This document shows, one piece after another, positions 1 to 64,000 of a DNA stretch of 64,000 nucleotides. The stretch covers positions 124,001-188,000 of the forward strand of contig NZ_JUIW01000005.1 in the NCBI RefSeq assembly GCF_004151245.1, in the 5' to 3' direction. The notes under the pieces are model-generated. The model was not told where the DNA came from and made no database searches. It worked only from the letters and a program-made list of their open reading frames with translations. The DNA is from Flavobacterium beibuense. GTDB taxonomy: Bacteria > Bacteroidota > Bacteroidia > Flavobacteriales > Flavobacteriaceae. The translations under genes and the position numbers were made by a program. Position 1 is the stretch's first letter. Every line of letters starts with the position of its first letter.

Positions 1-8
1 AACTATAA

Positions 9-770
9 ATGAAAGCTACTATAAAGCATAACAATACTACATTTGAAATTGACTTTTCAAAACCCATAGATATTTCTATTCCGTTAACCAATACCGATAG
101 TAACCCCATAGCATGGTATATAGATAAACCTGTAATAGAACCTGTAAAAATGGGTGACTGGGTAGGTAAGGTAAGCGAAGGGGCTTCTACAAATTTTAAT
201 AATATATTCTTTAACCCACACGGGCATGGTACTCATACCGAATGCCTAGGGCATATCACTAAAGATTTCTATAGCATAAACCAGGCACTGAAACAGTTTT
301 TCTTTTTGGCAGAAGTCGTTTCAATTCAGCCTGAAGTACAGGTGGAAGACCTTGTTATCACTAAACTACAGATTGAAGATGCTTTAGAAGGCAAATCGCC
401 AGAAGCTATTGTTCTACGCTCTCTGCCGAATGATGTGGTAAAGAAGTCAAAGAACTATAGTAATACAAATCCGCCCTATTTAGAGGAAGCGGCAGCAACT
501 TACATTCGCGAATGCGGTATTAAGCATTTGCTTATTGACCTGCCAAGTGTGGACAAGGAAAAGGATGAAGGGAAGCTGTTAGCCCACAAAGCGTTTTGGA
601 ATGTAAAGGATGTAAACAATCTTAATGCCGATGCAAGGCATGATGCTACCATTACCGAAATGATTTATGTAAATGATGAGGTTACAGATGGTAGTTATTT
701 GCTGAATTTACAGATAGCCTCTTTTGAAAATGATGCCAGCCCAAGTAAACCTGTATTATACAAACTATGA
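9..770 (+). CDS. Cyclase family protein (kynurenine formamidase-like)
   Basis: A 253-residue soluble protein with no signal peptide. Residues 71-76 carry the family's His-rich metal motif (HGHGTH, followed by TE), and His also appears in CLGHI shortly after. Members of this fold (PF04199) are metal-dependent hydrolases such as bacterial kynurenine formamidase or isatin hydrolase. The usual HxGTHxDxPxH pattern is altered (TECLGH in place of DxPxH), so the substrate cannot be inferred. The ATG lies only eight bases from the window edge, so its promoter is not visible. Its TGA overlaps the ATG of the next gene (ATGA), suggesting translational coupling. Confidence 0.85.
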   Translation: MKATIKHNNTTFEIDFSKPIDISIPLTNTDSNPIAWYIDKPVIEPVKMGDWVGKVSEGASTNFNNIFFNPHGHGTHTECLGHITKDFYSINQALKQFFFLAEVVSIQPEVQVEDLVITKLQIEDALEGKSPEAIVLRSLPNDVVKKSKNYSNTNPPYLEEAAATYIRECGIKHLLIDLPSVDKEKDEGKLLAHKAFWNVKDVNNLNADARHDATITEMIYVNDEVTDGSYLLNLQIASFENDASPSKPVLYKL

Positions 771-1123
771 TGAAAACACTTATAAAACTCGAAGAAGCCG
801 CTTTGTTCCTGTTGGGAATCTATTTCTTTAGCCTGCTGGATTATGCATGGTGGTGGTTTTTGGTTTTAATATTGGTACCCGATTTTTCTATGCTTGGTTA
901 CCTGTTTGGTAATAAAGCAGGGGCATGGGCCTATAATTTTTTTCATCACAGGGGAATGGCGATACTTATTTACCTTGCCGGGCTGTATTTCGATAATCAG
1001 TTGGTGCAGTTAACAGGGGTAATATGGTTTGCACATTCCAGTATGGACAGGCTGTTTGGCTACGGACTTAAATATGAAAAAGGATTTAAGTTTACCCACT
1101 TAGGCGAGGTGGGGAAAAACTAA
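767..1123 (+). CDS. DUF4260 family small membrane protein
   Basis: 118 residues, mostly hydrophobic. Segments around residues 12-37 and 63-90 are likely membrane helices. The LEEAALFLLGIYFF start, the PDFSMLGYLFG segment and the YNFFHH motif are typical of DUF4260, whose function is unknown. It starts inside the stop codon of the upstream cyclase gene (4-base overlap), so the two are probably co-translated. Nothing in the sequence gives a biochemical role; the His-His pair next to a membrane helix is the only notable conserved-looking polar site. Confidence 0.8.
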   Translation: MMKTLIKLEEAALFLLGIYFFSLLDYAWWWFLVLILVPDFSMLGYLFGNKAGAWAYNFFHHRGMAILIYLAGLYFDNQLVQLTGVIWFAHSSMDRLFGYGLKYEKGFKFTHLGEVGKN

Positions 1124-1153
1124 GAATCTCATTAACCCAGTAACTATAAAAAT

Positions 1154-1522
1154 ATGAATATCCAGTCTTACTACGATTATTGCTTAGCTAAGAAAGGCGT
1201 AACCGAACATTTTCCGTTTGATGAGGATACACTGGTGTTTAAGGTAGGGGGTAAGATGTTTGCGCTTTCGTCATTAGCGGGTTGGGAAGCCAACACTCCT
1301 TCTATAAACCTTAAGTGCGATCCCGGCAGAAGCCAGGAATTGCGTGCCGAATATGAAGGTCTAAAACCCGGATACCATATGAGTAAAGTGCATTGGAATA
1401 CGGTTAAGGTAAACATTGATGTACCTCAAAAATTACTTTTGGAACTGATAGACCATTCCTATGATCTGGTTTTTAAAAGTCTTACAAAAAAACTTCAGGC
1501 GGAAATAGCTGCTCAAAAGTAA
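1154..1522 (+). CDS. MmcQ/YjbR family protein
   Basis: 122 residues with the compact YjbR fold pattern. The N-terminus (YYDYCLAKKGVTEHFPF), the DTLVFKVGGKMFAL strand, a Pro/Leu-rich middle, the HMSKVHWNTV motif and a C-terminal helix (LLELIDHSYDLVFKSL) all fit the family (PF04237), often called CyaY-like or DNA-binding. A true DNA-binding role is not well established for most members. It lies 30 bases after the DUF4260 gene on the same strand and may belong to the same transcript. Confidence 0.88.
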   Translation: MNIQSYYDYCLAKKGVTEHFPFDEDTLVFKVGGKMFALSSLAGWEANTPSINLKCDPGRSQELRAEYEGLKPGYHMSKVHWNTVKVNIDVPQKLLLELIDHSYDLVFKSLTKKLQAEIAAQK

Positions 1523-1567
1523 TAAGTAAGCAATTAAAGAGTTATACTTGCTTAACCTTATTACCTT

Positions 1568-2002
1568 ATGAAAAGCACGACCAATATAGAACAGCTTATT
1601 CCGCACCGATATCCTTTTTTGTTTGTTGATGAAATAACCTCGGCAACTCAGGAAGAAATTATTGGTATTACAACATTTAATCATAATAATGTGCTTTTAA
1701 AAGGCAGTAACCCTGAAACAGGAATTGTACCCGGAACTATAATTTTAGAATCTATGGCGCAGTGCGGTGGGGCTGGAGTGCGATTGCTGGGAATAACAAA
1801 CGGGATATTTGCTTTAGCCCATATAGAGTCGGTTCAGTTTTTTGATGAGGTAAAATATGGTGAGAAAGTGCGTTATGAGATAAGTAACCTGCGGATGAGT
1901 GAAAAGATAATAAAACAATCGGGCAAAGCCTATTTTGAAGACATCTTGCTTATGGAAGCCTCATGGATGTCTATCAGGATTGATAGAGGACATAGTAAAT
2001 AA
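1568..2002 (+). CDS. FabZ-like 3-hydroxyacyl-ACP dehydratase (hotdog fold)
   Basis: 144 residues, the usual length for a single hotdog-fold dehydratase. The catalytic His is in the IPHRYPFLFVDEI-type motif (residues 11-23) and the catalytic Glu in GTIILESMAQ, as in FabZ. The role by family is dehydration of beta-hydroxyacyl-ACP to trans-2-enoyl-ACP. Housekeeping fabZ in Flavobacteria is usually fused to lpxC and sits in a lipid A locus. This stand-alone copy, surrounded by unrelated genes, may instead act in a specialised fatty acid or polyketide/pigment pathway; that is inference. A convergent terminator follows immediately. Confidence 0.85.
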   Translation: MKSTTNIEQLIPHRYPFLFVDEITSATQEEIIGITTFNHNNVLLKGSNPETGIVPGTIILESMAQCGGAGVRLLGITNGIFALAHIESVQFFDEVKYGEKVRYEISNLRMSEKIIKQSGKAYFEDILLMEASWMSIRIDRGHSK

Positions 2003-2028
2003 AAAAGAGCCAATTGGCTCTTTTTTTA
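2001..2028. terminator. Bidirectional intrinsic terminator
   Basis: GAGCC-AATT-GGCTC stem with an A-run on the left and a T-run on the right. It lies between the convergent dehydratase and DUF4407 genes and can serve both strands. Confidence 0.85.
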
Positions 2029-2029
2029 T

Positions 2030-3130
2030 TTACATAACACTCTTTTGTTTTTCGCTAAAGCTGTCGGCCTGCATTTCCAGCAATTCAATAGCCTTTTTCT
2101 TTTTATAATTGTACAGTTCCCTGTCCTGCCTTATTTCGGCATACACGTCATCATAAATACCTGCATCGGTAGTACGCATCAGTTCACGCTGATAGGTGTT
2201 TTGTGCTAAATTCGTTTTTAAGGCCGTCTCACTGTCTTCCAGTTTAAAATCATATTCACCCTTAGGAGAAAGTAACTTAGCGATTATAGGGGCTGTTTCT
2301 ATGGCTAAAAACAGCAACATAATAAACAGCGACGGAAGCAACGGTAACTTGTTAAGCGCATTTATACGCGCCATCAGTCCGTCAAAATTATCTATTATAG
2401 GCTGCGACTCCGTTATTTTTTTATCCTGACTGGCTAAAAGTGTGGCAGCTTCCTTCTCTTTTGCGATAATTTTTTCCTGATTGGTTTTTCTTAAGGTATC
2501 CAGCTGCGCTAAGGCGGCATCGTGCTTTTCGCGTTTTTCCTTATAAACAGGACCTTTGCCCAGTTTCATGGTGCCGCTTGTGCCTTCTGCCTCGGTAATG
2601 TAAGTGCTGTATAGGTCGTTTACCTCTTTCTCTTTTTTGGTGATTTCCGATTTAAGGCTGTCTATGGCTGCTTTGTTCTTGTCGAGATCCGACTGGTAAT
2701 AATTGGCCACCTGCTTTTTATTGGCCATTGCCAGTTCGTTCTTTTCCTTAAGCAATACGGTATCTATTTCCTTTTGGAATATTTTTATTTCCAGCGGTTT
2801 TGATATTACTACTGCAATAATCAATGCCAGGATAATTCGCGGAGTGGCCTGTAAAAGTTCCTGCCCGAATTTATCCCTTTTTCTTATGGTGGAAACGATA
2901 AACCTATCGAGGTTGAAAATGAGCAGTCCCCAGATAAGTCCGAAAAATATGGAAGTGTAAATGTTATCGAAAACGGTATAAAGGGCATAGCTTGCAGCTA
3001 TAAATGCCATTACAGCTGTAAAGAAAACCGTTGCCCCTATACCGGCATATTTATTTTGTTCGCCGTTAGAACAGGAGTAGATAAGGTTTTTATCTGCCCC
3101 CGAGCAGATGATAAAAAAACGCTTTAGCAT
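2030..3130 (-). CDS. DUF4407 domain-containing membrane protein
   Basis: 366 residues from the start at 3130 (MLKRFFIICSGADKN). A longer frame begins at 3163, but a good -7 promoter box lies at 3161-3168, so the upstream ATG would not be in the transcript. Two hydrophobic helices near the N-terminus, a third ending before KPLEIKIFQKE, a long charged coiled coil (roughly residues 110-245) and a fourth helix (LPLLPSLFIMLLFLAIE) match DUF4407. The family's function is unknown. The C-terminus is again charged and helical. The architecture resembles membrane-anchored scaffold or mechanosensing proteins, but that is only a guess from shape. Confidence 0.85.
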   Translation of the reverse strand: MLKRFFIICSGADKNLIYSCSNGEQNKYAGIGATVFFTAVMAFIAASYALYTVFDNIYTSIFFGLIWGLLIFNLDRFIVSTIRKRDKFGQELLQATPRIILALIIAVVISKPLEIKIFQKEIDTVLLKEKNELAMANKKQVANYYQSDLDKNKAAIDSLKSEITKKEKEVNDLYSTYITEAEGTSGTMKLGKGPVYKEKREKHDAALAQLDTLRKTNQEKIIAKEKEAATLLASQDKKITESQPIIDNFDGLMARINALNKLPLLPSLFIMLLFLAIETAPIIAKLLSPKGEYDFKLEDSETALKTNLAQNTYQRELMRTTDAGIYDDVYAEIRQDRELYNYKKKKAIELLEMQADSFSEKQKSVM

Positions 3131-3160
3131 GATGATTTGATTTTTTGATTGATGATGATA

Positions 3161-3168
3161 CAAAGGTA
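3161..3168 (-). promoter_or_regulatory. -7 promoter box of the DUF4407 gene
   Basis: The minus strand reads TACCTTTG, an exact match to the Bacteroidota TAnnTTTG element, 31 bases upstream of the ATG at 3130. No clear TTG at -33 was found. Confidence 0.5.
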
Positions 3169-3223
3169 ACGTGTTTTTTGCTATAAATGTTGTAACCTGT
3201 TGGTTTGTTTTGTTTTAAGAAAT

Positions 3224-3252
3224 AAAAAATCCGCCACGAAGGGCGGATTTTG
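3224..3252 (-). terminator. Terminator of the BlaI/M56 operon
   Basis: AATCCGCC-cttcgt-GGCGGATT type stem followed on the minus strand by a T-run. It lies directly after the last M56 gene (ends 3275). Confidence 0.85.
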
Positions 3253-3274
3253 GTAATATAGTAAGATGGTGTGG

Positions 3275-5092
3275 TTATTTGTTTTTTCTTTCATAGGTAA
3301 AAACTGTATTGGTTGTTACAGGTTTCCCGTCCTTTTGTTGGGGAATCCATTTTGGAGAGGCTTCAAAAACCCTTTTTATTTCAGGATTAATTTTTTTGTC
3401 TTTATTGCCATATAATTCTACATCAGTAACAGAGCCATCAGTATTAATCGTGTAGCCTATAAATACCTTGTCATCTTGTAAAAGGCTGTCTAAGTCAAGA
3501 TTTTTAGCTATATAAGCATCAAATGCTTCACGCCCTCCCGGAAATTCAGCAGCCCTGCTATGTGTATTTTTAGCATTCTCCTCTTCAAAGTTATAGGTCG
3601 CTGCACTTACAATGGTTTCCTGCCTGATGTCCATAACCTCTTTATCACTTTTGCCAATTTCATTACCTGTCTTTTCAATTATATATTTACCTGGTTTTAC
3701 AGGTTTTTCACTGATTGTAATTTTACATATTTTTTCAGGATAATGGTCATTTAAATGTTTAATGTGCTTACTGTAATAAGGGTAAGTATAAAAATACAGC
3801 ATGAATGTCATTTCAAGCTTGCCGTTAACAACTGTTCCTCCATGAGCTTTAAATCCGCTGGAGGCAAATTCTTCCCTTTTATACTTAAGAAATTGCTCTC
3901 TGCTTATCTTAATGTTGTCAATGTAAAAATGACTGTCTTCCTGATCTAAAGAAAATTTATAATCCTTCTCACTTACTCCGTCGGGTTCTTCTTTTTTAGA
4001 TGGTACTGTAGCCAGGTATTGTCTTTTTTGCTCTAACGTAAGTTTTTCATAAGGAGTATTTATAAATACTTTTCTAAGGCTGTCCTGAATTATTATTCTT
4101 ACTCCTTTAAAATATTCATCTCTCCTGCTGTCTGGGTTAATAGAATCGGTTGCTGTAAGTTTTCCGTTTTGTTGCGTGCCGGCATAAGCCACGTTTTCTA
4201 TGCTTAAAAAATATACTATACCGGCAACAATTAACGCCGTAGCCAGTTTAAGTGCCAATGTTTTAATTTTAGGTGTGGTTTTAGTCATCATAACAAATCG
4301 CTTTTTAGTTATAGAAAAATTAAGGTTGCTGGCCAGCGATATAGTTGCAGTTGTTAGGGAAGCCTTGTTTAGTAATAATTGTTGGTAATAGGTTACATTG
4401 TTGGTTTCAATTACCTTTTCGTCTGCAAGGAACTCATGGTTAAGCTGTATGGCTTTTTTATAAAAATAAAGCAGCGGATTAAACCAGAATACGGTTTTAA
4501 GCAATTCGATAAAAAGTATATCTAAGGTGTGGCGCTGCTTTACATGTGTAAGTTCATGATTGTAGAGTTCCGGTTCTATAGCCTGGCTTTTGTATTCTTC
4601 CTTATTGAGAAAGATATTGTTTAAAAAGGTGTGAGGCAGTATGCCCTCCTCCAGTAAAACAATGGTAGCTCCGTTGTAGGGAACTTTTTCATTTTGTCTT
4701 TTTCTCTTATAAAACTGTGCAATATTTAAAGCAAATCGTACCGTCAGGATTAATGTTACTAAAGCGTATATACCCCATATAGCATAAGCGAGATAATTAA
4801 CTTTTGGTTCGAAATCGGTATTTATTGCTTTGCTCACAGGTATTTGAGGGGACATTATTATGTTGGCTACCTCAGCTGCTTCAGTAATTTTTACTGCCGA
4901 TTTTGAATTAATTATCGGATCTGCTTCTACATATATCGGAATATTTATAAATGGTATTGACAGAGAGAAAACAAGACTAAACAATAAGTAGAACCTGTTA
5001 AAGCGGTGCATTTTCTCCCTTTCAAGAAATAATTTGTATATCAGTAACAACACTGCCATACTTATTGCCGATTTTATAAGAAAAGCTTCCAT
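3275..5092 (-). CDS. M56 (BlaR1-like) membrane protease with C-terminal TonB domain, copy 1
   Basis: 605 residues, the last gene of the operon. Membrane helices lie near residues 4-20, 34-50 and 103-121, with a fourth near 280-300. The zinc-protease motif HELTH is at 179-183, with the third-ligand helix in NHEFLADEK. After the last helix comes a long extracytoplasmic part ending in a TonB-C type domain (FPGGREAFDAYIAKN to the end). In BlaR1 the corresponding region is a penicillin-sensing domain, so the ligand here must be different. The first 290 residues are nearly identical to the upstream gene, indicating recent tandem duplication. By family, the protease cleaves or triggers loss of the BlaI repressor when the sensor is activated. 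Confidence 0.85.
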   Translation of the reverse strand: MEAFLIKSAISMAVLLLIYKLFLEREKMHRFNRFYLLFSLVFSLSIPFINIPIYVEADPIINSKSAVKITEAAEVANIIMSPQIPVSKAINTDFEPKVNYLAYAIWGIYALVTLILTVRFALNIAQFYKRKRQNEKVPYNGATIVLLEEGILPHTFLNNIFLNKEEYKSQAIEPELYNHELTHVKQRHTLDILFIELLKTVFWFNPLLYFYKKAIQLNHEFLADEKVIETNNVTYYQQLLLNKASLTTATISLASNLNFSITKKRFVMMTKTTPKIKTLALKLATALIVAGIVYFLSIENVAYAGTQQNGKLTATDSINPDSRRDEYFKGVRIIIQDSLRKVFINTPYEKLTLEQKRQYLATVPSKKEEPDGVSEKDYKFSLDQEDSHFYIDNIKISREQFLKYKREEFASSGFKAHGGTVVNGKLEMTFMLYFYTYPYYSKHIKHLNDHYPEKICKITISEKPVKPGKYIIEKTGNEIGKSDKEVMDIRQETIVSAATYNFEEENAKNTHSRAAEFPGGREAFDAYIAKNLDLDSLLQDDKVFIGYTINTDGSVTDVELYGNKDKKINPEIKRVFEASPKWIPQQKDGKPVTTNTVFTYERKNK

Positions 5093-5097
5093 TGTAA

Positions 5098-6432
5098 CTA
5101 TATTTTATTGTCCGGCTTTTTTTCGTAAGAAGTCAGGGCTTCAATTTCTCCATCCTCATTTATAAAAGTTGCTTTTATTGCTACATATTGCGTAAAGGTT
5201 GAGTCATTGTATTTTTCGGAATCAATTTCCCTCAGGGCTTTTTTCTCATCCTCTGTTAATTGTAGTATCTCTATCCTTTTTAATTTATTAGGGTCTATCT
5301 TTGAGATAGCTGTTAATTTTGGTTTTACTAAGGGTGTTTTCTTGTCAAAGAAAATAGTGTCTTTGCTTTTGTTGTTTTTATCAATACTTGTCATTGTAGT
5401 TTTAAGGACTTCTTCACGGGGAACATTATTATATTTGGCCGGTTCTGCTTTTTGTAAGGACTCTAATTCCTCGTTAGTTACGGTTTCAACTTTAATACTG
5501 TTTACTTTTTGAGTGCTTTTATCCTGAGCTATAGTTTTAAAACATAAAAGTAATAGTATTGATGTTAGTATTGGAGCAACGGAAATCTGTAAAACGGCAG
5601 ATTTCCATTTAGGAGTGGTTTTATTCATCATATTGAATCGTTTTTTAGTTATTGAAAAATTAAGGTTGCTTGACAGTGATATAGGTGTAGCTTTTAAGGA
5701 AGCCTTGTTTAGTAATAATTGTTGGTAATATGCAACATTTTTAGCCTCAATTACCTTTTCGTCTGCAAGGAACTCATGGTTAAGTTGTATGACTTTTTTA
5801 TAAAAATAAAGCAGCGGGTTAAACCAGAATACGGTTTTACGCAATTCAATAAAAAGTATATCTAAGGTGTGGCGCTGCTTTACATGCGTAAGTTCATGAT
5901 TGTAGAGTTCCGGTTCTATACTTTGGCTTTTGTATTCTTCCTTGTTAAGAAAGATGTTGTTTAAAAAGGTGTGAGGCAGTATGTCCTCTTCCAGTAAAAT
6001 AATGGTAGCCCCATTATAGGGAACTTTTTCATTTTGTCTTTTTCTCTTATAAAACTGTGCAATATTTAAAGCAAATCGTACTGTCAGGATTAATGTTACC
6101 AAAGCGTATATACCCCATATAGCATAAGGCAGATAATTTGTTTGTGGTTTGAAATTAGCATTTGGAGCCTTACTGTAATGTGTTTGAGGGGACATTATTA
6201 TGTCGGCTATCTCAGTTGCTTCACGAATTTTTACTACCGATTTTGAATTAATTATTGGAACTGCTTCTACGTATATCGGGATATTTATAAATGGTATTGC
6301 CAGAGAAAAAAATAGGCTAAACAATAAGTAAAACCTGTTAAAGCGGTGCATTTTCTCCCTTTCAAGAAATAATTTATATACCAGTAATAGCACTGCCATA
6401 CTTATTGCCGATTTTATAAGGAATTCGCTCAT
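5098..6432 (-). CDS. M56 (BlaR1-like) membrane protease, copy 2, divergent C-terminus
   Basis: 444 residues. The N-terminal half is almost the same protein as the downstream copy, with the same three helices and HELTH followed by VKQRHTLDILFIEL, and NHEFLADEK intact. After the fourth membrane helix (about residues 277-298) the sequence diverges completely. It is a charged tail of about 145 residues with no TonB-C domain and no family I recognise. It is separated from copy 1 by 5 bases and from copy 3 by 15. Identical proteolytic halves with different external parts suggest swapping of sensor modules. Confidence 0.82.
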   Translation of the reverse strand: MSEFLIKSAISMAVLLLVYKLFLEREKMHRFNRFYLLFSLFFSLAIPFINIPIYVEAVPIINSKSVVKIREATEIADIIMSPQTHYSKAPNANFKPQTNYLPYAIWGIYALVTLILTVRFALNIAQFYKRKRQNEKVPYNGATIILLEEDILPHTFLNNIFLNKEEYKSQSIEPELYNHELTHVKQRHTLDILFIELRKTVFWFNPLLYFYKKVIQLNHEFLADEKVIEAKNVAYYQQLLLNKASLKATPISLSSNLNFSITKKRFNMMNKTTPKWKSAVLQISVAPILTSILLLLCFKTIAQDKSTQKVNSIKVETVTNEELESLQKAEPAKYNNVPREEVLKTTMTSIDKNNKSKDTIFFDKKTPLVKPKLTAISKIDPNKLKRIEILQLTEDEKKALREIDSEKYNDSTFTQYVAIKATFINEDGEIEALTSYEKKPDNKI

Positions 6433-6447
6433 GGTTTAGCCACTTTT

Positions 6448-7848
6448 TTATGATTTTACATTAATGGTAACCGGTACGGTATAATTAGTCCTTACTAATT
6501 CACCATTCATTTCACCCGGATTCCATTTTTTCGGTATAGATTTTAATACTCTTAATGCTTCTTCTCCTAAACCGTAACCGGGGTCTCTCAATATTTTAAT
6601 ATTACTCATAGACCCGTCTTTTTCAACAATAAACGAAACAAATACCTTTAAAGTTTTGTCTTCTTTTATGTCAGGAATGATAAAGTTTTCAGTTATATAA
6701 TTATAAAAAGCCTGCATGCCTCCGGGGTATTCCGGTTGTTTTGTTAGTCCGGCAACATTGCGTATAGCATCTGAGTCTGAGGCAGACTTCGATGGGATTT
6801 CTTTTTCTTCAGTTACTTTTACAACTTCCGTCTTATTAACCGGTGGTGGAATTTTTTCTGCGTCCTTTGTCTCGCTAACTGCTTCTTTGCTGTCTGCTTC
6901 ATTAGTAACAGGTTCACTTTTGCTTACTTCTACGGCGTTACTCTCAACTTCGGTATTTGCTGCAGCATTCGATTCAGTTTCGTTGTTCTTGTTTGTTTCG
7001 TTGTCTGCACAGGAAATTAAAAACAGTCCTGCCATAAGTGGGACTATCAGTAATTGTTTACCTAGTGCCTGTAATTTAGGTGTGGTTTTAGTCATCATAA
7101 CAAATCGTTTTTTAGTTATAGAAAAGTTTATGTTGCTGGCCAGTGCAACAGAATCTCCGGATGCTAGTTTAAGTAACAGGCTTTGGTAGCCTGTTGTATT
7201 ATGATTTGTAGTTATTACCGCTTCATCGGCTAAAAACTCATGGTTAAGTTGTATTGCCTTTTTATAGAAGTAAACTACAGGGTTAAACCAAAAAATGGTT
7301 TTTAATATCTCTGCAAGCAGGATGTCCATAGTGTGCTTTTGGTTTACGTGTGCTAACTCGTGCGTGTAAAGATCTTTTTCAATAGCATTTTTATTATGGT
7401 CATCTCCGCTTACAAAGATGTAATTAAGGAAGGTGTGTGGTAAGGTTTTATAAGGCAACAGTACAAGTGTTGCATTCTTATAGCTTATTTTTTTGTTGTT
7501 TTTAATCTGTTTAGCGAATGAGAGAAGGTTTCTTGTAAATCGTATAAGCAGGATTGCTGTAATTAAGCTGTAAACAGCTATAATCCATTGCAAAAGTCCG
7601 AAGGTTTGAGTCTTTTCACCCAAGTTAACTTCCTGCAACAGTATAGTAGGCATTTGGCTAACTGTTGTTGCCAGGCTGTTTGTTGTTTGTGGACTATAAC
7701 TTAAAAATGGAATTATTAAGGAAAACAGCAGGCTAAATAACAGGTAGAACCTGTTAAAGTGATGCATTTTTTCTTTTTCCAAAAGCAGCATGTATACCAG
7801 TAGGAGTACTGCCATGCTTATTGCCGATTTTATAAGAAATTCAATCAT
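6448..7848 (-). CDS. M56 (BlaR1-like) membrane protease with C-terminal TonB domain, copy 3
   Basis: 466 residues. HELAH (163-167) and NHEFLADEAV form the zinc site. Helices lie near residues 4-20, 34-50 and 84-103, and a fourth with a cysteine end (LFLISCADN) lies near 270-285. A low-complexity Glu/Ser/Asn/Ala linker of about 75 residues leads to a TonB-C domain (TKQPEYPGGMQAFYNYI onwards). This copy is more divergent from the other two. The TonB-C domain closely resembles that of the sigma-operon protein at 8980-9870. By family it is a signal-transducing protease paired with the BlaI repressor encoded upstream. Confidence 0.85.
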   Translation of the reverse strand: MIEFLIKSAISMAVLLLVYMLLLEKEKMHHFNRFYLLFSLLFSLIIPFLSYSPQTTNSLATTVSQMPTILLQEVNLGEKTQTFGLLQWIIAVYSLITAILLIRFTRNLLSFAKQIKNNKKISYKNATLVLLPYKTLPHTFLNYIFVSGDDHNKNAIEKDLYTHELAHVNQKHTMDILLAEILKTIFWFNPVVYFYKKAIQLNHEFLADEAVITTNHNTTGYQSLLLKLASGDSVALASNINFSITKKRFVMMTKTTPKLQALGKQLLIVPLMAGLFLISCADNETNKNNETESNAAANTEVESNAVEVSKSEPVTNEADSKEAVSETKDAEKIPPPVNKTEVVKVTEEKEIPSKSASDSDAIRNVAGLTKQPEYPGGMQAFYNYITENFIIPDIKEDKTLKVFVSFIVEKDGSMSNIKILRDPGYGLGEEALRVLKSIPKKWNPGEMNGELVRTNYTVPVTINVKS

Positions 7849-7851
7849 TAC

Positions 7852-8340
7852 TTAAGTTTTTTTAGGATTGCCAATAGTTATTACAATAGGAAACATGAAA
7901 TGACTTCTTACCGGTTTGTTGTTGATTTTACCGGGATGCCAGTTTGCAGGACTTTTTTTTAAAACGTTTATAACATCTTCTGCTATACCATATTCATCTT
8001 CCTTATGTATTAATATGTCGCTCAATGATCCGTCTTTTTCTATAGTGACAGATATTATCATTTTAATTATTATGTCTTTATTAATATCAGGGATTTTCAT
8101 GTTTGTTTCTATGAGGTTATAAAACTTCTCGTTTCCACCTTCATATATAGGCTGTTCTTCTAGTTCCTGTGCATAATAAACTTTTTCCTGAGTTAGCTCC
8201 ATTGATTTTACATCTCCAAAATCTGTAAATATTTTTTTATCGGTCACTATACTAGTAGGGAATAGGTTAGCTGAAAGGATAACAGCTAAAGTCGATTTCC
8301 TTTTTAAAAGAATAAACCATAATCTTTTTTTAAGCGACAT
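7852..8340 (-). CDS. Stand-alone TonB-C domain protein
   Basis: 162 residues. A basic N-terminus with a short hydrophobic stretch (about residues 15-32) may be a signal anchor. The rest is a TonB C-terminal-like domain (IYEGGNEKFYNLIETN, VTIEKDGSLSDI, PANWHPGKINNKPVRS). It lacks the Pro-rich periplasm-spanning linker of a true energy-transducing TonB, so a role as a soluble or membrane-tethered partner of the M56 sensors seems likelier; that is inference. It sits between the repressor gene (14-base gap) and M56 copy 3 (3-base gap). Confidence 0.75.
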   Translation of the reverse strand: MSLKKRLWFILLKRKSTLAVILSANLFPTSIVTDKKIFTDFGDVKSMELTQEKVYYAQELEEQPIYEGGNEKFYNLIETNMKIPDINKDIIIKMIISVTIEKDGSLSDILIHKEDEYGIAEDVINVLKKSPANWHPGKINNKPVRSHFMFPIVITIGNPKKT

Positions 8341-8354
8341 AATCTTCTTAGTTT

Positions 8355-8723
8355 CTATTTTTTCTTTTGTATCTCCTTGTCTATAATGGCTCTTAGTTCT
8401 TCCAGCTCCTTTGTACTCATGTTGGTTTCCTTGGTGAAAAAAGATGCAAACTGAGAGGCAGAATTATTAAAGAAGTTTTTTATTATACCGTTTACCTGTT
8501 TAGAAAAGTAATCCGATTTTTCTACCATTGGGTAGTATTCCCTTGACTTGCCAAATTCCTTATAGCCTACAAAGCCTTTTTCGGTCATTCTCTTTAAAAG
8601 TGTGGCAAGGGTAGTGGGAGCAGGCTTGGGTTCAGGAAACAAATCCATGAGGTCTTTCATGAAAGCTTTTTCCAGTTTCCATAAAAGTTCCATTACCTGT
8701 TCTTCTGTTTTTGTAAGTTGCAT
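8355..8723 (-). CDS. BlaI/MecI/CopY family transcriptional repressor
   Basis: 122 residues. It has an N-terminal winged helix (MQLTKTEEQVMELLWKLEKAF, then PTTLATLLKRMTEKGFV) and a C-terminal dimerisation helix region (FFNNSASQFASFFTKE, then ELEELRAIIDKEIQ), the standard BlaI layout and length. As first gene of the five-gene operon it should repress its own operon, with release by the M56 proteases encoded downstream. Two palindromes directly upstream (8725-8760) are its likely operators. No beta-lactamase gene is present, so the inducing signal need not be a beta-lactam. Confidence 0.9.
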   Translation of the reverse strand: MQLTKTEEQVMELLWKLEKAFMKDLMDLFPEPKPAPTTLATLLKRMTEKGFVGYKEFGKSREYYPMVEKSDYFSKQVNGIIKNFFNNSASQFASFFTKETNMSTKELEELRAIIDKEIQKKK

Positions 8724-8724
8724 G

Positions 8725-8780
8725 TTCTACAATTTTAGAATTGTTTCTACAAATGTAGAATAAAAATTAATATATGCAAC
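8725..8780 (-). promoter_or_regulatory. Promoter and twin operators of the BlaI/M56 operon
   Basis: Minus strand: GTTG (8777-8780), 19 bases, then TACATTTG (8750-8757), a full match to the Bacteroidota promoter. Two 16-bp imperfect palindromes, TTCTACAATTTTAGAA (8725-8740) and TTCTACAAATGTAGAA (8745-8760), lie 20 bp apart centre to centre. The upstream one contains the -7 box and the other lies between it and the ATG. BlaI-family operators contain TACA/TGTA half-sites, so repression by blocking polymerase is expected. Confidence 0.75.
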
Positions 8781-8785
8781 TTTTT

Positions 8786-8819
8786 TAAATAAAAAATCCA
8801 CCCAAATAAGGGTGGATTA
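8786..8819 (-). terminator. Intrinsic terminator behind the orphan sigma promoter
   Basis: The minus strand reads AATCCACCC-ttattt-GGGTGGATT followed by a T-run. It is the second terminator after the ECF operon and ends any transcript begun at 8863-8887. Confidence 0.8.
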
Positions 8820-8856
8820 GTGAGTTAGTTAGTATTAAGGCACGGTGTGGCTTATA
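8788..8856 (-). ncRNA. Possible sigma-dependent small RNA
   Basis: A segment of roughly 70 bases on the minus strand, bounded by an ECF-type promoter (8863-8887) and an intrinsic terminator (8786-8819). It contains no usable reading frame. It lies beyond the ECF operon's own terminator, so it is not simply the operon's trailer. Existence is inferred from signals only; it could equally be the remnant of a lost gene. Confidence 0.3.
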
Positions 8857-8862
8857 CTTTAT

Positions 8863-8887
8863 AGATAACCATTTTGCATGAAAGGTT
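8863..8887 (-). promoter_or_regulatory. Orphan ECF-sigma-type promoter
   Basis: The minus strand has CCCAACCTTTC, then TATCTA; AACC and TCT are separated by exactly 18 bases. The promoter of the adjacent sigma operon (10652-10676) has the same elements and the same spacing. It points towards the terminator at 8786-8819. Confidence 0.5.
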
Positions 8888-8898
8888 GGGAGCAAAGC

Positions 8899-8927
8899 AA
8901 AAAAAAACGCCATAAAGGCGTTTTTTC
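8899..8927. terminator. Terminator of the ECF sigma operon
   Basis: AACGCC-ataaa-GGCGTT stem flanked by an A-run and a T-run. It lies 53 bases beyond the stop codon of the TonB-C membrane protein on the minus strand. Confidence 0.85.
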
Positions 8928-8979
8928 ACACATGATAAAAAAAATACTAATAGGTAAGGTGGTTTGTTTATGTTTGAGC

Positions 8980-9870
8980 TTAGCCTTTTTTAATGTTTAT
9001 GCTAAATGGTAGATTATAACTTGTTCTGACAGGTCTTCCGTCTATTTGTCCAGGAGTCCATTTTTGTGTTAGCGAACTAAATGCTTTTATAACCTGTTCG
9101 CTAAATCCGTAACCGGGATCATCTATCGCCTTAATGTTAGAAAGTGTACCGTCTTTTTCTATTACAAATGAAATATTAACTTTATAATCGCCTTCAGGAA
9201 TTGCCTGTTTAACTACAAATTTTCTGCTTATCTGGACATAAAATGCCTGTGTGCCACCCGGGAATTCAGGTTGTTTAGTAAGCTTGTCCGGACTGAAAAC
9301 CCTGTTAAAGTTTACATGGTCTGTTTGCAGGCTGTCATGTTCCTTTTTAATGGTAAATTCTATTGTTTCAGATTCTTTACTTTTTAGTTCTTCACCTTTT
9401 AATGCTGTTGTCGGCAAAGTTGTTTTTTGGGTCGCAGGAGCCTCTTTTTTAGCAGGCGCCGGTTCTTTCTTTACGGCAGCAACTGCAACCGGATCTTTTT
9501 TAGGCTCAGGTTTCTTAGAGTCTTCCTTTATAACCGGTTTCTCTTCCGGTATGTCGGCAATTGTCTGTTTTTCTTCAGGAGCCGGTTCTGTAACTACTGG
9601 CTCATTTATTATTTGCTGAGGTTGTTCAGTTTTAATAACTGCGGGTTCAATGTTTTGTTTTTCTAAATAATTAAAAATAACTATACTGCCGGCAATGGCT
9701 AAAACTCCTGTTGCAATAAGTGCTTTATACATAACCCCTTTTCTAACCATAGCAGGGTTAGGGGTAATGTTAAGTTGTCCTTCTATTCTAGACCACAACT
9801 GATCCCCAGGCGGTTCGTTAAACGAATCGCTCCGATCCTTAAAATGTTTAAACAGTTCGTTATCTTTCAT
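8980..9870 (-). CDS. Probable anti-sigma factor fused to a TonB-C domain
   Basis: 296 residues. The cytoplasmic N-terminus (MKDNELFKHFKDRSDSFNEP, then PGDQLWSRIEGQL) is typical of proteins encoded after Bacteroidota ECF sigma genes and is presumed to bind the sigma factor. One membrane helix lies at about residues 47-65. A Pro/Glu/Lys/Ala-rich linker of about 90 residues follows, then a TonB-C domain (TKQPEFPGGTQAFYVQI to the end). Its start overlaps the sigma gene's end by 11 bases, so the two are translationally coupled. By inference an external event on the TonB-C domain is passed inward to release the sigma factor; energy transduction to receptors is the alternative. Confidence 0.75.
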   Translation of the reverse strand: MKDNELFKHFKDRSDSFNEPPGDQLWSRIEGQLNITPNPAMVRKGVMYKALIATGVLAIAGSIVIFNYLEKQNIEPAVIKTEQPQQIINEPVVTEPAPEEKQTIADIPEEKPVIKEDSKKPEPKKDPVAVAAVKKEPAPAKKEAPATQKTTLPTTALKGEELKSKESETIEFTIKKEHDSLQTDHVNFNRVFSPDKLTKQPEFPGGTQAFYVQISRKFVVKQAIPEGDYKVNISFVIEKDGTLSNIKAIDDPGYGFSEQVIKAFSSLTQKWTPGQIDGRPVRTSYNLPFSINIKKG

Positions 9871-10405
9871 AGTTTACTGCTTTTGGGGTTAGTGAGCTAA
9901 AAAAAGTTTTTTTTAATTTCTCTTTTGCATAGCTAAGCTGCGATTTTGATGTTCCTTCGCTTATTCCAAGCTGTTCAGCAATTTCAGCATGCTTATAGCC
10001 TTCTATAGCATACAGGTTAAATACTATTCTTGCTCCTTCAGGCAGGTAGTTCAGCATTTTTTCAACATCATCACGCCAAAGGTCACTGTCATTATTTAAT
10101 ACCGGTATGGATACATCATCCGTACTCACTTCATTTTTAAAATTCGTCTTTTTTCGTAACTCCATAAGGCAGCAGTTAACAGCTATCCTTAAAATCCAGC
10201 CTTCAAAACTTCCCTGGTTATTGTACTGGTTTATCTTTTGAAAAACAGTAAGAAAAGTGTTCATAACCATTTCTTCGGCACGCTCATGATCTTTCATGTA
10301 ACGTTTACAAATACCCATTACTTTAGAGCCATAGGTCTTGTAGACATGATTCTGTGTGAGCCTGTCCTGTTTTTTGCAGCCTTGTATCAATTGCTGTTCG
10401 GTCAT
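9860..10405 (-). CDS. ECF-type RNA polymerase sigma factor
   Basis: 181 residues with sigma region 2 (HVYKTYGSKVMGICKRYMKD, then AEEMVMNTFLTVFQKI and the FEGWILRIAVNCCLMELRKK helix) and region 4 (LPEGARIVFNLYAIEGYKHAEI, then AEQLGISEGTSKSQL). It lies 10 bases after a small secreted protein gene and overlaps the putative anti-sigma gene by 11 bases. The operon promoter (10652-10676) has the AACC/TCT elements typical of ECF regulation, so autoregulation is likely. Target genes beyond this locus are not evident, except for the orphan promoter at 8863-8887. Confidence 0.92.
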   Translation of the reverse strand: MTEQQLIQGCKKQDRLTQNHVYKTYGSKVMGICKRYMKDHERAEEMVMNTFLTVFQKINQYNNQGSFEGWILRIAVNCCLMELRKKTNFKNEVSTDDVSIPVLNNDSDLWRDDVEKMLNYLPEGARIVFNLYAIEGYKHAEIAEQLGISEGTSKSQLSYAKEKLKKTFFSSLTPKAVNYER

Positions 10406-10415
10406 GTATCAGTTG

Positions 10416-10616
10416 TTACTGTTCTGTTCCGTTTTCTGTTGCTATTTCTATGTTACTGTATATCGGTTTTACGACTTCCTGTCCGTCGCAGTCTATAAAT
10501 TCATAAAAATCATCTTTTTCAACCTTAATCCGGTTTTCCGGTTTGTTGTTGCTTTTTTCCTGTGCACTAACCGTCGAAGATAAAATAACTAAGGCTGTAA
10601 TAAAAATATTTCTCAT
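10416..10616 (-). CDS. Small secreted protein, first gene of the ECF operon
   Basis: 66 residues from the ATG at 10616. A longer frame extends upstream to 10724, but that part is promoter and terminator DNA. Residues 1-19 are a clear signal peptide ending in VSAQ. The mature part of about 47 residues is charged, with YEFIDCDGQEVVKPIYSN as its only distinctive stretch and a single cysteine. I do not recognise a family. Its place directly behind the sigma-type promoter and 10 bases before the sigma gene suggests it is a regulon member or a signal modulator. Confidence 0.6.
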   Translation of the reverse strand: MRNIFITALVILSSTVSAQEKSNNKPENRIKVEKDDFYEFIDCDGQEVVKPIYSNIEIATENGTEQ

Positions 10617-10651
10617 AAAATTAAGGTGTGGCGTTGAGATCTTATTAAGAA

Positions 10652-10676
10652 AGATGCGGTTGTGAAAAAAAGGGTT
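10652..10676 (-). promoter_or_regulatory. ECF-type promoter of the sigma operon
   Basis: The minus strand has CCAACCCTTTTTTT as -35-like element and GCATCTTTC as -10-like element; AACC and TCT are separated by 18 bases. The predicted start is about 30 bases before the ATG at 10616. This AACC-rich plus (C/T)xTCT pattern is the one commonly seen before Bacteroidota ECF sigma operons. Confidence 0.6.
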
Positions 10677-10687
10677 GGAATGAAGTA

Positions 10688-10720
10688 AAAAAAAATCTGC
10701 CCGAAAGGCAGATTTTTTTA
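10688..10720. terminator. Terminator of the M20 peptidase gene
   Basis: AATCTGCC-cgaa-GGCAGATT stem with an A-run on the left and a T-run on the right, just beyond the stop codon of the peptidase at 10736. Confidence 0.85.
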
Positions 10721-10735
10721 TCATGGGAAATGAGA

Positions 10736-12124
10736 TTATTTGCTCATTTCTGTAAAATGCTTGTAAAATAAGGGGATTGTCTCAATACCTTTAAGGTAAT
10801 TGAATAATCCGAAATGTTCGTTAGGGGAGTGGATAGCATCGCTGTCTAAACCAAAGCCCATCATTATTGTTTTGCTCTTAAGTTCTTTTTCAAAAAGAGC
10901 TACAATAGGAATACTTCCTCCTGAACGAACCGGAATTGGCTTAACGTTAAAGCTTTCCTCATAAGCAGCTGCAGCGGCCTGATAGCCTATGCTGTCTATA
11001 GGGGTAACATAAGCCTGACCACCATGATGAGGTGTAACTTTAACCTTTACACCCTTAGGAGCAAGGCTCTCAAAATGTTTGGTGAACAGTTCAGTTATTT
11101 CTTTCCAATCCTGGTCCGGTACTAAACGCATAGATATTTTTGCATAAGCTTTGCTTGCAATAACCGTTTTAGCACCTTCACCTGTATAACCACCCCAAAT
11201 ACCGTTTACATCAAGTGTTGGGCGTATAGAGTTTCTTTCGTTTGTAGTATAGGTCGCTTCGCCATATACATCATCAATATCAAGGGCTCTTTTGTATGCT
11301 TCAAGAGAGAATGGTGCTTTTGCCATTTCATCTCTCTCTTCGCGTGAAAGCTCTTCTACTTTGTCATAAAAACCGGGAATGGTTATATGATTGTTTTCGT
11401 CATGAAGCTGAGCAATCATTTTTGCTAATATGTTGATAGGGTTAGCCACGGCACCACCATATAATCCTGAATGCAGGTCACGGTTAGGTCCTGTAACTTC
11501 TACCTCTACATAGCTAAGGCCTCTTAATCCTGTAGTGATTGACGGCTGTGTGTTAGATATCATTCCGGTATCCGAAATTAATATCACGTCATTTTTAAGC
11601 TTTTCCTGGTTGCGCTCCACAAACCAGCTAAGGCTTGGCGAACCAACTTCTTCCTCACCCTCAATCATGAATTTTACGTTACATGGCAGGTTATTGTTTT
11701 GAGTCATATACTCAAGTGCCTTAACGTGCATGTACATCTGTCCTTTATCATCACATGCCCCGCGTGCAAAAATTGCACCTTCAGGGTGAAGTTCTGTAGT
11801 TTTTATAACAGGCTCAAAAGGAGGTGATGTCCAAAGATTAACCGGATCCGGCGGCTGAACATCATAATGTCCGTATACTAATACTGTTGGAAGGTTTGGG
11901 TCTATAATCTTTTCACCGTAAACAATCGGATAACCCGGAGTTTCGCAAAGCTCAACTTTATCGCAGCCTGCTTTTTCTAAACTTTCTTTTACGGCTTCGG
12001 CAGTGTTTACAACATCCTGAGAGTAGGCGCTGTCGGCACTAACCGACGGTATTTTTAATAATTCTATCAGTTCGTTAATAAATCGGTCTTTATGCTGTCC
12101 GACGTAGCTTTTTATGTTATCCAT
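10736..12124 (-). CDS. M20 family dipeptidase
   Basis: 462 residues from the ATG at 12124 (MDNIKSYVGQHKDRFINEL). An upstream start at 12190 would add a non-conserved Phe-rich tail. Metal-binding motifs are present: GHYDVQPPDP, RGACDDKGQM, the catalytic EGEEEVGSPSL and DTGM downstream. A dimerisation (lid) domain lies at about residues 200-360 (SYVEVEVTGPNRDLHSGLYGG at its start). Family members are zinc aminoacyl-dipeptidases of the carnosinase/CNDP2-like group that cleave short peptides in the cytoplasm. It is transcribed alone, with its own terminator. Confidence 0.9.
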   Translation of the reverse strand: MDNIKSYVGQHKDRFINELIELLKIPSVSADSAYSQDVVNTAEAVKESLEKAGCDKVELCETPGYPIVYGEKIIDPNLPTVLVYGHYDVQPPDPVNLWTSPPFEPVIKTTELHPEGAIFARGACDDKGQMYMHVKALEYMTQNNNLPCNVKFMIEGEEEVGSPSLSWFVERNQEKLKNDVILISDTGMISNTQPSITTGLRGLSYVEVEVTGPNRDLHSGLYGGAVANPINILAKMIAQLHDENNHITIPGFYDKVEELSREERDEMAKAPFSLEAYKRALDIDDVYGEATYTTNERNSIRPTLDVNGIWGGYTGEGAKTVIASKAYAKISMRLVPDQDWKEITELFTKHFESLAPKGVKVKVTPHHGGQAYVTPIDSIGYQAAAAAYEESFNVKPIPVRSGGSIPIVALFEKELKSKTIMMGFGLDSDAIHSPNEHFGLFNYLKGIETIPLFYKHFTEMSK

Positions 12125-12196
12125 CTTAAAATTAATGATATAGAATTGATGCCCAAAAATACAAAAAAATAAATTGAAAAAATTTTTCATTTTTTC

Positions 12197-12226
12197 TTTG
12201 ATTGTTTCAAACTAGTCGTATATTTG
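12197..12226 (+). promoter_or_regulatory. Promoter of first tRNA-Leu
   Basis: TTTG (12197-12200), 18 bases, TATATTTG (12219-12226): a full match to the Bacteroidota vegetative promoter, about 40 bases before the tRNA. Confidence 0.85.
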
Positions 12227-12268
12227 CACCCTCTTAATGAAACAAACTATTGGTTTTATTATCGGCCT

Positions 12269-12350
12269 GCGGGTGTGGTGAAATTGGTAGACACGCCAGA
12301 CTTAGGATCTGGTGCCTCACGGTGTGTAGGTTCGAGTCCTATCACCCGCA
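12269..12350 (+). tRNA. tRNA-Leu (anticodon UAG), copy 1
   Basis: 82 bases with acceptor stem GCGGGTG/CACCCGC and discriminator A. The anticodon loop CTTAGGA sits between CCAGA and TCTGG, giving anticodon TAG (reads CUN codons). There is a class II variable arm (TGCCTCACGGTGTGTA) and a T-loop GGTTCGAGTCC. CCA is not fully encoded. The mature sequence is identical to the copy 260 bases downstream. Confidence 0.97.
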
Positions 12351-12352
12351 CA

Positions 12353-12385
12353 AAAAGCCTCTGATTTTCAGGGGCTTTTTTTATT
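12353..12385 (+). terminator. Terminator after tRNA-Leu copy 1
   Basis: AAGCCTCTGA-ttt-TCAGGGGCTT stem with one mismatch, then a run of T. Confidence 0.8.
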
Positions 12386-12455
12386 TCTGTCCTTTTCCGC
12401 TTTTCCATACCGTTATTTTCAGAAAAAATTATTTCAAGAAGTCATTTAAATTTAC

Positions 12456-12485
12456 TTTGAAGTTTAAAAACTATGCGTATATTTG
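12456..12485 (+). promoter_or_regulatory. Promoter of second tRNA-Leu
   Basis: TTTG (12456-12459), 18 bases, TATATTTG (12478-12485). Same spacing as the first copy. Confidence 0.85.
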
Positions 12486-12528
12486 CAGCCGTAATAATGA
12501 AACACACTATTAGTTTTATTATCAGCCT

Positions 12529-12610
12529 GCGGGTGTGGTGAAATTGGTAGACACGCCAGACTTAGGATCTGGTGCCTCACGGTGTGTAGGTTCGAGTCCT
12601 ATCACCCGCA
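12529..12610 (+). tRNA. tRNA-Leu (anticodon UAG), copy 2
   Basis: 82 bases, identical to copy 1 over the whole tRNA and with a closely similar 5' leader and terminator. This is a tandem gene duplication with a 260-base repeat unit that kept its own promoter and terminator. Confidence 0.97.
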
Positions 12611-12611
12611 C

Positions 12612-12645
12612 AAGAAGCCTCTGAGTAATCAGGGGCTTTTTTTAT
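12612..12645 (+). terminator. Terminator after tRNA-Leu copy 2
   Basis: GAAGCCTCTGA-gtaa-TCAGGGGCTTT stem followed by T-run. Confidence 0.8.
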
Positions 12646-12778
12646 GCCCTTTTTCTTCGAGTTTGTTTTTTGAAATGGTTTAATAATCAGTGTGTTATTG
12701 CTTGATCAAGCAAAAAAGTCCGTAAATTAGTTAGTGCATACAAAAGCAGATTTAATCACTAACTTAATTCGTCAGGCT

Positions 12779-13372
12779 ATGTCAGTATTCAAAAAACCAA
12801 CCAGGGCAGTAATTTTGGGAGGACTGTTTTTAGTAATCCCGGTAATACTTATTATAATACTTGTAGGCCATGCGGTAGAGATTATCGGGCCATTGGGTAA
12901 AAAAGTCAGTAGCGTTTTAGGTATACATTCCCTCTTTGGGGCAGCTACACTTACGGTAGTATGTGTTTTTATAATTCTTCTTTTCTGTTATCTGGCAGGA
13001 ATGCTTATACAAATTGGCTTTGTACAGCAATGGGGAAAGAAAATGGAACAGCAGCTTTTTTTGATAGTACCCAGCCTGCAGGTTCTTAAATACCGACTTA
13101 TAGATGAAAACCAGGCAGCTGTTAAGGATACCTGGAAGGCAATTTTGCTACGCGACGGTGATTTTTATCTCCTGGCATTTATTACAGATGAAGGCGATGA
13201 TAAATATATGAGTGTATTTATACCCGATGCTCCAAATATGGGAGGTGGTGAAATACGCTTTCTTGAAAAAGCATTATGTGAATATGAATCTATCTCCATG
13301 AAAATAGCCGTGAATGCACTAAACAGCTTTGGTGCTTCGGGAAGGCCTTGGGAGCATATCGTCAAAAAATAA
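12779..13372 (+). CDS. DUF502-like membrane protein
   Basis: 197 residues from the ATG at 12779 (MSVFKKPTRAVILGG). An in-frame GTG at 12734 would add 15 residues but lies next to a promoter-like TAAATTAG (12723-12730), so the ATG is preferred. Two strong membrane helices (about residues 9-31 and 48-75) are followed by a soluble domain (WKAILLRDGDFYLLAFITDE, SVFIPDAPNMGGGEI) ending in WEHIVKK. Layout and the PDAPN/GGG region resemble DUF502, but the match is partial. Function unknown. Confidence 0.65.
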   Translation: MSVFKKPTRAVILGGLFLVIPVILIIILVGHAVEIIGPLGKKVSSVLGIHSLFGAATLTVVCVFIILLFCYLAGMLIQIGFVQQWGKKMEQQLFLIVPSLQVLKYRLIDENQAAVKDTWKAILLRDGDFYLLAFITDEGDDKYMSVFIPDAPNMGGGEIRFLEKALCEYESISMKIAVNALNSFGASGRPWEHIVKK

Positions 13373-13404
13373 AACAGCCGCAGGAAATATTTCCTACGGC
13401 TGTT
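13373..13404. terminator. Terminator of the ferritin-like gene pair
   Basis: AACAGCCG...CGGCTGTT stem extended by an inner AGGAAA/TTTCCT stem. On the minus strand it is followed by TTTTATTTTTT, fitting termination of the ferritin-like genes. It also lies just after the plus-strand DUF502-like gene. Confidence 0.7.
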
Positions 13405-13445
13405 ACCACTCTAAATTACTTAAACTCTATATTCTTATTTATATA

Positions 13446-14270
13446 TTATTGAGCAAAGAATAATGAGGCAATATCAGTTGCCTGTTGTCCTGTAAGTATT
13501 TCGTCAAACGACTCAGGTCCTGCTGCTGCCGGAATTGACGGTCCGTTTGTTGCCATTACCGATGCAGTATTGAAACCTGCCTGTATTGCATTTTCCTCTC
13601 CGTCATAAACGGCCTGTGCTGCTTCCGGTAATCCGCCGCGGTCACTGCCTACAATCCATCCTTTTTGTCCTCTTAGTCTTCTTATCTGTGATGCGTGTCG
13701 CGCTTCTACAGAGTGTATCTGTAAACCTGCTGTAAGCAAATCTCCGTTAGACATTAAATTACCTGCCTGTCCTTTGTAGGCCCGAACTCCTGTATCTTCA
13801 AAAGCCTGAGAAAGTGCTAAGAAGGTAGGGTAGTCACCAAAAGTGTCAAAAGCTCCGCCCACGGTAAAATCGAAGTCGGGTTTCATAGGTGCCATGTCGC
13901 CAAGTGCAGATGCAAGGAATGCAACGTGTGCCGACTCATGCTGAGATATTTGTGCTATTATGGCCTGGTCTGCTGCCGGAATCAGTCCGTTTGTATCCAG
14001 TGCCATCTGGTAAAATTCGTCTTCAAGGTATTCCAGTATTAATGCCAGCTGTAAAGCTGTTGTTGGCGTATCCTGTGTGGTCATAAAAGCGGTTGCTGCT
14101 GCATTGGCTTTTGTAGGTGCCAGTACAAGCGATGCTATACCAAAAGGAAGTGCGGCTGTTGCCATGTTTTTTCCTAATGTTTTAAACTGGCTGAAACTAT
14201 CTCTTCGTGAACCTTTACTGTTTAAAAGATTATCATCAGTAAACGACTCTATAAATTTTATAATATTCAT
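13446..14270 (-). CDS. Exported ferritin-like domain protein (Ferritin_2), downstream copy
   Basis: 274 residues. The N-terminus has SRRDSFSQFKTLG followed by a hydrophobic stretch ending in KANAAA, a twin-arginine-like signal with probable cleavage after ANA. The rest is a helical ferritin-like domain (PF13668). ALILEYLEDEFYQMAL and QISQHESAHVAFL supply E-D/E-E and ExxH residues of a di-metal site. A second pair, LSQAFEDTGVRAYKG and IHSVEARHASQIRRL, follows. Function of this family is poorly known; desiccation- or oxidative-stress roles are suggested for relatives. It lies 24 bases after its paralogue. Confidence 0.85.
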   Translation of the reverse strand: MNIIKFIESFTDDNLLNSKGSRRDSFSQFKTLGKNMATAALPFGIASLVLAPTKANAAATAFMTTQDTPTTALQLALILEYLEDEFYQMALDTNGLIPAADQAIIAQISQHESAHVAFLASALGDMAPMKPDFDFTVGGAFDTFGDYPTFLALSQAFEDTGVRAYKGQAGNLMSNGDLLTAGLQIHSVEARHASQIRRLRGQKGWIVGSDRGGLPEAAQAVYDGEENAIQAGFNTASVMATNGPSIPAAAGPESFDEILTGQQATDIASLFFAQ

Positions 14271-14294
14271 AATCCTGAGTTTTAATGTTAATAA

Positions 14295-15044
14295 TTAAGG
14301 TAAGAATTGTGCTGTAAACGGAGTTTGTACAACACCCAGGCTGCCTACTGCTGCAAGTATTTGAGAAGGCATTTGTGCCAGGTCAAGACCATTAGCGTCT
14401 ATTACGTCGTCGCCTGCAAAATCTGCTGATCCCGGATTTAAAAGGCTTCGTATTGCCGAAGCGTGCCTTGCTTCTACCGAAACAATTTTACCTGCTATAA
14501 CAAGATAATCAGGAGTTGTGATATATCTACCGGCACCGTTGTATGCTGCCACACCGGTATCTTCAAGTGTTTTGGCTGTATTAAGTACCTGTAGTCTGTT
14601 ACCAAAGTTTAGGTCACCATAATCAAAGTTAAGATCCGGTAACAAGCGGTCAGGGTCATTTAAGGCTCCTGTTAGTGCTGCCCTGAAAAACTCACGGTGT
14701 ATAACTTCGTGATTGTATAAATCGGTTAAAACGGTTTGCTCTTCACTACTGAAAACACTACCAAAATTATTTCCGTTCACTACTCTTGTATAAAAATCGG
14801 CTTCAAGTTGCTCTAAAGCATAAGCATAAGTAAGAATTCCTGCGTCTCCACCGCCAAGGTCAAACACGCCGTTTCTTACTCCGGGAAGCTGGTTGTCTAC
14901 TGGTGGTGCCATTCCGCCGTCATCGTCGTTGTTGCATCCGGCCAGTACAAGACCTGTTCCTGCAATGGCAAGCCCACTGATTTTAAGGAAGCTTCGCCTG
15001 TTGGTCAGGTTAGATTTTACTTCCTCAACTTTTACTTTTTTCAT
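14295..15044 (-). CDS. Ferritin-like domain lipoprotein with twin-arginine signal, upstream copy
   Basis: 249 residues. The signal has NRRSFLKISG, a clear Tat motif (RRxFLK), then a hydrophobic stretch and a lipobox LAGC before an Asn/Asp-rich spacer. It should be exported folded and lipid-anchored. The ferritin-like domain repeats the pattern of the neighbour: YALEQLEADFYTRVV, DLYNHEVIHREFF, AKTLEDTGVAAYNG and SVEARHASAIRSL, giving the expected acidic and ExxH residues of a di-metal site. The pair is probably one operon. Use of Tat implies that metal is loaded in the cytoplasm before export (inference). Confidence 0.87.
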   Translation of the reverse strand: MKKVKVEEVKSNLTNRRSFLKISGLAIAGTGLVLAGCNNDDDGGMAPPVDNQLPGVRNGVFDLGGGDAGILTYAYALEQLEADFYTRVVNGNNFGSVFSSEEQTVLTDLYNHEVIHREFFRAALTGALNDPDRLLPDLNFDYGDLNFGNRLQVLNTAKTLEDTGVAAYNGAGRYITTPDYLVIAGKIVSVEARHASAIRSLLNPGSADFAGDDVIDANGLDLAQMPSQILAAVGSLGVVQTPFTAQFLP

Positions 15045-15428
15045 AATTAAAGATTTTGAGGTTAATAATAATTGCTTTTACTGGTCTAGGATTTTATGCT
15101 GATGTATGATTTGTCTTTTTACTTACGCCAAATAGTTTGGGTTGGTTTTTAGTAGTTTATAATTTTTGTATTTTTTTAACAGTTTTAATAATTAAAAACC
15201 ATGTTTTTGATTCATTCTGTCACAGTTGTAAGGTCTTACTTGTTTTTAATTCAATGGGTTAGGGGAGGGGGAGCGGCGTTTATGAGAGGAGTCTTCATAA
15301 TGAAGAATTTGTAGTAAAAATGATGTTTTTTGTGATTTTTGAGTTGGTTTTACTCTTTTTATTGCAAAAACAACGCTTATCAATTCATTTTTTTTCGTTT
15401 CTTTACAGTAAGAATTTATCCGCAAAAT
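15045..15428. other. 384-base intergenic region between divergent genes
   Basis: AT-rich DNA between the ferritin-like operon (minus) and the LacI-type regulator (plus). It must contain two divergent promoters, but I find no full match to TTTG-N18/19-TAnnTTTG on either strand. A G-rich patch (GGGTTAGGGGAGGGGG, near 15257-15272) stands out. No small gene with convincing features is present. Confidence 0.5.
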
Positions 15429-16457
15429 ATGAAACCAAAAGCTACATTAAAACAGATTGCAAAAGAACTTAACGTCTCAGTATCTACAGTGTCTAAGGCT
15501 TTGAGTAACAGCCCTGAAATTAGTGAGCCTACAAAAATCAGGGTGCAGGAATTTGCTAAGCTTAAAAACTATAAGCCTAACAATATGGCTGTAAACCTTA
15601 AGAATAAAAGGTCTAAAACCATTGGGGTTATTATTCCTAATATCCTTAATCCGTTTTTTGCTAAGGTTTTTAGCGGTATAGAAAAGGCAGCAAACGAAAA
15701 GGGATATAATGTTATTACATGTATCTCTAACGAGTCATTAGAAAAAGAAATCCATGCTATGGATATGCTTAGTAACGGTACTATAGACGGTTTTATACTT
15801 TCCATTTCCGAAGAAACCCAAAAAGAAGGGGAGTTCAAGCACTTTAAGGAAGCTATGGCCGATGACCTGCCTATTGTTATGTTCGACAGGATTTCGGATG
15901 AAGTTGCCTGCGATAAGGTTATTGTGGACGACTTTGATTCTGCAGTCTATGCCATGAACCATCTTATAAAATCTAAATGTAAAAATATAGCCCTTGTTTC
16001 TACCATAGATAACCTTAGTGTTGGTAAATTAAGGACAGAAGGATATGTAAAAGCACTTAATGATAATGGGTATAAGGTAAATGAAGCAATTATGCTGCAT
16101 ACTGATAATACGGAAGATTTTGACGCGAAGCTTCAGCCTTTATTTGATAATAATAAAATAGACGGAGTTTTTGCATTGGATGAACATGCTTCTGTTATGG
16201 CAATGAAAACAGCTATTAAAAAAGGATTTAAAATTCCTGAGGAGCTTTCTATCATCGGTTTTGCTGATGGGGTATGGTCAAGAAGGCTTACGCCGAGTTT
16301 ATCTACAGTTAGCCAGCACGGTCCTGAAATAGGCGAGGCTGCTGCCGAAATGCTTATTAACCGACTTGAAGCTAAAGAAGGTGAAGAGCCGGATTATGAA
16401 ACCCGCATTATTAAAACAGAATTAAGACAAAGGGAATCTACCCGAAAATTAAAATAA
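15429..16457 (+). CDS. LacI family transcriptional regulator
   Basis: 342 residues from ATG 15429. A frame extends 30 codons upstream, but the LacI helix-turn-helix normally starts right at the N-terminus, as here (KATLKQIAKELNVSVSTVSKAL). The hinge (YKPNNMAVNLKNKRSKTIGV) is followed by a periplasmic-binding-protein-like effector domain (VIIPNILNPFFAKVFSGIE, IVDDFDSAVYAMNHLI, GVFALDEHASVMAMK, ELSIIGFADG). By family it senses a sugar or related ligand. No sugar-utilisation genes adjoin it, so target genes are not visible here. An intrinsic terminator follows. Confidence 0.92.
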   Translation: MKPKATLKQIAKELNVSVSTVSKALSNSPEISEPTKIRVQEFAKLKNYKPNNMAVNLKNKRSKTIGVIIPNILNPFFAKVFSGIEKAANEKGYNVITCISNESLEKEIHAMDMLSNGTIDGFILSISEETQKEGEFKHFKEAMADDLPIVMFDRISDEVACDKVIVDDFDSAVYAMNHLIKSKCKNIALVSTIDNLSVGKLRTEGYVKALNDNGYKVNEAIMLHTDNTEDFDAKLQPLFDNNKIDGVFALDEHASVMAMKTAIKKGFKIPEELSIIGFADGVWSRRLTPSLSTVSQHGPEIGEAAAEMLINRLEAKEGEEPDYETRIIKTELRQRESTRKLK

Positions 16458-16493
16458 GATTTTCTATTTCGATTGAAATGAAGAATCGAAAAT

Positions 16494-16526
16494 AAAAAAG
16501 CCTCCTGAATAGGGAGGCTTTTTTAT
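16494..16526. terminator. Bidirectional terminator
   Basis: AAAGCCTCC-tgaata-GGGAGGCTTT stem with A-run and T-run, between the convergent LacI-type and serine hydrolase genes. Confidence 0.88.
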
Positions 16527-16543
16527 TTTTATTAGGTTTTGAT

Positions 16544-17863
16544 TTACTCTCTGGTAAAGTTAAATTCCATACCTCCCTGTTTTAAAACAAAACTGTTTTT
16601 ATCCTTAAACACGATGTTGATGCTGGCAGGGTTAAATACAAATTCATTGTCGGCTACCGGTGTTAAAGGGAACTCACTTTGTCCTGTAGCCTGCGCCATA
16701 AGTCCTTCCTCTGTATAGGTAAAGGTCATTTTTAAAGGAATGTCTTTAGAGGCAAATACACCCAAATATCCTTTTAATATATCTGCTGAAACTGTAACTG
16801 TTTTTAGGTTAGGAAGCGGATAAGGTATCTTATAGTAGCAGCTAAGCACGCCTACCATTATTTCATCAATGTCGTAATTGTTGCCGTTTTGTATAATGGA
16901 TATCGCCATCTGCTCTTTGGGATAGTACCCTAATACCGATGAAAACGATTCTATACCGCCATTATGTCCGTAAAAATGACGCTCTCCAAACGGAAATATA
17001 AACATACCCTTGCCATACCCCATGTCCATTTTTTTCATCTGCTCAAGCGATTCTGGTTTAATTATTTTGCCGTCAAAAAGAGCCTTTATGAATTTGGTAA
17101 GGTCGTTAGGGGTAGAAAGCAATGCTCCGGCAGCATAAGCTATAGAGCTGTCCCATTCGTCCGACTGTATCCATTTTCCATCCTTAAAATGGTAAGAGTA
17201 AGCCTCATTTCTTTTAGGGTTGGTTTTAGAAAAGTAATAAGTGTTCTTTAGTTTTAAAGGGTTTACTATCCTGTCGTTTACATTGGCTTTGTAGGTTTTC
17301 TTGGTAATGTCTTCTATTATAAAACCAAGAAGTATATAGTTGGAGTTGCTGTACTCGGCTTTTTCGCCCGGTTTAAAAGCGGGCTCATAGCTCATTATCC
17401 TGTTAAGTAATTCTGTTTTGGTTTGAGGAGAAGAGGTATACTCCATAAACTCGGGTGCATCGGTATAATTGTATATGCCACTTTTATGATTAAGCAGTTG
17501 GCCTATGCTTATACTGTCTGCATTTTTTACATCAGGATAAAACTGAGAAAGTTTTGTGTCCAGGGTAAGCTTTTTGTCTTCAATCAGCTGGAAAACGATA
17601 GCTGCCGTAAACATTTTTGTTATAGAGCCAATTTTGTATTTAGTGTGGGTGGTAGCCTTAATGCCATTTTCCACATCGGCATAGCCGTAAGCACTTTCAA
17701 AAACCACATCATTCTTTTCCCTTATGGATATAGATCCCATAAACCTATCGTTAGAATAAAAATGGTTAAGCAGTGCGTCTATCTTTTCAAATTTAGGTTC
17801 TGTCTGGGCAAAGCATTGCGCGCCTGCCACAACAAAAAATAAGAATAAAGCGGTCTTTTTCAT
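16544..17863 (-). CDS. Serine hydrolase, class C beta-lactamase/penicillin-binding fold
   Basis: 439 residues from ATG 17863, which starts a signal peptide (MKKTALFLFFVVAGAQCFAQ); the frame opens further upstream but without a signal. SITK (Ser80-Lys83) is the nucleophile motif, YSNSNY supplies the YxN motif and GHNGG the third (HxG) box. A C-terminal domain of about 100 residues (LPNLKTVTVSADILKGYLG onwards) resembles the lipocalin-like tail of bacterial esterase/peptidase relatives. Periplasmic. Substrate may be a peptide, ester or beta-lactam; the sequence does not decide. It follows polA on the same strand. Confidence 0.88.
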   Translation of the reverse strand: MKKTALFLFFVVAGAQCFAQTEPKFEKIDALLNHFYSNDRFMGSISIREKNDVVFESAYGYADVENGIKATTHTKYKIGSITKMFTAAIVFQLIEDKKLTLDTKLSQFYPDVKNADSISIGQLLNHKSGIYNYTDAPEFMEYTSSPQTKTELLNRIMSYEPAFKPGEKAEYSNSNYILLGFIIEDITKKTYKANVNDRIVNPLKLKNTYYFSKTNPKRNEAYSYHFKDGKWIQSDEWDSSIAYAAGALLSTPNDLTKFIKALFDGKIIKPESLEQMKKMDMGYGKGMFIFPFGERHFYGHNGGIESFSSVLGYYPKEQMAISIIQNGNNYDIDEIMVGVLSCYYKIPYPLPNLKTVTVSADILKGYLGVFASKDIPLKMTFTYTEEGLMAQATGQSEFPLTPVADNEFVFNPASINIVFKDKNSFVLKQGGMEFNFTRE

Positions 17864-17912
17864 AGTTGTTGGTTTTCCTATTTGACGTATAAAACGTAAA
17901 AACGTTACATTT

Positions 17913-20753
17913 TTAATGTGCTTCAAGCCAGTTGTTTCCTTCGCCTATTTCCACTTCAAGCGGCACATTGAGGATAAAGGCATTTTCCATTTCATGTTTA
18001 ATCATCGGTTTTATTTTCTCCAGCTCGCTGGTGTGAACATCAAACACAAGCTCATCGTGTACCTGTAGCAGCATCTTACTCTTCCAGTTCTCTTCCGTAA
18101 GCCTTTTATGAATGTTTATCATTGCAATCTTAATGATATCGGCTGCGCTACCCTGTATAGGCGCGTTAACGGCATTTCGTTCTGCTGCACCACGCACTAC
18201 CGCATTTTGGGAGTTGATATCCTTTAGGTAACGGCGGCGTCCTGATATGGTTTGTACATAACCGTTTTCGCGGGCAAACTCAATCTGCTCGTTAATATAA
18301 TTTCTAAGGGTAGGGTAGGTTAGGTAATAGGCATCAATAAGCTCTTTCGATTCCGAACGGCTTAGCGATGTCTGGTTACTTAAACCAAATGCCGAAACCC
18401 CATAGATAATACCAAAGTTTACGGTCTTGGCATGGCTACGCTGTTCGCGGGTTACCTCACCCAATGCTACATTAAATACTTTTGCAGCGGTAGAAGCGTG
18501 AATATCCTCTTTGTTCTGGAAAGATTTTACCATTTCAGGGTCACCGCTAAGTGCTGCGATAATGCGAAGCTCAATTTGCGAGTAATCGGCAGAAACCAGT
18601 TTGTAGTTTTCATCGCGTGCAATAAATGCCTTACGGATCTGTCTACCTCTTTCGGTACGGATAGGGATATTTTGCAGGTTAGGGTTGTTGGAACTCAAAC
18701 GTCCTGTAGCAGCTACCGTTTGCATATAATCGGTATGTACACGGCCTGTTTTAGCCTGTACCTGTAATGGTAATGCATCTACATAGGTATTTTGCAGTTT
18801 TACAAGCTGCCTCCAGTCTAATATGTCCTGAACAATAGGGTGTTCCTGCGACAGGTAAGAAAGTACTTCCTCGCCTGTTGCATACTGACCCGTTTTGGTT
18901 TTCTTTTGTTTAGCTCCGCCTATCTTAAGTTTGTCAAACAGTATTTCTCCCAATTGTTTTGGCGATGCCAGGTTAAACGACTCTCCGGCAGTTTCATAAA
19001 TACGCTGCTCCAGTGTTTTGGCATCATTGGTAAGCTCAACCGAAAGCTGTTTCAGGTAATCGGTATCCAGGTTAATACCTTCATGCTCCATAGCGGCAAG
19101 TACCGGCATTAACGGTATTTCTATCTCGTCAAAAAGTTTGCGTGTGGCAGTAGCTTCCAGCTGCGGTGCGAATACCTCCTTAAGCTGAAGGGTAATATCG
19201 GCATCTTCGGCAGCATATTCCTTAATAAGCTCCAGTTCAACATCACGCATCGATTTTTGGTTCTTTCCTTTTTTGCCAATAAGTTCCTCAATGGATTTAG
19301 GCGAATATTTAAGGTAGGTTTCAGCCAGCACATCCATTCCGTGCCTCATGTCCGGATTGATAAGGTAATGAGCAATCATGGTGTCAAATATCTTTCCTTT
19401 AACGGTAATGCCGTAATTGGAAAGTATCTGAATGTCGTACTTTAAGTTCTGGCCTACTTTCTCTATATTCTCATCTTCAAAAAACGGAATGAATTTATTT
19501 ACCAGTTCCTGTGCCTCATCTCTGTTGGCAGGAAAAGGAACATAGAATGCTTTTCCGGTTTCCCAGGCAAACGACATTCCAACCAGTTCGGCAGTAAGTG
19601 TATCAACACCTGTAGTTTCGGTGTCAAAACAAATGCTTGGCTGCTTTAGCATATCACGAATTAGCAGGCTAACCGGCAGGCTGCCTTCTATTACCTGATA
19701 AAAATGATTGGTGTTTTCAAGGGTATTGTAAAAACTGTTTGTTGTGGCTGTGTCACCGGCACTGTCTTCCTCACCGCCTCCAAAGAGAGAGAATTGCGAG
19801 TCGTTACCTTTGGCTACTTTTTTAGTAGGTGCTGTTGCGTTTGAGGCAACTTCACTATACTCCTCACCATCGGCAAACAGTTTATGGAATTGCTCGGCCA
19901 TTCTTCTAAATTCAAGATCGTTGAAAATGGTTTCTACCTTTTCGGTATCCGGTTTAGAAAGTTCGTAGTCTTTCTCATCAAATGTCACATCACAATCGGT
20001 AATAATGGTTGCCAGCTTTTTAGAAAGGATACCCTGCTCGGCATTCTCCTCAATCTTCTCTTTCATTTTTCCTTTCAGCTCGTGCGTATTCGCAAGCAGG
20101 TTTTCCATAGAGCCATAATCCTTAAGCAGTTTTTTGGCTGTTTTTTCACCTACTCCCGGTAGTCCAGGTATGTTATCTACCGCGTCACCCATCATTCCTA
20201 AAAAGTCGATAACCTGCTCCGGCCTTTCAATTTCAAAACGCTCCAATACTTCCGGCACGCCCCATATCTCAATACCGTTACCCATACGGGCAGGGCGGTA
20301 CATAAAAATATTTTCGCTAACCAACTGTGCAAAGTCTTTGTCAGGGGTTACCATAAAAACCTGGTAGCCCTGTTTCTCTGCCTGTTTTGCAATCGTTCCT
20401 ATAAGGTCGTCGGCCTCACATCCTGCCAGTTCCACAATAGGAATGTGCATCGCCTTAAGTATTTCATGAATATAAGGTATGGCAAGTTTTATGGCTTCGG
20501 GCGTTTCGTCCCTGTTGGCTTTATAGGCCGTAAACATTTCGGTACGCACAGCACTTCCTTCCTTATCAAATGCTACCGCAAGATGGTCGGGTTTTTCACG
20601 TTTAATAACATCAAGTAGAGAGTTCATGAAACCCATAATGGCCGAGGTGTCCATTCCTTTGGAATTTATCCTCGGATTTTTGATAAAAGCATAGTAACCA
20701 CGGAATATTAATGCATAAGCATCGAGTAGGAAAAGTCGTTTTTGTTGTGACAT
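17913..20753 (-). CDS. polA: DNA polymerase I
   Basis: 946 residues, normal length. The N-terminal 5'-3' exonuclease has LLDAYALIFRGYYAF, CEADDLIGT and DNIPGLPGVGEKTA. The middle 3'-5' exonuclease retains acidic residues (CFDTETTGVD), so proofreading should be active. The C-terminal polymerase has DYSQIELRI (motif A), the O-helix RSHAKTVNFGIIYG and VHDELVFDV (motif C). The protein fills Okazaki fragment gaps and acts in excision repair. A gap of only 49 bases separates it from the serine hydrolase. Confidence 0.97.
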   Translation of the reverse strand: MSQQKRLFLLDAYALIFRGYYAFIKNPRINSKGMDTSAIMGFMNSLLDVIKREKPDHLAVAFDKEGSAVRTEMFTAYKANRDETPEAIKLAIPYIHEILKAMHIPIVELAGCEADDLIGTIAKQAEKQGYQVFMVTPDKDFAQLVSENIFMYRPARMGNGIEIWGVPEVLERFEIERPEQVIDFLGMMGDAVDNIPGLPGVGEKTAKKLLKDYGSMENLLANTHELKGKMKEKIEENAEQGILSKKLATIITDCDVTFDEKDYELSKPDTEKVETIFNDLEFRRMAEQFHKLFADGEEYSEVASNATAPTKKVAKGNDSQFSLFGGGEEDSAGDTATTNSFYNTLENTNHFYQVIEGSLPVSLLIRDMLKQPSICFDTETTGVDTLTAELVGMSFAWETGKAFYVPFPANRDEAQELVNKFIPFFEDENIEKVGQNLKYDIQILSNYGITVKGKIFDTMIAHYLINPDMRHGMDVLAETYLKYSPKSIEELIGKKGKNQKSMRDVELELIKEYAAEDADITLQLKEVFAPQLEATATRKLFDEIEIPLMPVLAAMEHEGINLDTDYLKQLSVELTNDAKTLEQRIYETAGESFNLASPKQLGEILFDKLKIGGAKQKKTKTGQYATGEEVLSYLSQEHPIVQDILDWRQLVKLQNTYVDALPLQVQAKTGRVHTDYMQTVAATGRLSSNNPNLQNIPIRTERGRQIRKAFIARDENYKLVSADYSQIELRIIAALSGDPEMVKSFQNKEDIHASTAAKVFNVALGEVTREQRSHAKTVNFGIIYGVSAFGLSNQTSLSRSESKELIDAYYLTYPTLRNYINEQIEFARENGYVQTISGRRRYLKDINSQNAVVRGAAERNAVNAPIQGSAADIIKIAMINIHKRLTEENWKSKMLLQVHDELVFDVHTSELEKIKPMIKHEMENAFILNVPLEVEIGEGNNWLEAH

Positions 20754-20957
20754 GTGAAAATCAATTTGCCGTAAAAATAAACAAACTGGTGCAGAATAAG
20801 AATAATAAAGAGGGGTTTTGTGTTACATAAAAGGCAAAGTATCGTTAATCTTTTTGTGGAGTGCTTTTTGCGCCTGCCCACAGTAAACTTTGTTAAATTT
20901 GAAGATTGGTATGCATTTTTAAAATACCTTTATTCGCTACTTTGTAAAAATATTTAA

Positions 20958-22190
20958 ATGTTACGTTGGATACTATTTGCTGTTTTTGTGCTTATTGTAG
21001 AGCTGTATGCTTTTCAGGCCGTAAAAACGCTGACTAAAATAAGATGGGTGCTAATTGCCTATCAAATACTATCGCTACTTATTGTAGTTTATATGTTTTA
21101 CTCTTTTGCCACACAGTTTGACCGCAGTGTGGGGCAAACAAAACATACACTTTTTACAATAGGCCTTTTCCTTATTACTTACATTCCTAAAATGCTGCTA
21201 ATGGTATTTATGTTTGGGGAAGACATTATAAGGGTTATAGGTGGTTTTCTTAAGGAGTTTGCCGGTACTACAGATGAATCTTTCCTTACTACCAGGAGAA
21301 AGTTTGTAAGCCAGATTGCACTTGGTGTGGCTGCTATTCCTTTTTTGTCTTTACTGTATGGTATGACAAAAGGGAAATACAACTACAAATTGCATAAAAA
21401 GACAGTTTACTTTCCGGATCTGCCCGATAGTTTTGACGGACTTACCATAACTCAGATATCTGATGTACATAGTGGCAGCCTTGATAATCATCATGAAATT
21501 GAGCATGCCATAAACATGATTAATGAACAGAAGTCAGACATTGTACTTTTTACGGGAGATATAGTAAATACCCATGCATGGGAAATGAATCCGTGGATTG
21601 AGGCTTTTAGAAAAATTGAAGCACCTGCATTTGGTAAATACTCGGTATTGGGTAATCACGACTATGGTGAGTATGTAACCTGGCCTTCGCAAAAGGATAA
21701 GAACGAAAACTTTGAGGCTATTAAAGATCTTCACAGGCAAATTGATTTTAAACTGTTGCTTAACGAAAACGTGAAGCTTAAAAAAGGGAATGATGAAATC
21801 GCCCTGATAGGAGTTGAGAACTGGGGTATCGGTTTTAAGCAGGCGGGTGACTTGGCCAAAGCTTCAGAGGGCGTAAGGGATAGTGATTTTAAAATACTGA
21901 TGAGTCACGACCCTTCGCACTGGGAACATGAGGTAAAAACGCATAAAAGTAATTACCATCTTACCCTTAGCGGGCATACACACGGATCTCAGTTTGGTAT
22001 AGAAATACCTGGTTACTTTAAATGGAGCCCTATACAATATCGCTACAAACAATGGGCAGGGTTATACGAAAACCTAGGCCGCTATGTGTACGTCAACAGG
22101 GGATTTGGTTTCCATGCTTATCCCGGCCGTGTAGGGATATGGCCTGAAATTACCGTTATAGAACTAAAAAAAGGCTCAAACGTAGCGTGA
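20958..22190 (+). CDS. Membrane-anchored calcineurin-like metallophosphoesterase (YkuE-like)
   Basis: 410 residues. Hydrophobic segments near residues 3-22, 29-51 and 64-88 precede a twin-arginine-like motif (TTRRKFVSQ, RR at 113-114) and another hydrophobic stretch (118-135). The catalytic domain then carries all the family's metal motifs: ISDVHSG, FTGDIVNT, LGNHDYG, MSHDPSHW and SGHTHGSQFG. Such enzymes hydrolyse phosphodiesters or phosphomonoesters with two metal ions; the lipid-A/UDP-diacylglucosamine hydrolase family is a distant relative. The substrate is unknown. The RR motif placed after several membrane helices is unusual. Confidence 0.9.
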   Translation: MLRWILFAVFVLIVELYAFQAVKTLTKIRWVLIAYQILSLLIVVYMFYSFATQFDRSVGQTKHTLFTIGLFLITYIPKMLLMVFMFGEDIIRVIGGFLKEFAGTTDESFLTTRRKFVSQIALGVAAIPFLSLLYGMTKGKYNYKLHKKTVYFPDLPDSFDGLTITQISDVHSGSLDNHHEIEHAINMINEQKSDIVLFTGDIVNTHAWEMNPWIEAFRKIEAPAFGKYSVLGNHDYGEYVTWPSQKDKNENFEAIKDLHRQIDFKLLLNENVKLKKGNDEIALIGVENWGIGFKQAGDLAKASEGVRDSDFKILMSHDPSHWEHEVKTHKSNYHLTLSGHTHGSQFGIEIPGYFKWSPIQYRYKQWAGLYENLGRYVYVNRGFGFHAYPGRVGIWPEITVIELKKGSNVA

Positions 22191-22204
22191 TTGGGTAAAA
22201 ATGC

Positions 22205-22212
22205 TATATTTG
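22205..22212 (+). promoter_or_regulatory. -7 promoter box of the thioredoxin-like gene
   Basis: TATATTTG, exact TAnnTTTG match, 52 bases before the ATG at 22265. The -33 element is not clear. Confidence 0.45.
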
Positions 22213-22264
22213 TATAAGTATAACTGGAAATAAAGGTTTTTAAAGTCGGTTTAAAATTTTTTTT

Positions 22265-22561
22265 ATGTCAAAATTTGGAGAACTTATAAACTCCCAGGTA
22301 CCTGTACTTATTGATTTTTATACAGAATGGAACGAGCCGTCTGTATCTATGCATCCTGTAATAAGGGATGTGGCTGCGGCACTGGGCGACAGGGCTAAGG
22401 TTATAAAAATTGATGTGGATAAAAACCAGGAACTGGCTGATGCCTTACGAATCAAAGGGCTCCCAACGCTAATGATTTATAAAGAAGGGCAAATGGTGTG
22501 GAGACAATCGGGCGAGCTTGACGCTAATACAATAATAGGCCTTGTGCAGGAGCACTCCTAA
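22265..22561 (+). CDS. Thioredoxin-like protein lacking the catalytic cysteines
   Basis: 98 residues forming a single thioredoxin fold (VLIDFYTEW, VIKIDVDKN, GLPTLMIYKEG with the cis-proline). Where thioredoxin has WCGPC this protein has WNEPS, and there is no cysteine anywhere in the protein. It cannot perform dithiol exchange. A chaperone-like or protein-binding role is possible, but nothing in the sequence shows it. The stop codon overlaps the stop of the convergent deacetylase gene. Confidence 0.88.
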   Translation: MSKFGELINSQVPVLIDFYTEWNEPSVSMHPVIRDVAAALGDRAKVIKIDVDKNQELADALRIKGLPTLMIYKEGQMVWRQSGELDANTIIGLVQEHS

Positions 22562-23202
22562 TCCAGGGCTGCAAAGTTAAATCCCTTCCCTTTTAGGTAA
22601 TTTATTGCTTTAGGCAGGGCATATTCTAAATTAGGAAATGCCTTTACACTGTCGTGAAATATTATCACGCTGCCTTGTCTTGTGTTTTTGGTAACGTTTG
22701 CCAGACATTTTTGCGGGGTAATTGTTTTGTCAAAATCTGCACTTAAAACATCCCACATAATAATCTTATATCCTCTTTTACGCACTTCTGCTGCCTGAGC
22801 GCTTTTAATCTTGCCGTAAGGTGGTCTGAATAGTTTTTGTGTATAAATTGTTCCTGTGTGCCTCTCAATTGATTTTTCGCAGGCATCTGTATTTTCTAAG
22901 TAAGCATCGTTTTGTGTATTCCAGCCGTTAATATGATTAAACGTGTGGTTGGCAATGCTATGGCCCTGTTCAACTACCTTTTTAAATATATCAGGGTGCT
23001 TTTCTATGTTATTACCAATACAAAAGAAAGTGGCTTTAATATCGTGTTGTTTCAGTATGCCTAAAACCCATTCGGTAATCTCAGGGGTAGGGCCGTCATC
23101 AAAAGTGAGGTATATGGTGTTGCTGTTGTTTGGCACATCCCAAACATAACCTTTAAAGAACCTTTTTATTATGCTTCCTGTTTTTACCCAATATGTTTTC
23201 AT
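22558..23202 (-). CDS. Polysaccharide deacetylase family protein (CE4/NodB)
   Basis: 214 residues comprising one NodB domain. TFDDGPTPE (Asp35-Asp36) holds the catalytic base and metal Asp, NHTFNH (His86 and His90) the metal histidines, and RPPYGK the third motif. A DVLSADFD segment and a final HDS (IIFHDSVKAF) complete the active site. It removes N-acetyl groups from a glycan by family; the target (peptidoglycan or exopolysaccharide) is not known. The N-terminus is basic with no clear signal peptide. It ends in a 4-base convergent overlap with the thioredoxin-like gene. Confidence 0.9.
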   Translation of the reverse strand: MKTYWVKTGSIIKRFFKGYVWDVPNNSNTIYLTFDDGPTPEITEWVLGILKQHDIKATFFCIGNNIEKHPDIFKKVVEQGHSIANHTFNHINGWNTQNDAYLENTDACEKSIERHTGTIYTQKLFRPPYGKIKSAQAAEVRKRGYKIIMWDVLSADFDKTITPQKCLANVTKNTRQGSVIIFHDSVKAFPNLEYALPKAINYLKGKGFNFAALD

Positions 23203-23210
23203 AGCCGTAT

Positions 23211-23243
23211 AAAAAAAAGCAGCTTCACAATGTAAAGCTGCTT
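23211..23243. terminator. Terminator of the first DUF2723 gene
   Basis: AAGCAGCTT-cacaatgt-AAGCTGCTT stem. The minus strand is followed by a T8 run. Confidence 0.8.
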
Positions 23244-23265
23244 AAAGTTAAGAATATATATTTAC

Positions 23266-26200
23266 TTATTCCTCGTTGTCACGCTCAAACCTTTCAAACA
23301 TTTTGTTGTACTTGTTAAATACAGGTTTTTCCTTGCTATAAAGCTCTAGGTCGCCTTCATCTTTCATTATCAGTAACAGGCTACGATAGCGCTCAATATC
23401 TGTAATAATATCTACTACAATATGGTTTTGCTCACTTGCGGCTAACCCTTTATAGAATGTCAGGTTCTCCTGATATTTAGTGATAAGCTTTTTAAGCAGA
23501 TCCTGCGCTTTTTCCTTTTCACCCAATTTGTAGTAAGCTGTTGCATAAGGCTCTAAAAGCGTGTAGTAGTTAAAGTACTCTACCGGCATTTTAGTCATGG
23601 CAAGATCGGCAATGTTCTTCGCTTTTTCATTTTTGCCTTCAGCCATAAGTTTTTCCATAAGGCGTGCCAGGTTAGTACGGTAAGTAATACTGTTTTTACG
23701 CGTTTCCGGATCATGGTAAATCTCAGGGCTTTCGCTGTTACCCCAATCCCAGCTCATAACAATATCATACATCTTATCGCTATCAATATTACCCATATCC
23801 AGTAAGCTTCCTTCTTTAGGTATAGGAGTCTTTACCGGAATAAGTTTAAATACCATACCATCCAGTTGCAGGTAATCTTTCATCCAAAGGTAATCGTCAT
23901 CGCCAAAGCTTCCTCCTGTAAAATAAATAGGACGCTCCCAGTTATTGTTATTTACAAGGTCCAGCATCAATAGGCGGTTTTTGTATAAAGCGTCTCCTTT
24001 GATGTCGATATCGATATAAGGAACGATAGAATCATACAGTTCAGGAGCTACAATTTTATTCTTGATAACCGACTCACGGTCTACATTAAGTCTTATCTTG
24101 TTAGTAGGGAAGTAGTTTATCATGTGCCCGTTTCTAAGCTCCACTTTTGTTCTAGGGTCATCTGAGGCTATAAACTCCATAAAGTCATTTATGTCCAAAC
24201 GCTTATCGGTTCTTCTGTCTAAGAACATATAATCCCTTGTTCCCTGTACATACTGATCGTGTGTAAAGGAAATAGGCAACGGTTCCGATTCGTAGGCTTT
24301 AGCCTTCATTTGATCAATGTACCAGTCGGTCATGAAAAGGCTGGTGTTTACAATCCTTATGTCGGTTCTTATGCCTTCCACTTCCTGTGCATACCATAAC
24401 GGGAAGGTATCATTATCCCCTATGGTAAACAGTATAGCATTCTGGTCACACGACTCAAGATACGCTTTTGCCATGGCAAGCGCAGTATAACGGTCTGAAC
24501 GATCGTGATCATCCCAGTTTTCTGATGCCAGTAATACAGGTCCTGCAAGCATGGTAATGGCAAGAACAATCGGTCCTGCAATTTTTGGGGCCAGGAATTT
24601 TTTAATACTGTCGTATATGGCATATACTCCAAAGCCTATCCAAATGGCAAAAACATAGAATGAACCTACAAGGGCATAATCCCTTTCTCTTGGTTCAAAA
24701 GGTCTTTCGTTAAGATATATTTTAAGAGCTAAGCCCGTAAACAGGAATAAAACTAATAATACATAAAAACTCTTAAGGTCTTTTGATGCATGATAAGCTA
24801 AGCCTATAAGTCCTAATATAAGCGGAAGCAGGTAGTAGAAATTTCGGGCTTTATTGTTAAGCTGATCGCTTGGCAGGTTATCCTGAGAGCCTAATCGTGC
24901 TTCATCAATTACTTTAATGCCACTCATCCAGTTGCCATCATAGTTGTCATATCGTCCCTGAATATCGTTTTGCCTTCCTGAGAAGTTCCACATAAAATAC
25001 CTGAAATACATGTATCCAAACTGGTATTCAAACATGAATTTCATGTTGTCGGCAAACGATGGCTTATCTATAATAAGGTACTGGCTGTAGTTTTTTAGAA
25101 ATCGGTCGTAATCTTCAAGATCCATTTTTCCTTGCTGGTAGCCTGTCTTGAATTGGGTTATTACGTTTTGAAGTTCATCACGAACCTGTGCCATAGCTTT
25201 TCCTACTTCCTCGTCACTCATCTGGTCTAAAGGAAGTCCATATTGTACAAGGTCCTGAGAAAAGTCGTAGTTAGGATCTATCCTGAAATCAAGCGGCCTT
25301 GTAAAGTTCATGTAGTTAACTGCATGTTCAGTGCTCCACATCCTTGGCATAAAGCCTTTGTGGTTGTCATCGGTATTTTGTTTGGCATTTTCATAGTCAT
25401 TTACAATTACATATTCGCCTTTTTTGTAATCTCTCTGGTAGTTTGGCTTTTCGTCCTCATAAGGGTTTTCCTTGTCAAGTCCGGCATAAGTATCAGAGAA
25501 CATTGGGCCATAGAATAACTTTTGCTCACCATATTGCTCACGGTTGTAGTAAGCAAGTACCTCGGCAGCATCCGAAGGCCTGTTCTCGTTAATAACAACA
25601 TTAGCATTAGCACGTATAGGTAACATCATCCAGGTAGAGAAGCCTATAAATATAAAAAGTACACAAAGTACTAATGTGTTTGCTAAAGCATAATTGTTTT
25701 TACGTGTATAGTTAAGTCCGAAATAGAAAAGGGCTACAATTAGCAATGCCATGAAAATGGTACCCGAGTTAAACGGAAGTCCCATTTTGTTTACCATAAA
25801 GATTTCTGTCTTACCAAATAGGGCAAGGGTATATGGTAATAATAGCTTGAATATGAATAAAAGTATGGCAACAATAACTATGTTTGCTATAATGAAGCTC
25901 TTAACCGTAATCTTTTCATAGTTTTTAAAGTAGTATATAAATCCAATGGCAGGGATGGTAAGGAGTGCCATAAAGTGAACACCAAAAGATAAACCAACTA
26001 CTAATGAAATAATAAGTAGCCATTTGTTTCCTCTAGGTGTGTTCATGTCCTGTTCCCAGCGTAGTCCCAGCCATAACAGTAACGATATGAACAGAGAAGC
26101 CATTGCATAAACCTCGGCTTCGGTAGCGTTAAACCAAAAACTATCAGTAAAAGTAAAGGCAAGTGAACCTACGGCGGCACTACCTAATACCATAAGAGCA

Positions 26201-26550
26201 TTATTGTTGTTAAATTCAGAAAATCTCTCAAGCAGTGTTCTTAGTAACATAGTTAGTGACCAGAACATAAACAATATTGTAAACGCACTTGATACCACCG
26301 ATACCATGTTTACCATTAGGGCAATCTTATCTGGTGCTGTTGCAAACATTGCAAAAAAGGCACCTACCATTTGGAACAAAGGTGCTCCGGGAGGGTGGCC
26401 TACTTCAAGTTTTGCTGCTGTTGGTATGTATTCGCCGCAATCCCAAAAACTAAGGGTAGGCTCTACGGTTAATGAATAAACAACAAGGGCAATGGTAAAA
26501 ACCGTCCAGCCCAAAATGGTATTCCATTTTTTAAAGTTAAATGTCATCAT
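23266..26550 (-). CDS. DUF2723 membrane protein (GT117/TMEM260-like), copy A
   Basis: 1094 residues. The N-terminal half has about ten or more membrane helices beginning with a signature loop TVEPTLSFWDCGEYIPTAAKL and VGHPPGAPLFQM. FWFNATEAEVYAMASL lies in a later loop. Further helices occur around residues 590-690. The C-terminal part is soluble, with NAILFTIGDNDTFPLWYAQ and a helical TPR-like end (LMEKLMAEGKNEKAKNI, AYYKLGEKEKAQDLL). The family (PF11028) includes the animal O-mannosyltransferase TMEM260, so a lipid-linked-sugar-dependent protein glycosyltransferase role is plausible. It is paralogous to the next gene on the same strand. Confidence 0.88.
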   Translation of the reverse strand: MMTFNFKKWNTILGWTVFTIALVVYSLTVEPTLSFWDCGEYIPTAAKLEVGHPPGAPLFQMVGAFFAMFATAPDKIALMVNMVSVVSSAFTILFMFWSLTMLLRTLLERFSEFNNNNALMVLGSAAVGSLAFTFTDSFWFNATEAEVYAMASLFISLLLWLGLRWEQDMNTPRGNKWLLIISLVVGLSFGVHFMALLTIPAIGFIYYFKNYEKITVKSFIIANIVIVAILLFIFKLLLPYTLALFGKTEIFMVNKMGLPFNSGTIFMALLIVALFYFGLNYTRKNNYALANTLVLCVLFIFIGFSTWMMLPIRANANVVINENRPSDAAEVLAYYNREQYGEQKLFYGPMFSDTYAGLDKENPYEDEKPNYQRDYKKGEYVIVNDYENAKQNTDDNHKGFMPRMWSTEHAVNYMNFTRPLDFRIDPNYDFSQDLVQYGLPLDQMSDEEVGKAMAQVRDELQNVITQFKTGYQQGKMDLEDYDRFLKNYSQYLIIDKPSFADNMKFMFEYQFGYMYFRYFMWNFSGRQNDIQGRYDNYDGNWMSGIKVIDEARLGSQDNLPSDQLNNKARNFYYLLPLILGLIGLAYHASKDLKSFYVLLVLFLFTGLALKIYLNERPFEPRERDYALVGSFYVFAIWIGFGVYAIYDSIKKFLAPKIAGPIVLAITMLAGPVLLASENWDDHDRSDRYTALAMAKAYLESCDQNAILFTIGDNDTFPLWYAQEVEGIRTDIRIVNTSLFMTDWYIDQMKAKAYESEPLPISFTHDQYVQGTRDYMFLDRRTDKRLDINDFMEFIASDDPRTKVELRNGHMINYFPTNKIRLNVDRESVIKNKIVAPELYDSIVPYIDIDIKGDALYKNRLLMLDLVNNNNWERPIYFTGGSFGDDDYLWMKDYLQLDGMVFKLIPVKTPIPKEGSLLDMGNIDSDKMYDIVMSWDWGNSESPEIYHDPETRKNSITYRTNLARLMEKLMAEGKNEKAKNIADLAMTKMPVEYFNYYTLLEPYATAYYKLGEKEKAQDLLKKLITKYQENLTFYKGLAASEQNHIVVDIITDIERYRSLLLIMKDEGDLELYSKEKPVFNKYNKMFERFERDNEE

Positions 26551-26645
26551 GCGGTTATGAGGATTCCGAAATTTATATATGCAAAGAAACTATTTTTTAT
26601 TTAAAGGTAATGTAAGCAATTTCATTTTAATGATTATTATAAAGT

Positions 26646-26679
26646 AAAAAGGCGACAATTATTGCAATTGCCGCCTTTA
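26646..26679 (-). terminator. Terminator of the second DUF2723 gene
   Basis: The minus strand reads AAAGGCGGCAATTG...AATTGTCGCCTTT followed by TTAC. The stem contains one G-U pair. It lies 11 bases beyond the stop codon. Confidence 0.75.
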
Positions 26680-26690
26680 AAACTTTTGTG

Positions 26691-29600
26691 CTATCCGTTA
26701 TCCTGTATAAACCGCGCCATCATCTTATAATAGCGGTCAAAGGCGGGTAGTTGTTTTTCGTAAAATTCGGTGTCTCCGTTTTCTTTTGCCATTTGGAGTA
26801 GGTTGTAATACCCTTCTATATCTCCCGGAACATCAACCGAGTTGTAAAAGGTTATCTGTTCCTGCTGTTTTTTTATAAGTATTGAGAGCAGCTCCCTGGC
26901 CTTTTCTTTTTCGCCAACCTTATAATAGCCTTCGGCAAAAGGCTCCGACATGTAATAATATCCATAATCTTTTACGGGGAGTTTTGTAACCGCGAGGTCT
27001 ATTATTACTTTCGCCTTGCCTGTTTTACCCTGTTCCAATAAAGTGTCGGTTAGTCGGGCAAGGTTTTTTCTGTAGGTAATACTGTTTCTTCTGGTTTCAG
27101 GGTCATGATATATTTTTTTATTGCTGCTGCCCCAGTCCCAACGCATAACCGTGTCAAACATTTTTTCTGCATCAATGTGGCCTATATCTATAGGTTTGTC
27201 TTTTTGAACCTGAGTTTTAACGGGGATAAGCTTGTAGGTCATTCCGTCAAGTTGCAGGTAGTCCTTTAACCATAAATAATCTTCATCCTTAAGGCTTCCT
27301 CCTGAAAAATAAACAGGTCGTTCCCAGTTGTTGTTTCTTATGATGTCCAGCATTACAATGTGATGCTTAAATATAGCTTCTTTAGGCAGGTCGATATCTA
27401 TGTAAGGAACAATGGAATCATAAAGATCCGGCGATACTACCTTGTTTTTAATAACGGCTTCCCTGTCTACAGGAATGCGTATTTTGTTTGTCGGGTAGTA
27501 GTTAGACATATGCCCGTTGGTTAGCTCTACCTGAGCGCGTTCGTCATCAGAGGTTATAAATTCCATGAAGTCGCTTACGTCTATACGTTCTTCGGTTCTT
27601 GGTACGTATAAAACAAAATCACGGGTGCCGTCTACATACTGCTTGTGTTCAAGAGAGATTGGCAATGGGTCAGCCTTATATGTCTTTTGTTTCATCTGGT
27701 CTATATACCAGTCGGCAGGCAGGTAGGTGGTACAGGCTACTTTTATATCGGTACGGAATTCTTCTATTTCCTGAGCATACCATAACGGGAAGGTGTCATT
27801 ATCTGCCGATGTAAACAATATGGCATTAGGATCGCAGGAGTCCAGATAGGCTTTTGCCATAACCAGTGCGGTATCTCTGCCTGAACGGTCGTGGTCATCC
27901 CAGTTTTCGGTAGCCATAAGCACCGGTGTGCTTAAAAGAGCAATACCTAATACTAACGGAACTGTGATTTTTTGACTCATTTGCTTTTGCAGGATATTGT
28001 AAATAGAGTATACACCCATGGCAATCCATATGGCAAAAACATAAAAAGCACCAACCATTACATAGTCCCTTTCCCTTACTTCATAGGGTTTTTCATTTAG
28101 GAACACCTTAAGAGCAAAACTCATGAATACAAAAAGGACCAAAAGCACGTAAAAGCTTTTAGGGTCTTTACGGGCATGAAATACAAAACCGAGTATCCCT
28201 AATATAAAAGGTATAAAGTAATATACATTGCGCCCCTTGTTGTTAAGCATGTCGCTTGTAAGTTGGCTTTGCGGGCCTAGTCTGGCTTCGTCTATTTTAG
28301 TAAATCCGCTTAGCCAGTTCCCGTTAATGAAATCGCCTTCACCCTGCATGTCGTTTTGCTTGCCTGCAAAATTCCACATCAGGTAGCGCCAAAACATATA
28401 CCCAAACTGGTACTCAACCATAAACTGCATGTTCTGGCTAAAAGATGGTTTTTCTACTATTAAGTAATCTTTATAGGCTTTAAGGAATTCGTCATATCCC
28501 TTGTTGTCTATGTCACCTCTGTTATATGCGGTCTTAAACTGGGTTATAACATCACTAAGCTGATTTTTTATCTGTGCTATAGCTTCCAGGGCTTCAGCTT
28601 CTGTAACAGTGTTTGGATTAATGCCGTATTTAGGTAAGTCCTGAGTAAAGTCGTAGTTAGGGTTAATCCTGAATTTAGGTGGGGCAGTATAAGCCATGTA
28701 GTTGGTAGCATGCTTATCGCTTGTCATACGTGGTAATATAGTATTGTGTTCACTATTGGTGTTATGTACGGCATTTTTATAATTGTTTACCACAACATAT
28801 TTGCCGGTTTTATAGTCGCGTTCATAATTTGGCTTTCCGTCCTTAAAAGGAGTTTTAGGGTCAAGACCCGCATAAGCCTCTGTATATAACGGACCATAAA
28901 ATACTTTTTGCTCGCCATAATTCTCACGGTTATAGTACGCTAAAAGTTCGGCTGCATCGGTAGGAGGTACTTCGTTTATAACTACGCCTGCATTTGATCG
29001 TACCGATAGCATTATCCAGCTGGAAAACCCTATAAACATAAACAAGGTGCCTAATATGGCTGTATTATATAGTGCAAAGCCTTTTTGCCTTGTATAACGT
29101 AATCCCAAATAAAATAAGGCAACTACTAGTATTGCCATTAGTATGGTGCCTGAGTTAAACGGTAAGCCGAATGTGTTTACCACAAAGATTTCTGTTTTGC
29201 CAAATAAGGCCATGGTATATGGCATAAGGAATTTGAAAACGAAAAACAGTATACCTACTATGGCTATATTAGCGATGATAAAATTCTTTATGGTAACTTT
29301 TTTATAATTTTTAAAATAATATATAAGCCCTATTGACGGAATGGTTAACAGGGCCAGAAAGTGAACACCGAAGGATATTCCTACAAGAAAACAGATAATT
29401 AATAACCATCTGTTTCCTCTGGAGGTGTGCATTTCTTCGCCCCAGCGCAGTCCTGCCCATATTAATAATGATATAAACAGTGATGCCATTGCATACACCT
29501 CGGCTTCGGTAGCGTTAAACCAAAAGGTGTCAGAGAAGGTTAGTGCCATGCTGCCTGTAAAGGCGCTGCCTAAAATCATTATAGTATTACTTTTATTGAT

Positions 29601-29936
29601 AGTAGTGAACGACGAAACGATATTTTTAAGCAACAGGGTAGTAGACCAAAACATAAAAAGTATAGCGAATGCTGCCGAAACTGCCGAAACCATGTTTACC
29701 ATTAGTGCTATATTTTCCTTTGAGGAAGCAAACATGGCAAAAAAGGCTCCTGTAATCTGGAAGAAAGGTGCTCCCGGCGGATGGCCTACCTGTAATTTGG
29801 CTGAAGTGGAGATATATTCACCGCAATCCCAAAAACTCATTGTGGGTTCTACTGTTAAAGTGTAAACCGTAAGTGCAATTGCAAAAGAAATCCAGCCTAA
29901 AATTAAATTCCGTTTTTTAAAGTAAAAATCGTCCAT
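26691..29936 (-). CDS. DUF2723 membrane protein (GT117/TMEM260-like), copy B
   Basis: 1081 residues, collinear with copy A over its whole length and sharing the key loops TVEPTMSFWDCGEYIS, VGHPPGAPFFQ, TFWFNATEAEVYAMASL and NAILFTSADNDTFPLWYAQ. The C-terminal soluble part again ends in a TPR-like helical region (GYYKVGEKEKARELL). A 140-base gap with a terminator separates the two genes, so each is likely transcribed on its own. Retention of both copies with moderate divergence suggests different acceptor substrates (inference). Confidence 0.88.
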   Translation of the reverse strand: MDDFYFKKRNLILGWISFAIALTVYTLTVEPTMSFWDCGEYISTSAKLQVGHPPGAPFFQITGAFFAMFASSKENIALMVNMVSAVSAAFAILFMFWSTTLLLKNIVSSFTTINKSNTIMILGSAFTGSMALTFSDTFWFNATEAEVYAMASLFISLLIWAGLRWGEEMHTSRGNRWLLIICFLVGISFGVHFLALLTIPSIGLIYYFKNYKKVTIKNFIIANIAIVGILFFVFKFLMPYTMALFGKTEIFVVNTFGLPFNSGTILMAILVVALFYLGLRYTRQKGFALYNTAILGTLFMFIGFSSWIMLSVRSNAGVVINEVPPTDAAELLAYYNRENYGEQKVFYGPLYTEAYAGLDPKTPFKDGKPNYERDYKTGKYVVVNNYKNAVHNTNSEHNTILPRMTSDKHATNYMAYTAPPKFRINPNYDFTQDLPKYGINPNTVTEAEALEAIAQIKNQLSDVITQFKTAYNRGDIDNKGYDEFLKAYKDYLIVEKPSFSQNMQFMVEYQFGYMFWRYLMWNFAGKQNDMQGEGDFINGNWLSGFTKIDEARLGPQSQLTSDMLNNKGRNVYYFIPFILGILGFVFHARKDPKSFYVLLVLFVFMSFALKVFLNEKPYEVRERDYVMVGAFYVFAIWIAMGVYSIYNILQKQMSQKITVPLVLGIALLSTPVLMATENWDDHDRSGRDTALVMAKAYLDSCDPNAILFTSADNDTFPLWYAQEIEEFRTDIKVACTTYLPADWYIDQMKQKTYKADPLPISLEHKQYVDGTRDFVLYVPRTEERIDVSDFMEFITSDDERAQVELTNGHMSNYYPTNKIRIPVDREAVIKNKVVSPDLYDSIVPYIDIDLPKEAIFKHHIVMLDIIRNNNWERPVYFSGGSLKDEDYLWLKDYLQLDGMTYKLIPVKTQVQKDKPIDIGHIDAEKMFDTVMRWDWGSSNKKIYHDPETRRNSITYRKNLARLTDTLLEQGKTGKAKVIIDLAVTKLPVKDYGYYYMSEPFAEGYYKVGEKEKARELLSILIKKQQEQITFYNSVDVPGDIEGYYNLLQMAKENGDTEFYEKQLPAFDRYYKMMARFIQDNG

Positions 29937-30032
29937 AAGGTGTTTAATGTTGGTTATCAGTTTGTTTGTAAAAGGGTATTTCTACAGGTACTAACGCAGA
30001 AAATTTTTTTTTCATATTTTTTGAAATAAAAA

Positions 30033-30063
30033 TTTGCAAAAATGAATTTATGTGCTACATTTG
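30033..30063 (+). promoter_or_regulatory. Promoter of tRNA-Gln
   Basis: TTTG (30033-30036), 19 bases, TACATTTG (30056-30063), 24 bases before the tRNA. Confidence 0.85.
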
Positions 30064-30087
30064 CACCCGCAATCAAGCACCAAACAT

Positions 30088-30158
30088 TGGTCTATGGTGT
30101 AATGGTAACACTACTGATTTTGGTTCAGTCATTCTAGGTTCGAGTCCTAGTAGACCAA
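30088..30158 (+). tRNA. tRNA-Gln (anticodon UUG)
   Basis: 71 bases with acceptor stem TGGTCTA/TAGACCA and discriminator A. The anticodon loop TTTTGGT lies between ACTGA and TCAGT, giving anticodon TTG. A T-arm with GGTTCGAGTCC follows. CCA is not encoded. Its own promoter and terminator flank it. Confidence 0.97.
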
Positions 30159-30160
30159 CA

Positions 30161-30195
30161 AAAAGCCTCTCAGATTCTGAGAGGCTTTTTTTATT
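30161..30195 (+). terminator. Terminator after tRNA-Gln
   Basis: AAAGCCTCTCAGA-ttc-TCTGAGAGGCTTT stem followed by TTTT. Confidence 0.9.
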
Positions 30196-30230
30196 GTTAT
30201 ATTTAAGTTGTGTTTTTCTTTGTATAAAAT

Positions 30231-30260
30231 TAAAAAGCCACCCTACAGGGTGGCTTTTTG
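30231..30260. terminator. Terminator of the universal stress protein gene
   Basis: AAAAGCCACCC-taca-GGGTGGCTTTTT stem, 18 bases beyond the stop codon at 30278 on the minus strand. Confidence 0.85.
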
Positions 30261-30277
30261 GTATATAATCTTTGGTG

Positions 30278-31126
30278 TTATATTTTAAAGGTAACAACCG
30301 GTCTTACTGCGTGATTAACCAAATCTTCGCTGATACTTCCGTTAAAGAAGTGGGCAAGTCCCTGTCTTCCGTGTGTGCACATACCTATAAGGTCTGCATT
30401 TACTTTGTTTGAGAAGTGAAGAATTCCTTTCTCAACATTAATATCATTATATATATGTGTAGTATATCCGTTCTTAATATTTGCCTCAGCAGCAAAGTCA
30501 TGAATCAGTTTTTCTGCTGCGTGCGTAGATTTAAAATCGTTTGGAGTATTTACAAATACCAAGTGCAGGTTAGCGTCAAAAGCATTTGCAAATGCTACTA
30601 CATCTTTAAATGGTTTTTTGATTTCGCTTGAGAAGTCAGATGCAAATACAAAGTTTTGCGGGTTGAAATCACCTTCTTCTTTTTTAATAACAAGTACAGG
30701 GATGTCTGATGTACGAACTACTTTCTCGGTGTTAGATCCAATAAACATTTCTCTGAAACCACTAGCTCCGTGAGAACCCATTACAACAAGGTCGATGTTG
30801 TGTTTTTTGCTGTGAGATATAATACCGTCAAAAGCTTTTTCAAACTGTATAGCTTCAACTATGTTTATTCCCTGCAGGTATGGCTCGTTTAGCACTTCCT
30901 GAAAACGCTCGCGTGTTTTTTCCATAAAGAACATAACTTCAGGAATGTCGCTGCTGCTGCCTACTGCGTTACTTTCTCCAATACCGTCGTTGCTAATGTG
31001 AGACGGCATTTCAAGCATGTGTAAAAGGTATATCTCGCCATTGTTTTTGCGTGCAATTTGTGCGGCAACCTTTAGGGCATACTCGGCGTGATCAGAGAAG
31101 TCGGTAGGAACTAAAATTCTTTTCAT
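30278..31126 (-). CDS. Universal stress protein with two tandem UspA domains
   Basis: 282 residues containing two UspA domains of about 140 residues each. The first begins MKRILVPTDFSDHAEYALKV and ends with the ATP-binding-type loop VMGSHGASGFREMFIGSNTEKV. The second begins FVFASDFSSEIK and ends with GMCTHGRQGLAHFFNGSISEDL. The G-x2-G-x9-G(S/T) nucleotide motif is complete in domain 1 (GSHGASGF...GSNT) and plausible in domain 2. A cytoplasmic stress protein; precise role unknown. It is transcribed alone and divergently from the rimP operon. Confidence 0.93.
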   Translation of the reverse strand: MKRILVPTDFSDHAEYALKVAAQIARKNNGEIYLLHMLEMPSHISNDGIGESNAVGSSSDIPEVMFFMEKTRERFQEVLNEPYLQGINIVEAIQFEKAFDGIISHSKKHNIDLVVMGSHGASGFREMFIGSNTEKVVRTSDIPVLVIKKEEGDFNPQNFVFASDFSSEIKKPFKDVVAFANAFDANLHLVFVNTPNDFKSTHAAEKLIHDFAAEANIKNGYTTHIYNDINVEKGILHFSNKVNADLIGMCTHGRQGLAHFFNGSISEDLVNHAVRPVVTFKI

Positions 31127-31205
31127 ATGTGTAAATTATTAACTAAAATTTGGTTGGAAAATTAATACAATAAAGGTACTGAATAAATTTACATTATCCA
31201 ATGAT

Positions 31206-31235
31206 TTTCAATATATAAAAAAATTAGTATATTTG
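31206..31235 (+). promoter_or_regulatory. Promoter of the rimP-nusA-infB operon
   Basis: TTTC (31206-31209), 18 bases, TATATTTG (31228-31235). The -7 box is exact and the -33 box is one base off consensus. It predicts a leader of about 55 bases. Confidence 0.65.
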
Positions 31236-31264
31236 CACAGTTATTTATTAAAAAACTAAATAAT

Positions 31265-31289
31265 GAGGGGACAGGAGTCCCCTCTTTTT
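31265..31289 (+). promoter_or_regulatory. Leader hairpin of rimP-nusA-infB (candidate attenuator)
   Basis: GAGGGGAC-AGGA-GTCCCCTC, a perfect 8-bp G/C-rich stem with a 4-base loop, followed directly by TTTTTA. It has the form of an intrinsic terminator but sits between promoter and start codon, ending about 9 bases before the rimP ATG. It could stop transcription early or mask initiation. NusA, encoded downstream, acts on exactly such hairpins. Confidence 0.65.
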
Positions 31290-31297
31290 ATACGAAT

Positions 31298-31762
31298 ATG
31301 ACATTTAAAGAGAAAGTTGCTGAACTGGTGAACATAGCGCTGGAAGAGCGCCCTTCACTGTTTCTTATAGATCTTTCCATAAGCGATTCTAACAAAATAA
31401 GTGTTATACTGGATGGTGATAATGGTGTAAACCTGCAGGACTGTATTGATGTTAGCAGGGCGGTAGAGCATAACCTTGACAGGGAAGAACAGGATTTTTC
31501 ACTTGAGGTGGCTTCGGCCGGTGCAACCAGTCCATTAAAAAATATCAGACAGTATAGAAAAAATCTTGGAAGGACGCTTAAGGTGAAAACCGCACATGAA
31601 GAAATCGAGGCAAAATTAACCGATGCCAACGACGAGCATATTGTGCTGGAATGGAAGGCAAGAGAACCTAAGAAAGTAGGTAAAGGGAAAGAAACCGTTG
31701 AGAAAAAAGCGGAAATTCCTTATGGAGACATAAAAGAAGCAGTTGTTGTAATAAAATTTTAA
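31298..31762 (+). CDS. rimP: Ribosome maturation factor RimP
   Basis: 154 residues, normal length. The N-terminal domain ([34 protein letters not shown]) and the [13 protein letters not shown] signature followed by an Sm-like C-terminal domain identify RimP, needed for 30S subunit maturation. The usual SPGL of the signature (VSSPGLDRPL) is replaced by SAGATSPL, as is common in Bacteroidota. It is first in the operon with nusA 18 bases downstream. Confidence 0.93.
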
Positions 31763-31780
31763 AAAAATAAGAGAGTTGGC

Positions 31781-33019
31781 ATGGAAAATATTGCATTAAT
31801 CGATTCGTTTTCAGAGTTTAAAGATGATAAGCTGATAGATCGTGTTACCCTAATGGCGATCCTGGAAGATGTATTTAGGAATGCACTAAAGAAAAAATAT
31901 GGTTCTGACGATAACTTTGATATCATCATTAACCCTGATAAAGGGGATATGGAAATATGGAGGAACCGTGTGGTGGTGGCCGATGGTGAGGTAGAGGACC
32001 CTAACCAGGAAATTTCCCTTTCTGAAGCAAGAAAAATCGAGCCTGACTTTGAAGTTGGTGAAGATGTTTCTGAAGAGGTTAAGCTAATTCAGTTAGGCCG
32101 CAGGGCTATACTTGCATTGCGTCAAAACCTTATTTCTAAGATACACGAACACGATAATACTAACCTTTATAAGCAGTTTAAAGACCTTATAGGGGATATT
32201 TATACGGCAGAAGTGCACCATGTTCGACCAAAAGCTGTAATTTTGGTGGATGATGAGGGTAACGAAATCGTTCTGCCTAAAGAAAAACAAATCCCGTCTG
32301 ACTTCTTCAGAAAAGGAGATAACGTTCGCGGTATAATCGAAAATGTTGAGCTTAAAGGTAATAAGCCGCAAATCATTATGTCAAGAACATCTGAGAAATT
32401 CCTTGAGAAATTATTTGAGCAGGAAATTCCGGAAGTGTTTGACGGACTTATTACTGTTAAGAAAGTAGTAAGAATACCGGGTGAGAAAGCGAAAGTGGCT
32501 GTAGATTCTTATGATGACAGAATTGACCCTGTAGGTGCCTGTGTGGGTATGAAAGGTTCAAGAATTCACGGAATCGTTCGCGAGCTTGGTAACGAAAATA
32601 TAGATGTAATTAACTATACTACTAATACACAGCTTTATATAACAAGAGCACTTAGCCCTGCTAAGGTGTCTTCAATCAAAATTGATGAGGATAAAAAATC
32701 TGCAGAGGTGTTCTTGAAACTAGAAGAGGTGTCTAAGGCTATTGGCCGAGGTGGTCATAACATTAAGCTTGCCGGGTTGCTTACAGGATATGAGCTTGAT
32801 GTTATACGTGAAGGTAATCTTGAAGATGAGGATGTTGAATTAACAGAATTCTCAGATGAAATTGAAGGATGGATTATTGAAGAGTTCGCTAAAATAGGAC
32901 TTGATACTGCAAGAAGCGTGCTTAACCAGGATGTGAAAGACCTTGTAAGAAGGACAGACCTGGAAGAAGAAACAGTTCTTGAAGTGATAAGAATATTGAA
33001 AGAAGAGTTTGAAGATTAA
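31781..33019 (+). CDS. nusA: Transcription termination/antitermination factor NusA
   Basis: 412 residues. The N-terminal polymerase-binding domain (MENIALIDSFSEFKDDKLID) is followed by an S1 domain (IYTAEVHHVRPKAVIL) and two KH domains (DPVGACVGMKGSRIHGI and SKAIGRGGHNIKLAG). The acidic C-terminal repeats found in gamma-proteobacteria are absent; the protein ends soon after the KH region with a short helical tail, the normal short form. It modulates pausing and intrinsic termination. The hairpin in this operon's leader is therefore a natural candidate for autoregulation. Confidence 0.96.
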   Translation: MENIALIDSFSEFKDDKLIDRVTLMAILEDVFRNALKKKYGSDDNFDIIINPDKGDMEIWRNRVVVADGEVEDPNQEISLSEARKIEPDFEVGEDVSEEVKLIQLGRRAILALRQNLISKIHEHDNTNLYKQFKDLIGDIYTAEVHHVRPKAVILVDDEGNEIVLPKEKQIPSDFFRKGDNVRGIIENVELKGNKPQIIMSRTSEKFLEKLFEQEIPEVFDGLITVKKVVRIPGEKAKVAVDSYDDRIDPVGACVGMKGSRIHGIVRELGNENIDVINYTTNTQLYITRALSPAKVSSIKIDEDKKSAEVFLKLEEVSKAIGRGGHNIKLAGLLTGYELDVIREGNLEDEDVELTEFSDEIEGWIIEEFAKIGLDTARSVLNQDVKDLVRRTDLEEETVLEVIRILKEEFED

Positions 33020-33072
33020 TACTATTGTATAACAACAAATACAACCAGGAAAGATAATATTAAAAAGATTAT

Positions 33073-35970
33073 ATGTCTGAAGATAGAGTAATAAGAATAA
33101 ATAAAGTTTTAAGGGAATTAAACATTTCGCTGGACAGGGCTGTTGAGTTTCTTAAGGACATGGGGCATGCTATTGATGCAAGTCCTAATGCCAAGATATC
33201 CAACGAGGAATATTCGGCGCTTAAAAGACAGTTCTCTGCCGACCAGAGCAAGAAAGAGGCTTCTCTTGAGGTGAGTGAAGAGAAAAAGAAGGAGAAGGAG
33301 GCTTTGAGGCTGGAGAGGGAGCGTGAACTGGAAGAAAAGCGCAAACAGGAAGAAGAGAAACAAAGACAGGAGGTAGTGCGTGCAAAAGCATCATTATCAG
33401 GCCCGGTTGCAGTAGGAAAAATAGACCTTAATCCTAAAAAAGCTCAGGAAGAACCTTCAGACACTCCTCAGGCTCCAAAACAGGAAGAAGCACCTGCTAA
33501 AGCTACCGAAACTCCGGTAGCTAAGGAAGAGAAACCTGCCGAAACTCCTAAAGCGGAAGTTAAGGAAGAAAAAGCCGAAGAGAAAAAAGCTCCGGAGGCT
33601 CCTAAGCAACCGGAAGCGGAGAAAAAACAGGAAGCGCCTAAAGCGGAGAAAAAGCAGGAACCTCAGGCTCCTAAAGCTGAAACTGCAAAGACAGATTCTC
33701 CTGCTGCTCAGGAAGACGATAAGATTAAAACCCAATACCAAAAACTTTCGGGTGCCACTTTTACAGGGCAAACTATTGACCTTTCTCAGTTCAATAAGCC
33801 TAAAAAGAAAAAAGAAGAGCCTAAGAAAGATAACAGACCGGGCGGACAAAACCAGGGTCAGGGTAACAACAACAACAACAAAAACAAGAGAAAAAGGATT
33901 ACTACTAAGCCTCAGGGGCAAGGTCAGGGTCAGGGTGGACAAAACCAGGGCGGACAGAACCAAGGGCAAGGCGGTAACCGACCAGGAGGCCAGGGCGGAC
34001 CGAAATTTGGAAACAAAGATTTCAACAAAAACAAACGCCAGGCTATTGTTAATAAGGTAGAGCCTACCGAAGAAGAGGTTAAAAACCAAATCAGGGAGAC
34101 TCTTGAAAAACTTCAGGGTAAAGGAAGCAAATCTAAGGCTGCAAAATATAGAAGAGACAAGCGTGAAACGCACCGTCAGCGTACTGATGATGAACAAAGA
34201 CAGCTAGAAGAAGGAAGCAAAGTGCTTAAGGTGACCGAGTTTGTTACCGTAGGTGAGATTGCTACCATGATGGATGTGCCTATTACTAAGGTAATATCTG
34301 TATGTATGTCTTTAGGTATCATGGTTACCATGAACCAGCGTCTTGATGCAGAAACACTTTCTATTGTTGCTGATGAATTTGGTTATGAAGTAGAATTTAT
34401 TACAACCGATATTGAAGAAGCAAAAGAGGTTGTTGAAGATAAAGACGAGGATCTTGAATTCAGAGCTCCTATTGTAACGGTAATGGGTCACGTAGACCAC
34501 GGTAAAACATCGTTACTTGACTACATTCGTAAAGAAAATGTAATTGCAGGTGAGTCGGGAGGTATAACACAGCACATTGGTGCTTATGGAGTAACTCTTG
34601 AAAGCGGTCAGAAAATCGCATTCCTTGATACACCGGGTCACGAGGCGTTTACCGCGATGCGTGCACGTGGTGCTCAGGTTACCGATATCGCAATTATTGT
34701 TATTGCTGCTGATGACGACATCATGCCGCAAACTAAAGAGGCAATTAACCACGCACAGGCTGCGGGTGTGCCAATTATATTTGCGATAAATAAAGTAGAT
34801 AAGCCAACTGCAAATCCGGAGAAAATTAAGGAGAGACTTGCAGGTATGAACCTACTTGTAGAAGATTGGGGTGGTAAAATACAATCACACGATATCTCTG
34901 CAAAAACAGGTATAGGTGTAAAAGAGCTATTAGAAAAAGTATTATTAGAAGCTGAGATATTAGATCTTAAAGCTAACCCTAATAAACCGGCTGTAGGTAC
35001 TGTTGTAGAAGCCTTCCTTGATAAAGGTAGGGGTTATGTGTCAACAGTTCTTGTACAGGGTGGTACATTAAAAGTAGGAGATTATGTTCTTGCCGGTAAG
35101 CATCACGGTAAAGTGAAAGCTATGCAGGATGAGCGTGGTAATAATATTAAAGAGGCAGGGCCATCTACGCCAATATCTATATTGGGTCTTGATGGTGCGC
35201 CAACAGCAGGTGATAAGTTTAACGTGTTTGAAGACGAGAAAGAAGCTAAGCAAATTGCTGCTAAGCGTACTCAGTTACTTCGTGAGCAGGCTGTTCGTAC
35301 ACAAAGGCATATTACTCTTGCCGAGATTGGAAGAAGGATTGCACTTGGTCAGTTTAAAGAGCTTAACATTATCCTTAAAGGTGACGTGGATGGTTCGGTT
35401 GAGGCGCTTTCAGATTCATTCTCAAAACTTTCAACGGAAGAAATCCAGATCAATATCATACACAAAGGTGTAGGAGCGATTACAGAATCTGACGTATTGC
35501 TTGCTTCGGCTTCAGATGCGATTATTATCGGATTCAACGTACGTCCTATGGGAGGTGCTAAGCAGCTTGCTGAAAAAGAGGAAATCGATATCAGAAACTA
35601 CTCGATTATCTATGATGCTATTGATGATGTTAAGGATGCTATGGAAGGTATGCTTTCTCCTGAACTTAAGGAAGAGGTTACCGGTACTGCCGAGATTCGT
35701 GAAACATTCAAGATATCTAAAGTGGGTACTATTGCCGGATGTATGGTTACAGATGGTAAGATATTCCGTAGCTCTAAAATACGTCTTATCAGGGATGGTG
35801 TTGTAATCTACACAGGTGAGCTTTCTACACTTAAACGTTTCAAAGATGACGTTAAAGAGGTGTCTAAAGGTTATGACTGTGGTATGCAGATTAAAAACTA
35901 CAACGACATTCAGGTTTATGATGTTATTGAGGCATTCCAGGAAGTGGAAGTTAAAAAGACGCTTAAATAA
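33073..35970 (+). CDS. infB: Translation initiation factor IF-2
   Basis: 965 residues. The N-terminal IF2-N helix ([22 protein letters not shown]) is followed by a long disordered part rich in Lys/Glu/Pro/Ala (about residues 55-220) and then Gly/Gln/Asn (about 255-315). A second IF2-N-like segment and the GTPase domain come next: [15 protein letters not shown] (G1), DTPGHEAF (G3) and NKVDKP (G4). Domains II-IV complete the protein ([25 protein letters not shown]). It delivers initiator tRNA to the 30S subunit. It is last in the operon and followed by a strong terminator. Confidence 0.97.
33838..34008 (+). repeat. Gly/Gln/Asn low-complexity coding repeat in infB
   Basis: Imperfect repeats of GGxCAGGGx-type hexamers and an AAC run (Asn5) encode GGQNQGQG-like and NNNNN stretches in the disordered IF-2 linker. 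The unit is purine-rich on the coding strand, so length variation by slippage is plausible. Confidence 0.75.
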
Positions 35971-35988
35971 GCATTAAGAATAATTAAC

Positions 35989-36017
35989 AAAAAGCCCCGC
36001 ATCGCGGGGCTTTTTTA
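35989..36017. terminator. Terminator of rimP-nusA-infB
   Basis: AAGCCCCGC-atc-GCGGGGCTT, 9-bp G/C-rich stem with A-run and T-run, 18 bases after infB. It also serves the convergent SPOR-domain gene. Confidence 0.92.
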
Positions 36018-36033
36018 TTGGGTATATTTTAAC

Positions 36034-36423
36034 TTATTTCGTTGGCTTAATCAATAAGGCGTAAGGGTATTTTTCTTTAATCGTTATAAGGTTTCTTTCA
36101 CCTTCTATTCGGGTTTTAAAACTGCCTACCCATACCTTGTATGTTGGGCTCTCAAATATAATTGTGCCGTCTATATTTTCAAACTCTCTTTTAAATTCGG
36201 AAAGCGTTTTTCTGGCTTTATCGTTCTCTCCGTAAAAGATCTGAATCTTGTATCGATCATTAAGGTCGGTATTGGAGTTAAGTTTTCTTTTTTCGCTTAA
36301 TAATTGTTCAAATTTCGGGTCCTGAGAAATGGTATTTTCCTGCTGTTGTGCCACAGTTTCAAGCGAATAAAAAGTAAGAAAAACTGCAAGCAATTTTATG
36401 TGTTTTATTTTTAAAATTCTCAT
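36034..36423 (-). CDS. SPOR domain-containing exported protein
   Basis: 129 residues. A signal peptide lies near the N-terminus (ending TVAQQQ at about residue 28). A short linker is followed by a SPOR domain of about 75 residues (DRYKIQIFYGENDKARKTL, then YKVWVGSFKTRIEGERNLITI). SPOR domains bind denuded peptidoglycan glycan strands at division sites. No membrane anchor beyond the signal peptide is seen, so it is probably periplasmic. It is transcribed alone, convergent with infB. Confidence 0.87.
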   Translation of the reverse strand: MRILKIKHIKLLAVFLTFYSLETVAQQQENTISQDPKFEQLLSEKRKLNSNTDLNDRYKIQIFYGENDKARKTLSEFKREFENIDGTIIFESPTYKVWVGSFKTRIEGERNLITIKEKYPYALLIKPTK

Positions 36424-36525
36424 AATGAATAGGGTTTGAGTGCAAAATTACGATTAATTAGAATATGGTGTTGAAATATATTTATTTAGAATTGTTATAA
36501 ATTATGCTTTAAGATTTATTTAAGG

Positions 36526-36555
36526 TTTGAGAATAAGTCATAAGTCGTATTTTTG
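36526..36555 (+). promoter_or_regulatory. Promoter of the act-cox respiratory operon
   Basis: TTTG (36526-36529), 18 bases, TATTTTTG (36548-36555), a full consensus match. It predicts a leader of about 80 bases before actA. No terminator is seen until 48079, so one transcript may cover all eight genes. Confidence 0.75.
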
Positions 36556-36639
36556 TGGGAGTTTTTAAAAAAGTATACTGTTACGTTCAAATATACCTGA
36601 AAAAACTATACCAATTTAAGTCGATAATCATTTTTTAAT

Positions 36640-37962
36640 ATGAAAAAAGTGGGTAACCATACTTCGTTTTCGAGAATTTTAATTTTCTGTTTAGCTTTAT
36701 CGCTTTCATTCTCACTCGCTTCTTATGCTCAGGACACTGCTGCTGCTGGTACTGAAGCTGAGACAGCTGCTTCGGCCGGTGCCGGAGACCCTGTAAAAGG
36801 TAAAGAACTATTTAATTCCCTTTGTGCTTCATGTCACAAACTTGACGGTAAATCAACAGGTCCTGCGTTAAGAGGAGTTGCTGATAAACACGATCGTGAG
36901 TGGCTTTACAAATGGGTTCATAATAGTAGTGAGTTAATTAAGTCAGGTGATCCTGTTGCTGTTAAGCTTTTTGCTGATAACAACAATGTTACAATGACTG
37001 CTTTTCCTCAGCTTTCAAATCAGGATATAGACAATATCATGGCATATACGTCTGCTCCTGCTCCTGCTCCGGATGTTAATACTCCGGGTGGTAAGGTTGT
37101 TGTTCAGGAAAGTGGTGCGTCTAACAATTTGATTCTTGGTGCGCTTGTGCTGGTTCTTATTGTTCTTGTTGTAATGCTTGTGCTTGTAAACAGGACTTTA
37201 AGAAGAGTTGCTGCTGCAAACGGTGTTGAAGTTGCAAAGCAGGATTCAACAATATCATTATGGCAGGCTTATGCAAGAAATCAGTTCCTGGTTCTTGTTA
37301 CTACTATACTATTAATTTTAACAGGTGGTTACTTCCTTTACGGTTACCTTATGCAGGTAGGTGTAGATCAGGGGTACGAGCCGATCCAACCAATACACTT
37401 CTCTCACAAAATACACGCAGGTGAAAACGGTATCGACTGTAAATACTGTCACTCTTCTGCAAGAGTAAGTAAAACTTCGGGTATACCTTCTCTTAATGTT
37501 TGTATGAACTGTCATAAAAACATCTCTGAGTTTACAGGTAGTAAAGATTCTACTTATGTTGAGTATTCTAAAGAATTCTACAATGGAGAAATCCAAAAGC
37601 TATATGATGCTGTAGGATGGGATAAATCTACACAACAATATACAGGTAAAACCAAACCGGTTAAATGGGTTAGAATTCACAACCTTCCAGACTTTGTTTA
37701 CTTCAACCACTCTCAGCACGTTTCTGTAGCTGGTGTTGAATGTCAGAAATGTCACGGCCCAGTTGAGACATTTGAGGTTATGAAACAACATGCTCCATTA
37801 ACAATGGGATGGTGTATTAACTGTCACAGAGAGACAAATGTAAAAGTAGAGGGTAACGACTACTACAAAAAAATCCACGACGAACTTGCTAAGAAATATG
37901 GTGTGCAGAAACTTACAGCTGCCAACATGGGAGGTACAGAGTGTGGTAAATGTCACTATTAA
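36640..37962 (+). CDS. actA: Alternative complex III subunit ActA, multihaem cytochrome c
   Basis: 440 residues. A signal-anchor-like N-terminus (ending SLASYAQ) is followed by a cytochrome c domain with CASCH and distal Met region (about residues 50-140). Two membrane helices follow (about 162-184 and 213-235), then a cytochrome c3-like region with five more motifs: CKYCH, CMNCH, CQKCH, CINCH and CGKCH. That gives six haem sites. ActA passes electrons from the ActB/ActC side to ActE or cytochrome c at the periplasmic face. The N-terminal monohaem domain adds one haem to the five described for the Rhodothermus protein. It is first of the operon. Confidence 0.93.
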   Translation: MKKVGNHTSFSRILIFCLALSLSFSLASYAQDTAAAGTEAETAASAGAGDPVKGKELFNSLCASCHKLDGKSTGPALRGVADKHDREWLYKWVHNSSELIKSGDPVAVKLFADNNNVTMTAFPQLSNQDIDNIMAYTSAPAPAPDVNTPGGKVVVQESGASNNLILGALVLVLIVLVVMLVLVNRTLRRVAAANGVEVAKQDSTISLWQAYARNQFLVLVTTILLILTGGYFLYGYLMQVGVDQGYEPIQPIHFSHKIHAGENGIDCKYCHSSARVSKTSGIPSLNVCMNCHKNISEFTGSKDSTYVEYSKEFYNGEIQKLYDAVGWDKSTQQYTGKTKPVKWVRIHNLPDFVYFNHSQHVSVAGVECQKCHGPVETFEVMKQHAPLTMGWCINCHRETNVKVEGNDYYKKIHDELAKKYGVQKLTAANMGGTECGKCHY

Positions 37963-37995
37963 TCAATTTTTAAGAAGCTAATATCTATATACAAC

Positions 37996-40900
37996 ATGGC
38001 ATCAAACAAAAAATACTGGCAAAGTGTTGAAGAACTGAACGAAAACAGTTCTATTGTTGAGACGCTAAGAAACAATGAGTTTGTTGAGGAGATTCCTACT
38101 GATGAATTTCTTGGTAACGAAGAGGCAATGTCTTCTTCTTCAACAAGCCGTCGTGACTTTTTGAAATATGTCGGGTTTAGTACTGCTGCAGCTTCACTTG
38201 CAGCATGTGAAGGACCGGTTATTAAGTCGATTCCTTATGTGGTTCAACCGGAGGAAATCATCCCGGGAGTTGCAGATTACTATGCAACTACAATAGCGGA
38301 TGGTTTTGATTTTGCAAACATATTGATCAAAACCCGTGAAGGTAGACCAATTAAGGTTGAGAATAACAGAATGTCTGGTTCTGGTATAAGTGCAAATGCA
38401 AGGGTTTACGGATCTGTGCTTTCACTTTATGACAGCATGCGTTTAAAACAACCGATGATTGCAAGCAAACCTGCATCATGGGAAGAAGTTGATACTCGTG
38501 TTAAAGCCGGATTAGCTGAGGCTGCAAACGGAGGCCAGGTAGTATTATTAACTAATACTATGGCGAGCCCGTCTACAGATAAGCTTATTGCTGAGTTTGG
38601 TGCTAAGTATCCTAACTTTAAACATGTTGTTTATGATGCGGTATCGTCTTCAGAAGCACTTGATGCTTATGAGGCTGTATATGGAGAAAGAGCTTTAGCA
38701 AACTATGATTTTTCACAAGCTGATGTAATTGTTGCTGTTGGTGCTGATTTCCTTGGAGACTGGCAAGGTGGTGGTTATGATGCTGGTTATGCAAACAAAC
38801 GTATCCCTAAACAGGGTAAAATGTCTAAGCATATCCAGATAGAGGCTAACTTAACTTTATCAGGTTCTAATGCTGATAAGCGTATTCCTCTAACTGTTAC
38901 TCAACAGAAATATGCATTAGTTCATTTATACAATGCAGTTACAGGTTCGTCTGTAAATGCTCCTGCAATTAACGAGAAGTATGCTGCCGAAGTTAAGAAA
39001 GCTGCTCAACAGTTAAAAGCTGCAGGTTCTAAAGGTGTTGTTATTACGGGTATTGACGATGTAAACGCACAACTTGTTGTTTTAGCTATCAATGCTGCAC
39101 TACAGAGTGAGGCATTCAAACCAGCTGAAGCACGTTATACAAGAAAAGGTAACGCTAAAGAAGTTGCTCAACTTGTTAACGATATGAAAGCAGGAAACGT
39201 TAGTACGCTTATCATGAGTGGTGTTAACCCTGTTTACACTTTACCAAACGGATCTGATTTTGCTGAAGCTCTTAAAAAGGTAAAACTTTCTGTTGCATTC
39301 TCTATGAAAGAGGATGAAACAGCTTCAAAAGCAACTATCGCTGCTGCTGCACCTCACTACCTTGAGTCATGGGGTGATGTAGTTATCACAAAAGGTACTT
39401 ACAGCATTATGCAGCCTACTATACGTCCGTTATTCAAAACGAGACAGCTTCAGGATGCTTTATTGGCATGGAGCGGTAATTCACAATCTTACTACGATTA
39501 TCTAAAAGCTTCTTCTTCTGCTTGGTTTAGCGGGAAGTCTTGGAACCAGTTAGTTCATGATGGTATCTCTGTTTCAGAAACAGCTCCGTCGTCTGCTACT
39601 GCTGCAGCTGCTGATTTTGGTGGTGCTGCTTCTGAGCTTGCTAAAGCTAAAACTGCAGGTGATTTTGAGCTTGTTCTTTATACTAAAACAGGTATGGGTG
39701 ATGGTCAGCAGGCAAACAACCCATGGTTACAGGAGTTCCCGGATCCAATTACAAGAGTATCTTGGGATAACTATGTAACAGTTGCTAAAGCTGATGCTGC
39801 TAAACTTGGCCTTGAGAACTACAATGTAGCTAACGGTGGTCTTAACGGTAGCTATGCAACTATCGAAGTAAACGGAGTAAAACTTGAAAATGTACCTGTA
39901 ATTATACAGCCAGGTCAGGCAATAGGTACAATTGGTGTTGCTTTAGGTTATGGCCGTGAGGCTGCAATGAAGAAAGAAATGCAGGTAGGTGTTAATGCTT
40001 ACAAACTGTATGCTAACTTCAACTCTTTACAGGGTGCTAAAATATCTAAAGGGAACGGAGACCACGAGTTTGCTTGTCTTCAGTTACAAAAAACATTAAT
40101 GGGTAGAGGAGATATCATTAAGGAAACTACCCTTGAAATATTCAATACTAAAAACGCTTCTGAGTGGAATGAACAACCTCAGGTTTCATTAGATCACAAA
40201 GAGGTTGCTGCTACATCAGTAGACCTTTGGGAATCTTTTGACCGTACAGTAGGTCACCACTTTAACCTTTCTATCGACCTAAATGCCTGTACAGGTTGTG
40301 GTGCATGTGTTATTGCATGTCACGCAGAGAACAACGTACCGGTTGTAGGAAAATCAGAGGTTAGAAGAAGCCGTGATATGCACTGGTTACGTATCGATAG
40401 ATATTACTCATCTGAAGATACATTTGCAGGAGACGTTAAGCTTAAAGAAAATACTTCAGGCTTAATGGACTCAATCGAGACTTTCGGTGCAATGGAAGAT
40501 CCTGCAGAAAACCCTCAGGTAGCATTCCAGCCGGTATTCTGTCAGCACTGTAACCACGCTCCATGTGAAACTGTATGTCCGGTTGCGGCTACATCACACG
40601 GTCGTCAGGGTCAAAACCACATGGCTTACAACCGTTGTGTGGGTACTCGTTACTGTGCTAACAACTGTCCTTATAAAGTACGTCGTTTCAACTGGTTCTT
40701 ATATAACAAGAACAGTGAATTCGATTACCATATGAATGACGATTTAGGACGTATGGTTCTTAACCCTGATGTTAACGTTCGTTCTAGAGGTGTTATGGAG
40801 AAATGTTCTCTTTGTATACAAATGACTCAGGCTACTATTCTTAACGCTAAGAGAGAAGGTCGTCCTGTTGCTAAGGATGAATTCTATACAGCTTGTTCTG

Positions 40901-41055
40901 AAGCTTGTGGAAGCGGAGCACTTGTATTTGGAGATATCAATAACTCAGAGGATACAGTTACTAAACTGAAAGAAGACGACAGAATGTACCACTTACTAGA
41001 GCATGTAGGTACTCAGCCAAACGTATTCTTCCAGGTTAAAGTAAGAAATACCTAA
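37996..41055 (+). CDS. actB: Alternative complex III subunit ActB, iron-sulfur/molybdopterin-like
   Basis: 1019 residues. A twin-arginine motif (SRRDFLKYVG) lies about 50 residues in, followed by a hydrophobic stretch ending LAAC, a possible lipobox. The large middle part is related to molybdopterin oxidoreductase catalytic subunits, though in ACIII it binds no cofactor. The C-terminal ferredoxin part holds 15 cysteines in four groups: CTGCGACVIAC, CQHCNHAPCETVC, CVGTRYCANNC and CSLCIQ...CSEAC. It collects electrons from quinol oxidised at the ActC interface. Tat export as a folded Fe-S protein fits the signal. Confidence 0.94.
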   Translation: MASNKKYWQSVEELNENSSIVETLRNNEFVEEIPTDEFLGNEEAMSSSSTSRRDFLKYVGFSTAAASLAACEGPVIKSIPYVVQPEEIIPGVADYYATTIADGFDFANILIKTREGRPIKVENNRMSGSGISANARVYGSVLSLYDSMRLKQPMIASKPASWEEVDTRVKAGLAEAANGGQVVLLTNTMASPSTDKLIAEFGAKYPNFKHVVYDAVSSSEALDAYEAVYGERALANYDFSQADVIVAVGADFLGDWQGGGYDAGYANKRIPKQGKMSKHIQIEANLTLSGSNADKRIPLTVTQQKYALVHLYNAVTGSSVNAPAINEKYAAEVKKAAQQLKAAGSKGVVITGIDDVNAQLVVLAINAALQSEAFKPAEARYTRKGNAKEVAQLVNDMKAGNVSTLIMSGVNPVYTLPNGSDFAEALKKVKLSVAFSMKEDETASKATIAAAAPHYLESWGDVVITKGTYSIMQPTIRPLFKTRQLQDALLAWSGNSQSYYDYLKASSSAWFSGKSWNQLVHDGISVSETAPSSATAAAADFGGAASELAKAKTAGDFELVLYTKTGMGDGQQANNPWLQEFPDPITRVSWDNYVTVAKADAAKLGLENYNVANGGLNGSYATIEVNGVKLENVPVIIQPGQAIGTIGVALGYGREAAMKKEMQVGVNAYKLYANFNSLQGAKISKGNGDHEFACLQLQKTLMGRGDIIKETTLEIFNTKNASEWNEQPQVSLDHKEVAATSVDLWESFDRTVGHHFNLSIDLNACTGCGACVIACHAENNVPVVGKSEVRRSRDMHWLRIDRYYSSEDTFAGDVKLKENTSGLMDSIETFGAMEDPAENPQVAFQPVFCQHCNHAPCETVCPVAATSHGRQGQNHMAYNRCVGTRYCANNCPYKVRRFNWFLYNKNSEFDYHMNDDLGRMVLNPDVNVRSRGVMEKCSLCIQMTQATILNAKREGRPVAKDEFYTACSEACGSGALVFGDINNSEDTVTKLKEDDRMYHLLEHVGTQPNVFFQVKVRNT

Positions 41056-41092
41056 TATCAAATAGTATTAATAAGAAACAATATAAAGGATT

Positions 41093-42496
41093 ATGTCGTC
41101 TCATTACGAAGCACCCATTAGAAAACCTTTAGTTATAGGTGATAAAAATTTTCACGATGTAACAGTTGATGTTGCAGCACCAGTGGAAGGCAGGGCCAAC
41201 AAGCAGTGGTGGATAGCTTTCTCTATTGCACTAGCCGCTTTCCTTTGGGGTGTAGCTTGTGTGGCTTACACAGTTGGAACTGGTATCGGTACATGGGGTT
41301 CAAATAAAACAGTAGGCTGGGCCTGGGATATTACCAACTTCGTTTGGTGGGTAGGTATCGGTCACGCCGGAACACTTATTTCTGCAGTATTATTATTATT
41401 CCGCCAAAAGTGGAGAATGGCAATTAACCGTTCTGCTGAGGCGATGACCATCTTCTCGGTAATTCAGGCGGCTATGTTCCCTGTATTCCACATGGGTCGT
41501 CCTTGGTTAGCATATTGGGTAATGCCTGTTCCAAACCAGTTTGGTTCACTTTGGGTTAACTTTAACTCACCGCTACTTTGGGACGTATTTGCAATTTCTA
41601 CTTATCTTTCTGTATCACTTGTTTTCTGGTGGACAGGTTTATTACCTGACTTTGCAATGCTTCGCGACAGGGCAGTAACTCCGTTTACAAAAAGAGTTTA
41701 CTCTATCGTGAGTTTCGGATGGAGTGGTAGAGCAAAAGACTGGCAGCGTTTTGAAGAGGTTTCTCTTGTACTTGCCGGTTTAGCAACTCCTCTTGTACTT
41801 TCAGTACACACTATCGTATCATTTGACTTTGCTACTTCGGTTATACCGGGATGGCACACTACAATTCTTCCTCCATACTTCGTTGCCGGTGCGATCTTCT
41901 CAGGATTTGCGATGGTAAACACACTACTTATCATTATGAGGAAGGTATCTAACCTTGAAGCTTACATTACGATACAGCACATTGAGCTAATGAACATTAT
42001 TATCATGATTACAGGTTCAATCGTAGGTGTCGCTTATATAACTGAGTTATTTATTGCATGGTATTCAGGTGTTGAATATGAGCAGTATGCTTTCCTTAAC
42101 AGGGCTACAGGTCCTTACTGGTGGTCATACTTCCTGATGATGACTTGTAACGTGGTTTCTCCGCAGGTTATGTGGTTCAAGAAAATCAGAACAAGTATCA
42201 TGGCATCGTTTATCATCTCTATCGTAGTAAACATAGGTATGTGGTTTGAGCGTTTCGTAATTATCGTTACATCACTTCACAGAGATTACCTACCATCATC
42301 TTGGACTATGTTCCAGCCTACATTTGTAGATGCAGGTTTCTTCATAGGTACAATTGGTTTCTTCTTTGTATTATTCTTACTTTATTCAAGAAGCTTCCCT
42401 GTAATTGCACAGGCAGAGGTTAAATCTATCATGAAGACTTCAAGTGATAAATATAAGAGACTAAGAGAAGAAGGACACAACAATCATTCACATTAA
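41093..42496 (+). CDS. actC: Alternative complex III subunit ActC (NrfD/PsrC-like quinol-binding)
   Basis: 467 residues with about ten membrane helices, a member of the NrfD/PsrC family. The loop GIGHAGTLISAVLLLFRQKWRM and the HMGRPWLAYWV and PNQFGSLWVNFNSPLLWD stretches are typical. It forms the quinol site against ActB and probably a proton path. The C-terminus is short, cytoplasmic and basic. It lies 37 bases after actB and 11 before actD. Confidence 0.94.
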   Translation: MSSHYEAPIRKPLVIGDKNFHDVTVDVAAPVEGRANKQWWIAFSIALAAFLWGVACVAYTVGTGIGTWGSNKTVGWAWDITNFVWWVGIGHAGTLISAVLLLFRQKWRMAINRSAEAMTIFSVIQAAMFPVFHMGRPWLAYWVMPVPNQFGSLWVNFNSPLLWDVFAISTYLSVSLVFWWTGLLPDFAMLRDRAVTPFTKRVYSIVSFGWSGRAKDWQRFEEVSLVLAGLATPLVLSVHTIVSFDFATSVIPGWHTTILPPYFVAGAIFSGFAMVNTLLIIMRKVSNLEAYITIQHIELMNIIIMITGSIVGVAYITELFIAWYSGVEYEQYAFLNRATGPYWWSYFLMMTCNVVSPQVMWFKKIRTSIMASFIISIVVNIGMWFERFVIIVTSLHRDYLPSSWTMFQPTFVDAGFFIGTIGFFFVLFLLYSRSFPVIAQAEVKSIMKTSSDKYKRLREEGHNNHSH

Positions 42497-42507
42497 TCAT
42501 TACGATC

Positions 42508-43032
42508 ATGAGTAATAAAGTTATACATGTACTATACAATGATGATGATATCCTGATGGATGCTGTAAAACAAACACGCGCTGCTCATCATCATATTGAA
42601 GAAATTTATACACCATTCCCTGTACACGGGCTAGATAAGGCTATGGGCCTTGCACCTACAAGAATAGCTATCTGCTCTTTCTTATATGGTTTGGTTGGTT
42701 TATCTATTGCAACTGCAATGCTGCGTTACATAATGATTGTTGACTGGCCTCAGGATATTGGTGGTAAGCCAAGTTTCAGTTTCATTCAAAACATGCCGGC
42801 TTTCGTTCCTGTAATGTTTGAGATGACTGTATTTTTTGCAGCTCACTTAATGGTTATCACTTTTTATATGAGAAGTAAATTATGGCCATTTAAAGAGGCA
42901 GAAAATCCGGATGTAAGAACTACAGATGACCATTTCTTAATGGAAGTTTCTGTTCACGGTGATGTTGATCAGATAGTTTCATTCTTTGAGAACACAGGAG
43001 CTGTGGAAGTAAAAGTAATTGAAAAGCACTAA
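42508..43032 (+). CDS. actD: Alternative complex III subunit ActD (DUF3341)
   Basis: 174 residues. A small N-terminal ferredoxin-like domain (HVLYNDDDILMDAVKQTR, EIYTPFPVHGLDKAMGL) is followed by two membrane helices (about residues 56-78 and 95-118) and a short cytoplasmic tail. This is the DUF3341 architecture of ActD, a structural subunit that caps the ActC side. It carries no cofactor motif. Spacing to actE is 9 bases. Confidence 0.92.
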   Translation: MSNKVIHVLYNDDDILMDAVKQTRAAHHHIEEIYTPFPVHGLDKAMGLAPTRIAICSFLYGLVGLSIATAMLRYIMIVDWPQDIGGKPSFSFIQNMPAFVPVMFEMTVFFAAHLMVITFYMRSKLWPFKEAENPDVRTTDDHFLMEVSVHGDVDQIVSFFENTGAVEVKVIEKH

Positions 43033-43041
43033 GAGAGAGAT

Positions 43042-43587
43042 ATGAAAGCAATATATAAAATAGCATTTTTGGTATGTGTATCGGCAGTAGCTACTTCCTG
43101 CTTTGATAAATCACGACCAAACTATCAGTATTTTCCAAATATGTATGAGGCGGTTCCTTATGAAACCTACTCAGAGTCTTCTGCTTTCCGTAACGGAAAA
43201 GAAGGACAGTTACCTGCAGAAGGTTCTATCCCAAGAGGATTTTCTCCATATGAGTATGAAAATACCGAGGAAGGTTATGAACTTGCAAAAGCAAACCTGA
43301 AATCTCCTCTAGACAGTACAGAAGTTGATATGGGTAAAGGTGCTGAACTTTACACTATTTACTGTGCTATTTGTCACGGCGACAAAGGTGATGGTAAAGG
43401 TAATCTTGCCAAAAGGGAAAAATTCCTTGGTATACCTAATTATAAAGAAAGAGACATTACAGAAGGAAGTGTTTTCCACGTAGAGACTTATGGTAAAAAC
43501 AACATGGGTTCTCATGCTAATCAGCTTACTCAAAAAGAGCGTTGGCAGGTTGCACATTATGTAATGAAACTTAGGAGTGAATTATAA
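43042..43587 (+). CDS. actE: Alternative complex III subunit ActE, monohaem cytochrome c lipoprotein
   Basis: 181 residues. The signal peptide ends in a lipobox (VATSC, Cys at about residue 20). One CAICH motif and a likely axial Met in NNMGSHANQL define a class I cytochrome c domain in the C-terminal half. ActE accepts electrons from ActA and hands them on to the oxidase or a soluble cytochrome. A spacer of about 70 residues precedes the haem domain. Confidence 0.93.
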   Translation: MKAIYKIAFLVCVSAVATSCFDKSRPNYQYFPNMYEAVPYETYSESSAFRNGKEGQLPAEGSIPRGFSPYEYENTEEGYELAKANLKSPLDSTEVDMGKGAELYTIYCAICHGDKGDGKGNLAKREKFLGIPNYKERDITEGSVFHVETYGKNNMGSHANQLTQKERWQVAHYVMKLRSEL

Positions 43588-43612
43588 TTGTAGAACACTG
43601 AAAGCATAAAAT

Positions 43613-45019
43613 ATGTACACATTTTCAAGTAGACTAAAAACTTTTTCTTTTATCCTAATGATCGTAGGTGTTCTTGGGATTGGTTATAGTTTTTTCACTG
43701 CACCAAAAGATATTAATGATGTTGAGGCTATATTAGCCGATCAACACGGTCATCATGGTGACGCTCATGCGGAAGCTGCTGATCACCACGAGGCAAAAGA
43801 TGCTCATGTTCAAACAGCTGATCACTCTGAAGCTGCTCACGCAGAAGCTTCACATGATGCTCACGGCCACGCTGCCGATGCTCATGCAGCAGATGCTCAC
43901 AATGATGAGCACCATGCACACTTAGAGCATGTTCTTCACCAGTTACAAAACAAGCCTTGGGCAGCAGTTTATGTAGCAGCTTTATTCTTTATGCTTATAG
44001 CATTAGGAGCTTTAGCTTTCTACGCAATTCAAAATGCTGCATCTGCAGGATGGTCTCCTGTAGTGTTTAGGGTAATGGAGGGTATTTCTGCCTACCTTAT
44101 ACCGGGCGCAATTATAGTATTTGTTTTACTTGTATTAGGAGTTATGGGAACTCACCACTTATTCATTTGGATGGATGATGAAGTTGTTGCTCACGATCAC
44201 CTTATTCAGGGTAAATCAGGATACCTTAACGGTACATTCTTCCTTATAAGAGCAGTTATCTTCATGGGTGGTTGGATACTTTACCGCCAGTATGCAAGAA
44301 AGAACTCTCTTGCTCAGGATGAGGCTAACGACAATTCTTACTACAAGAAAAACTTCAAAGCTTCTGCGGCTTTCTTAGTGTTCTTCATTGTGAGTGAGTC
44401 TATCATGTCTTGGGACTGGATTATGTCTGTTGATCCTCACTGGTTCAGTACATTATTCGGATGGTATGTATTTGCAAGTTTTGTTGTAAGTGCAGTAACT
44501 GTTATCGCTATGGTAACATTATACCTTAAATCAAGAGGTTACCTGGAGTATGTTAATACCAGCCACATACACGATTTAGCTAAATTCATGTTTGGTTTTA
44601 GTGTATTCTGGACTTACTTATGGTTCTCTCAGTTCATGCTAATATGGTATGCTGATATACCTGAAGAGATTACTTACTTTATTACTAGAATTAACGATTA
44701 TAACCTTCCTTTCTTTGGAATGGTAGTTATGAACTTTGTATTCCCGGTATTAATCCTTATCAATACAGATTTCAAACGCCTTTCATGGATTGTGGTTATG
44801 GCTGGTATAATTATCCTTTGCGGACACTATATTGACTTCTTCAATATGATTATGCCTGCAACTGTTGGTGACCAGTGGTTTATAGGAGCTGGTGAAATAG
44901 GTGCAATACTGTTCTTTATGGGATTGTTTATCTTTGTTGTGTTCAGTTCAATTGCAAAAGCACCTCTATTAGCTAAACGTAACCCGCTAATTGAAGAAAG
45001 TAAGCATTTTCATTATTAA
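43613..45019 (+). CDS. actF: Alternative complex III subunit ActF, with His-rich insert
   Basis: 468 residues, related to ActC (NrfD-like) with about ten membrane helices. After the first helix (about residues 10-29), residues 45-109 form a loop with 19 histidines, mixed with Ala, Asp and Glu. Membrane helices resume at about 117. The remaining sequence is typical of ActF (GTHHLFIWMDDEVVAHD, SESIMSWDWIMSVDPHWF). It completes the six-subunit complex. The His-rich loop may bind copper, zinc or nickel ions (inference). Confidence 0.92.
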   Translation: MYTFSSRLKTFSFILMIVGVLGIGYSFFTAPKDINDVEAILADQHGHHGDAHAEAADHHEAKDAHVQTADHSEAAHAEASHDAHGHAADAHAADAHNDEHHAHLEHVLHQLQNKPWAAVYVAALFFMLIALGALAFYAIQNAASAGWSPVVFRVMEGISAYLIPGAIIVFVLLVLGVMGTHHLFIWMDDEVVAHDHLIQGKSGYLNGTFFLIRAVIFMGGWILYRQYARKNSLAQDEANDNSYYKKNFKASAAFLVFFIVSESIMSWDWIMSVDPHWFSTLFGWYVFASFVVSAVTVIAMVTLYLKSRGYLEYVNTSHIHDLAKFMFGFSVFWTYLWFSQFMLIWYADIPEEITYFITRINDYNLPFFGMVVMNFVFPVLILINTDFKRLSWIVVMAGIIILCGHYIDFFNMIMPATVGDQWFIGAGEIGAILFFMGLFIFVVFSSIAKAPLLAKRNPLIEESKHFHY

Positions 45020-45037
45020 TATTTAAAGAATAAACAA

Positions 45038-46210
45038 ATGACAAGTTTATTGATAATTATAGTTTTAGTTTTATTAGGCATTGCAATATGGCAATTAACT
45101 AAAATATTCGATTTAACTCAGGTTGGAGCTGCTTCAGGTAGCGATAACTCTGAAGTTGCTAACGACAGAGATAATAATGTTAATGGTTACCTGATGTTTG
45201 CCTTTTTAGGTTTCATCTATGTATTTACTATAATAGGTTTAGCAAAATGGGGTCACTTAGCTTTAGGTACTCCTGCTTCTGAGCACGGTCCTCAGTATGA
45301 TAACCTGATGACTATATCAATGGTACTGATTTTTGTTGTACAAACTATAACTCAGTTCCTTTTACATTACTTCGCATTTAAATACAGAGGTAAAGAGGGT
45401 AAAGTTGCTTTTTACTATGCTGATAATGATAAACTGGAGTTTATATGGACGATTATTCCGGTAATCGTACTTGCAGGTCTTATCCTTTACGGATTATATG
45501 CATGGACAAACATCATGTTTGTTGATGAAGATAAAGAAGATACACTAATTGTTGAAGTTTACGCTAAACAGTTTAACTGGGAAGTAAGATATGCCGGAGA
45601 AGACGGTGTACTTGGTAAAGCTAACGTAAGATATATTGAAGGTGTTAATACTTTAGGTGTTGATATGGGTGATCCAAACGCTCAGGATGATATCCAGGCT
45701 TCAGAACTTCACCTTCCTAAAGGTAAGCAGGTGATATTCAAGTTCCGTTCTCAGGACGTTCTTCACTCTGCTTATATGCCTCACTTCAGGGCTCAGATGA
45801 ACGTTGTTCCGGGTATGGTAACTCAGTTCTCTTTTGTTCCTACCATTACAACTGAAGAAATGCGTCTTGATCCTATGATTATGGATAAAGTTGCTAATAT
45901 CAACAGAATCAGATCGGAGAAAAGTGCAGCTTTAACTGCAGACGGAAAAGAGGCTTTAGCTCCTTATACATTTGATTATTTACTGCTTTGTAATAAAATT
46001 TGTGGTGCATCTCACTACAACATGCAGATGAAAATTGTTGTTGAAGACGAAGCCGACTTTAATAAATGGTTAGGTGGACAAAAAACACTAGGTGCAGCTG
46101 TAAAAGAATCTCAGGCTAGCGAAGCTCCGGCGGAAACGCCAGCTCCTGCAACAGAAGAGCAGCCTGAAACCGTAGTAGCGGATACTGCAGCAGTAGCAGC
46201 AGCACATTAA
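45038..46210 (+). CDS. coxB: Cytochrome c oxidase subunit II
   Basis: 390 residues. An N-terminal hydrophobic helix, a second at about residues 50-70 and further helices near 95-112 and 138-158 precede the cupredoxin domain. The CuA site is seen as VLHSAYMPHF and CNKICGASHYNM (two Cys, two His, Met). The protein is longer than the usual 250-300 residues: it has extra N-terminal helices and an Ala/Pro/Glu-rich tail from about residue 350. In F. johnsoniae the oxidase is modified to bind ACIII, so extra helices may serve docking (inference). It lies 18 bases after actF. Confidence 0.94.
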   Translation: MTSLLIIIVLVLLGIAIWQLTKIFDLTQVGAASGSDNSEVANDRDNNVNGYLMFAFLGFIYVFTIIGLAKWGHLALGTPASEHGPQYDNLMTISMVLIFVVQTITQFLLHYFAFKYRGKEGKVAFYYADNDKLEFIWTIIPVIVLAGLILYGLYAWTNIMFVDEDKEDTLIVEVYAKQFNWEVRYAGEDGVLGKANVRYIEGVNTLGVDMGDPNAQDDIQASELHLPKGKQVIFKFRSQDVLHSAYMPHFRAQMNVVPGMVTQFSFVPTITTEEMRLDPMIMDKVANINRIRSEKSAALTADGKEALAPYTFDYLLLCNKICGASHYNMQMKIVVEDEADFNKWLGGQKTLGAAVKESQASEAPAETPAPATEEQPETVVADTAAVAAAH

Positions 46211-46252
46211 TAAAAAAACAATTCTTTTTTAATATATTCAAATTAAAGAAAT

Positions 46253-48061
46253 ATGTCAGCAGTAGGACACGAAATACACGGTCACGAAGAACATCACGAT
46301 GCACATGATCATCACCACAAAGATACCTTCATCACGAAGTATATCTTTAGTATTGATCATAAGATGATCGCCAAGCAGTACCTTCTTACCGGTGTGATCA
46401 TGGGTATTATAGGTATTGTGATGTCAATATTATTCCGTATGCAGATTGCATGGCCGGAGGAGTCGTTCACAATTTTTAAAGTACTTCTTGGAGATAAATT
46501 TGCTCCTGATGGAGTTATGCGTAACGATATTTACCTGGCACTTGTTACAATTCACGGTACCATAATGGTATTCTTTGTACTAACAGCAGGTTTAAGTGGT
46601 ACTTTCAGTAACCTTCTTATTCCATTACAGATTGGTGCAAGAGATATGGCTTCAGGTTTCATGAACATGATATCTTACTGGTTATTCTTCCTTTCTTCTG
46701 TGATCATGGTTATCTCTCTGTTTGTAGAGGCAGGACCGGCTTCAGCAGGTTGGACAATATACCCTCCGTTAAGTGCTTTACCCCAGGCTATTGGTGGTTC
46801 TGGTGCAGGTATGACACTTTGGTTAGTGTCTATGGCAATATTCATTGCTTCTTCACTAATGGGATCTCTTAACTATGTAGTAACTGTAATTAACCTTAGA
46901 ACAAAAGGTATGTCTATGACAAGACTACCTCTTACAATTTGGGCTTTCTTTATTACAGCTGTAATCGGTATCGTATCTTTCCCTGTATTATTATCTGCTG
47001 CATTACTTTTAATATTTGACAGAAGCTTTGGTACTTCATTCTTCCTTTCAGATATTTTTATTGCAGGTGATGTGCTACACTATCAGGGAGGTTCTCCGGT
47101 ATTATTTGAACACTTATTCTGGTTCTTAGGTCACCCTGAGGTATACATCGTATTACTACCGGCATTAGGTATTACTTCTGAAATTATTGCAACAAACTCA
47201 CGTAAGCCAATCTTTGGTTACCGTGCGATGATTGCTTCAATACTTGCAATTGCATTCCTTTCAACTATCGTTTGGGGTCACCATATGTTCGTATCAGGTA
47301 TGAACCCGTTCTTAGGTTCGGTATTTACCTTTACAACATTACTTATCGCGATTCCTTCGGCAGTTAAGGCATTCAACTATATTACAACACTATGGAGAGG
47401 TAACCTGCAGATGAATCCTGCAATGCTTTTCTCAATAGGTCTTGTATCTACTTTCATCACTGGTGGTCTTACAGGTATTATCCTTGGTGACAGTACACTT
47501 GATATTAACGTTCACGATACTTACTTCGTAGTGGCTCACTTCCACTTAGTAATGGGTATCTCTGCTTTATACGGTATGTTTGCCGGTATTTACCACTGGT
47601 TCCCTAAAATGTTTGGTAGGATGCTAAACAAGAACCTTGGTTATATTCACTTCTGGGTAACTGCAGTATGTGCTTACGGAGTATTCTTCCCAATGCACTT
47701 TATTGGTATGGCGGGTCTTCCAAGACGTTACTATACTAACTCTGCATTCCCTCTGTTTGATGACCTTGCAGACGTTAACGTGCTAATTACAATGTTCGCT
47801 ATTATTGGTGCTGCATTCCAGTTAGTATTCTTATGGAACTTCTTCTACAGTATTTTTAGAGGTAAAAAAGCTCCACAAAACCCTTGGAAATCTAACACTC
47901 TTGAGTGGACTACACCAGTTGAGCACATTCACGGTAACTGGCCGGGTGAAATACCTGAAGTTTACAGATGGCCATATGACTACAGCAAACCGGGTCATGA
48001 CGAAGATTTCGTTCCGCAAACTGTACCTATGAAACCAAACGAAGAACAATTACACCATTAA
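46253..48061 (+). CDS. coxA: Cytochrome c oxidase subunit I
   Basis: 602 residues with about 12 membrane helices. Ligands are visible: the low-spin haem His in ALVTIHGTIMVFF, the HPEVYIVLLPALG motif with the His-Tyr cross-link pair of CuB, VWGHHMFVSGM with the CuB His-His pair, and DTYFVVAHFHLVMG with the haem a and a3 ligands. The N-terminus (residues 6-23) is His-rich. It reduces oxygen to water and pumps protons. Subunits III and IV are not in this window. A strong terminator follows. Confidence 0.96.
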   Translation: MSAVGHEIHGHEEHHDAHDHHHKDTFITKYIFSIDHKMIAKQYLLTGVIMGIIGIVMSILFRMQIAWPEESFTIFKVLLGDKFAPDGVMRNDIYLALVTIHGTIMVFFVLTAGLSGTFSNLLIPLQIGARDMASGFMNMISYWLFFLSSVIMVISLFVEAGPASAGWTIYPPLSALPQAIGGSGAGMTLWLVSMAIFIASSLMGSLNYVVTVINLRTKGMSMTRLPLTIWAFFITAVIGIVSFPVLLSAALLLIFDRSFGTSFFLSDIFIAGDVLHYQGGSPVLFEHLFWFLGHPEVYIVLLPALGITSEIIATNSRKPIFGYRAMIASILAIAFLSTIVWGHHMFVSGMNPFLGSVFTFTTLLIAIPSAVKAFNYITTLWRGNLQMNPAMLFSIGLVSTFITGGLTGIILGDSTLDINVHDTYFVVAHFHLVMGISALYGMFAGIYHWFPKMFGRMLNKNLGYIHFWVTAVCAYGVFFPMHFIGMAGLPRRYYTNSAFPLFDDLADVNVLITMFAIIGAAFQLVFLWNFFYSIFRGKKAPQNPWKSNTLEWTTPVEHIHGNWPGEIPEVYRWPYDYSKPGHDEDFVPQTVPMKPNEEQLHH

Positions 48062-48078
48062 TATGGTTCTTATTGATA

Positions 48079-48108
48079 GAAAAGCCTCTCCTAACCGAGA
48101 GGCTTTTT
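48079..48108 (+). terminator. Terminator of the act-cox operon
   Basis: AAAGCCTCTC-ctaacc-GAGAGGCTTT stem followed by TT and a T-rich stretch, 18 bases after coxA. Confidence 0.88.
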
Positions 48109-48142
48109 GTTTTTAATGCGTATTTTTATATAAAATAAAAAT

Positions 48143-48451
48143 ATGATTATGGAAAGAGAGAATTACAGTTTTACAGACAACAGAAGCATGAATCAGTTTG
48201 AAATGAAAATGGAGGATGGTGAAATTGCCTTCCTGGAATATTATATTGACGGAAAGAAAATCTTTCTTAATCATACAGAGGTTCCTGTTCCTTTAAGGGG
48301 TAAAGGTCTTGCTGCCATATTGGTTGAAAAAAGTCTTGACTATTGCAGAAAGAATAACCTTATAGTTGTGCCTGCCTGCTCTTATGTTGCCCATTTTATA
48401 GATAATAATCCTGAATGGCATGATGTGTTATCTGAAGGATACCAAATGTAA
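48143..48451 (+). CDS. Small GNAT-fold N-acetyltransferase
   Basis: 102 residues (or 100 from the second Met). It matches the short GCN5-related family PF14542: a beta-strand core (GEIAFLEYYIDGKKIFLNHTEV), the acetyl-CoA loop VPVPLRGKGLAAILVEKSLDY (R/Q-x-x-G-x-G/A pattern as RGKGLA), and IVPACSYVAHFIDNNPEW with the catalytic-site Cys. Substrate unknown. It is transcribed towards ruvB, 28 bases upstream, and may be co-transcribed with it. Confidence 0.88.
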   Translation: MIMERENYSFTDNRSMNQFEMKMEDGEIAFLEYYIDGKKIFLNHTEVPVPLRGKGLAAILVEKSLDYCRKNNLIVVPACSYVAHFIDNNPEWHDVLSEGYQM

Positions 48452-48467
48452 CTTCAGATTTTAAATT

Positions 48468-48475
48468 TATATTTG
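48468..48475 (+). promoter_or_regulatory. -7 promoter box at the ruvB start
   Basis: TATATTTG, exact consensus, ending only 4 bases before the ruvB ATG. If active, transcription would begin at or very near the start codon. No good -33 box was found. Confidence 0.4.
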
Positions 48476-48479
48476 CCTT

Positions 48480-49499
48480 ATGAACGAGAATTTAGATCCT
48501 ACAAATAAAAACTATAATGCCGATGAGCTCGACCTTGAAAAAAAATTAAGGCCGCTTTCTTTTGATGATTTTACCGGACAGGACCAAGTACTGGAAAATC
48601 TCAAGGTGTTTGTGGAAGCTGCCAATTATCGAGATGAGGCGCTTGACCATACTTTATTTCATGGCCCTCCTGGACTGGGTAAAACTACTTTGGCAAACAT
48701 ACTGGCAAACGAATTAGGAGTTGGGATTAAAATTACATCGGGTCCTGTGCTTGATAAACCCGGTGATCTTGCAGGTTTATTAACCAATCTTGATGAAAGG
48801 GATATACTTTTTATTGATGAGATTCACAGGCTTAGCCCTATAGTGGAAGAATACTTGTATTCAGCTATGGAGGACTTTAAGATTGATATAATGATAGAGT
48901 CGGGACCAAATGCCCGCTCTGTTCAAATAAACCTTAATCCTTTTACGCTTGTGGGTGCAACAACGCGTTCTGGTCTGCTAACCGCGCCTATGCGTGCCCG
49001 TTTTGGTATTTCAAGCAGATTACAGTACTATACTACTGAACTACTTACTACAATAGTACAGCGTAGTTCAGCAATATTAAAAATGCCTATCACTATGGAG
49101 GCAGCCATCGAGATTGCCGGTCGTAGTCGAGGGACTCCGCGTATAGCTAACGCATTACTTCGCAGGGTGCGCGATTTTGCCCAGATTAAGGGTAATGGTA
49201 AGATAGATATAGAGATTTCCAGATATTCGCTTAAAGCGCTTAATGTGGATGCCCATGGGCTTGATGAAATGGATAACAGGATACTTACTACTATTATAGA
49301 TAAGTTTAAAGGAGGGCCGGTAGGTTTATCTACCCTTGCAACAGCTGTATCAGAAAGTGGTGAGACTATTGAGGAAGTATATGAACCATTCCTTATTCAG
49401 GAAGGATTTATTATAAGAACTCCGAGAGGAAGGGAAGTAACTGAGAAAGCCTATAAACATTTGGGCAGGGTGAGAGCTACTCAGGGAGGGTTATTTTAA
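48480..49499 (+). CDS. ruvB: Holliday junction branch-migration helicase RuvB
   Basis: 339 residues. Walker A is [12 protein letters not shown], Walker [11 protein letters not shown], sensor I GATTRSG, and arginine finger/sensor II regions lie in [10 protein letters not shown] and [20 protein letters not shown]-terminal winged helix ends [14 protein letters not shown]. With RuvA (gene at 56833) it migrates Holliday junctions. The N-terminus [13 protein letters not shown] is typical of Flavobacteria, which supports the start. Its terminator lies at 49522-49550. Confidence 0.96.
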
Positions 49500-49521
49500 T
49501 TAAATGATATGACTATAGATG

Positions 49522-49550
49522 AAAGCTTCGGTAATGCCGAAGCTTTTTTT
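49522..49550 (+). terminator. Terminator of ruvB
   Basis: AAGCTTCGG-taatg-CCGAAGCTT, 9-bp stem followed by T5, 22 bases after ruvB. Confidence 0.9.
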
Positions 49551-49575
49551 ATGCGCTAAATTTAACTTTATTTTT

Positions 49576-49624
49576 ACGCAACCATATGGTTTCGTTTTAT
49601 ATATTTGCAACTATAAAGTTGCGT
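49576..49624 (+). promoter_or_regulatory. Promoter and operator of the ArsR/SRPBCC pair
   Basis: The -7 box TATATTTG (49600-49607) is flanked by two palindromic elements: AACCATATGGTT (49580-49591, perfect) and GCAAC-TATAAA-GTTGC (49607-49622). The outer sequences ACGCAAC (49576-49582) and GTTGCGT (49618-49624) are also inverted copies. This is the expected form of an autoregulatory ArsR operator, with the second palindrome ending just before the ATG at 49628. Confidence 0.65.
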
Positions 49625-49627
49625 ATT

Positions 49628-49945
49628 ATGTCACAAATTGTAAGAAGAGATGTTTTTCAGGCTATAGCCGACCCGACACGCAGATCAATTTTGAATCTGT
49701 TGCTTAAAGAAGAAATGACGCCCAATGCTTTGGCTGCCGAATTTTCTACCACAAGACAGGCTGTGTCTAAACACTTAGGGGTGCTCGCTGAATGCGGATT
49801 GCTTACACATAAGCAATCGGGTAGGGAAATCTATTATTTGCTTAATACTAAAAAAATGAGAGAGGTGGATGAGTGGCTGGAACCTTTTAGAAAGGTTTGG
49901 GAAGGTCGCTTTTCTCAACTTGATGATTTACTAAAGGATATGTAA
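49628..49945 (+). CDS. ArsR-family winged-helix repressor (SRPBCC-associated type)
   Basis: 105 residues from ATG 49628; an upstream start at 49586 would lie before the promoter. Sequence VRRDVFQAIADPTRRSILNLL, then the recognition helix ATTRQAVSKHL-like stretch (FSTTRQAVSKHLGVLAEC) and wing (LLTHKQSGREIYYLLN). No metal-binding Cys pair is seen, so it is the metal-independent kind that regulates an adjacent SRPBCC/AHSA1 gene. It is followed after 23 bases by that gene. Confidence 0.92.
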   Translation: MSQIVRRDVFQAIADPTRRSILNLLLKEEMTPNALAAEFSTTRQAVSKHLGVLAECGLLTHKQSGREIYYLLNTKKMREVDEWLEPFRKVWEGRFSQLDDLLKDM

Positions 49946-49968
49946 ACAAACAATTAATTAAATAAATC

Positions 49969-50451
49969 ATGAAAGAAACGAAAATTGTTAAAGATGACTC
50001 AGGTAAAAAATTACTGATTAGCCGCTCGTTTGATGCTCCGGCAGACAAAGTTTGGAAGGCATGGACAGAAGCTGAACTTTTGGATAAATGGTGGGCGCCT
50101 AAACCGTATCATACCGAAACTAAAGTTATGAATTTTAAAGTAGGGGGCATGAGGCTGTATGCTATGGTTAGTCCGGAAGGTAATAAAGACTGGTGTAAAA
50201 CTCAGTATACAGCAATTGATGCAGGTGTAAGTTTTAAATCGGAAGACGGGTTTTGTGACGAGGAGGGTAACATGAATCCTGATTTTCCATTGATGTACTG
50301 GTCTAACAGGTTTAATGGAACGGGAAATACCACAACAGTTAATATAGAACTGTCTTTTGACAGTGCAGAAGACCTTGAGAAAATAGTAGGTATGGGTTTC
50401 AAGGAGGGCTTTGCTATGGCAATAAGCAATCTGGACGAATTACTTGCCTAA
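49969..50451 (+). CDS. SRPBCC/AHSA1 family protein
   Basis: 160 residues in one START-like hydrophobic-cavity fold: LLISRSFDAPADKVWKAWTE at the start, LLDKWWAPKPY, and a C-terminal long helix (MGFKEGFAMAISNLDELL). The family relates to Aha1 C-terminal domain proteins and binds small hydrophobic ligands; its substrate is not known. Pairing with an upstream ArsR repressor is a very common arrangement, often linked to stress or drug response. A terminator follows. Confidence 0.92.
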   Translation: MKETKIVKDDSGKKLLISRSFDAPADKVWKAWTEAELLDKWWAPKPYHTETKVMNFKVGGMRLYAMVSPEGNKDWCKTQYTAIDAGVSFKSEDGFCDEEGNMNPDFPLMYWSNRFNGTGNTTTVNIELSFDSAEDLEKIVGMGFKEGFAMAISNLDELLA

Positions 50452-50459
50452 TCCTAGAG

Positions 50460-50486
50460 TGCCTCCTTTACGGAGGCATTTTTATT
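50460..50486 (+). terminator. Terminator of the ArsR/SRPBCC operon
   Basis: TGCCTCC-tttac-GGAGGCA stem followed by TTTTTATT. Confidence 0.88.
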
Positions 50487-50500
50487 ACAGTCGTTTTTGG

Positions 50501-50508
50501 TAACTTTG
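50501..50508 (+). promoter_or_regulatory. -7 promoter box of queG
   Basis: TAACTTTG, exact TAnnTTTG match, 17 bases before the TTG start. The -33 region is only T-rich. Confidence 0.5.
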
Positions 50509-50525
50509 CTGTCTAAACAAAAGTT

Positions 50526-51449
50526 TTGGACAATAGAAAACGATATTCCGACTTTATAAAAGCCGAAGCCAAACGCCTCGGCTTTTTGTCTTGCGGTATA
50601 TCTAAAGCTGGTTTTCTTGAGGAAGAGGCGCCGCGTTTAGAGAAATGGCTTAAGGAAGGCAGGCATGGGCAGATGCAGTATATGGAAAACTATTTTGATA
50701 AGCGTCTCGACCCAACATTACTGGTTGATGATGCCAAAAGTGTAGTTTCGTTACTGCTGAATTATTATCCGGAGGAAAAACAAACGGAGGGCAGCTACAA
50801 AATTTCCAAATATGCTTACGGGCAGGATTATCATTTTGTGATTAAAGAGAGGCTGAAAGAGCTGCTTCATTCCATTCAGCAGGAAATAGGTGAAGTGGGT
50901 GGAAGGGCTTTTGTAGATTCAGCGCCGGTGCTCGATAAGGCTTGGGCTGCAAAAAGCGGCTTGGGTTGGATTGGCAAAAACAGTAACCTGCTTAGCAAAC
51001 AGGTAGGCTCCTTCTTCTTTATTGCCGAACTGATTATTGATCTTGATTTAGAATATGATGGTGTTACTACCAATCATTGCGGGAGCTGTACTGCCTGTAT
51101 AGATGCATGCCCTACTCAGGCAATTATAGAGCCTTATGTGGTAGACGGTAGTAAATGTATTTCTTATTTTACCATAGAACTTAAGGATAATATTCCGTCC
51201 GAAATGAGAGGCAAGTTTGACGACTGGGCTTTTGGGTGCGATGTTTGCCAGGATGTTTGTCCGTGGAACCGTTTTTCAAAACCGCACAGGGAACCATTGT
51301 TTAACCCGCATCCTGATTTACTTTCCCTTACTAAAAAAGACTGGGACGAAATTACCGAAGATACCTTTAGAGCCGTGTTCAAAAACTCAGCTGTTAAGCG
51401 TACAAAATTTGAAGGGCTTAAAAGAAATATAAATTTCCTTAAGCCCTGA
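50526..51449 (+). CDS. queG: Epoxyqueuosine reductase
   Basis: 307 residues beginning with a TTG codon ([18 protein letters not shown]). No earlier in-frame ATG precedes it, and the next Met lies deep in the conserved domain. The N-terminal cobalamin-binding domain has [21 protein letters not shown]. Two ferredoxin-type clusters follow: [12 protein letters not shown] plus C in SKCISYF, and [11 protein letters not shown]. It performs the last step of queuosine synthesis, epoxyqueuosine to queuosine in tRNA. Transcribed alone from its own promoter. Confidence 0.95.
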
Positions 51450-51476
51450 TTAACTACTCAAAATATTAAATTGTAT

Positions 51477-52139
51477 CTAGTTGGTTATAATCGTGAAGTT
51501 TTGAGTTTTAGAATCTTCATCTTTAGGTCTGTCAAAAAAGCACATTTCAAAAAGTATGTAATGTTTAATGTTGAATAATTTCCCCCAACTTTCAATGTCC
51601 TTACCACTACCCTCTACAGCACAGTAATATTTTCCGTTGTCTTTTTCATAAGGTAATATATATGCAAAAGCATAAAAAGGTTTGTTTGGCTCGATAGCCA
51701 CAAGTCTTCCGTAAGTACGCATGCTGTAATCATCTGTAGGAAGGCTCTCATAAGTGTTTTCTAAACTGAATCTTCCAAAATCAAACTGGGTACGCAGTTT
51801 TTTTTCAGATTCTTTTCCTGTCATTACAGTTATCTTTAGTGTGTCTTCTGCCTTTTTAAAAAGCATGTGAGAGGTAGTGTTTATTAAAGTATCTGTTTTT
51901 TTAATCTCACCATCCCATATTTCTTTAGACACGAGATAATAATCTTTTCCTTTTAAATCCTTTCCTGTAAACTCTACGTTTTCATAACCTATTTTTTGCC
52001 AGGACATTAAATCTAAAACTGCTTTATCAGTTTTAATTTCCGGAGATGTCATTTTTATACCGGGCTCATCCTGTGCATTGCATTGTAGGGAACAAAGGGT
52101 AAAAATTAGAATACTTAGCAATAGCTTTTTTGTTTTCAT
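51477..52139 (-). CDS. Exported protein of unknown function
   Basis: 220 residues. Signal peptide 1-22 (LLLSILIFTLCSLQCNAQ). The mature protein is mainly beta-strand by pattern: ENVEFTGKDLKGKDYYLVSKE, LFKKAEDTLKITVM, KPFYAFAYILPYEKDNGKYY, and ILFEMCFFDRPKDEDSK near the end. I recognise no family, active site or repeat. It is divergent from the two-component system at 52271-54389, with a shared intergenic region that holds a tandem repeat, so it may be a target of that system. Confidence 0.75.
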   Translation of the reverse strand: MKTKKLLLSILIFTLCSLQCNAQDEPGIKMTSPEIKTDKAVLDLMSWQKIGYENVEFTGKDLKGKDYYLVSKEIWDGEIKKTDTLINTTSHMLFKKAEDTLKITVMTGKESEKKLRTQFDFGRFSLENTYESLPTDDYSMRTYGRLVAIEPNKPFYAFAYILPYEKDNGKYYCAVEGSGKDIESWGKLFNIKHYILFEMCFFDRPKDEDSKTQNFTIITN

Positions 52140-52160
52140 AATGTAGTTGGTTTTATATTA

Positions 52161-52168
52161 CAAATGTA
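52161..52168 (-). promoter_or_regulatory. -7 promoter box of the divergent secreted protein gene
   Basis: The minus strand reads TACATTTG, exact consensus, 21 bases before the ATG at 52139. Confidence 0.5.
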
Positions 52169-52200
52169 TAGGGCTGTGTAATGGAATGAGGTGAAAGGGG

Positions 52201-52226
52201 GTTAATTAGCGTTAATTAGCGTTAAT
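52201..52226. repeat. Tandem 10-bp repeat, probable response-regulator site
   Basis: GTTAATTAGC occurs twice in direct succession, followed by GTTAAT (2.6 copies). The 10-bp period equals one helical turn, as for OmpR-family direct repeats. It lies between the divergent -7 boxes at 52161-52168 and 52255-52262, at about -45 from both predicted starts. A partial copy (TAGCGTTAA) recurs near 54416, before the malic enzyme promoter. Confidence 0.6.
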
Positions 52227-52254
52227 AAAAATGGGTGAACCTGTTTTTAAATTC

Positions 52255-52262
52255 TATTTTTG
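52255..52262 (+). promoter_or_regulatory. -7 promoter box of the histidine kinase gene
   Basis: TATTTTTG, exact consensus, ending 8 bases before the ATG at 52271. The -33 position has no TTG; activation through the adjacent repeat would explain that. Confidence 0.5.
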
Positions 52263-52270
52263 AGTATTCT

Positions 52271-53719
52271 ATGAAAAAAAATATACGCTTCATTTTTATA
52301 TTAATGTCAGTTTGTGTGGCAGGAATCACGCTGCTTCAACTGTATTATAGTTATAGCAATTTTACCGTTGCACAATCTGCTTTTAGAGAAGAAACCGAGA
52401 AAGCTTTCGGTGAAGCTATTGACAGTGCTCTCGTGGTAAGAAACGAGGATATAGTAAAGGAATTTAGGGGATGGTTAATGGATACCTCTTATGTGGATAT
52501 TAGTTGCAAATGGGATGAGAGCAAAAATATGCCCATGTTTACAGTTAAGGAATTACAATCTATAGGGCCCAATGGACAAAATGAGATTAGCATGAGTATT
52601 GAAGATTTTGAGGGAAAGGTTGATGCTATGACACCTGAAGTTAAAGAAAAGTTTGTTGTTGCAATGGAAGGAGTATTAAGGGACGGGTTAAAAAAAGGGA
52701 TAGTGTGGTTTTTTACTCAGGGGATTGGAGAAAGACTTTTAAAGCTTAAAGATGAAAAAGAAATAGATATTAAGGTCTTGGAAAGTGAGTACACCATTGC
52801 ATTAAAAAGAAAAGGTATTGATTTGCCATTTGTACTGGATGCAGAGGGGGGTAACGAGTCTGGTTTTTGTACTGATATGCATAATATAGGGATAAAAAAC
52901 CCGGAAGAAAGGCAAATAAAAGCTTGTTTTGATAATGCAGAACTTTATCTGCTAAAGCAATTAAAATGGATTATTATAAGTTCATTGTTGCTTATAGTTA
53001 TTACCCTGTTTTGTTTTTGGTATACGGCCAGAATATTACTTAGTCAACAAAAGCTAAGTGAACTTAAAGATGACTTTATAAGCAATATGACTCATGAAAT
53101 ACATTCTCCGCTTACATCTGTAATTATAACAGCCGAAGCTTTAAGAGATTTTGAAATGACTAAAGAGGAACGGGATAATTATATTGATATCATTTTACAT
53201 CAGTCAATTAAGCTTGCTGGGCTTACTGATGATATATTGAATGGTACAAAAATAGAGAGGAAAGGAATTGTGGTTGAAGATGTTGTTTCGTTAAATAGTA
53301 TTGTACAGGAAGTAGTTGTTGATTACCGGGATAAGATTAAGGTAGAGTACACTGATAATGATATTGTTTTTAAAGGAAACAAAAAACATCTTACAGCAGC
53401 ACTGTTTAATTTAATTGAAAACGCTGTAAAATACAATGCAGAAAATAATCCTATGGTTGAAATTGATAGTGGTATTGAAGGTAAAGAGGTTATTGTTAAA
53501 GTGGCAGATAACGGTCCCGGTATACCTGATGAACATAAAAAGAAGATTTTTGATGAATTTTATCGTATGCCAACTGGTAATGTGCATAATGTTAAAGGTT
53601 ATGGCCTGGGACTTAGTTATGTAAAAAAAGTAGTGAGGGCACATAATGGAAGTATAAGTGTACAGGATAATTTTCCTCAGGGAAGTGTGTTTGTAATAAG
53701 GATTCCGTATGAAGTATAA
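52271..53719 (+). CDS. Membrane sensor histidine kinase
   Basis: 482 residues from ATG 52271 (MKKNIRFIFILMSVC). A start at 52235 would lie upstream of the promoter. One helix (5-27), an extracytoplasmic part of about 205 residues with no recognised family, and a second helix (about 235-257) are followed by the DHp domain with the phospho-acceptor His275 (THEIHSPLT; HEIHSPL is a variant of the usual HEL/IxTPL). The HATPase domain has N-box LIENAVKYNA, G1 DNGPGIPDEHK, F-box FDEFYR and G2 GYGLGLSYVKK. It overlaps the response regulator gene by 11 bases. Confidence 0.93.
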   Translation: MKKNIRFIFILMSVCVAGITLLQLYYSYSNFTVAQSAFREETEKAFGEAIDSALVVRNEDIVKEFRGWLMDTSYVDISCKWDESKNMPMFTVKELQSIGPNGQNEISMSIEDFEGKVDAMTPEVKEKFVVAMEGVLRDGLKKGIVWFFTQGIGERLLKLKDEKEIDIKVLESEYTIALKRKGIDLPFVLDAEGGNESGFCTDMHNIGIKNPEERQIKACFDNAELYLLKQLKWIIISSLLLIVITLFCFWYTARILLSQQKLSELKDDFISNMTHEIHSPLTSVIITAEALRDFEMTKEERDNYIDIILHQSIKLAGLTDDILNGTKIERKGIVVEDVVSLNSIVQEVVVDYRDKIKVEYTDNDIVFKGNKKHLTAALFNLIENAVKYNAENNPMVEIDSGIEGKEVIVKVADNGPGIPDEHKKKIFDEFYRMPTGNVHNVKGYGLGLSYVKKVVRAHNGSISVQDNFPQGSVFVIRIPYEV

Positions 53720-54389
53720 AATTCTGTTAGCTGAAGATGAACCTTTTTTAGGTAAGGTTATAAAAGAAAGCCTGGAAAAGAATGGTTATGAAGTAGTGCT
53801 TGCTTCTAACGGAAAAGAGGCTTGGGGTCTTTTTAATGAACAGGAATTTTCAATATGTATACTGGATGTAATGATGCCGTATAAAGACGGTTTTACACTG
53901 GCATCCCAAATAAGGGAATTCAGTAAAAATATCCCATTGATGTTTCTTACCGCAAAATCAGATATTAAGGATGTAGCACAAGGATATGCGAGTGGCGGTA
54001 ATGATTATTTAAGAAAACCCTTTAGTCTGGAAGAGCTTTTTTTAAGGGTCGCCGAACTGCTTAAAAGAAGTAAAGAGGAAAAATCATCGACGGATGAATT
54101 GAGAATAGGAGAATATGTTTTTTATCCAAAGCGACAGGAGCTTATAGACAGTAGTGCTCAAACAGTAAAACTTTCTTATAAAGAATCGAGACTTTTGGAA
54201 TTACTATTACAAAACAAAAATCAGGTATTAGAAAGAAAACTTGCGCTTATGAGGCTTTGGGGTGATGATAATTTTTTTAATACCCGAAATATGGATGTTT
54301 ATATAACTAAGTTAAGGAAAAAACTTCAGGAAGATACTTCGGTAGAGATTGTAAACGTGCGTGGTTTCGGCTATAAACTCATCTGTTAG
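53709..54389 (+). CDS. OmpR-family response regulator
   Basis: 226 residues. The receiver domain has the acidic pair (AEDEPF), phospho-acceptor Asp53 (ILDVMMP), Thr81 (FLTAKSD) and Lys103 (LRKPF). The C-terminal winged helix contains LSYKESRLLELLLQNKNQVLER, MDVYITKLRKKLQED and RGFGYKLI. It is translated from inside the end of the kinase gene (11-base overlap), which makes the two cognate. The direct repeat at 52201-52226 is its likely site. Confidence 0.95.
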   Translation: MKYKILLAEDEPFLGKVIKESLEKNGYEVVLASNGKEAWGLFNEQEFSICILDVMMPYKDGFTLASQIREFSKNIPLMFLTAKSDIKDVAQGYASGGNDYLRKPFSLEELFLRVAELLKRSKEEKSSTDELRIGEYVFYPKRQELIDSSAQTVKLSYKESRLLELLLQNKNQVLERKLALMRLWGDDNFFNTRNMDVYITKLRKKLQEDTSVEIVNVRGFGYKLIC

Positions 54390-54427
54390 CAGGGAGATTA
54401 ATTAAATGAAAAGAATAGCGTTAAAAG

Positions 54428-54458
54428 TTTCACAATTTCGGTCATAGGTTTACCTTTG
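54428..54458 (+). promoter_or_regulatory. Promoter of malic enzyme gene
   Basis: TTTC (54428-54431), 19 bases, TACCTTTG (54451-54458), 26 bases before the ATG at 54485. The -33 element is one base off consensus. Confidence 0.6.
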
Positions 54459-54484
54459 TAAGTTCTGTAATAAAAGTAAATAGA

Positions 54485-56776
54485 ATGAACAAGTATAGTA
54501 AACGAAGAGAAGCGCTTTTATACCACGCAAAACCCCATCCGGGAAAAATACAGGTTGTACCTACAAAAAAATATGCAACACAAAGAGATTTGTCGTTAGC
54601 TTATTCGCCTGGGGTGGCAGAGCCTTGTCTTGAAATTGCTAAAGATGTAAATAACGTTTATAAATATACCGCAAAAGGTAACCTGGTTGCTGTAATATCT
54701 AACGGTACTGCCGTTTTAGGCTTGGGTGATATAGGCCCTGAAGCTTCAAAACCGGTAATGGAGGGTAAAGGCCTTTTGTTTAAGATTTTTGCCGATATAG
54801 ATGTTTTTGATATTGAGGTTGGTACCAAAGATGTAGAAAAATTTATAGAAACGGTAAAAAATATAGCCCCAACTTTTGGAGGTATAAATCTTGAGGATAT
54901 TAAGGCTCCGGAGTCTTTTGAAATTGAAAGAAGACTTGTAGAAGAACTTAATATTCCTGTAATGCACGACGACCAGCACGGTACGGCCATAATATCTTCG
55001 GCTGCATTACTAAACGCGCTTGAACTTGCTGAAAAGAATATAGAAGAAGTTAAGGTAGTGGTTTCGGGTGCGGGGTCTGCAGCACTGGCATGTGCTAACC
55101 TTTACCTGCTTTTAGGTGTAAAGGCCGAGAATATCACAATGTTTGATAAAGACGGTATGCTGGTTAAAAGCCGTACCGATTTATTAGATATGCAGCTTAA
55201 ATATGCTAAGGATGCTGAGCCGGTTTCTTTGGCTGAAGCAGTTAAAGGGAGCGATGTTTTCTTAGGACTTTCGGTAGGTAATGTGCTTACCCCGGAAATG
55301 CTGCTTACTATGAATAATGATCCTATCGTGTTTGCTATGGCAAACCCGATACCTGAAATAGATTATGACCTTGCCATTGCTACCCGTGAGGATATCATTA
55401 TGGCAACAGGTAGGTCAGATCATCCTAATCAGGTAAATAACGTACTTGGATTCCCTTATATTTTTAGGGGCGCAATGGATGTTAGGGCTACAAAAATTAA
55501 CGAAGCTATGAAAATGGCTGCTGTTAGGGCGTTGGCTGAGCTTGCTAAAGCTCCGGTGCCTGAGCAGGTTAATATTGCTTATGGAGAAACCAAACTTAAC
55601 TTTGGTCGTGATTATATCATTCCTAAACCATTTGACCCGAGGCTTATTGCGGTAGTGCCACCTGCTGTTGCAAAAGCAGCAATGGAATCGGGAGTGGCAG
55701 AAAATCCGATTGCCGACTGGGACAAGTATGTTGAGGAGCTTTTAGACAGGTTGGGTAACGACAACAAAATGGTTAGGTTACTTACCAATAGGGCTAAAAC
55801 AGATCCGAAACGAATTGTATTTGCTGAGGCAGACCACCTTGATGTGCTTAAGGCAGCACAGATAGTTATGGAAGAAAAAATAGGTATTCCTATCCTTTTA
55901 GGTAACAGTGAGATTATCAATGAGCTTAAGGAAGAGATTGGTTTTGATGCTCAGGTAACGATAATAGACCCTAAAACCGATGAAGAGGAAGAAAGAAGGG
56001 ATAGATATGCCAATGTGTTTTGGGAAACAAGACGCAGGAGAGGTGTTAGTTTACTGGATGCCGAAAAATGGATGAGGGAGCGTAACTACTTTGCAGCCAT
56101 GATGGTTAACGAAGGTGATGCTGATGCGATGGTTACAGGATATTCAAGAAGTTACCCTGCAACGGTGAAACCTATTATGCAGCTTATAGGTAAGGCACCA
56201 AGCGTAAGCAAGATTGCTACAACAAATATGATGCTTACTAAAAGAGGTCCAATATTCCTTTCGGATACCGCTATAAATCCTAATCCAACAGCAGAAGAGC
56301 TTGCTAAAATTGCAATTATGACAGCAAGAACGGTAAGGATGTTTGGTATGGAGCCGGTACTGGCTATGGTGTCGTTCTCAAACTTTGGGTCGTCTCCGGA
56401 TCCGGAAGCTGTAAAAGTAAGGCAGGCAGTAGATATCCTTCACGAGGATTACCCTGATTTGATAGTTGACGGAGAAATTCAGGCAGATTTTGCTCTAAAT
56501 CCTGAAATGCTTAAAGATAAGTTTCCGTTTTCTAAAATTGCGGGAAAAAAAGTAAATACATTAATTTTCCCTAACTTGGATGCAGCTAATATTACATACA
56601 AGTTGTTAAAAGAACTTAATAAGGTGGTTTCTATCGGGCCGATTATGCTTGGAATGAATAAACCTGTTCACGTTTTCCAGTTAGGTGCCAGTGTAGAGGA
56701 GATGGTTAATATGGCTGCAGTTGCGGTTGTTGATGCCCAGGAAAAGGAAAAACGTTTAAAAATGGCAAAAAATTAA
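54485..56776 (+). CDS. maeB: NADP-dependent malic enzyme fused to a phosphotransacetylase-like domain
   Basis: 763 residues. The N-terminal malic enzyme (about 1-420) has the conserved YSPGVAEPC, Lys in VYKYTAKGNLVAVISNGTAVLG, the metal/substrate segment MHDDQHGTA, and NAD(P) loop VVSGAGSAALAC. The C-terminal part (about 430-763) is phosphotransacetylase-like (RIVFAEADHLDVLKAA, MVTGYSRSY, LNKVVSIGPIMLGM) but acts as a regulatory domain in the family. The enzyme decarboxylates malate to pyruvate, supplying NADPH. It is a full-length MaeB-type hybrid. Confidence 0.95.
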   Translation: MNKYSKRREALLYHAKPHPGKIQVVPTKKYATQRDLSLAYSPGVAEPCLEIAKDVNNVYKYTAKGNLVAVISNGTAVLGLGDIGPEASKPVMEGKGLLFKIFADIDVFDIEVGTKDVEKFIETVKNIAPTFGGINLEDIKAPESFEIERRLVEELNIPVMHDDQHGTAIISSAALLNALELAEKNIEEVKVVVSGAGSAALACANLYLLLGVKAENITMFDKDGMLVKSRTDLLDMQLKYAKDAEPVSLAEAVKGSDVFLGLSVGNVLTPEMLLTMNNDPIVFAMANPIPEIDYDLAIATREDIIMATGRSDHPNQVNNVLGFPYIFRGAMDVRATKINEAMKMAAVRALAELAKAPVPEQVNIAYGETKLNFGRDYIIPKPFDPRLIAVVPPAVAKAAMESGVAENPIADWDKYVEELLDRLGNDNKMVRLLTNRAKTDPKRIVFAEADHLDVLKAAQIVMEEKIGIPILLGNSEIINELKEEIGFDAQVTIIDPKTDEEEERRDRYANVFWETRRRRGVSLLDAEKWMRERNYFAAMMVNEGDADAMVTGYSRSYPATVKPIMQLIGKAPSVSKIATTNMMLTKRGPIFLSDTAINPNPTAEELAKIAIMTARTVRMFGMEPVLAMVSFSNFGSSPDPEAVKVRQAVDILHEDYPDLIVDGEIQADFALNPEMLKDKFPFSKIAGKKVNTLIFPNLDAANITYKLLKELNKVVSIGPIMLGMNKPVHVFQLGASVEEMVNMAAVAVVDAQEKEKRLKMAKN

Positions 56777-56804
56777 TATATAGCTAATCGTTAGAGAATT
56801 TTAT

Positions 56805-56812
56805 TATTTTTG
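56805..56812 (+). promoter_or_regulatory. -7 promoter box of ruvA-sprA
   Basis: TATTTTTG, exact consensus, 20 bases before the ruvA ATG. The -33 box is not clear. Confidence 0.45.
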
Positions 56813-56832
56813 GAAACGGATAAAAAATTGTT

Positions 56833-57414
56833 ATGATAGCACATCTTCAGGGAAGACTTGTAGAAAAGACACCAACCGAGGTAGTTATAGATTGCAACGG
56901 AGTTGGGTATCAGGTTAATATTTCCCTGCACACCTTTTCTCTTTTGCCCGATTCGGAAAATATTAAACTTTATACTTTTTTACAGATAAAGGAGGATGCA
57001 CATACTCTTTTCGGTTTTATGGAAAAAGCCGAAAGGGAGTTGTTTAAGTTTCTTATTTCTGTTTCAGGGGTAGGGGCAGGTACGGCACGCACTATGCTTT
57101 CATCATTGGAACCTAAACAAATAATACAGGCCATTGCTTCGGGCGATGTTGTCACCATACAGTCTATAAAGGGTATTGGTGCAAAAACAGCCCAAAGGGT
57201 AATACTTGATCTTAAGGATAAAGTGTTAAAAGTGTATGATTTGGAGGAAGTTTCAGTTTCGGGTTACAATACAAATAAAGATGAAGCGTTATCTGCGTTA
57301 GAGGTCTTAGGATTTAATAAAAAGGCCGCAGAAAAAGTTGTAGAGAAAATTGTTAGGGAGAATCCGGGTGTGACTGTTGAAACAATTATCAAACAAGCAT
57401 TAAAAAACTTATAG
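56833..57414 (+). CDS. ruvA: Holliday junction branch-migration protein RuvA
   Basis: 193 residues, normal length. Domain I is an OB-fold (MIAHLQGRLVEKTPTEVVID, GVGYQVNISL). Domain II has two helix-hairpin-helix motifs (LISVSGVGAGTARTML and IQSIKGIGAKTAQRVILDL). Domain III is the flexible RuvB-binding end (DEALSALEVLGFNKKAAEKVV). It forms the tetramer that holds the junction open for RuvB. The TAG stop lies 3 bases before the sprA start codon. Confidence 0.96.
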   Translation: MIAHLQGRLVEKTPTEVVIDCNGVGYQVNISLHTFSLLPDSENIKLYTFLQIKEDAHTLFGFMEKAERELFKFLISVSGVGAGTARTMLSSLEPKQIIQAIASGDVVTIQSIKGIGAKTAQRVILDLKDKVLKVYDLEEVSVSGYNTNKDEALSALEVLGFNKKAAEKVVEKIVRENPGVTVETIIKQALKNL

Positions 57415-57417
57415 TCC

Positions 57418-60400
57418 TTGAAAACAGAATACTCTAAAGATTTTTATATAAAGTTAAAACTGGCTGTTTCGGTATTATTTTTATTTTTCAGCTTTACCGC
57501 ACAGGCTCAGGAAGATGAAGAAGATAACGAAAAGCAGGATACGCTTACCGGTTATAATACCGGGAGGGTAGAGCTTGATAATCCTAAGAGTATAGTAGAG
57601 GCCTATACCTATGATCCTGTTACCGACAGGTACATATACACAGAAGATTTTGAAGGTTTTAATATTACTTACCCTATAATACTTACACCGGAAGAATACA
57701 ATGAGCTTGTACTTCGCGAATCCATGCGTGAGTATTATCAGCAAAAATCAAAAGCACTTGATGGTAAAGGTACCGAAGAGGAGCAGAAAGACCTTTTGCC
57801 AAGGTATTATGTAAACTCAAAGTTTTTTGAAACTGTTTTTGGTGGCAATACAATAGATATTAAACCGCAGGGTTCGGTAGAGCTTGATTTGGGTGTAAGA
57901 TATACCAAACAGGACAACCCTTCTCTGTCTCCGCGTAACCGTAAAACCTTTACTTTTGATTTTGATCAGCGTATAAGCATGAGCCTTCAGGGTAAAGTAG
58001 GTACAAGGCTTGGTGTTACTGCTAACTATGATACCGAATCTACTTTTGCTTTCCAAAACCTTATTAAATTAGAGTATACTCCGGATGAGGATGATATTAT
58101 CCAGAAAATAGAAGTAGGTAATGTTAGCTTCCCGCTATCTAACTCATTAGTTAGGGGTGCGCAAAGCCTTTTTGGTGTTAAGGCTATGTTCCAGTTTGGA
58201 AAAACCAGTATAACGGGTATCTATTCTGAACAAAAATCTCAAACAAAAACCATAACCGCTCAAGGAGGTGACCTGGTACAGGACTTTAGTTTCTTTGCTC
58301 TGGAATATGAGCAGGACAAGCACTTCTTCCTTTCACAATGGTTTAGAAATAATTACGATAGATCGTTAGAACAATATCCTTTAATTACAAGCCGTGTTCA
58401 GATTACCCGTGTGGAAGTTTGGGTTACAAACAGGCAAAACAGGATAAATGCTCAGGAAAATAACTCAAGAAACTTAATTGCAATACAGGATTTAGGTGAG
58501 TCGCAACTAACAAGTACTTATGATGGGTCTGATATTACAGATCAGGCTGTAGGTTTTGCCGATGTGGTTAATCCCGGGCAATTTTTCCTGCAACCGGTGA
58601 ACTCTTATCCGGATAACGGAAACAATGGTTTAGATCCTGCATTGGTTGGTAATGGTAGCTTGTACTTGGATCCTAATATTCGCGAGATTGTTACTTTAAG
58701 CAACAATAGTTTTACAAACGGACTTAATGCGAATGAGGGACGTGACTATGCCAAACTGGAAAATGCAAGGAAACTTACCTCTAACGAATTTACTTTTCAT
58801 CCGCAATTAGGTTATATATCCCTTAACCAGAAACTTAATAACGACGAAGTGCTTGCTGTTGCTTTCCAGTTTACGGTAGGTAGCGATGTATATCAGGTAG
58901 GTGAATTTGCAACAGACAGTGCAGATGCCACTACGGTTACAGAATCAGGTAACCCGGACGAGCAACCTGCTGTAAGTACCAAGAGCCTTATATTAAAACT
59001 ACTTAAGAGTAGCTTGGTAAATGTAAACGAACCAACATGGGATTTGATGATGAAAAACATTTATCAGATTCCGGGGGGATATCAGTTAACTCAGGAAGAT
59101 TTCAGGTTTAATATCCTTTATACCGACCCTTCTCCGTTAAACTACATTACCCCTGCAACTGATGCAGGAGGCAACGTTATTGATCCGTTTCCTGTTGATG
59201 AAGAAGTAGCAGAAACACCTCTTTTAAGGGTGTTTAATTTAGACAGGCTTAGTTATGCTAACGACCCGCAACCGGGTGGTGACGGTTTCTTTGACTTTTA
59301 TCCGGGTATTACCATAGATCCGCAAAACGGGCGACTTATATTTACAACGGTAGAGCCTTTTGGTAGGCATCTTTTTGAAAAATTAAGACTTGAAAATACC
59401 GAAAATTATAATGAGACAGGAGGAACCTCTTCTTTTAATGCTAACCAACAGAAGTATGTATTCCGAAGGATGTACAACAGTACTCAGGCAGATGCATCGC
59501 AGGAGGCTGAAAAGAATAAGTTCCAATTAAGAGGTAAATTCAAATCGAGCGGAGGTGGTGGTATTCCTTTGGGGGCATTTAATGTTCCACAGGGATCTGT
59601 AGTGGTAACTGCAGGTGGTAGGGTGCTTGTTGAAGGTGTAGATTATACTGTAAACTATCAGTTAGGTAGGGTAGATATCTTAGATCCTTCGTTGCTTAAC
59701 TCAAACCAACAGATTGAAGTGTCGTTAGAGAACAATGCTGTGTTTGGTCAGCAAACACGTCGTTTTGCAGGTTTCTATCTTGAGCACAAGTTTACTGATA
59801 AGTTCCTTGTGGGTGCTTCGATGTTAAATATGTCAGAAAGGCCATTTACTACAAAATCAAATTACGGACAGGAGTCTGTTAACAATACTATTTTCGGTTT
59901 AAATACTACTTATTCTACAGAGGTGCCTTTCTTTACCCGTTTGGTAAATAAGCTTCCTAACGTAGATACCGATGTGCCGTCTAATTTATCGGTAAGGGCA
60001 GAAGTCGCTTACCTACAGCCGGGGGCATCTAAAGCAGACCAGTTTAATAATGAGCCAACTACTTATGTAGATGATTTTGAAGGGTCGCAAACTACTATAG
60101 ATATGCGTTCGCCGCAGGCATGGTCGCTTTCAAGTGCGCCACTTACAGTTTTTCCGGGTAATGCACCGCCGGTAGACGATCTTTCTTATGGTTATCAAAG
60201 AGGTAAGCTGGCATGGTATACCATAGATCCTACTTTCTTTACTAATCAACGTCCGTCAGGTATAAACGATGACGACTTGTCTTCTAACAGAACAAGACGT
60301 GTTTATTATAATGAGCTTTATCCGGTAACCGATATAGCTCCGGGACAAACTACAGTAGTAAATACTTTAGACTTAAGTTACTTCCCTCAGGAAAGGGGGC

Positions 60401-63400
60401 CATACAACTACAACCCTGCAGCTGCTGCTACAGACAGTTTTACCGAACTGCAGGCAGAAGATAACTGGGCAGGTATTATGAGGGCGATAACTTCTACCAA
60501 CTTTGAGCAGAATAACGTAGAGTATATTCAGTTTTGGGTAATGGACCCTTATTCAGGACATGATGGAGATTTTGCTGATCCGGACAATATAGGTTTTCTT
60601 GAAATTAACTTAGGGGAAATATCTGAAGATATATTAAAAGATAACAGGAAGCAGTACGAAAACGGACTTCCGGGCGTAGACGGTAATCAGCCTACTTTTA
60701 CATCTAACTGGAGTAAGGTACCTGTGTCGCAATCGCTTATTTATGCGTTTGATACCGATACGGCAAACAGGGCTTTACAGGATGTGGGTCTTGACGGTTT
60801 AACAGACGCTGAAGAAGCTGCTAAATATGCTGCACAGGGATATGGAGGATATGTCGATCCTGCAGCTGATAATTACCAGTTTTTCCTTGATGCGGATGGA
60901 GATGTTATTAACAGGTATAAAAACTACAATGGGGTTCAAGGAAACTCTCCGGTAGATGTAACAAATAATACCAGAGGTTCTACAACAATGCCTGATACCG
61001 AGGATATCAACAGGGATAACACAATGAATACCATTGATGCCTATTACAGGTACAGAATTCCTATCGAGCCTAACGTTCAGCCTGGGCAGGGATATGTGGT
61101 AGATGCAAGGACGTTTACAGTTGATGTGCCGGGTAATAATGGTACAAATGCAGAAACTACTGCAACAGGTAGGTGGTTACAATATAAGATACCTGTTCAG
61201 GTTCCTGATGATACAGATCCAGAGTATGCTGTAGGTGGTATATCAAGTACTCGTTCCATCCGATTTATGAGGATGTTTGTTACAGGGTTTAAAAGAGAGA
61301 TAACACTTCGTTTTGGTGCTCTTGACCTTGTTAGGGGAGAGTGGAGAAGATATACTGGGCAATTTGATAAGAATACCGATCCCGATGGTAACCCTGCCGA
61401 TCCCGGTACAGGTTTTGACGTTGTTTCGTTAAGTGTTCAGGAAAATGGTCAGCGCAGTCCTGTTCCTTATGTTTCGCCTCCTGGTGTTGTAAGGGAACAG
61501 CTTTATACTAGTAGTGCTGTTATCAATCAAAATGAGCAGGCACTGTCTTTAAGAGTATATTCCAATCAGGGAGCAGGAACGGACGACGGTTTAGAGCCGG
61601 GAGATTCACGTGCGGTATTCAAGAACGTGAATGTGGATATGCGTCAGTTCAAAAAAATAAGAATGTTCCTTCATGCGGAGCAACTTACCCTTGATGGTAC
61701 TAATCCGGAGTCGGGAGCTGTACAAAATGGCGAAATGAAGGCTTTCATAAGGTTTGGTAATGACTTTACCGATAACTACTACCAGATTGAGACCATTTTG
61801 GATATGACACCTTTAACATCGGTTTTACCGGAAGATGTATGGCTTGAGCAAAATGAGATAAACCTGCCTTTAGAGATATTAACACAGATAAAGATTTTAG
61901 CGTATCAGGGAGCATTGCCAATTGACGACGAAGGAGCAAGCTATGCGAATGTTAATGATTTAGATGCGTCGTTAGGGGACAGGATGACAGTAAGGATTAA
62001 AGGTAACCCTAACTTTGGTTTGGTGAGGACTTTAATGGTGGGGGTTAAAAATGGCTATGAAGTTGGAGAGCCGGGAGCTAGGAAATTAAGGGGAGAAGTT
62101 TGGTTTAATGAACTTCGACTTTCTGATATGGACAGCAAAGGTGGTATGGCCGGATTGGCAAATATGGATACTAACTTTGCCGATTTTGCAACACTTTCTG
62201 CTACGGGTAGGGTAAGTACTGTAGGCTTTGGTTCTATTGAACAGGGGCCGAACGAGCGTAGCAGGGAAGATGCCAAACAGTATAACATTGTAACCAATGT
62301 TAATGTTGGTAAGCTTTTACCTAAAAAATGGGGTATTAACCTGCCGTTTAACTATGGGGTGGGAGAGGAAATTATTACTCCGGAGTACGATCCGTACCAG
62401 CAGGATGTTAAGCTGGATCAGATGATTGATCTGGCAGAGACACAGGAAGAAAAAGACAATATACGTGACAGGGCTATTGATTATACAAAAACTAAGAGTA
62501 TTAATTTTATAGGTGTTAAAAAGGAGAGATCTCCGGAACAGAAACCGCATATTTATGATCCTGAAAATATAACATTGTCCTATTCTTACAACCAGATAGA
62601 TCATCATGATTATGAGATTGAGAGCATGCTTGATCAAAGGGTGAGGACATCGGCAGATTATAATTACTCTTTTAGTGCGAAACCGGTTGAGCCTTTTGCT
62701 AAGAACAAGATGATGAGCAAAAGCCAGTATTGGAAAATATTAAGGGACTTCAATTTTAATTATGTTCCGTCAAACATATCTTTCAGTACTAATATACTAA
62801 GGCAGTTTAACAGGCAGGAGTTCAGAAATGTTGATGTAGAAGGTATTCCTATCAATCCGCTGTACAGGAGGAATTATTTCTTTGACTATCAGTATGGTTT
62901 TAACTATATTCTTTCTAAAGGGCTTAAATTCAATTATAGAGCAGCAACAAGTAATATTGTAAGAAACTATCTTGATGAAGACGGTGCGCCTATTGAGGAA
63001 CTTACTGTTTGGGATGGGTTTTGGGATCCGGGCACTGCTAACACTCATATGCAGCAGTTAACCATGAACTATGATCTTCCTATTAATAAGATACCGTTTC
63101 TTTCATTTGTTAAATCAACTTATACTTATACGTCGACGTTTAACTGGCAGCGTTCTAACGATGCATTGCGTTATTATACTCCTCCTGACGAGAATATAAC
63201 ATATGATCTAGGAAACACTATTCAAAACTCAGCAGAGCATAAGTTGAATACAGCTCTTAGTATGGATATGTTTTATAAATACATTGGTTTAACTAATAAA
63301 AAACCAGCTAAGAATGCTAAACCCCAGGCTCCTAAACCCGGACAAAAAATTACCAGTAACGAGAAAGCAGGTAGCGATGGTAATATGTTTGTAAACGGAC

Positions 63401-64000
63401 TTATTGGTGTTGTGACAAGTGTAAAGACTATTGGTATTGACTATAGGCAAAATGAAGGTACATTGTTGCCGGGTTATACAGAGGGTATTGGTTTCTTTGG
63501 GACAAGTAAGCCGGGTATTGATTATATATTTGGAGGGCAGGGTAATATTGCTGCTCAAATGGGTGCTGACGGTTACCTTACCACTTACAGGGATTATAAC
63601 CAAAACTTTACCCGAACAAGAACAGAGGTGCTTAGAATGACGGCGGCCATTAATCTTTTCCCTGATTTGAATATAGATCTTAATGCTGACAGGTCTTATT
63701 CAAGAAACAGTTCTGAACAATATTTTGTAGATCTAGACAGTGGAAGTCCTGTTTATACACCTGAATCGCCATATGATATGGGTATGATGCAGATGACAAC
63801 TATCCTTATTAAAACGGCATTTAGCAGAAGTGATGTAAACGGATCGGAAGCATTTGACCAAATGCGTGAAAACAGAATAATTGTAGCTAACAGGCTTGCA
63901 GAACAACATTATGGATCAGGAGGTATTCCAAGATATAATGTACCGGGAGAGGATATTAACGCGGGAAGTGATTACAGTATAGCTAATGCGGGTTATCCTG
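57418..64000 (+). CDS. sprA: Cell surface protein SprA (type IX secretion translocon), truncated by window edge
   Basis: An uninterrupted frame of 2194 codons that runs off the right edge. It starts with TTG at 57418, three bases after the ruvA stop, and the first residues form a signal peptide (KLAVSVLFLFFSFTAQAQ). Characteristic SprA stretches include SNSLVRGAQSLFGVKAMFQF, AEVAYLQPGASKADQFNNEP, DDFEGSQTTIDMRSP and EPGARKLRGEVWFNELRLS. F. johnsoniae SprA is about 2400 residues, so some 200 residues are probably missing. SprA forms a very large single-chain outer-membrane beta-barrel through which T9SS cargo, including gliding adhesins, leaves the cell. Confidence 0.95.
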   Translation, partial: MKTEYSKDFYIKLKLAVSVLFLFFSFTAQAQEDEEDNEKQDTLTGYNTGRVELDNPKSIVEAYTYDPVTDRYIYTEDFEGFNITYPIILTPEEYNELVLRESMREYYQQKSKALDGKGTEEEQKDLLPRYYVNSKFFETVFGGNTIDIKPQGSVELDLGVRYTKQDNPSLSPRNRKTFTFDFDQRISMSLQGKVGTRLGVTANYDTESTFAFQNLIKLEYTPDEDDIIQKIEVGNVSFPLSNSLVRGAQSLFGVKAMFQFGKTSITGIYSEQKSQTKTITAQGGDLVQDFSFFALEYEQDKHFFLSQWFRNNYDRSLEQYPLITSRVQITRVEVWVTNRQNRINAQENNSRNLIAIQDLGESQLTSTYDGSDITDQAVGFADVVNPGQFFLQPVNSYPDNGNNGLDPALVGNGSLYLDPNIREIVTLSNNSFTNGLNANEGRDYAKLENARKLTSNEFTFHPQLGYISLNQKLNNDEVLAVAFQFTVGSDVYQVGEFATDSADATTVTESGNPDEQPAVSTKSLILKLLKSSLVNVNEPTWDLMMKNIYQIPGGYQLTQEDFRFNILYTDPSPLNYITPATDAGGNVIDPFPVDEEVAETPLLRVFNLDRLSYANDPQPGGDGFFDFYPGITIDPQNGRLIFTTVEPFGRHLFEKLRLENTENYNETGGTSSFNANQQKYVFRRMYNSTQADASQEAEKNKFQLRGKFKSSGGGGIPLGAFNVPQGSVVVTAGGRVLVEGVDYTVNYQLGRVDILDPSLLNSNQQIEVSLENNAVFGQQTRRFAGFYLEHKFTDKFLVGASMLNMSERPFTTKSNYGQESVNNTIFGLNTTYSTEVPFFTRLVNKLPNVDTDVPSNLSVRAEVAYLQPGASKADQFNNEPTTYVDDFEGSQTTIDMRSPQAWSLSSAPLTVFPGNAPPVDDLSYGYQRGKLAWYTIDPTFFTNQRPSGINDDDLSSNRTRRVYYNELYPVTDIAPGQTTVVNTLDLSYFPQERGPYNYNPAAAATDSFTELQAEDNWAGIMRAITSTNFEQNNVEYIQFWVMDPYSGHDGDFADPDNIGFLEINLGEISEDILKDNRKQYENGLPGVDGNQPTFTSNWSKVPVSQSLIYAFDTDTANRALQDVGLDGLTDAEEAAKYAAQGYGGYVDPAADNYQFFLDADGDVINRYKNYNGVQGNSPVDVTNNTRGSTTMPDTEDINRDNTMNTIDAYYRYRIPIEPNVQPGQGYVVDARTFTVDVPGNNGTNAETTATGRWLQYKIPVQVPDDTDPEYAVGGISSTRSIRFMRMFVTGFKREITLRFGALDLVRGEWRRYTGQFDKNTDPDGNPADPGTGFDVVSLSVQENGQRSPVPYVSPPGVVREQLYTSSAVINQNEQALSLRVYSNQGAGTDDGLEPGDSRAVFKNVNVDMRQFKKIRMFLHAEQLTLDGTNPESGAVQNGEMKAFIRFGNDFTDNYYQIETILDMTPLTSVLPEDVWLEQNEINLPLEILTQIKILAYQGALPIDDEGASYANVNDLDASLGDRMTVRIKGNPNFGLVRTLMVGVKNGYEVGEPGARKLRGEVWFNELRLSDMDSKGGMAGLANMDTNFADFATLSATGRVSTVGFGSIEQGPNERSREDAKQYNIVTNVNVGKLLPKKWGINLPFNYGVGEEIITPEYDPYQQDVKLDQMIDLAETQEEKDNIRDRAIDYTKTKSINFIGVKKERSPEQKPHIYDPENITLSYSYNQIDHHDYEIESMLDQRVRTSADYNYSFSAKPVEPFAKNKMMSKSQYWKILRDFNFNYVPSNISFSTNILRQFNRQEFRNVDVEGIPINPLYRRNYFFDYQYGFNYILSKGLKFNYRAATSNIVRNYLDEDGAPIEELTVWDGFWDPGTANTHMQQLTMNYDLPINKIPFLSFVKSTYTYTSTFNWQRSNDALRYYTPPDENITYDLGNTIQNSAEHKLNTALSMDMFYKYIGLTNKKPAKNAKPQAPKPGQKITSNEKAGSDGNMFVNGLIGVVTSVKTIGIDYRQNEGTLLPGYTEGIGFFGTSKPGIDYIFGGQGNIAAQMGADGYLTTYRDYNQNFTRTRTEVLRMTAAINLFPDLNIDLNADRSYSRNSSEQYFVDLDSGSPVYTPESPYDMGMMQMTTILIKTAFSRSDVNGSEAFDQMRENRIIVANRLAEQHYGSGGIPRYNVPGEDINAGSDYSIANAGYP

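Follow-up and report, generated by a model that had tools for sequence, protein, structure and literature searches.

A conserved terminator-like hairpin in the rimP-nusA-infB leader of Flavobacterium beibuense and other Bacteroidia, a candidate NusA-responsive attenuator

The rimP-nusA-infB genes of Flavobacterium beibuense lie on contig NZ_JUIW01000005.1 (assembly GCF_004151245.1), of which a stretch of 64,000 nucleotides (positions 124,001 to 188,000 of the forward strand), called here the window, was analysed. A short leader separates the promoter from the first gene, and the features of the locus, numbered from the first letter of the window, are the following:

31228-31235, + strand: -7 promoter box TATATTTG, from reading of the sequence; it fits the flavobacterial sigma-A consensus (PMC9723704)
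31240, + strand: predicted transcription start, from the position published for the F. psychrophilum box, -12 to -5 (PMC9723704)
31240-31264, + strand: 5' AU hairpin P1, GUUAUUUA / UAAAUAAU, a predicted fold, lineage-specific
31265-31284, + strand: terminator hairpin P2, GAGGGGAC-AGGA-GTCCCCTC, from the sequence, a terminator scan, the fold and paired changes
31285-31292, + strand: U-tract TTTTTATA, with T5 at 31285-31289 and then ATA, thus interrupted past the fifth T
31298-31762, + strand: rimP, with its ATG at 31298 (NF002531, E 4.7e-65)
31781-33019, + strand: nusA, the proposed autoregulator (TIGR01953, E 6.5e-109)
33073-35970, + strand: infB, encoding IF-2 (TIGR00487, E 3.4e-246)

P2 is a perfect 8-bp stem (arms 31265-31272 and 31277-31284) that carries GGGGAC/GTCCCC, is closed by the loop AGGA (31273-31276) and ends 13 nt before rimP; the loop, read on by one base into the 3' arm, gives AGGAG. 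The original prediction, a terminator-like hairpin with an 8-bp stem, a 4-base loop and a T5 run between the -7 box and the rimP ATG, had the coordinates right. With the TAnnTTTG-type box sitting at -12 to -5, as reported for F. psychrophilum (PMC9723704), the window transcript would begin with GUUAUUUA at 31240 and enter the stem at +26. Since the neighbouring ORF upstream (30278-31126) is on the opposite strand and the hairpin is located past the rimP promoter, its assignment as the terminator of the upstream gene was discarded. Among the relatives described below, nusA was placed 3' of rimP by script in 128 of the 133 loci with enough DNA, and the remaining five were recognized as NusA by eye; 103 further loci were too short to tell.

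An Rfam search of the window gave three tRNAs as the sole matches that reach the gathering cut-off. Two tRNA genes (12269-12350 and 12529-12610), 260 bases apart, have equal Rfam scores, and just past another tRNA gene (30088-30158) there is a strong terminator-like site on the + strand (30160-30190), with a facing one on the - strand (30259-30232). The weak Rfam matches to sraA, SraG and BTnc060 at the leader were rejected, being far below their cut-offs and generic AU-plus-terminator in kind.

The predicted 53-nt leader (31240-31292) folds at -18.0 kcal/mol into two abutting hairpins, P1 beside P2, with a z of -4.1 and none of 200 shuffles as low, while a segment that takes in coding sequence (31242-31330) has a z of just -2.0, with 6 of 200 shuffles as low. 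A simple terminator scan over 12 kb returned 15 sites against 8.7 ± 3.0 expected, which is weak evidence taken alone. The 25-nt segment 31240-31264 contains a single C, so that it cannot pair with the G-rich arm of P2, and no antiterminator is visible in the window leader, in common with the rimP-leader attenuators of other bacteria. P1 was also rejected as an antiterminator, because the two hairpins share no bases and fold side by side, and because the 5' segments of the order and class sets are scarcely structured. The mean z of the P1 segment is -2.25 in 49 distinct Flavobacterium-type leaders and -1.78 in 17 Muricauda-type ones, and that of the equivalent segment is -0.43 in the order set and -0.09 in the class set, which means little or no excess structure. 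In the alignment of close leaders (A1, see below) 81.1% of the P1 cells are paired, the Muricauda-type rows being poorly aligned at P1, and the consensus fold of the aligned leaders is the P2 hairpin alone. The Flavobacterium-type and Muricauda-type leaders build the hairpin at the P1 position from differing sequences.

Conservation was followed with a fixed test that demands a TAnnTTTG box and, 8-60 nt on, a stem of at least 5 pairs, including at least 4 G-C, with a T-rich tail; gene starts of the leaders were taken from homology matches. The close set comprises the window and 79 loci drawn from the best 80 of 564 RimP relatives, whose titles are mostly Flavobacteriaceae, with a few MAGs bearing other labels; L041, at a contig end with 18 nt of upstream DNA, was dropped from it. 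From the order survey (104 genomes with RimP), 30 became loci, 60 more were fetched and 14 were left unread; of the 108 genomes with RimP in the class survey, 26 gave new loci and 40 were fetched, making 66 scored leaders, while 4 had come in with the order set and 38 were left unread. L085, from the window's own genome, duplicates the window and was also dropped. The strict test was passed by all 80 leaders of the close set (from the best 80 of 564), by 66 of 89 in the order set and by 57 of 66 in the class set, that is, 203 of 235, and with a relaxed tail 211 of 235 rimP leaders pass; many rows are close kin, and the pass counts are not independent events. TAnnTTTG-bearing intergenic regions, all from the window's own genome, served as control promoters and passed in 1 of 88 (strict) and 2 of 88 cases (relaxed), and shuffles of the stretch after the box in 3 and 19 of 1175, respectively. 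Stem conservation in relatives had been set beforehand as the refuting test of the original prediction, and the stem came through it. Judging from these sequences, the leader hairpin is under strong selection, and its conservation is the main evidence for its reality.

A hairpin can be recognised, by eye or on closer reading, in each of the 24 leaders that do not pass the relaxed test. Nineteen of them are from a single family, f5, whose terminator-like hairpin has a longer loop and lies beyond the limits of the script; the others are L204, with an off-consensus -7 box, L236, with a stem mismatch, and L179, L181 and L213, which have no T-rich stretch past the stem, their U's being paired into it. 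The f5 hairpin (L091, L094-L098, L100-L105, L108, L109, L113, L114, L116, L118 and L120) has the form AAGGC-N11/12-GCCTT followed by six T, these leaders have a GATTTACGG block in common near the transcript start, and L096, the sole f5 leader folded, shows an enclosing AU helix. The covariance model R1, run over the window's own genome, found one strong site, the rimP leader (E 7.4e-11), the next having an E of 0.13 (150 of 2626 first-look candidates scored). The idea of a regulon was discarded for want of a second strong site among those scored candidates, a search that weak sites could escape.

The original prediction had also proposed a check for compensatory changes in the stem, and paired substitutions are present. 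In alignment A1 (79 close leaders, 78 of them distinct, L036 being left out, all from the best 80 of 564), 99.0% of the P2 cells are paired and 4 of the 8 pairs have changed on both sides, the main stem types being three: GGAC/GTCC, GAAGC/GCTTC and CACGC/GCGTG. Over both helices, 96 cells carry a two-sided change against a shuffled mean of 32.6, a value reached by none of 500 shuffles, and neither the paired percentage nor the covariation score is reached by any of the 500. The counts of pairs are not above the shuffles: 8 pairs of the two helices changed on both sides against a mean of 6.5 (reached by 114 of 500), and 20 further pair types against 19.0 (reached by 197 of 500). The outer GAGG/CCTC pairs hardly vary, and thus give no evidence for or against pairing. 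Mapped on a tree of the RimP and NusA proteins, the three main stem types must have interchanged 7 times or more; the tree was built by a quick method and leaves 29 of its 76 inner branches open, and its strongly supported branches alone force 2 changes per type.

A comparison with ordinary terminators shows that the leader hairpin has a character of its own. We compared 211 leaders, which come from many genomes, with 85 gene-end terminators from the window plus another 400 kb of the same genome, for which the stem and loop limits differed slightly from those of the leader test. GGG in the 5' arm together with CCC in the 3' arm is found in 195 of 211 leaders and 9 of 85 gene-end terminators, AAA directly 5' of the stem in 10 of 211 and 50 of 85, and a run of at least six T in 28 of 211 and 40 of 85, respectively. 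None of the 85 gene-end terminators of the genome has a GGGGAC stem, and the commonest stem form over the sampled leaders is GAGGGGAC/GTCCCCTC. The T run is 4-5 long in 79 of 80 close leaders, and T is present at positions 6 and 8 past the stem in 25% and 1% of them (the best 80 of 564), versus 73% and 63% of the gene-end terminators; in the class-set leaders the U-tract is not uniformly interrupted. NusA-dependent terminators reportedly often have weak hairpins (work ascribed to Mondal, 2016), whereas the leader hairpin described here is strong, a point against NusA dependence.

Distal U-tract interruptions are named for the NusA-dependent terminators of Bacillus subtilis, and are described as frequent in NusG-dependent ones too, so the trait is not specific to NusA, which slightly lowers our confidence in NusA as the factor. 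It would also suit a terminator of constant, incomplete strength that determines the operon's basal expression and senses the state of the polymerase generally (NTPs, NusG, pausing) rather than NusA specifically: in B. subtilis both NusG and NusA are reported to act on intrinsic terminators, and a leader close to the promoter with no visible antiterminator or ligand site also suits such a device. That the G-rich/C-rich sequence, beyond the mere stem, is kept over the sampled class (the 195 of 211 leaders above) speaks against it, as does the hairpin that 12 of the 18 genomes lacking RimP have in front of nusA (see below), and we consider this explanation rather unlikely.

The spacing of the element is also informative. 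From the -7 box to the stem there are 25-31 nt (sd 1.3) in the 80 close leaders, while from the stem to rimP there are 12-129 nt (sd 26; both from the best 80 of 564); over the 211 leaders of the relaxed test the sd values are 5.9 and 20.7, with 10-129 nt from stem to rimP. The distance to the promoter is thus steadier than that to rimP, which suggests an action on transcription and not on the translation of rimP. A hairpin acting on translation or mRNA stability, by shielding the 5' end or by controlling access to the rimP start, without terminating transcription, would agree with a stem that ends 12-19 nt before the rimP start in most close leaders (best 80 of 564) and with the structured 5' end made by P1 and P2. 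Such a function is difficult to reconcile with the steadier promoter distance, with the U-tract straight after the stem in most leaders and with the seven leaders (L051, L058, L067, L068, L070, L075 and L077) in which hairpin and tail are intact and rimP is 57-129 nt downstream, and we think that it is very improbable. The same seven leaders, together with a GGAG-like string in just 6 of 80 loops (best 80 of 564), leave without support the suggestion of the original prediction that AGGAG in the loop might affect initiation, and a Shine-Dalgarno sequence in the loop was rejected on that count of 6.

The shortest leaders, those of family f7 (L129, L135, L136, L137, L145, L152 and L157), have the stem 10-12 nt past the -7 box, at about +7 to +9, which leaves no room upstream for an aptamer, an antiterminator or a leader peptide. 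Termination in them would fall near +34. A more particular form of NusA control can be imagined from the narrow distance to the start, in which the leader would act as a timed sensor that gauges NusA joining the polymerase just after promoter escape, at about the time of sigma release. With a stem that in most lineages starts at about +7 to +28, it would report early NusA loading, and not total NusA as any terminator might, and its G-rich 5' arm would be tuned to the early transcription complex. We regard this elaboration as improbable.

An AUG at 31263, at the base of the stem, opens a 12-codon frame in the window (31263-31301) that ends overlapping the rimP AUG, and could suggest leader-peptide attenuation, in which a leader ORF couples ribosomes to the terminator. 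Of the close leaders (best 80 of 564), 75 of 80 have an AUG in this position, compared with 24 of 70 order-set leaders and just 2 of 61 from the class set. Across 76 close leaders (from the best 80 of 564) all three frames relative to rimP are used (24/20/32), the stop codon overlaps the start of rimP in 18 and no stop occurs in the stretch read in 21. With ORF frame and length so scattered among the close leaders, the leader peptide was rejected, and we give this reading almost no weight. In the 24 of 76 leaders (same set) in which it is in frame with rimP, the stem-base AUG could mislead gene callers.

The genomes that lack RimP help to decide which gene the hairpin follows. Among those listed, 31 had no RimP match (24 others are not listed) and 25 of the 31 had NusA over the cut-off; in 7 of these nusA was cut or at a contig end, and 18 loci were examined. 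RimP is undetected in the 18 genomes by NF002531, RimP_N (PF02576) also gives 0 of 18, and NusA is present. Completeness is 90% or more and contamination 5% or less in 12 of these genomes; the other 6 fall outside these limits, so that RimP could be missed in them. Twelve of the 18 loci pass a looser test (L269, L270, L271, L273-L279, L281 and L287, from five families, with six loci in one), having a hairpin and a T-tail that follow a TAnnTTTG box before nusA, and 1 of 88 control promoters passes it too; in L269 and L270 the stem is 51-52 nt from the box and the loops have 10-11 nt. The failing loci are six: in L268 the hairpin is clear by eye and the U run is paired, and in L267, L272, L280, L290 and L291 no convincing hairpin before nusA was found by script or by eye. 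L290 and L291 come from genomes of about 0.3-0.5 Mb that have neither RimP nor the leader hairpin before nusA.

This persistence before nusA in 12 of 18 genomes makes RimP an unlikely reason for the element, which appears to track nusA, or infB, rather than rimP. Since infB lies directly 3' of nusA in all 18 loci, synteny cannot separate NusA from IF2. The hairpin might then be the target of another product or signal, such as IF2, a ribosomal protein or a cold-shock protein, that would control termination; the conserved stem sequence and the constant presence of infB after nusA would agree with that. RimP itself is an unlikely effector, since the hairpin is kept where RimP is not detected. The loop sequence is variable, and in leaders with the stem 10-12 nt past the box hardly any RNA lies beyond the hairpin itself; we judge it improbable that another product or signal of this kind is at work.

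Taking all this together, we think it somewhat probable that the leader is a promoter-proximal attenuator, without an antiterminator, through which NusA would regulate its own synthesis; start site, termination and the role of NusA are all deduced from sequence. RNA polymerase would start near 31240, and the hairpin 31265-31284 would form in its exit channel when the short interrupted U-tract is reached. A fraction of the polymerases would stop near 31291-31293, 7-9 nt past the hairpin (about +52 to +54), freeing a transcript some 52-54 nt long. Polymerase-bound NusA would stabilise the hairpin and the pause, and thereby enlarge the stopping fraction, while with scarce NusA more polymerases would read into rimP-nusA-infB. 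In this way NusA would exert negative feedback on its own synthesis, and RimP and IF2 would follow suit. NusA as the factor fits the precedents discussed below, the absent antiterminator, the interrupted U-tract and the hairpin kept upstream of nusA where RimP is missing (12 of 18 genomes). The original suggestion that a leader terminator attenuates the operon is well supported.

In our opinion, these observations are of interest for three reasons. They would extend the rimP-leader attenuator to nearly all the sampled Bacteroidia rimP leaders (211 of 235, relaxed test), the genomes without RimP provide a natural experiment that parts RimP from NusA and IF2 as the reason for the element, and the shortest leaders, made up of promoter, hairpin and U-tract, make NusA autoregulation directly testable in a phylum with a little-studied transcription machinery.

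The closest parallels are found in other bacteria. In B. subtilis the nusA leader terminator is said, after Mondal, 2016, to have no antiterminator structure. Autoregulation of B. subtilis nusA via NusA-stimulated termination in the 5' leader is described in a review (PMC12288461); NusA dependence was measured there and is a prediction here, and the hairpin here is strong and its U-tract interrupted. Naville and Gautheret (2010; PMC2965389) described a rimP-leader attenuator for which NusA was proposed as regulator, and which resembles the leader treated here in its short hairpin with a G-rich 5' arm, a C-rich 3' arm and a T-stretch before rimP-nusA-infB, in having no visible antiterminator and in its distance from the gene, 4-130 nt there and 10-129 nt over 211 leaders here. 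Their motif GGGc(...)gCCC is matched exactly (GGGC/GCCC) by 23 of our 211 leaders, against 195 of 211 for GGG/CCC, and their attenuator was named for Firmicutes and Gammaproteobacteria, words beginning with Bacteroid or Flavobacter having 0 occurrences in the main text (PMC2965389). In Streptococcus agalactiae, termination 31 nt past the transcription start of the rimP operon is reported from RNA-seq (PMC4448216); that leader, from another phylum and with RNA-seq as its basis, resembles our shortest ones.

The Rfam family RF01770 (rimP, 102 positions) is alike in name and gene context, and its covariance model goes unmatched at the F. beibuense leader: it is not among the leader matches with E up to 5, and over the window's own genome it gave 127 sub-threshold rows, none of them at the leader (G000:C5:155237-155292; 150 of 967 first-look candidates scored). 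Among the open-licence papers listed on rimP leaders, those on Flavobacterium, Bacteroides or Bacteroidetes included, no other analysis of the element was found. Closest in phylogeny is the work of Guerin (2021; PMC9723704), which reports that in F. psychrophilum rimP is preceded by a structured 5' element, shared with other Flavobacteriaceae genera and lacking an Rfam hit. From its description it is very probably the same element; in that account it is listed, and is neither read as a NusA attenuator nor traced past the family (PMC9723704). Thus, rimP/nusA leader attenuation in other bacteria and a structured rimP 5' element in F. psychrophilum are already known, and the additions made here are the extent of the element over the sampled class, the evidence that it tracks nusA and the shortest leaders.
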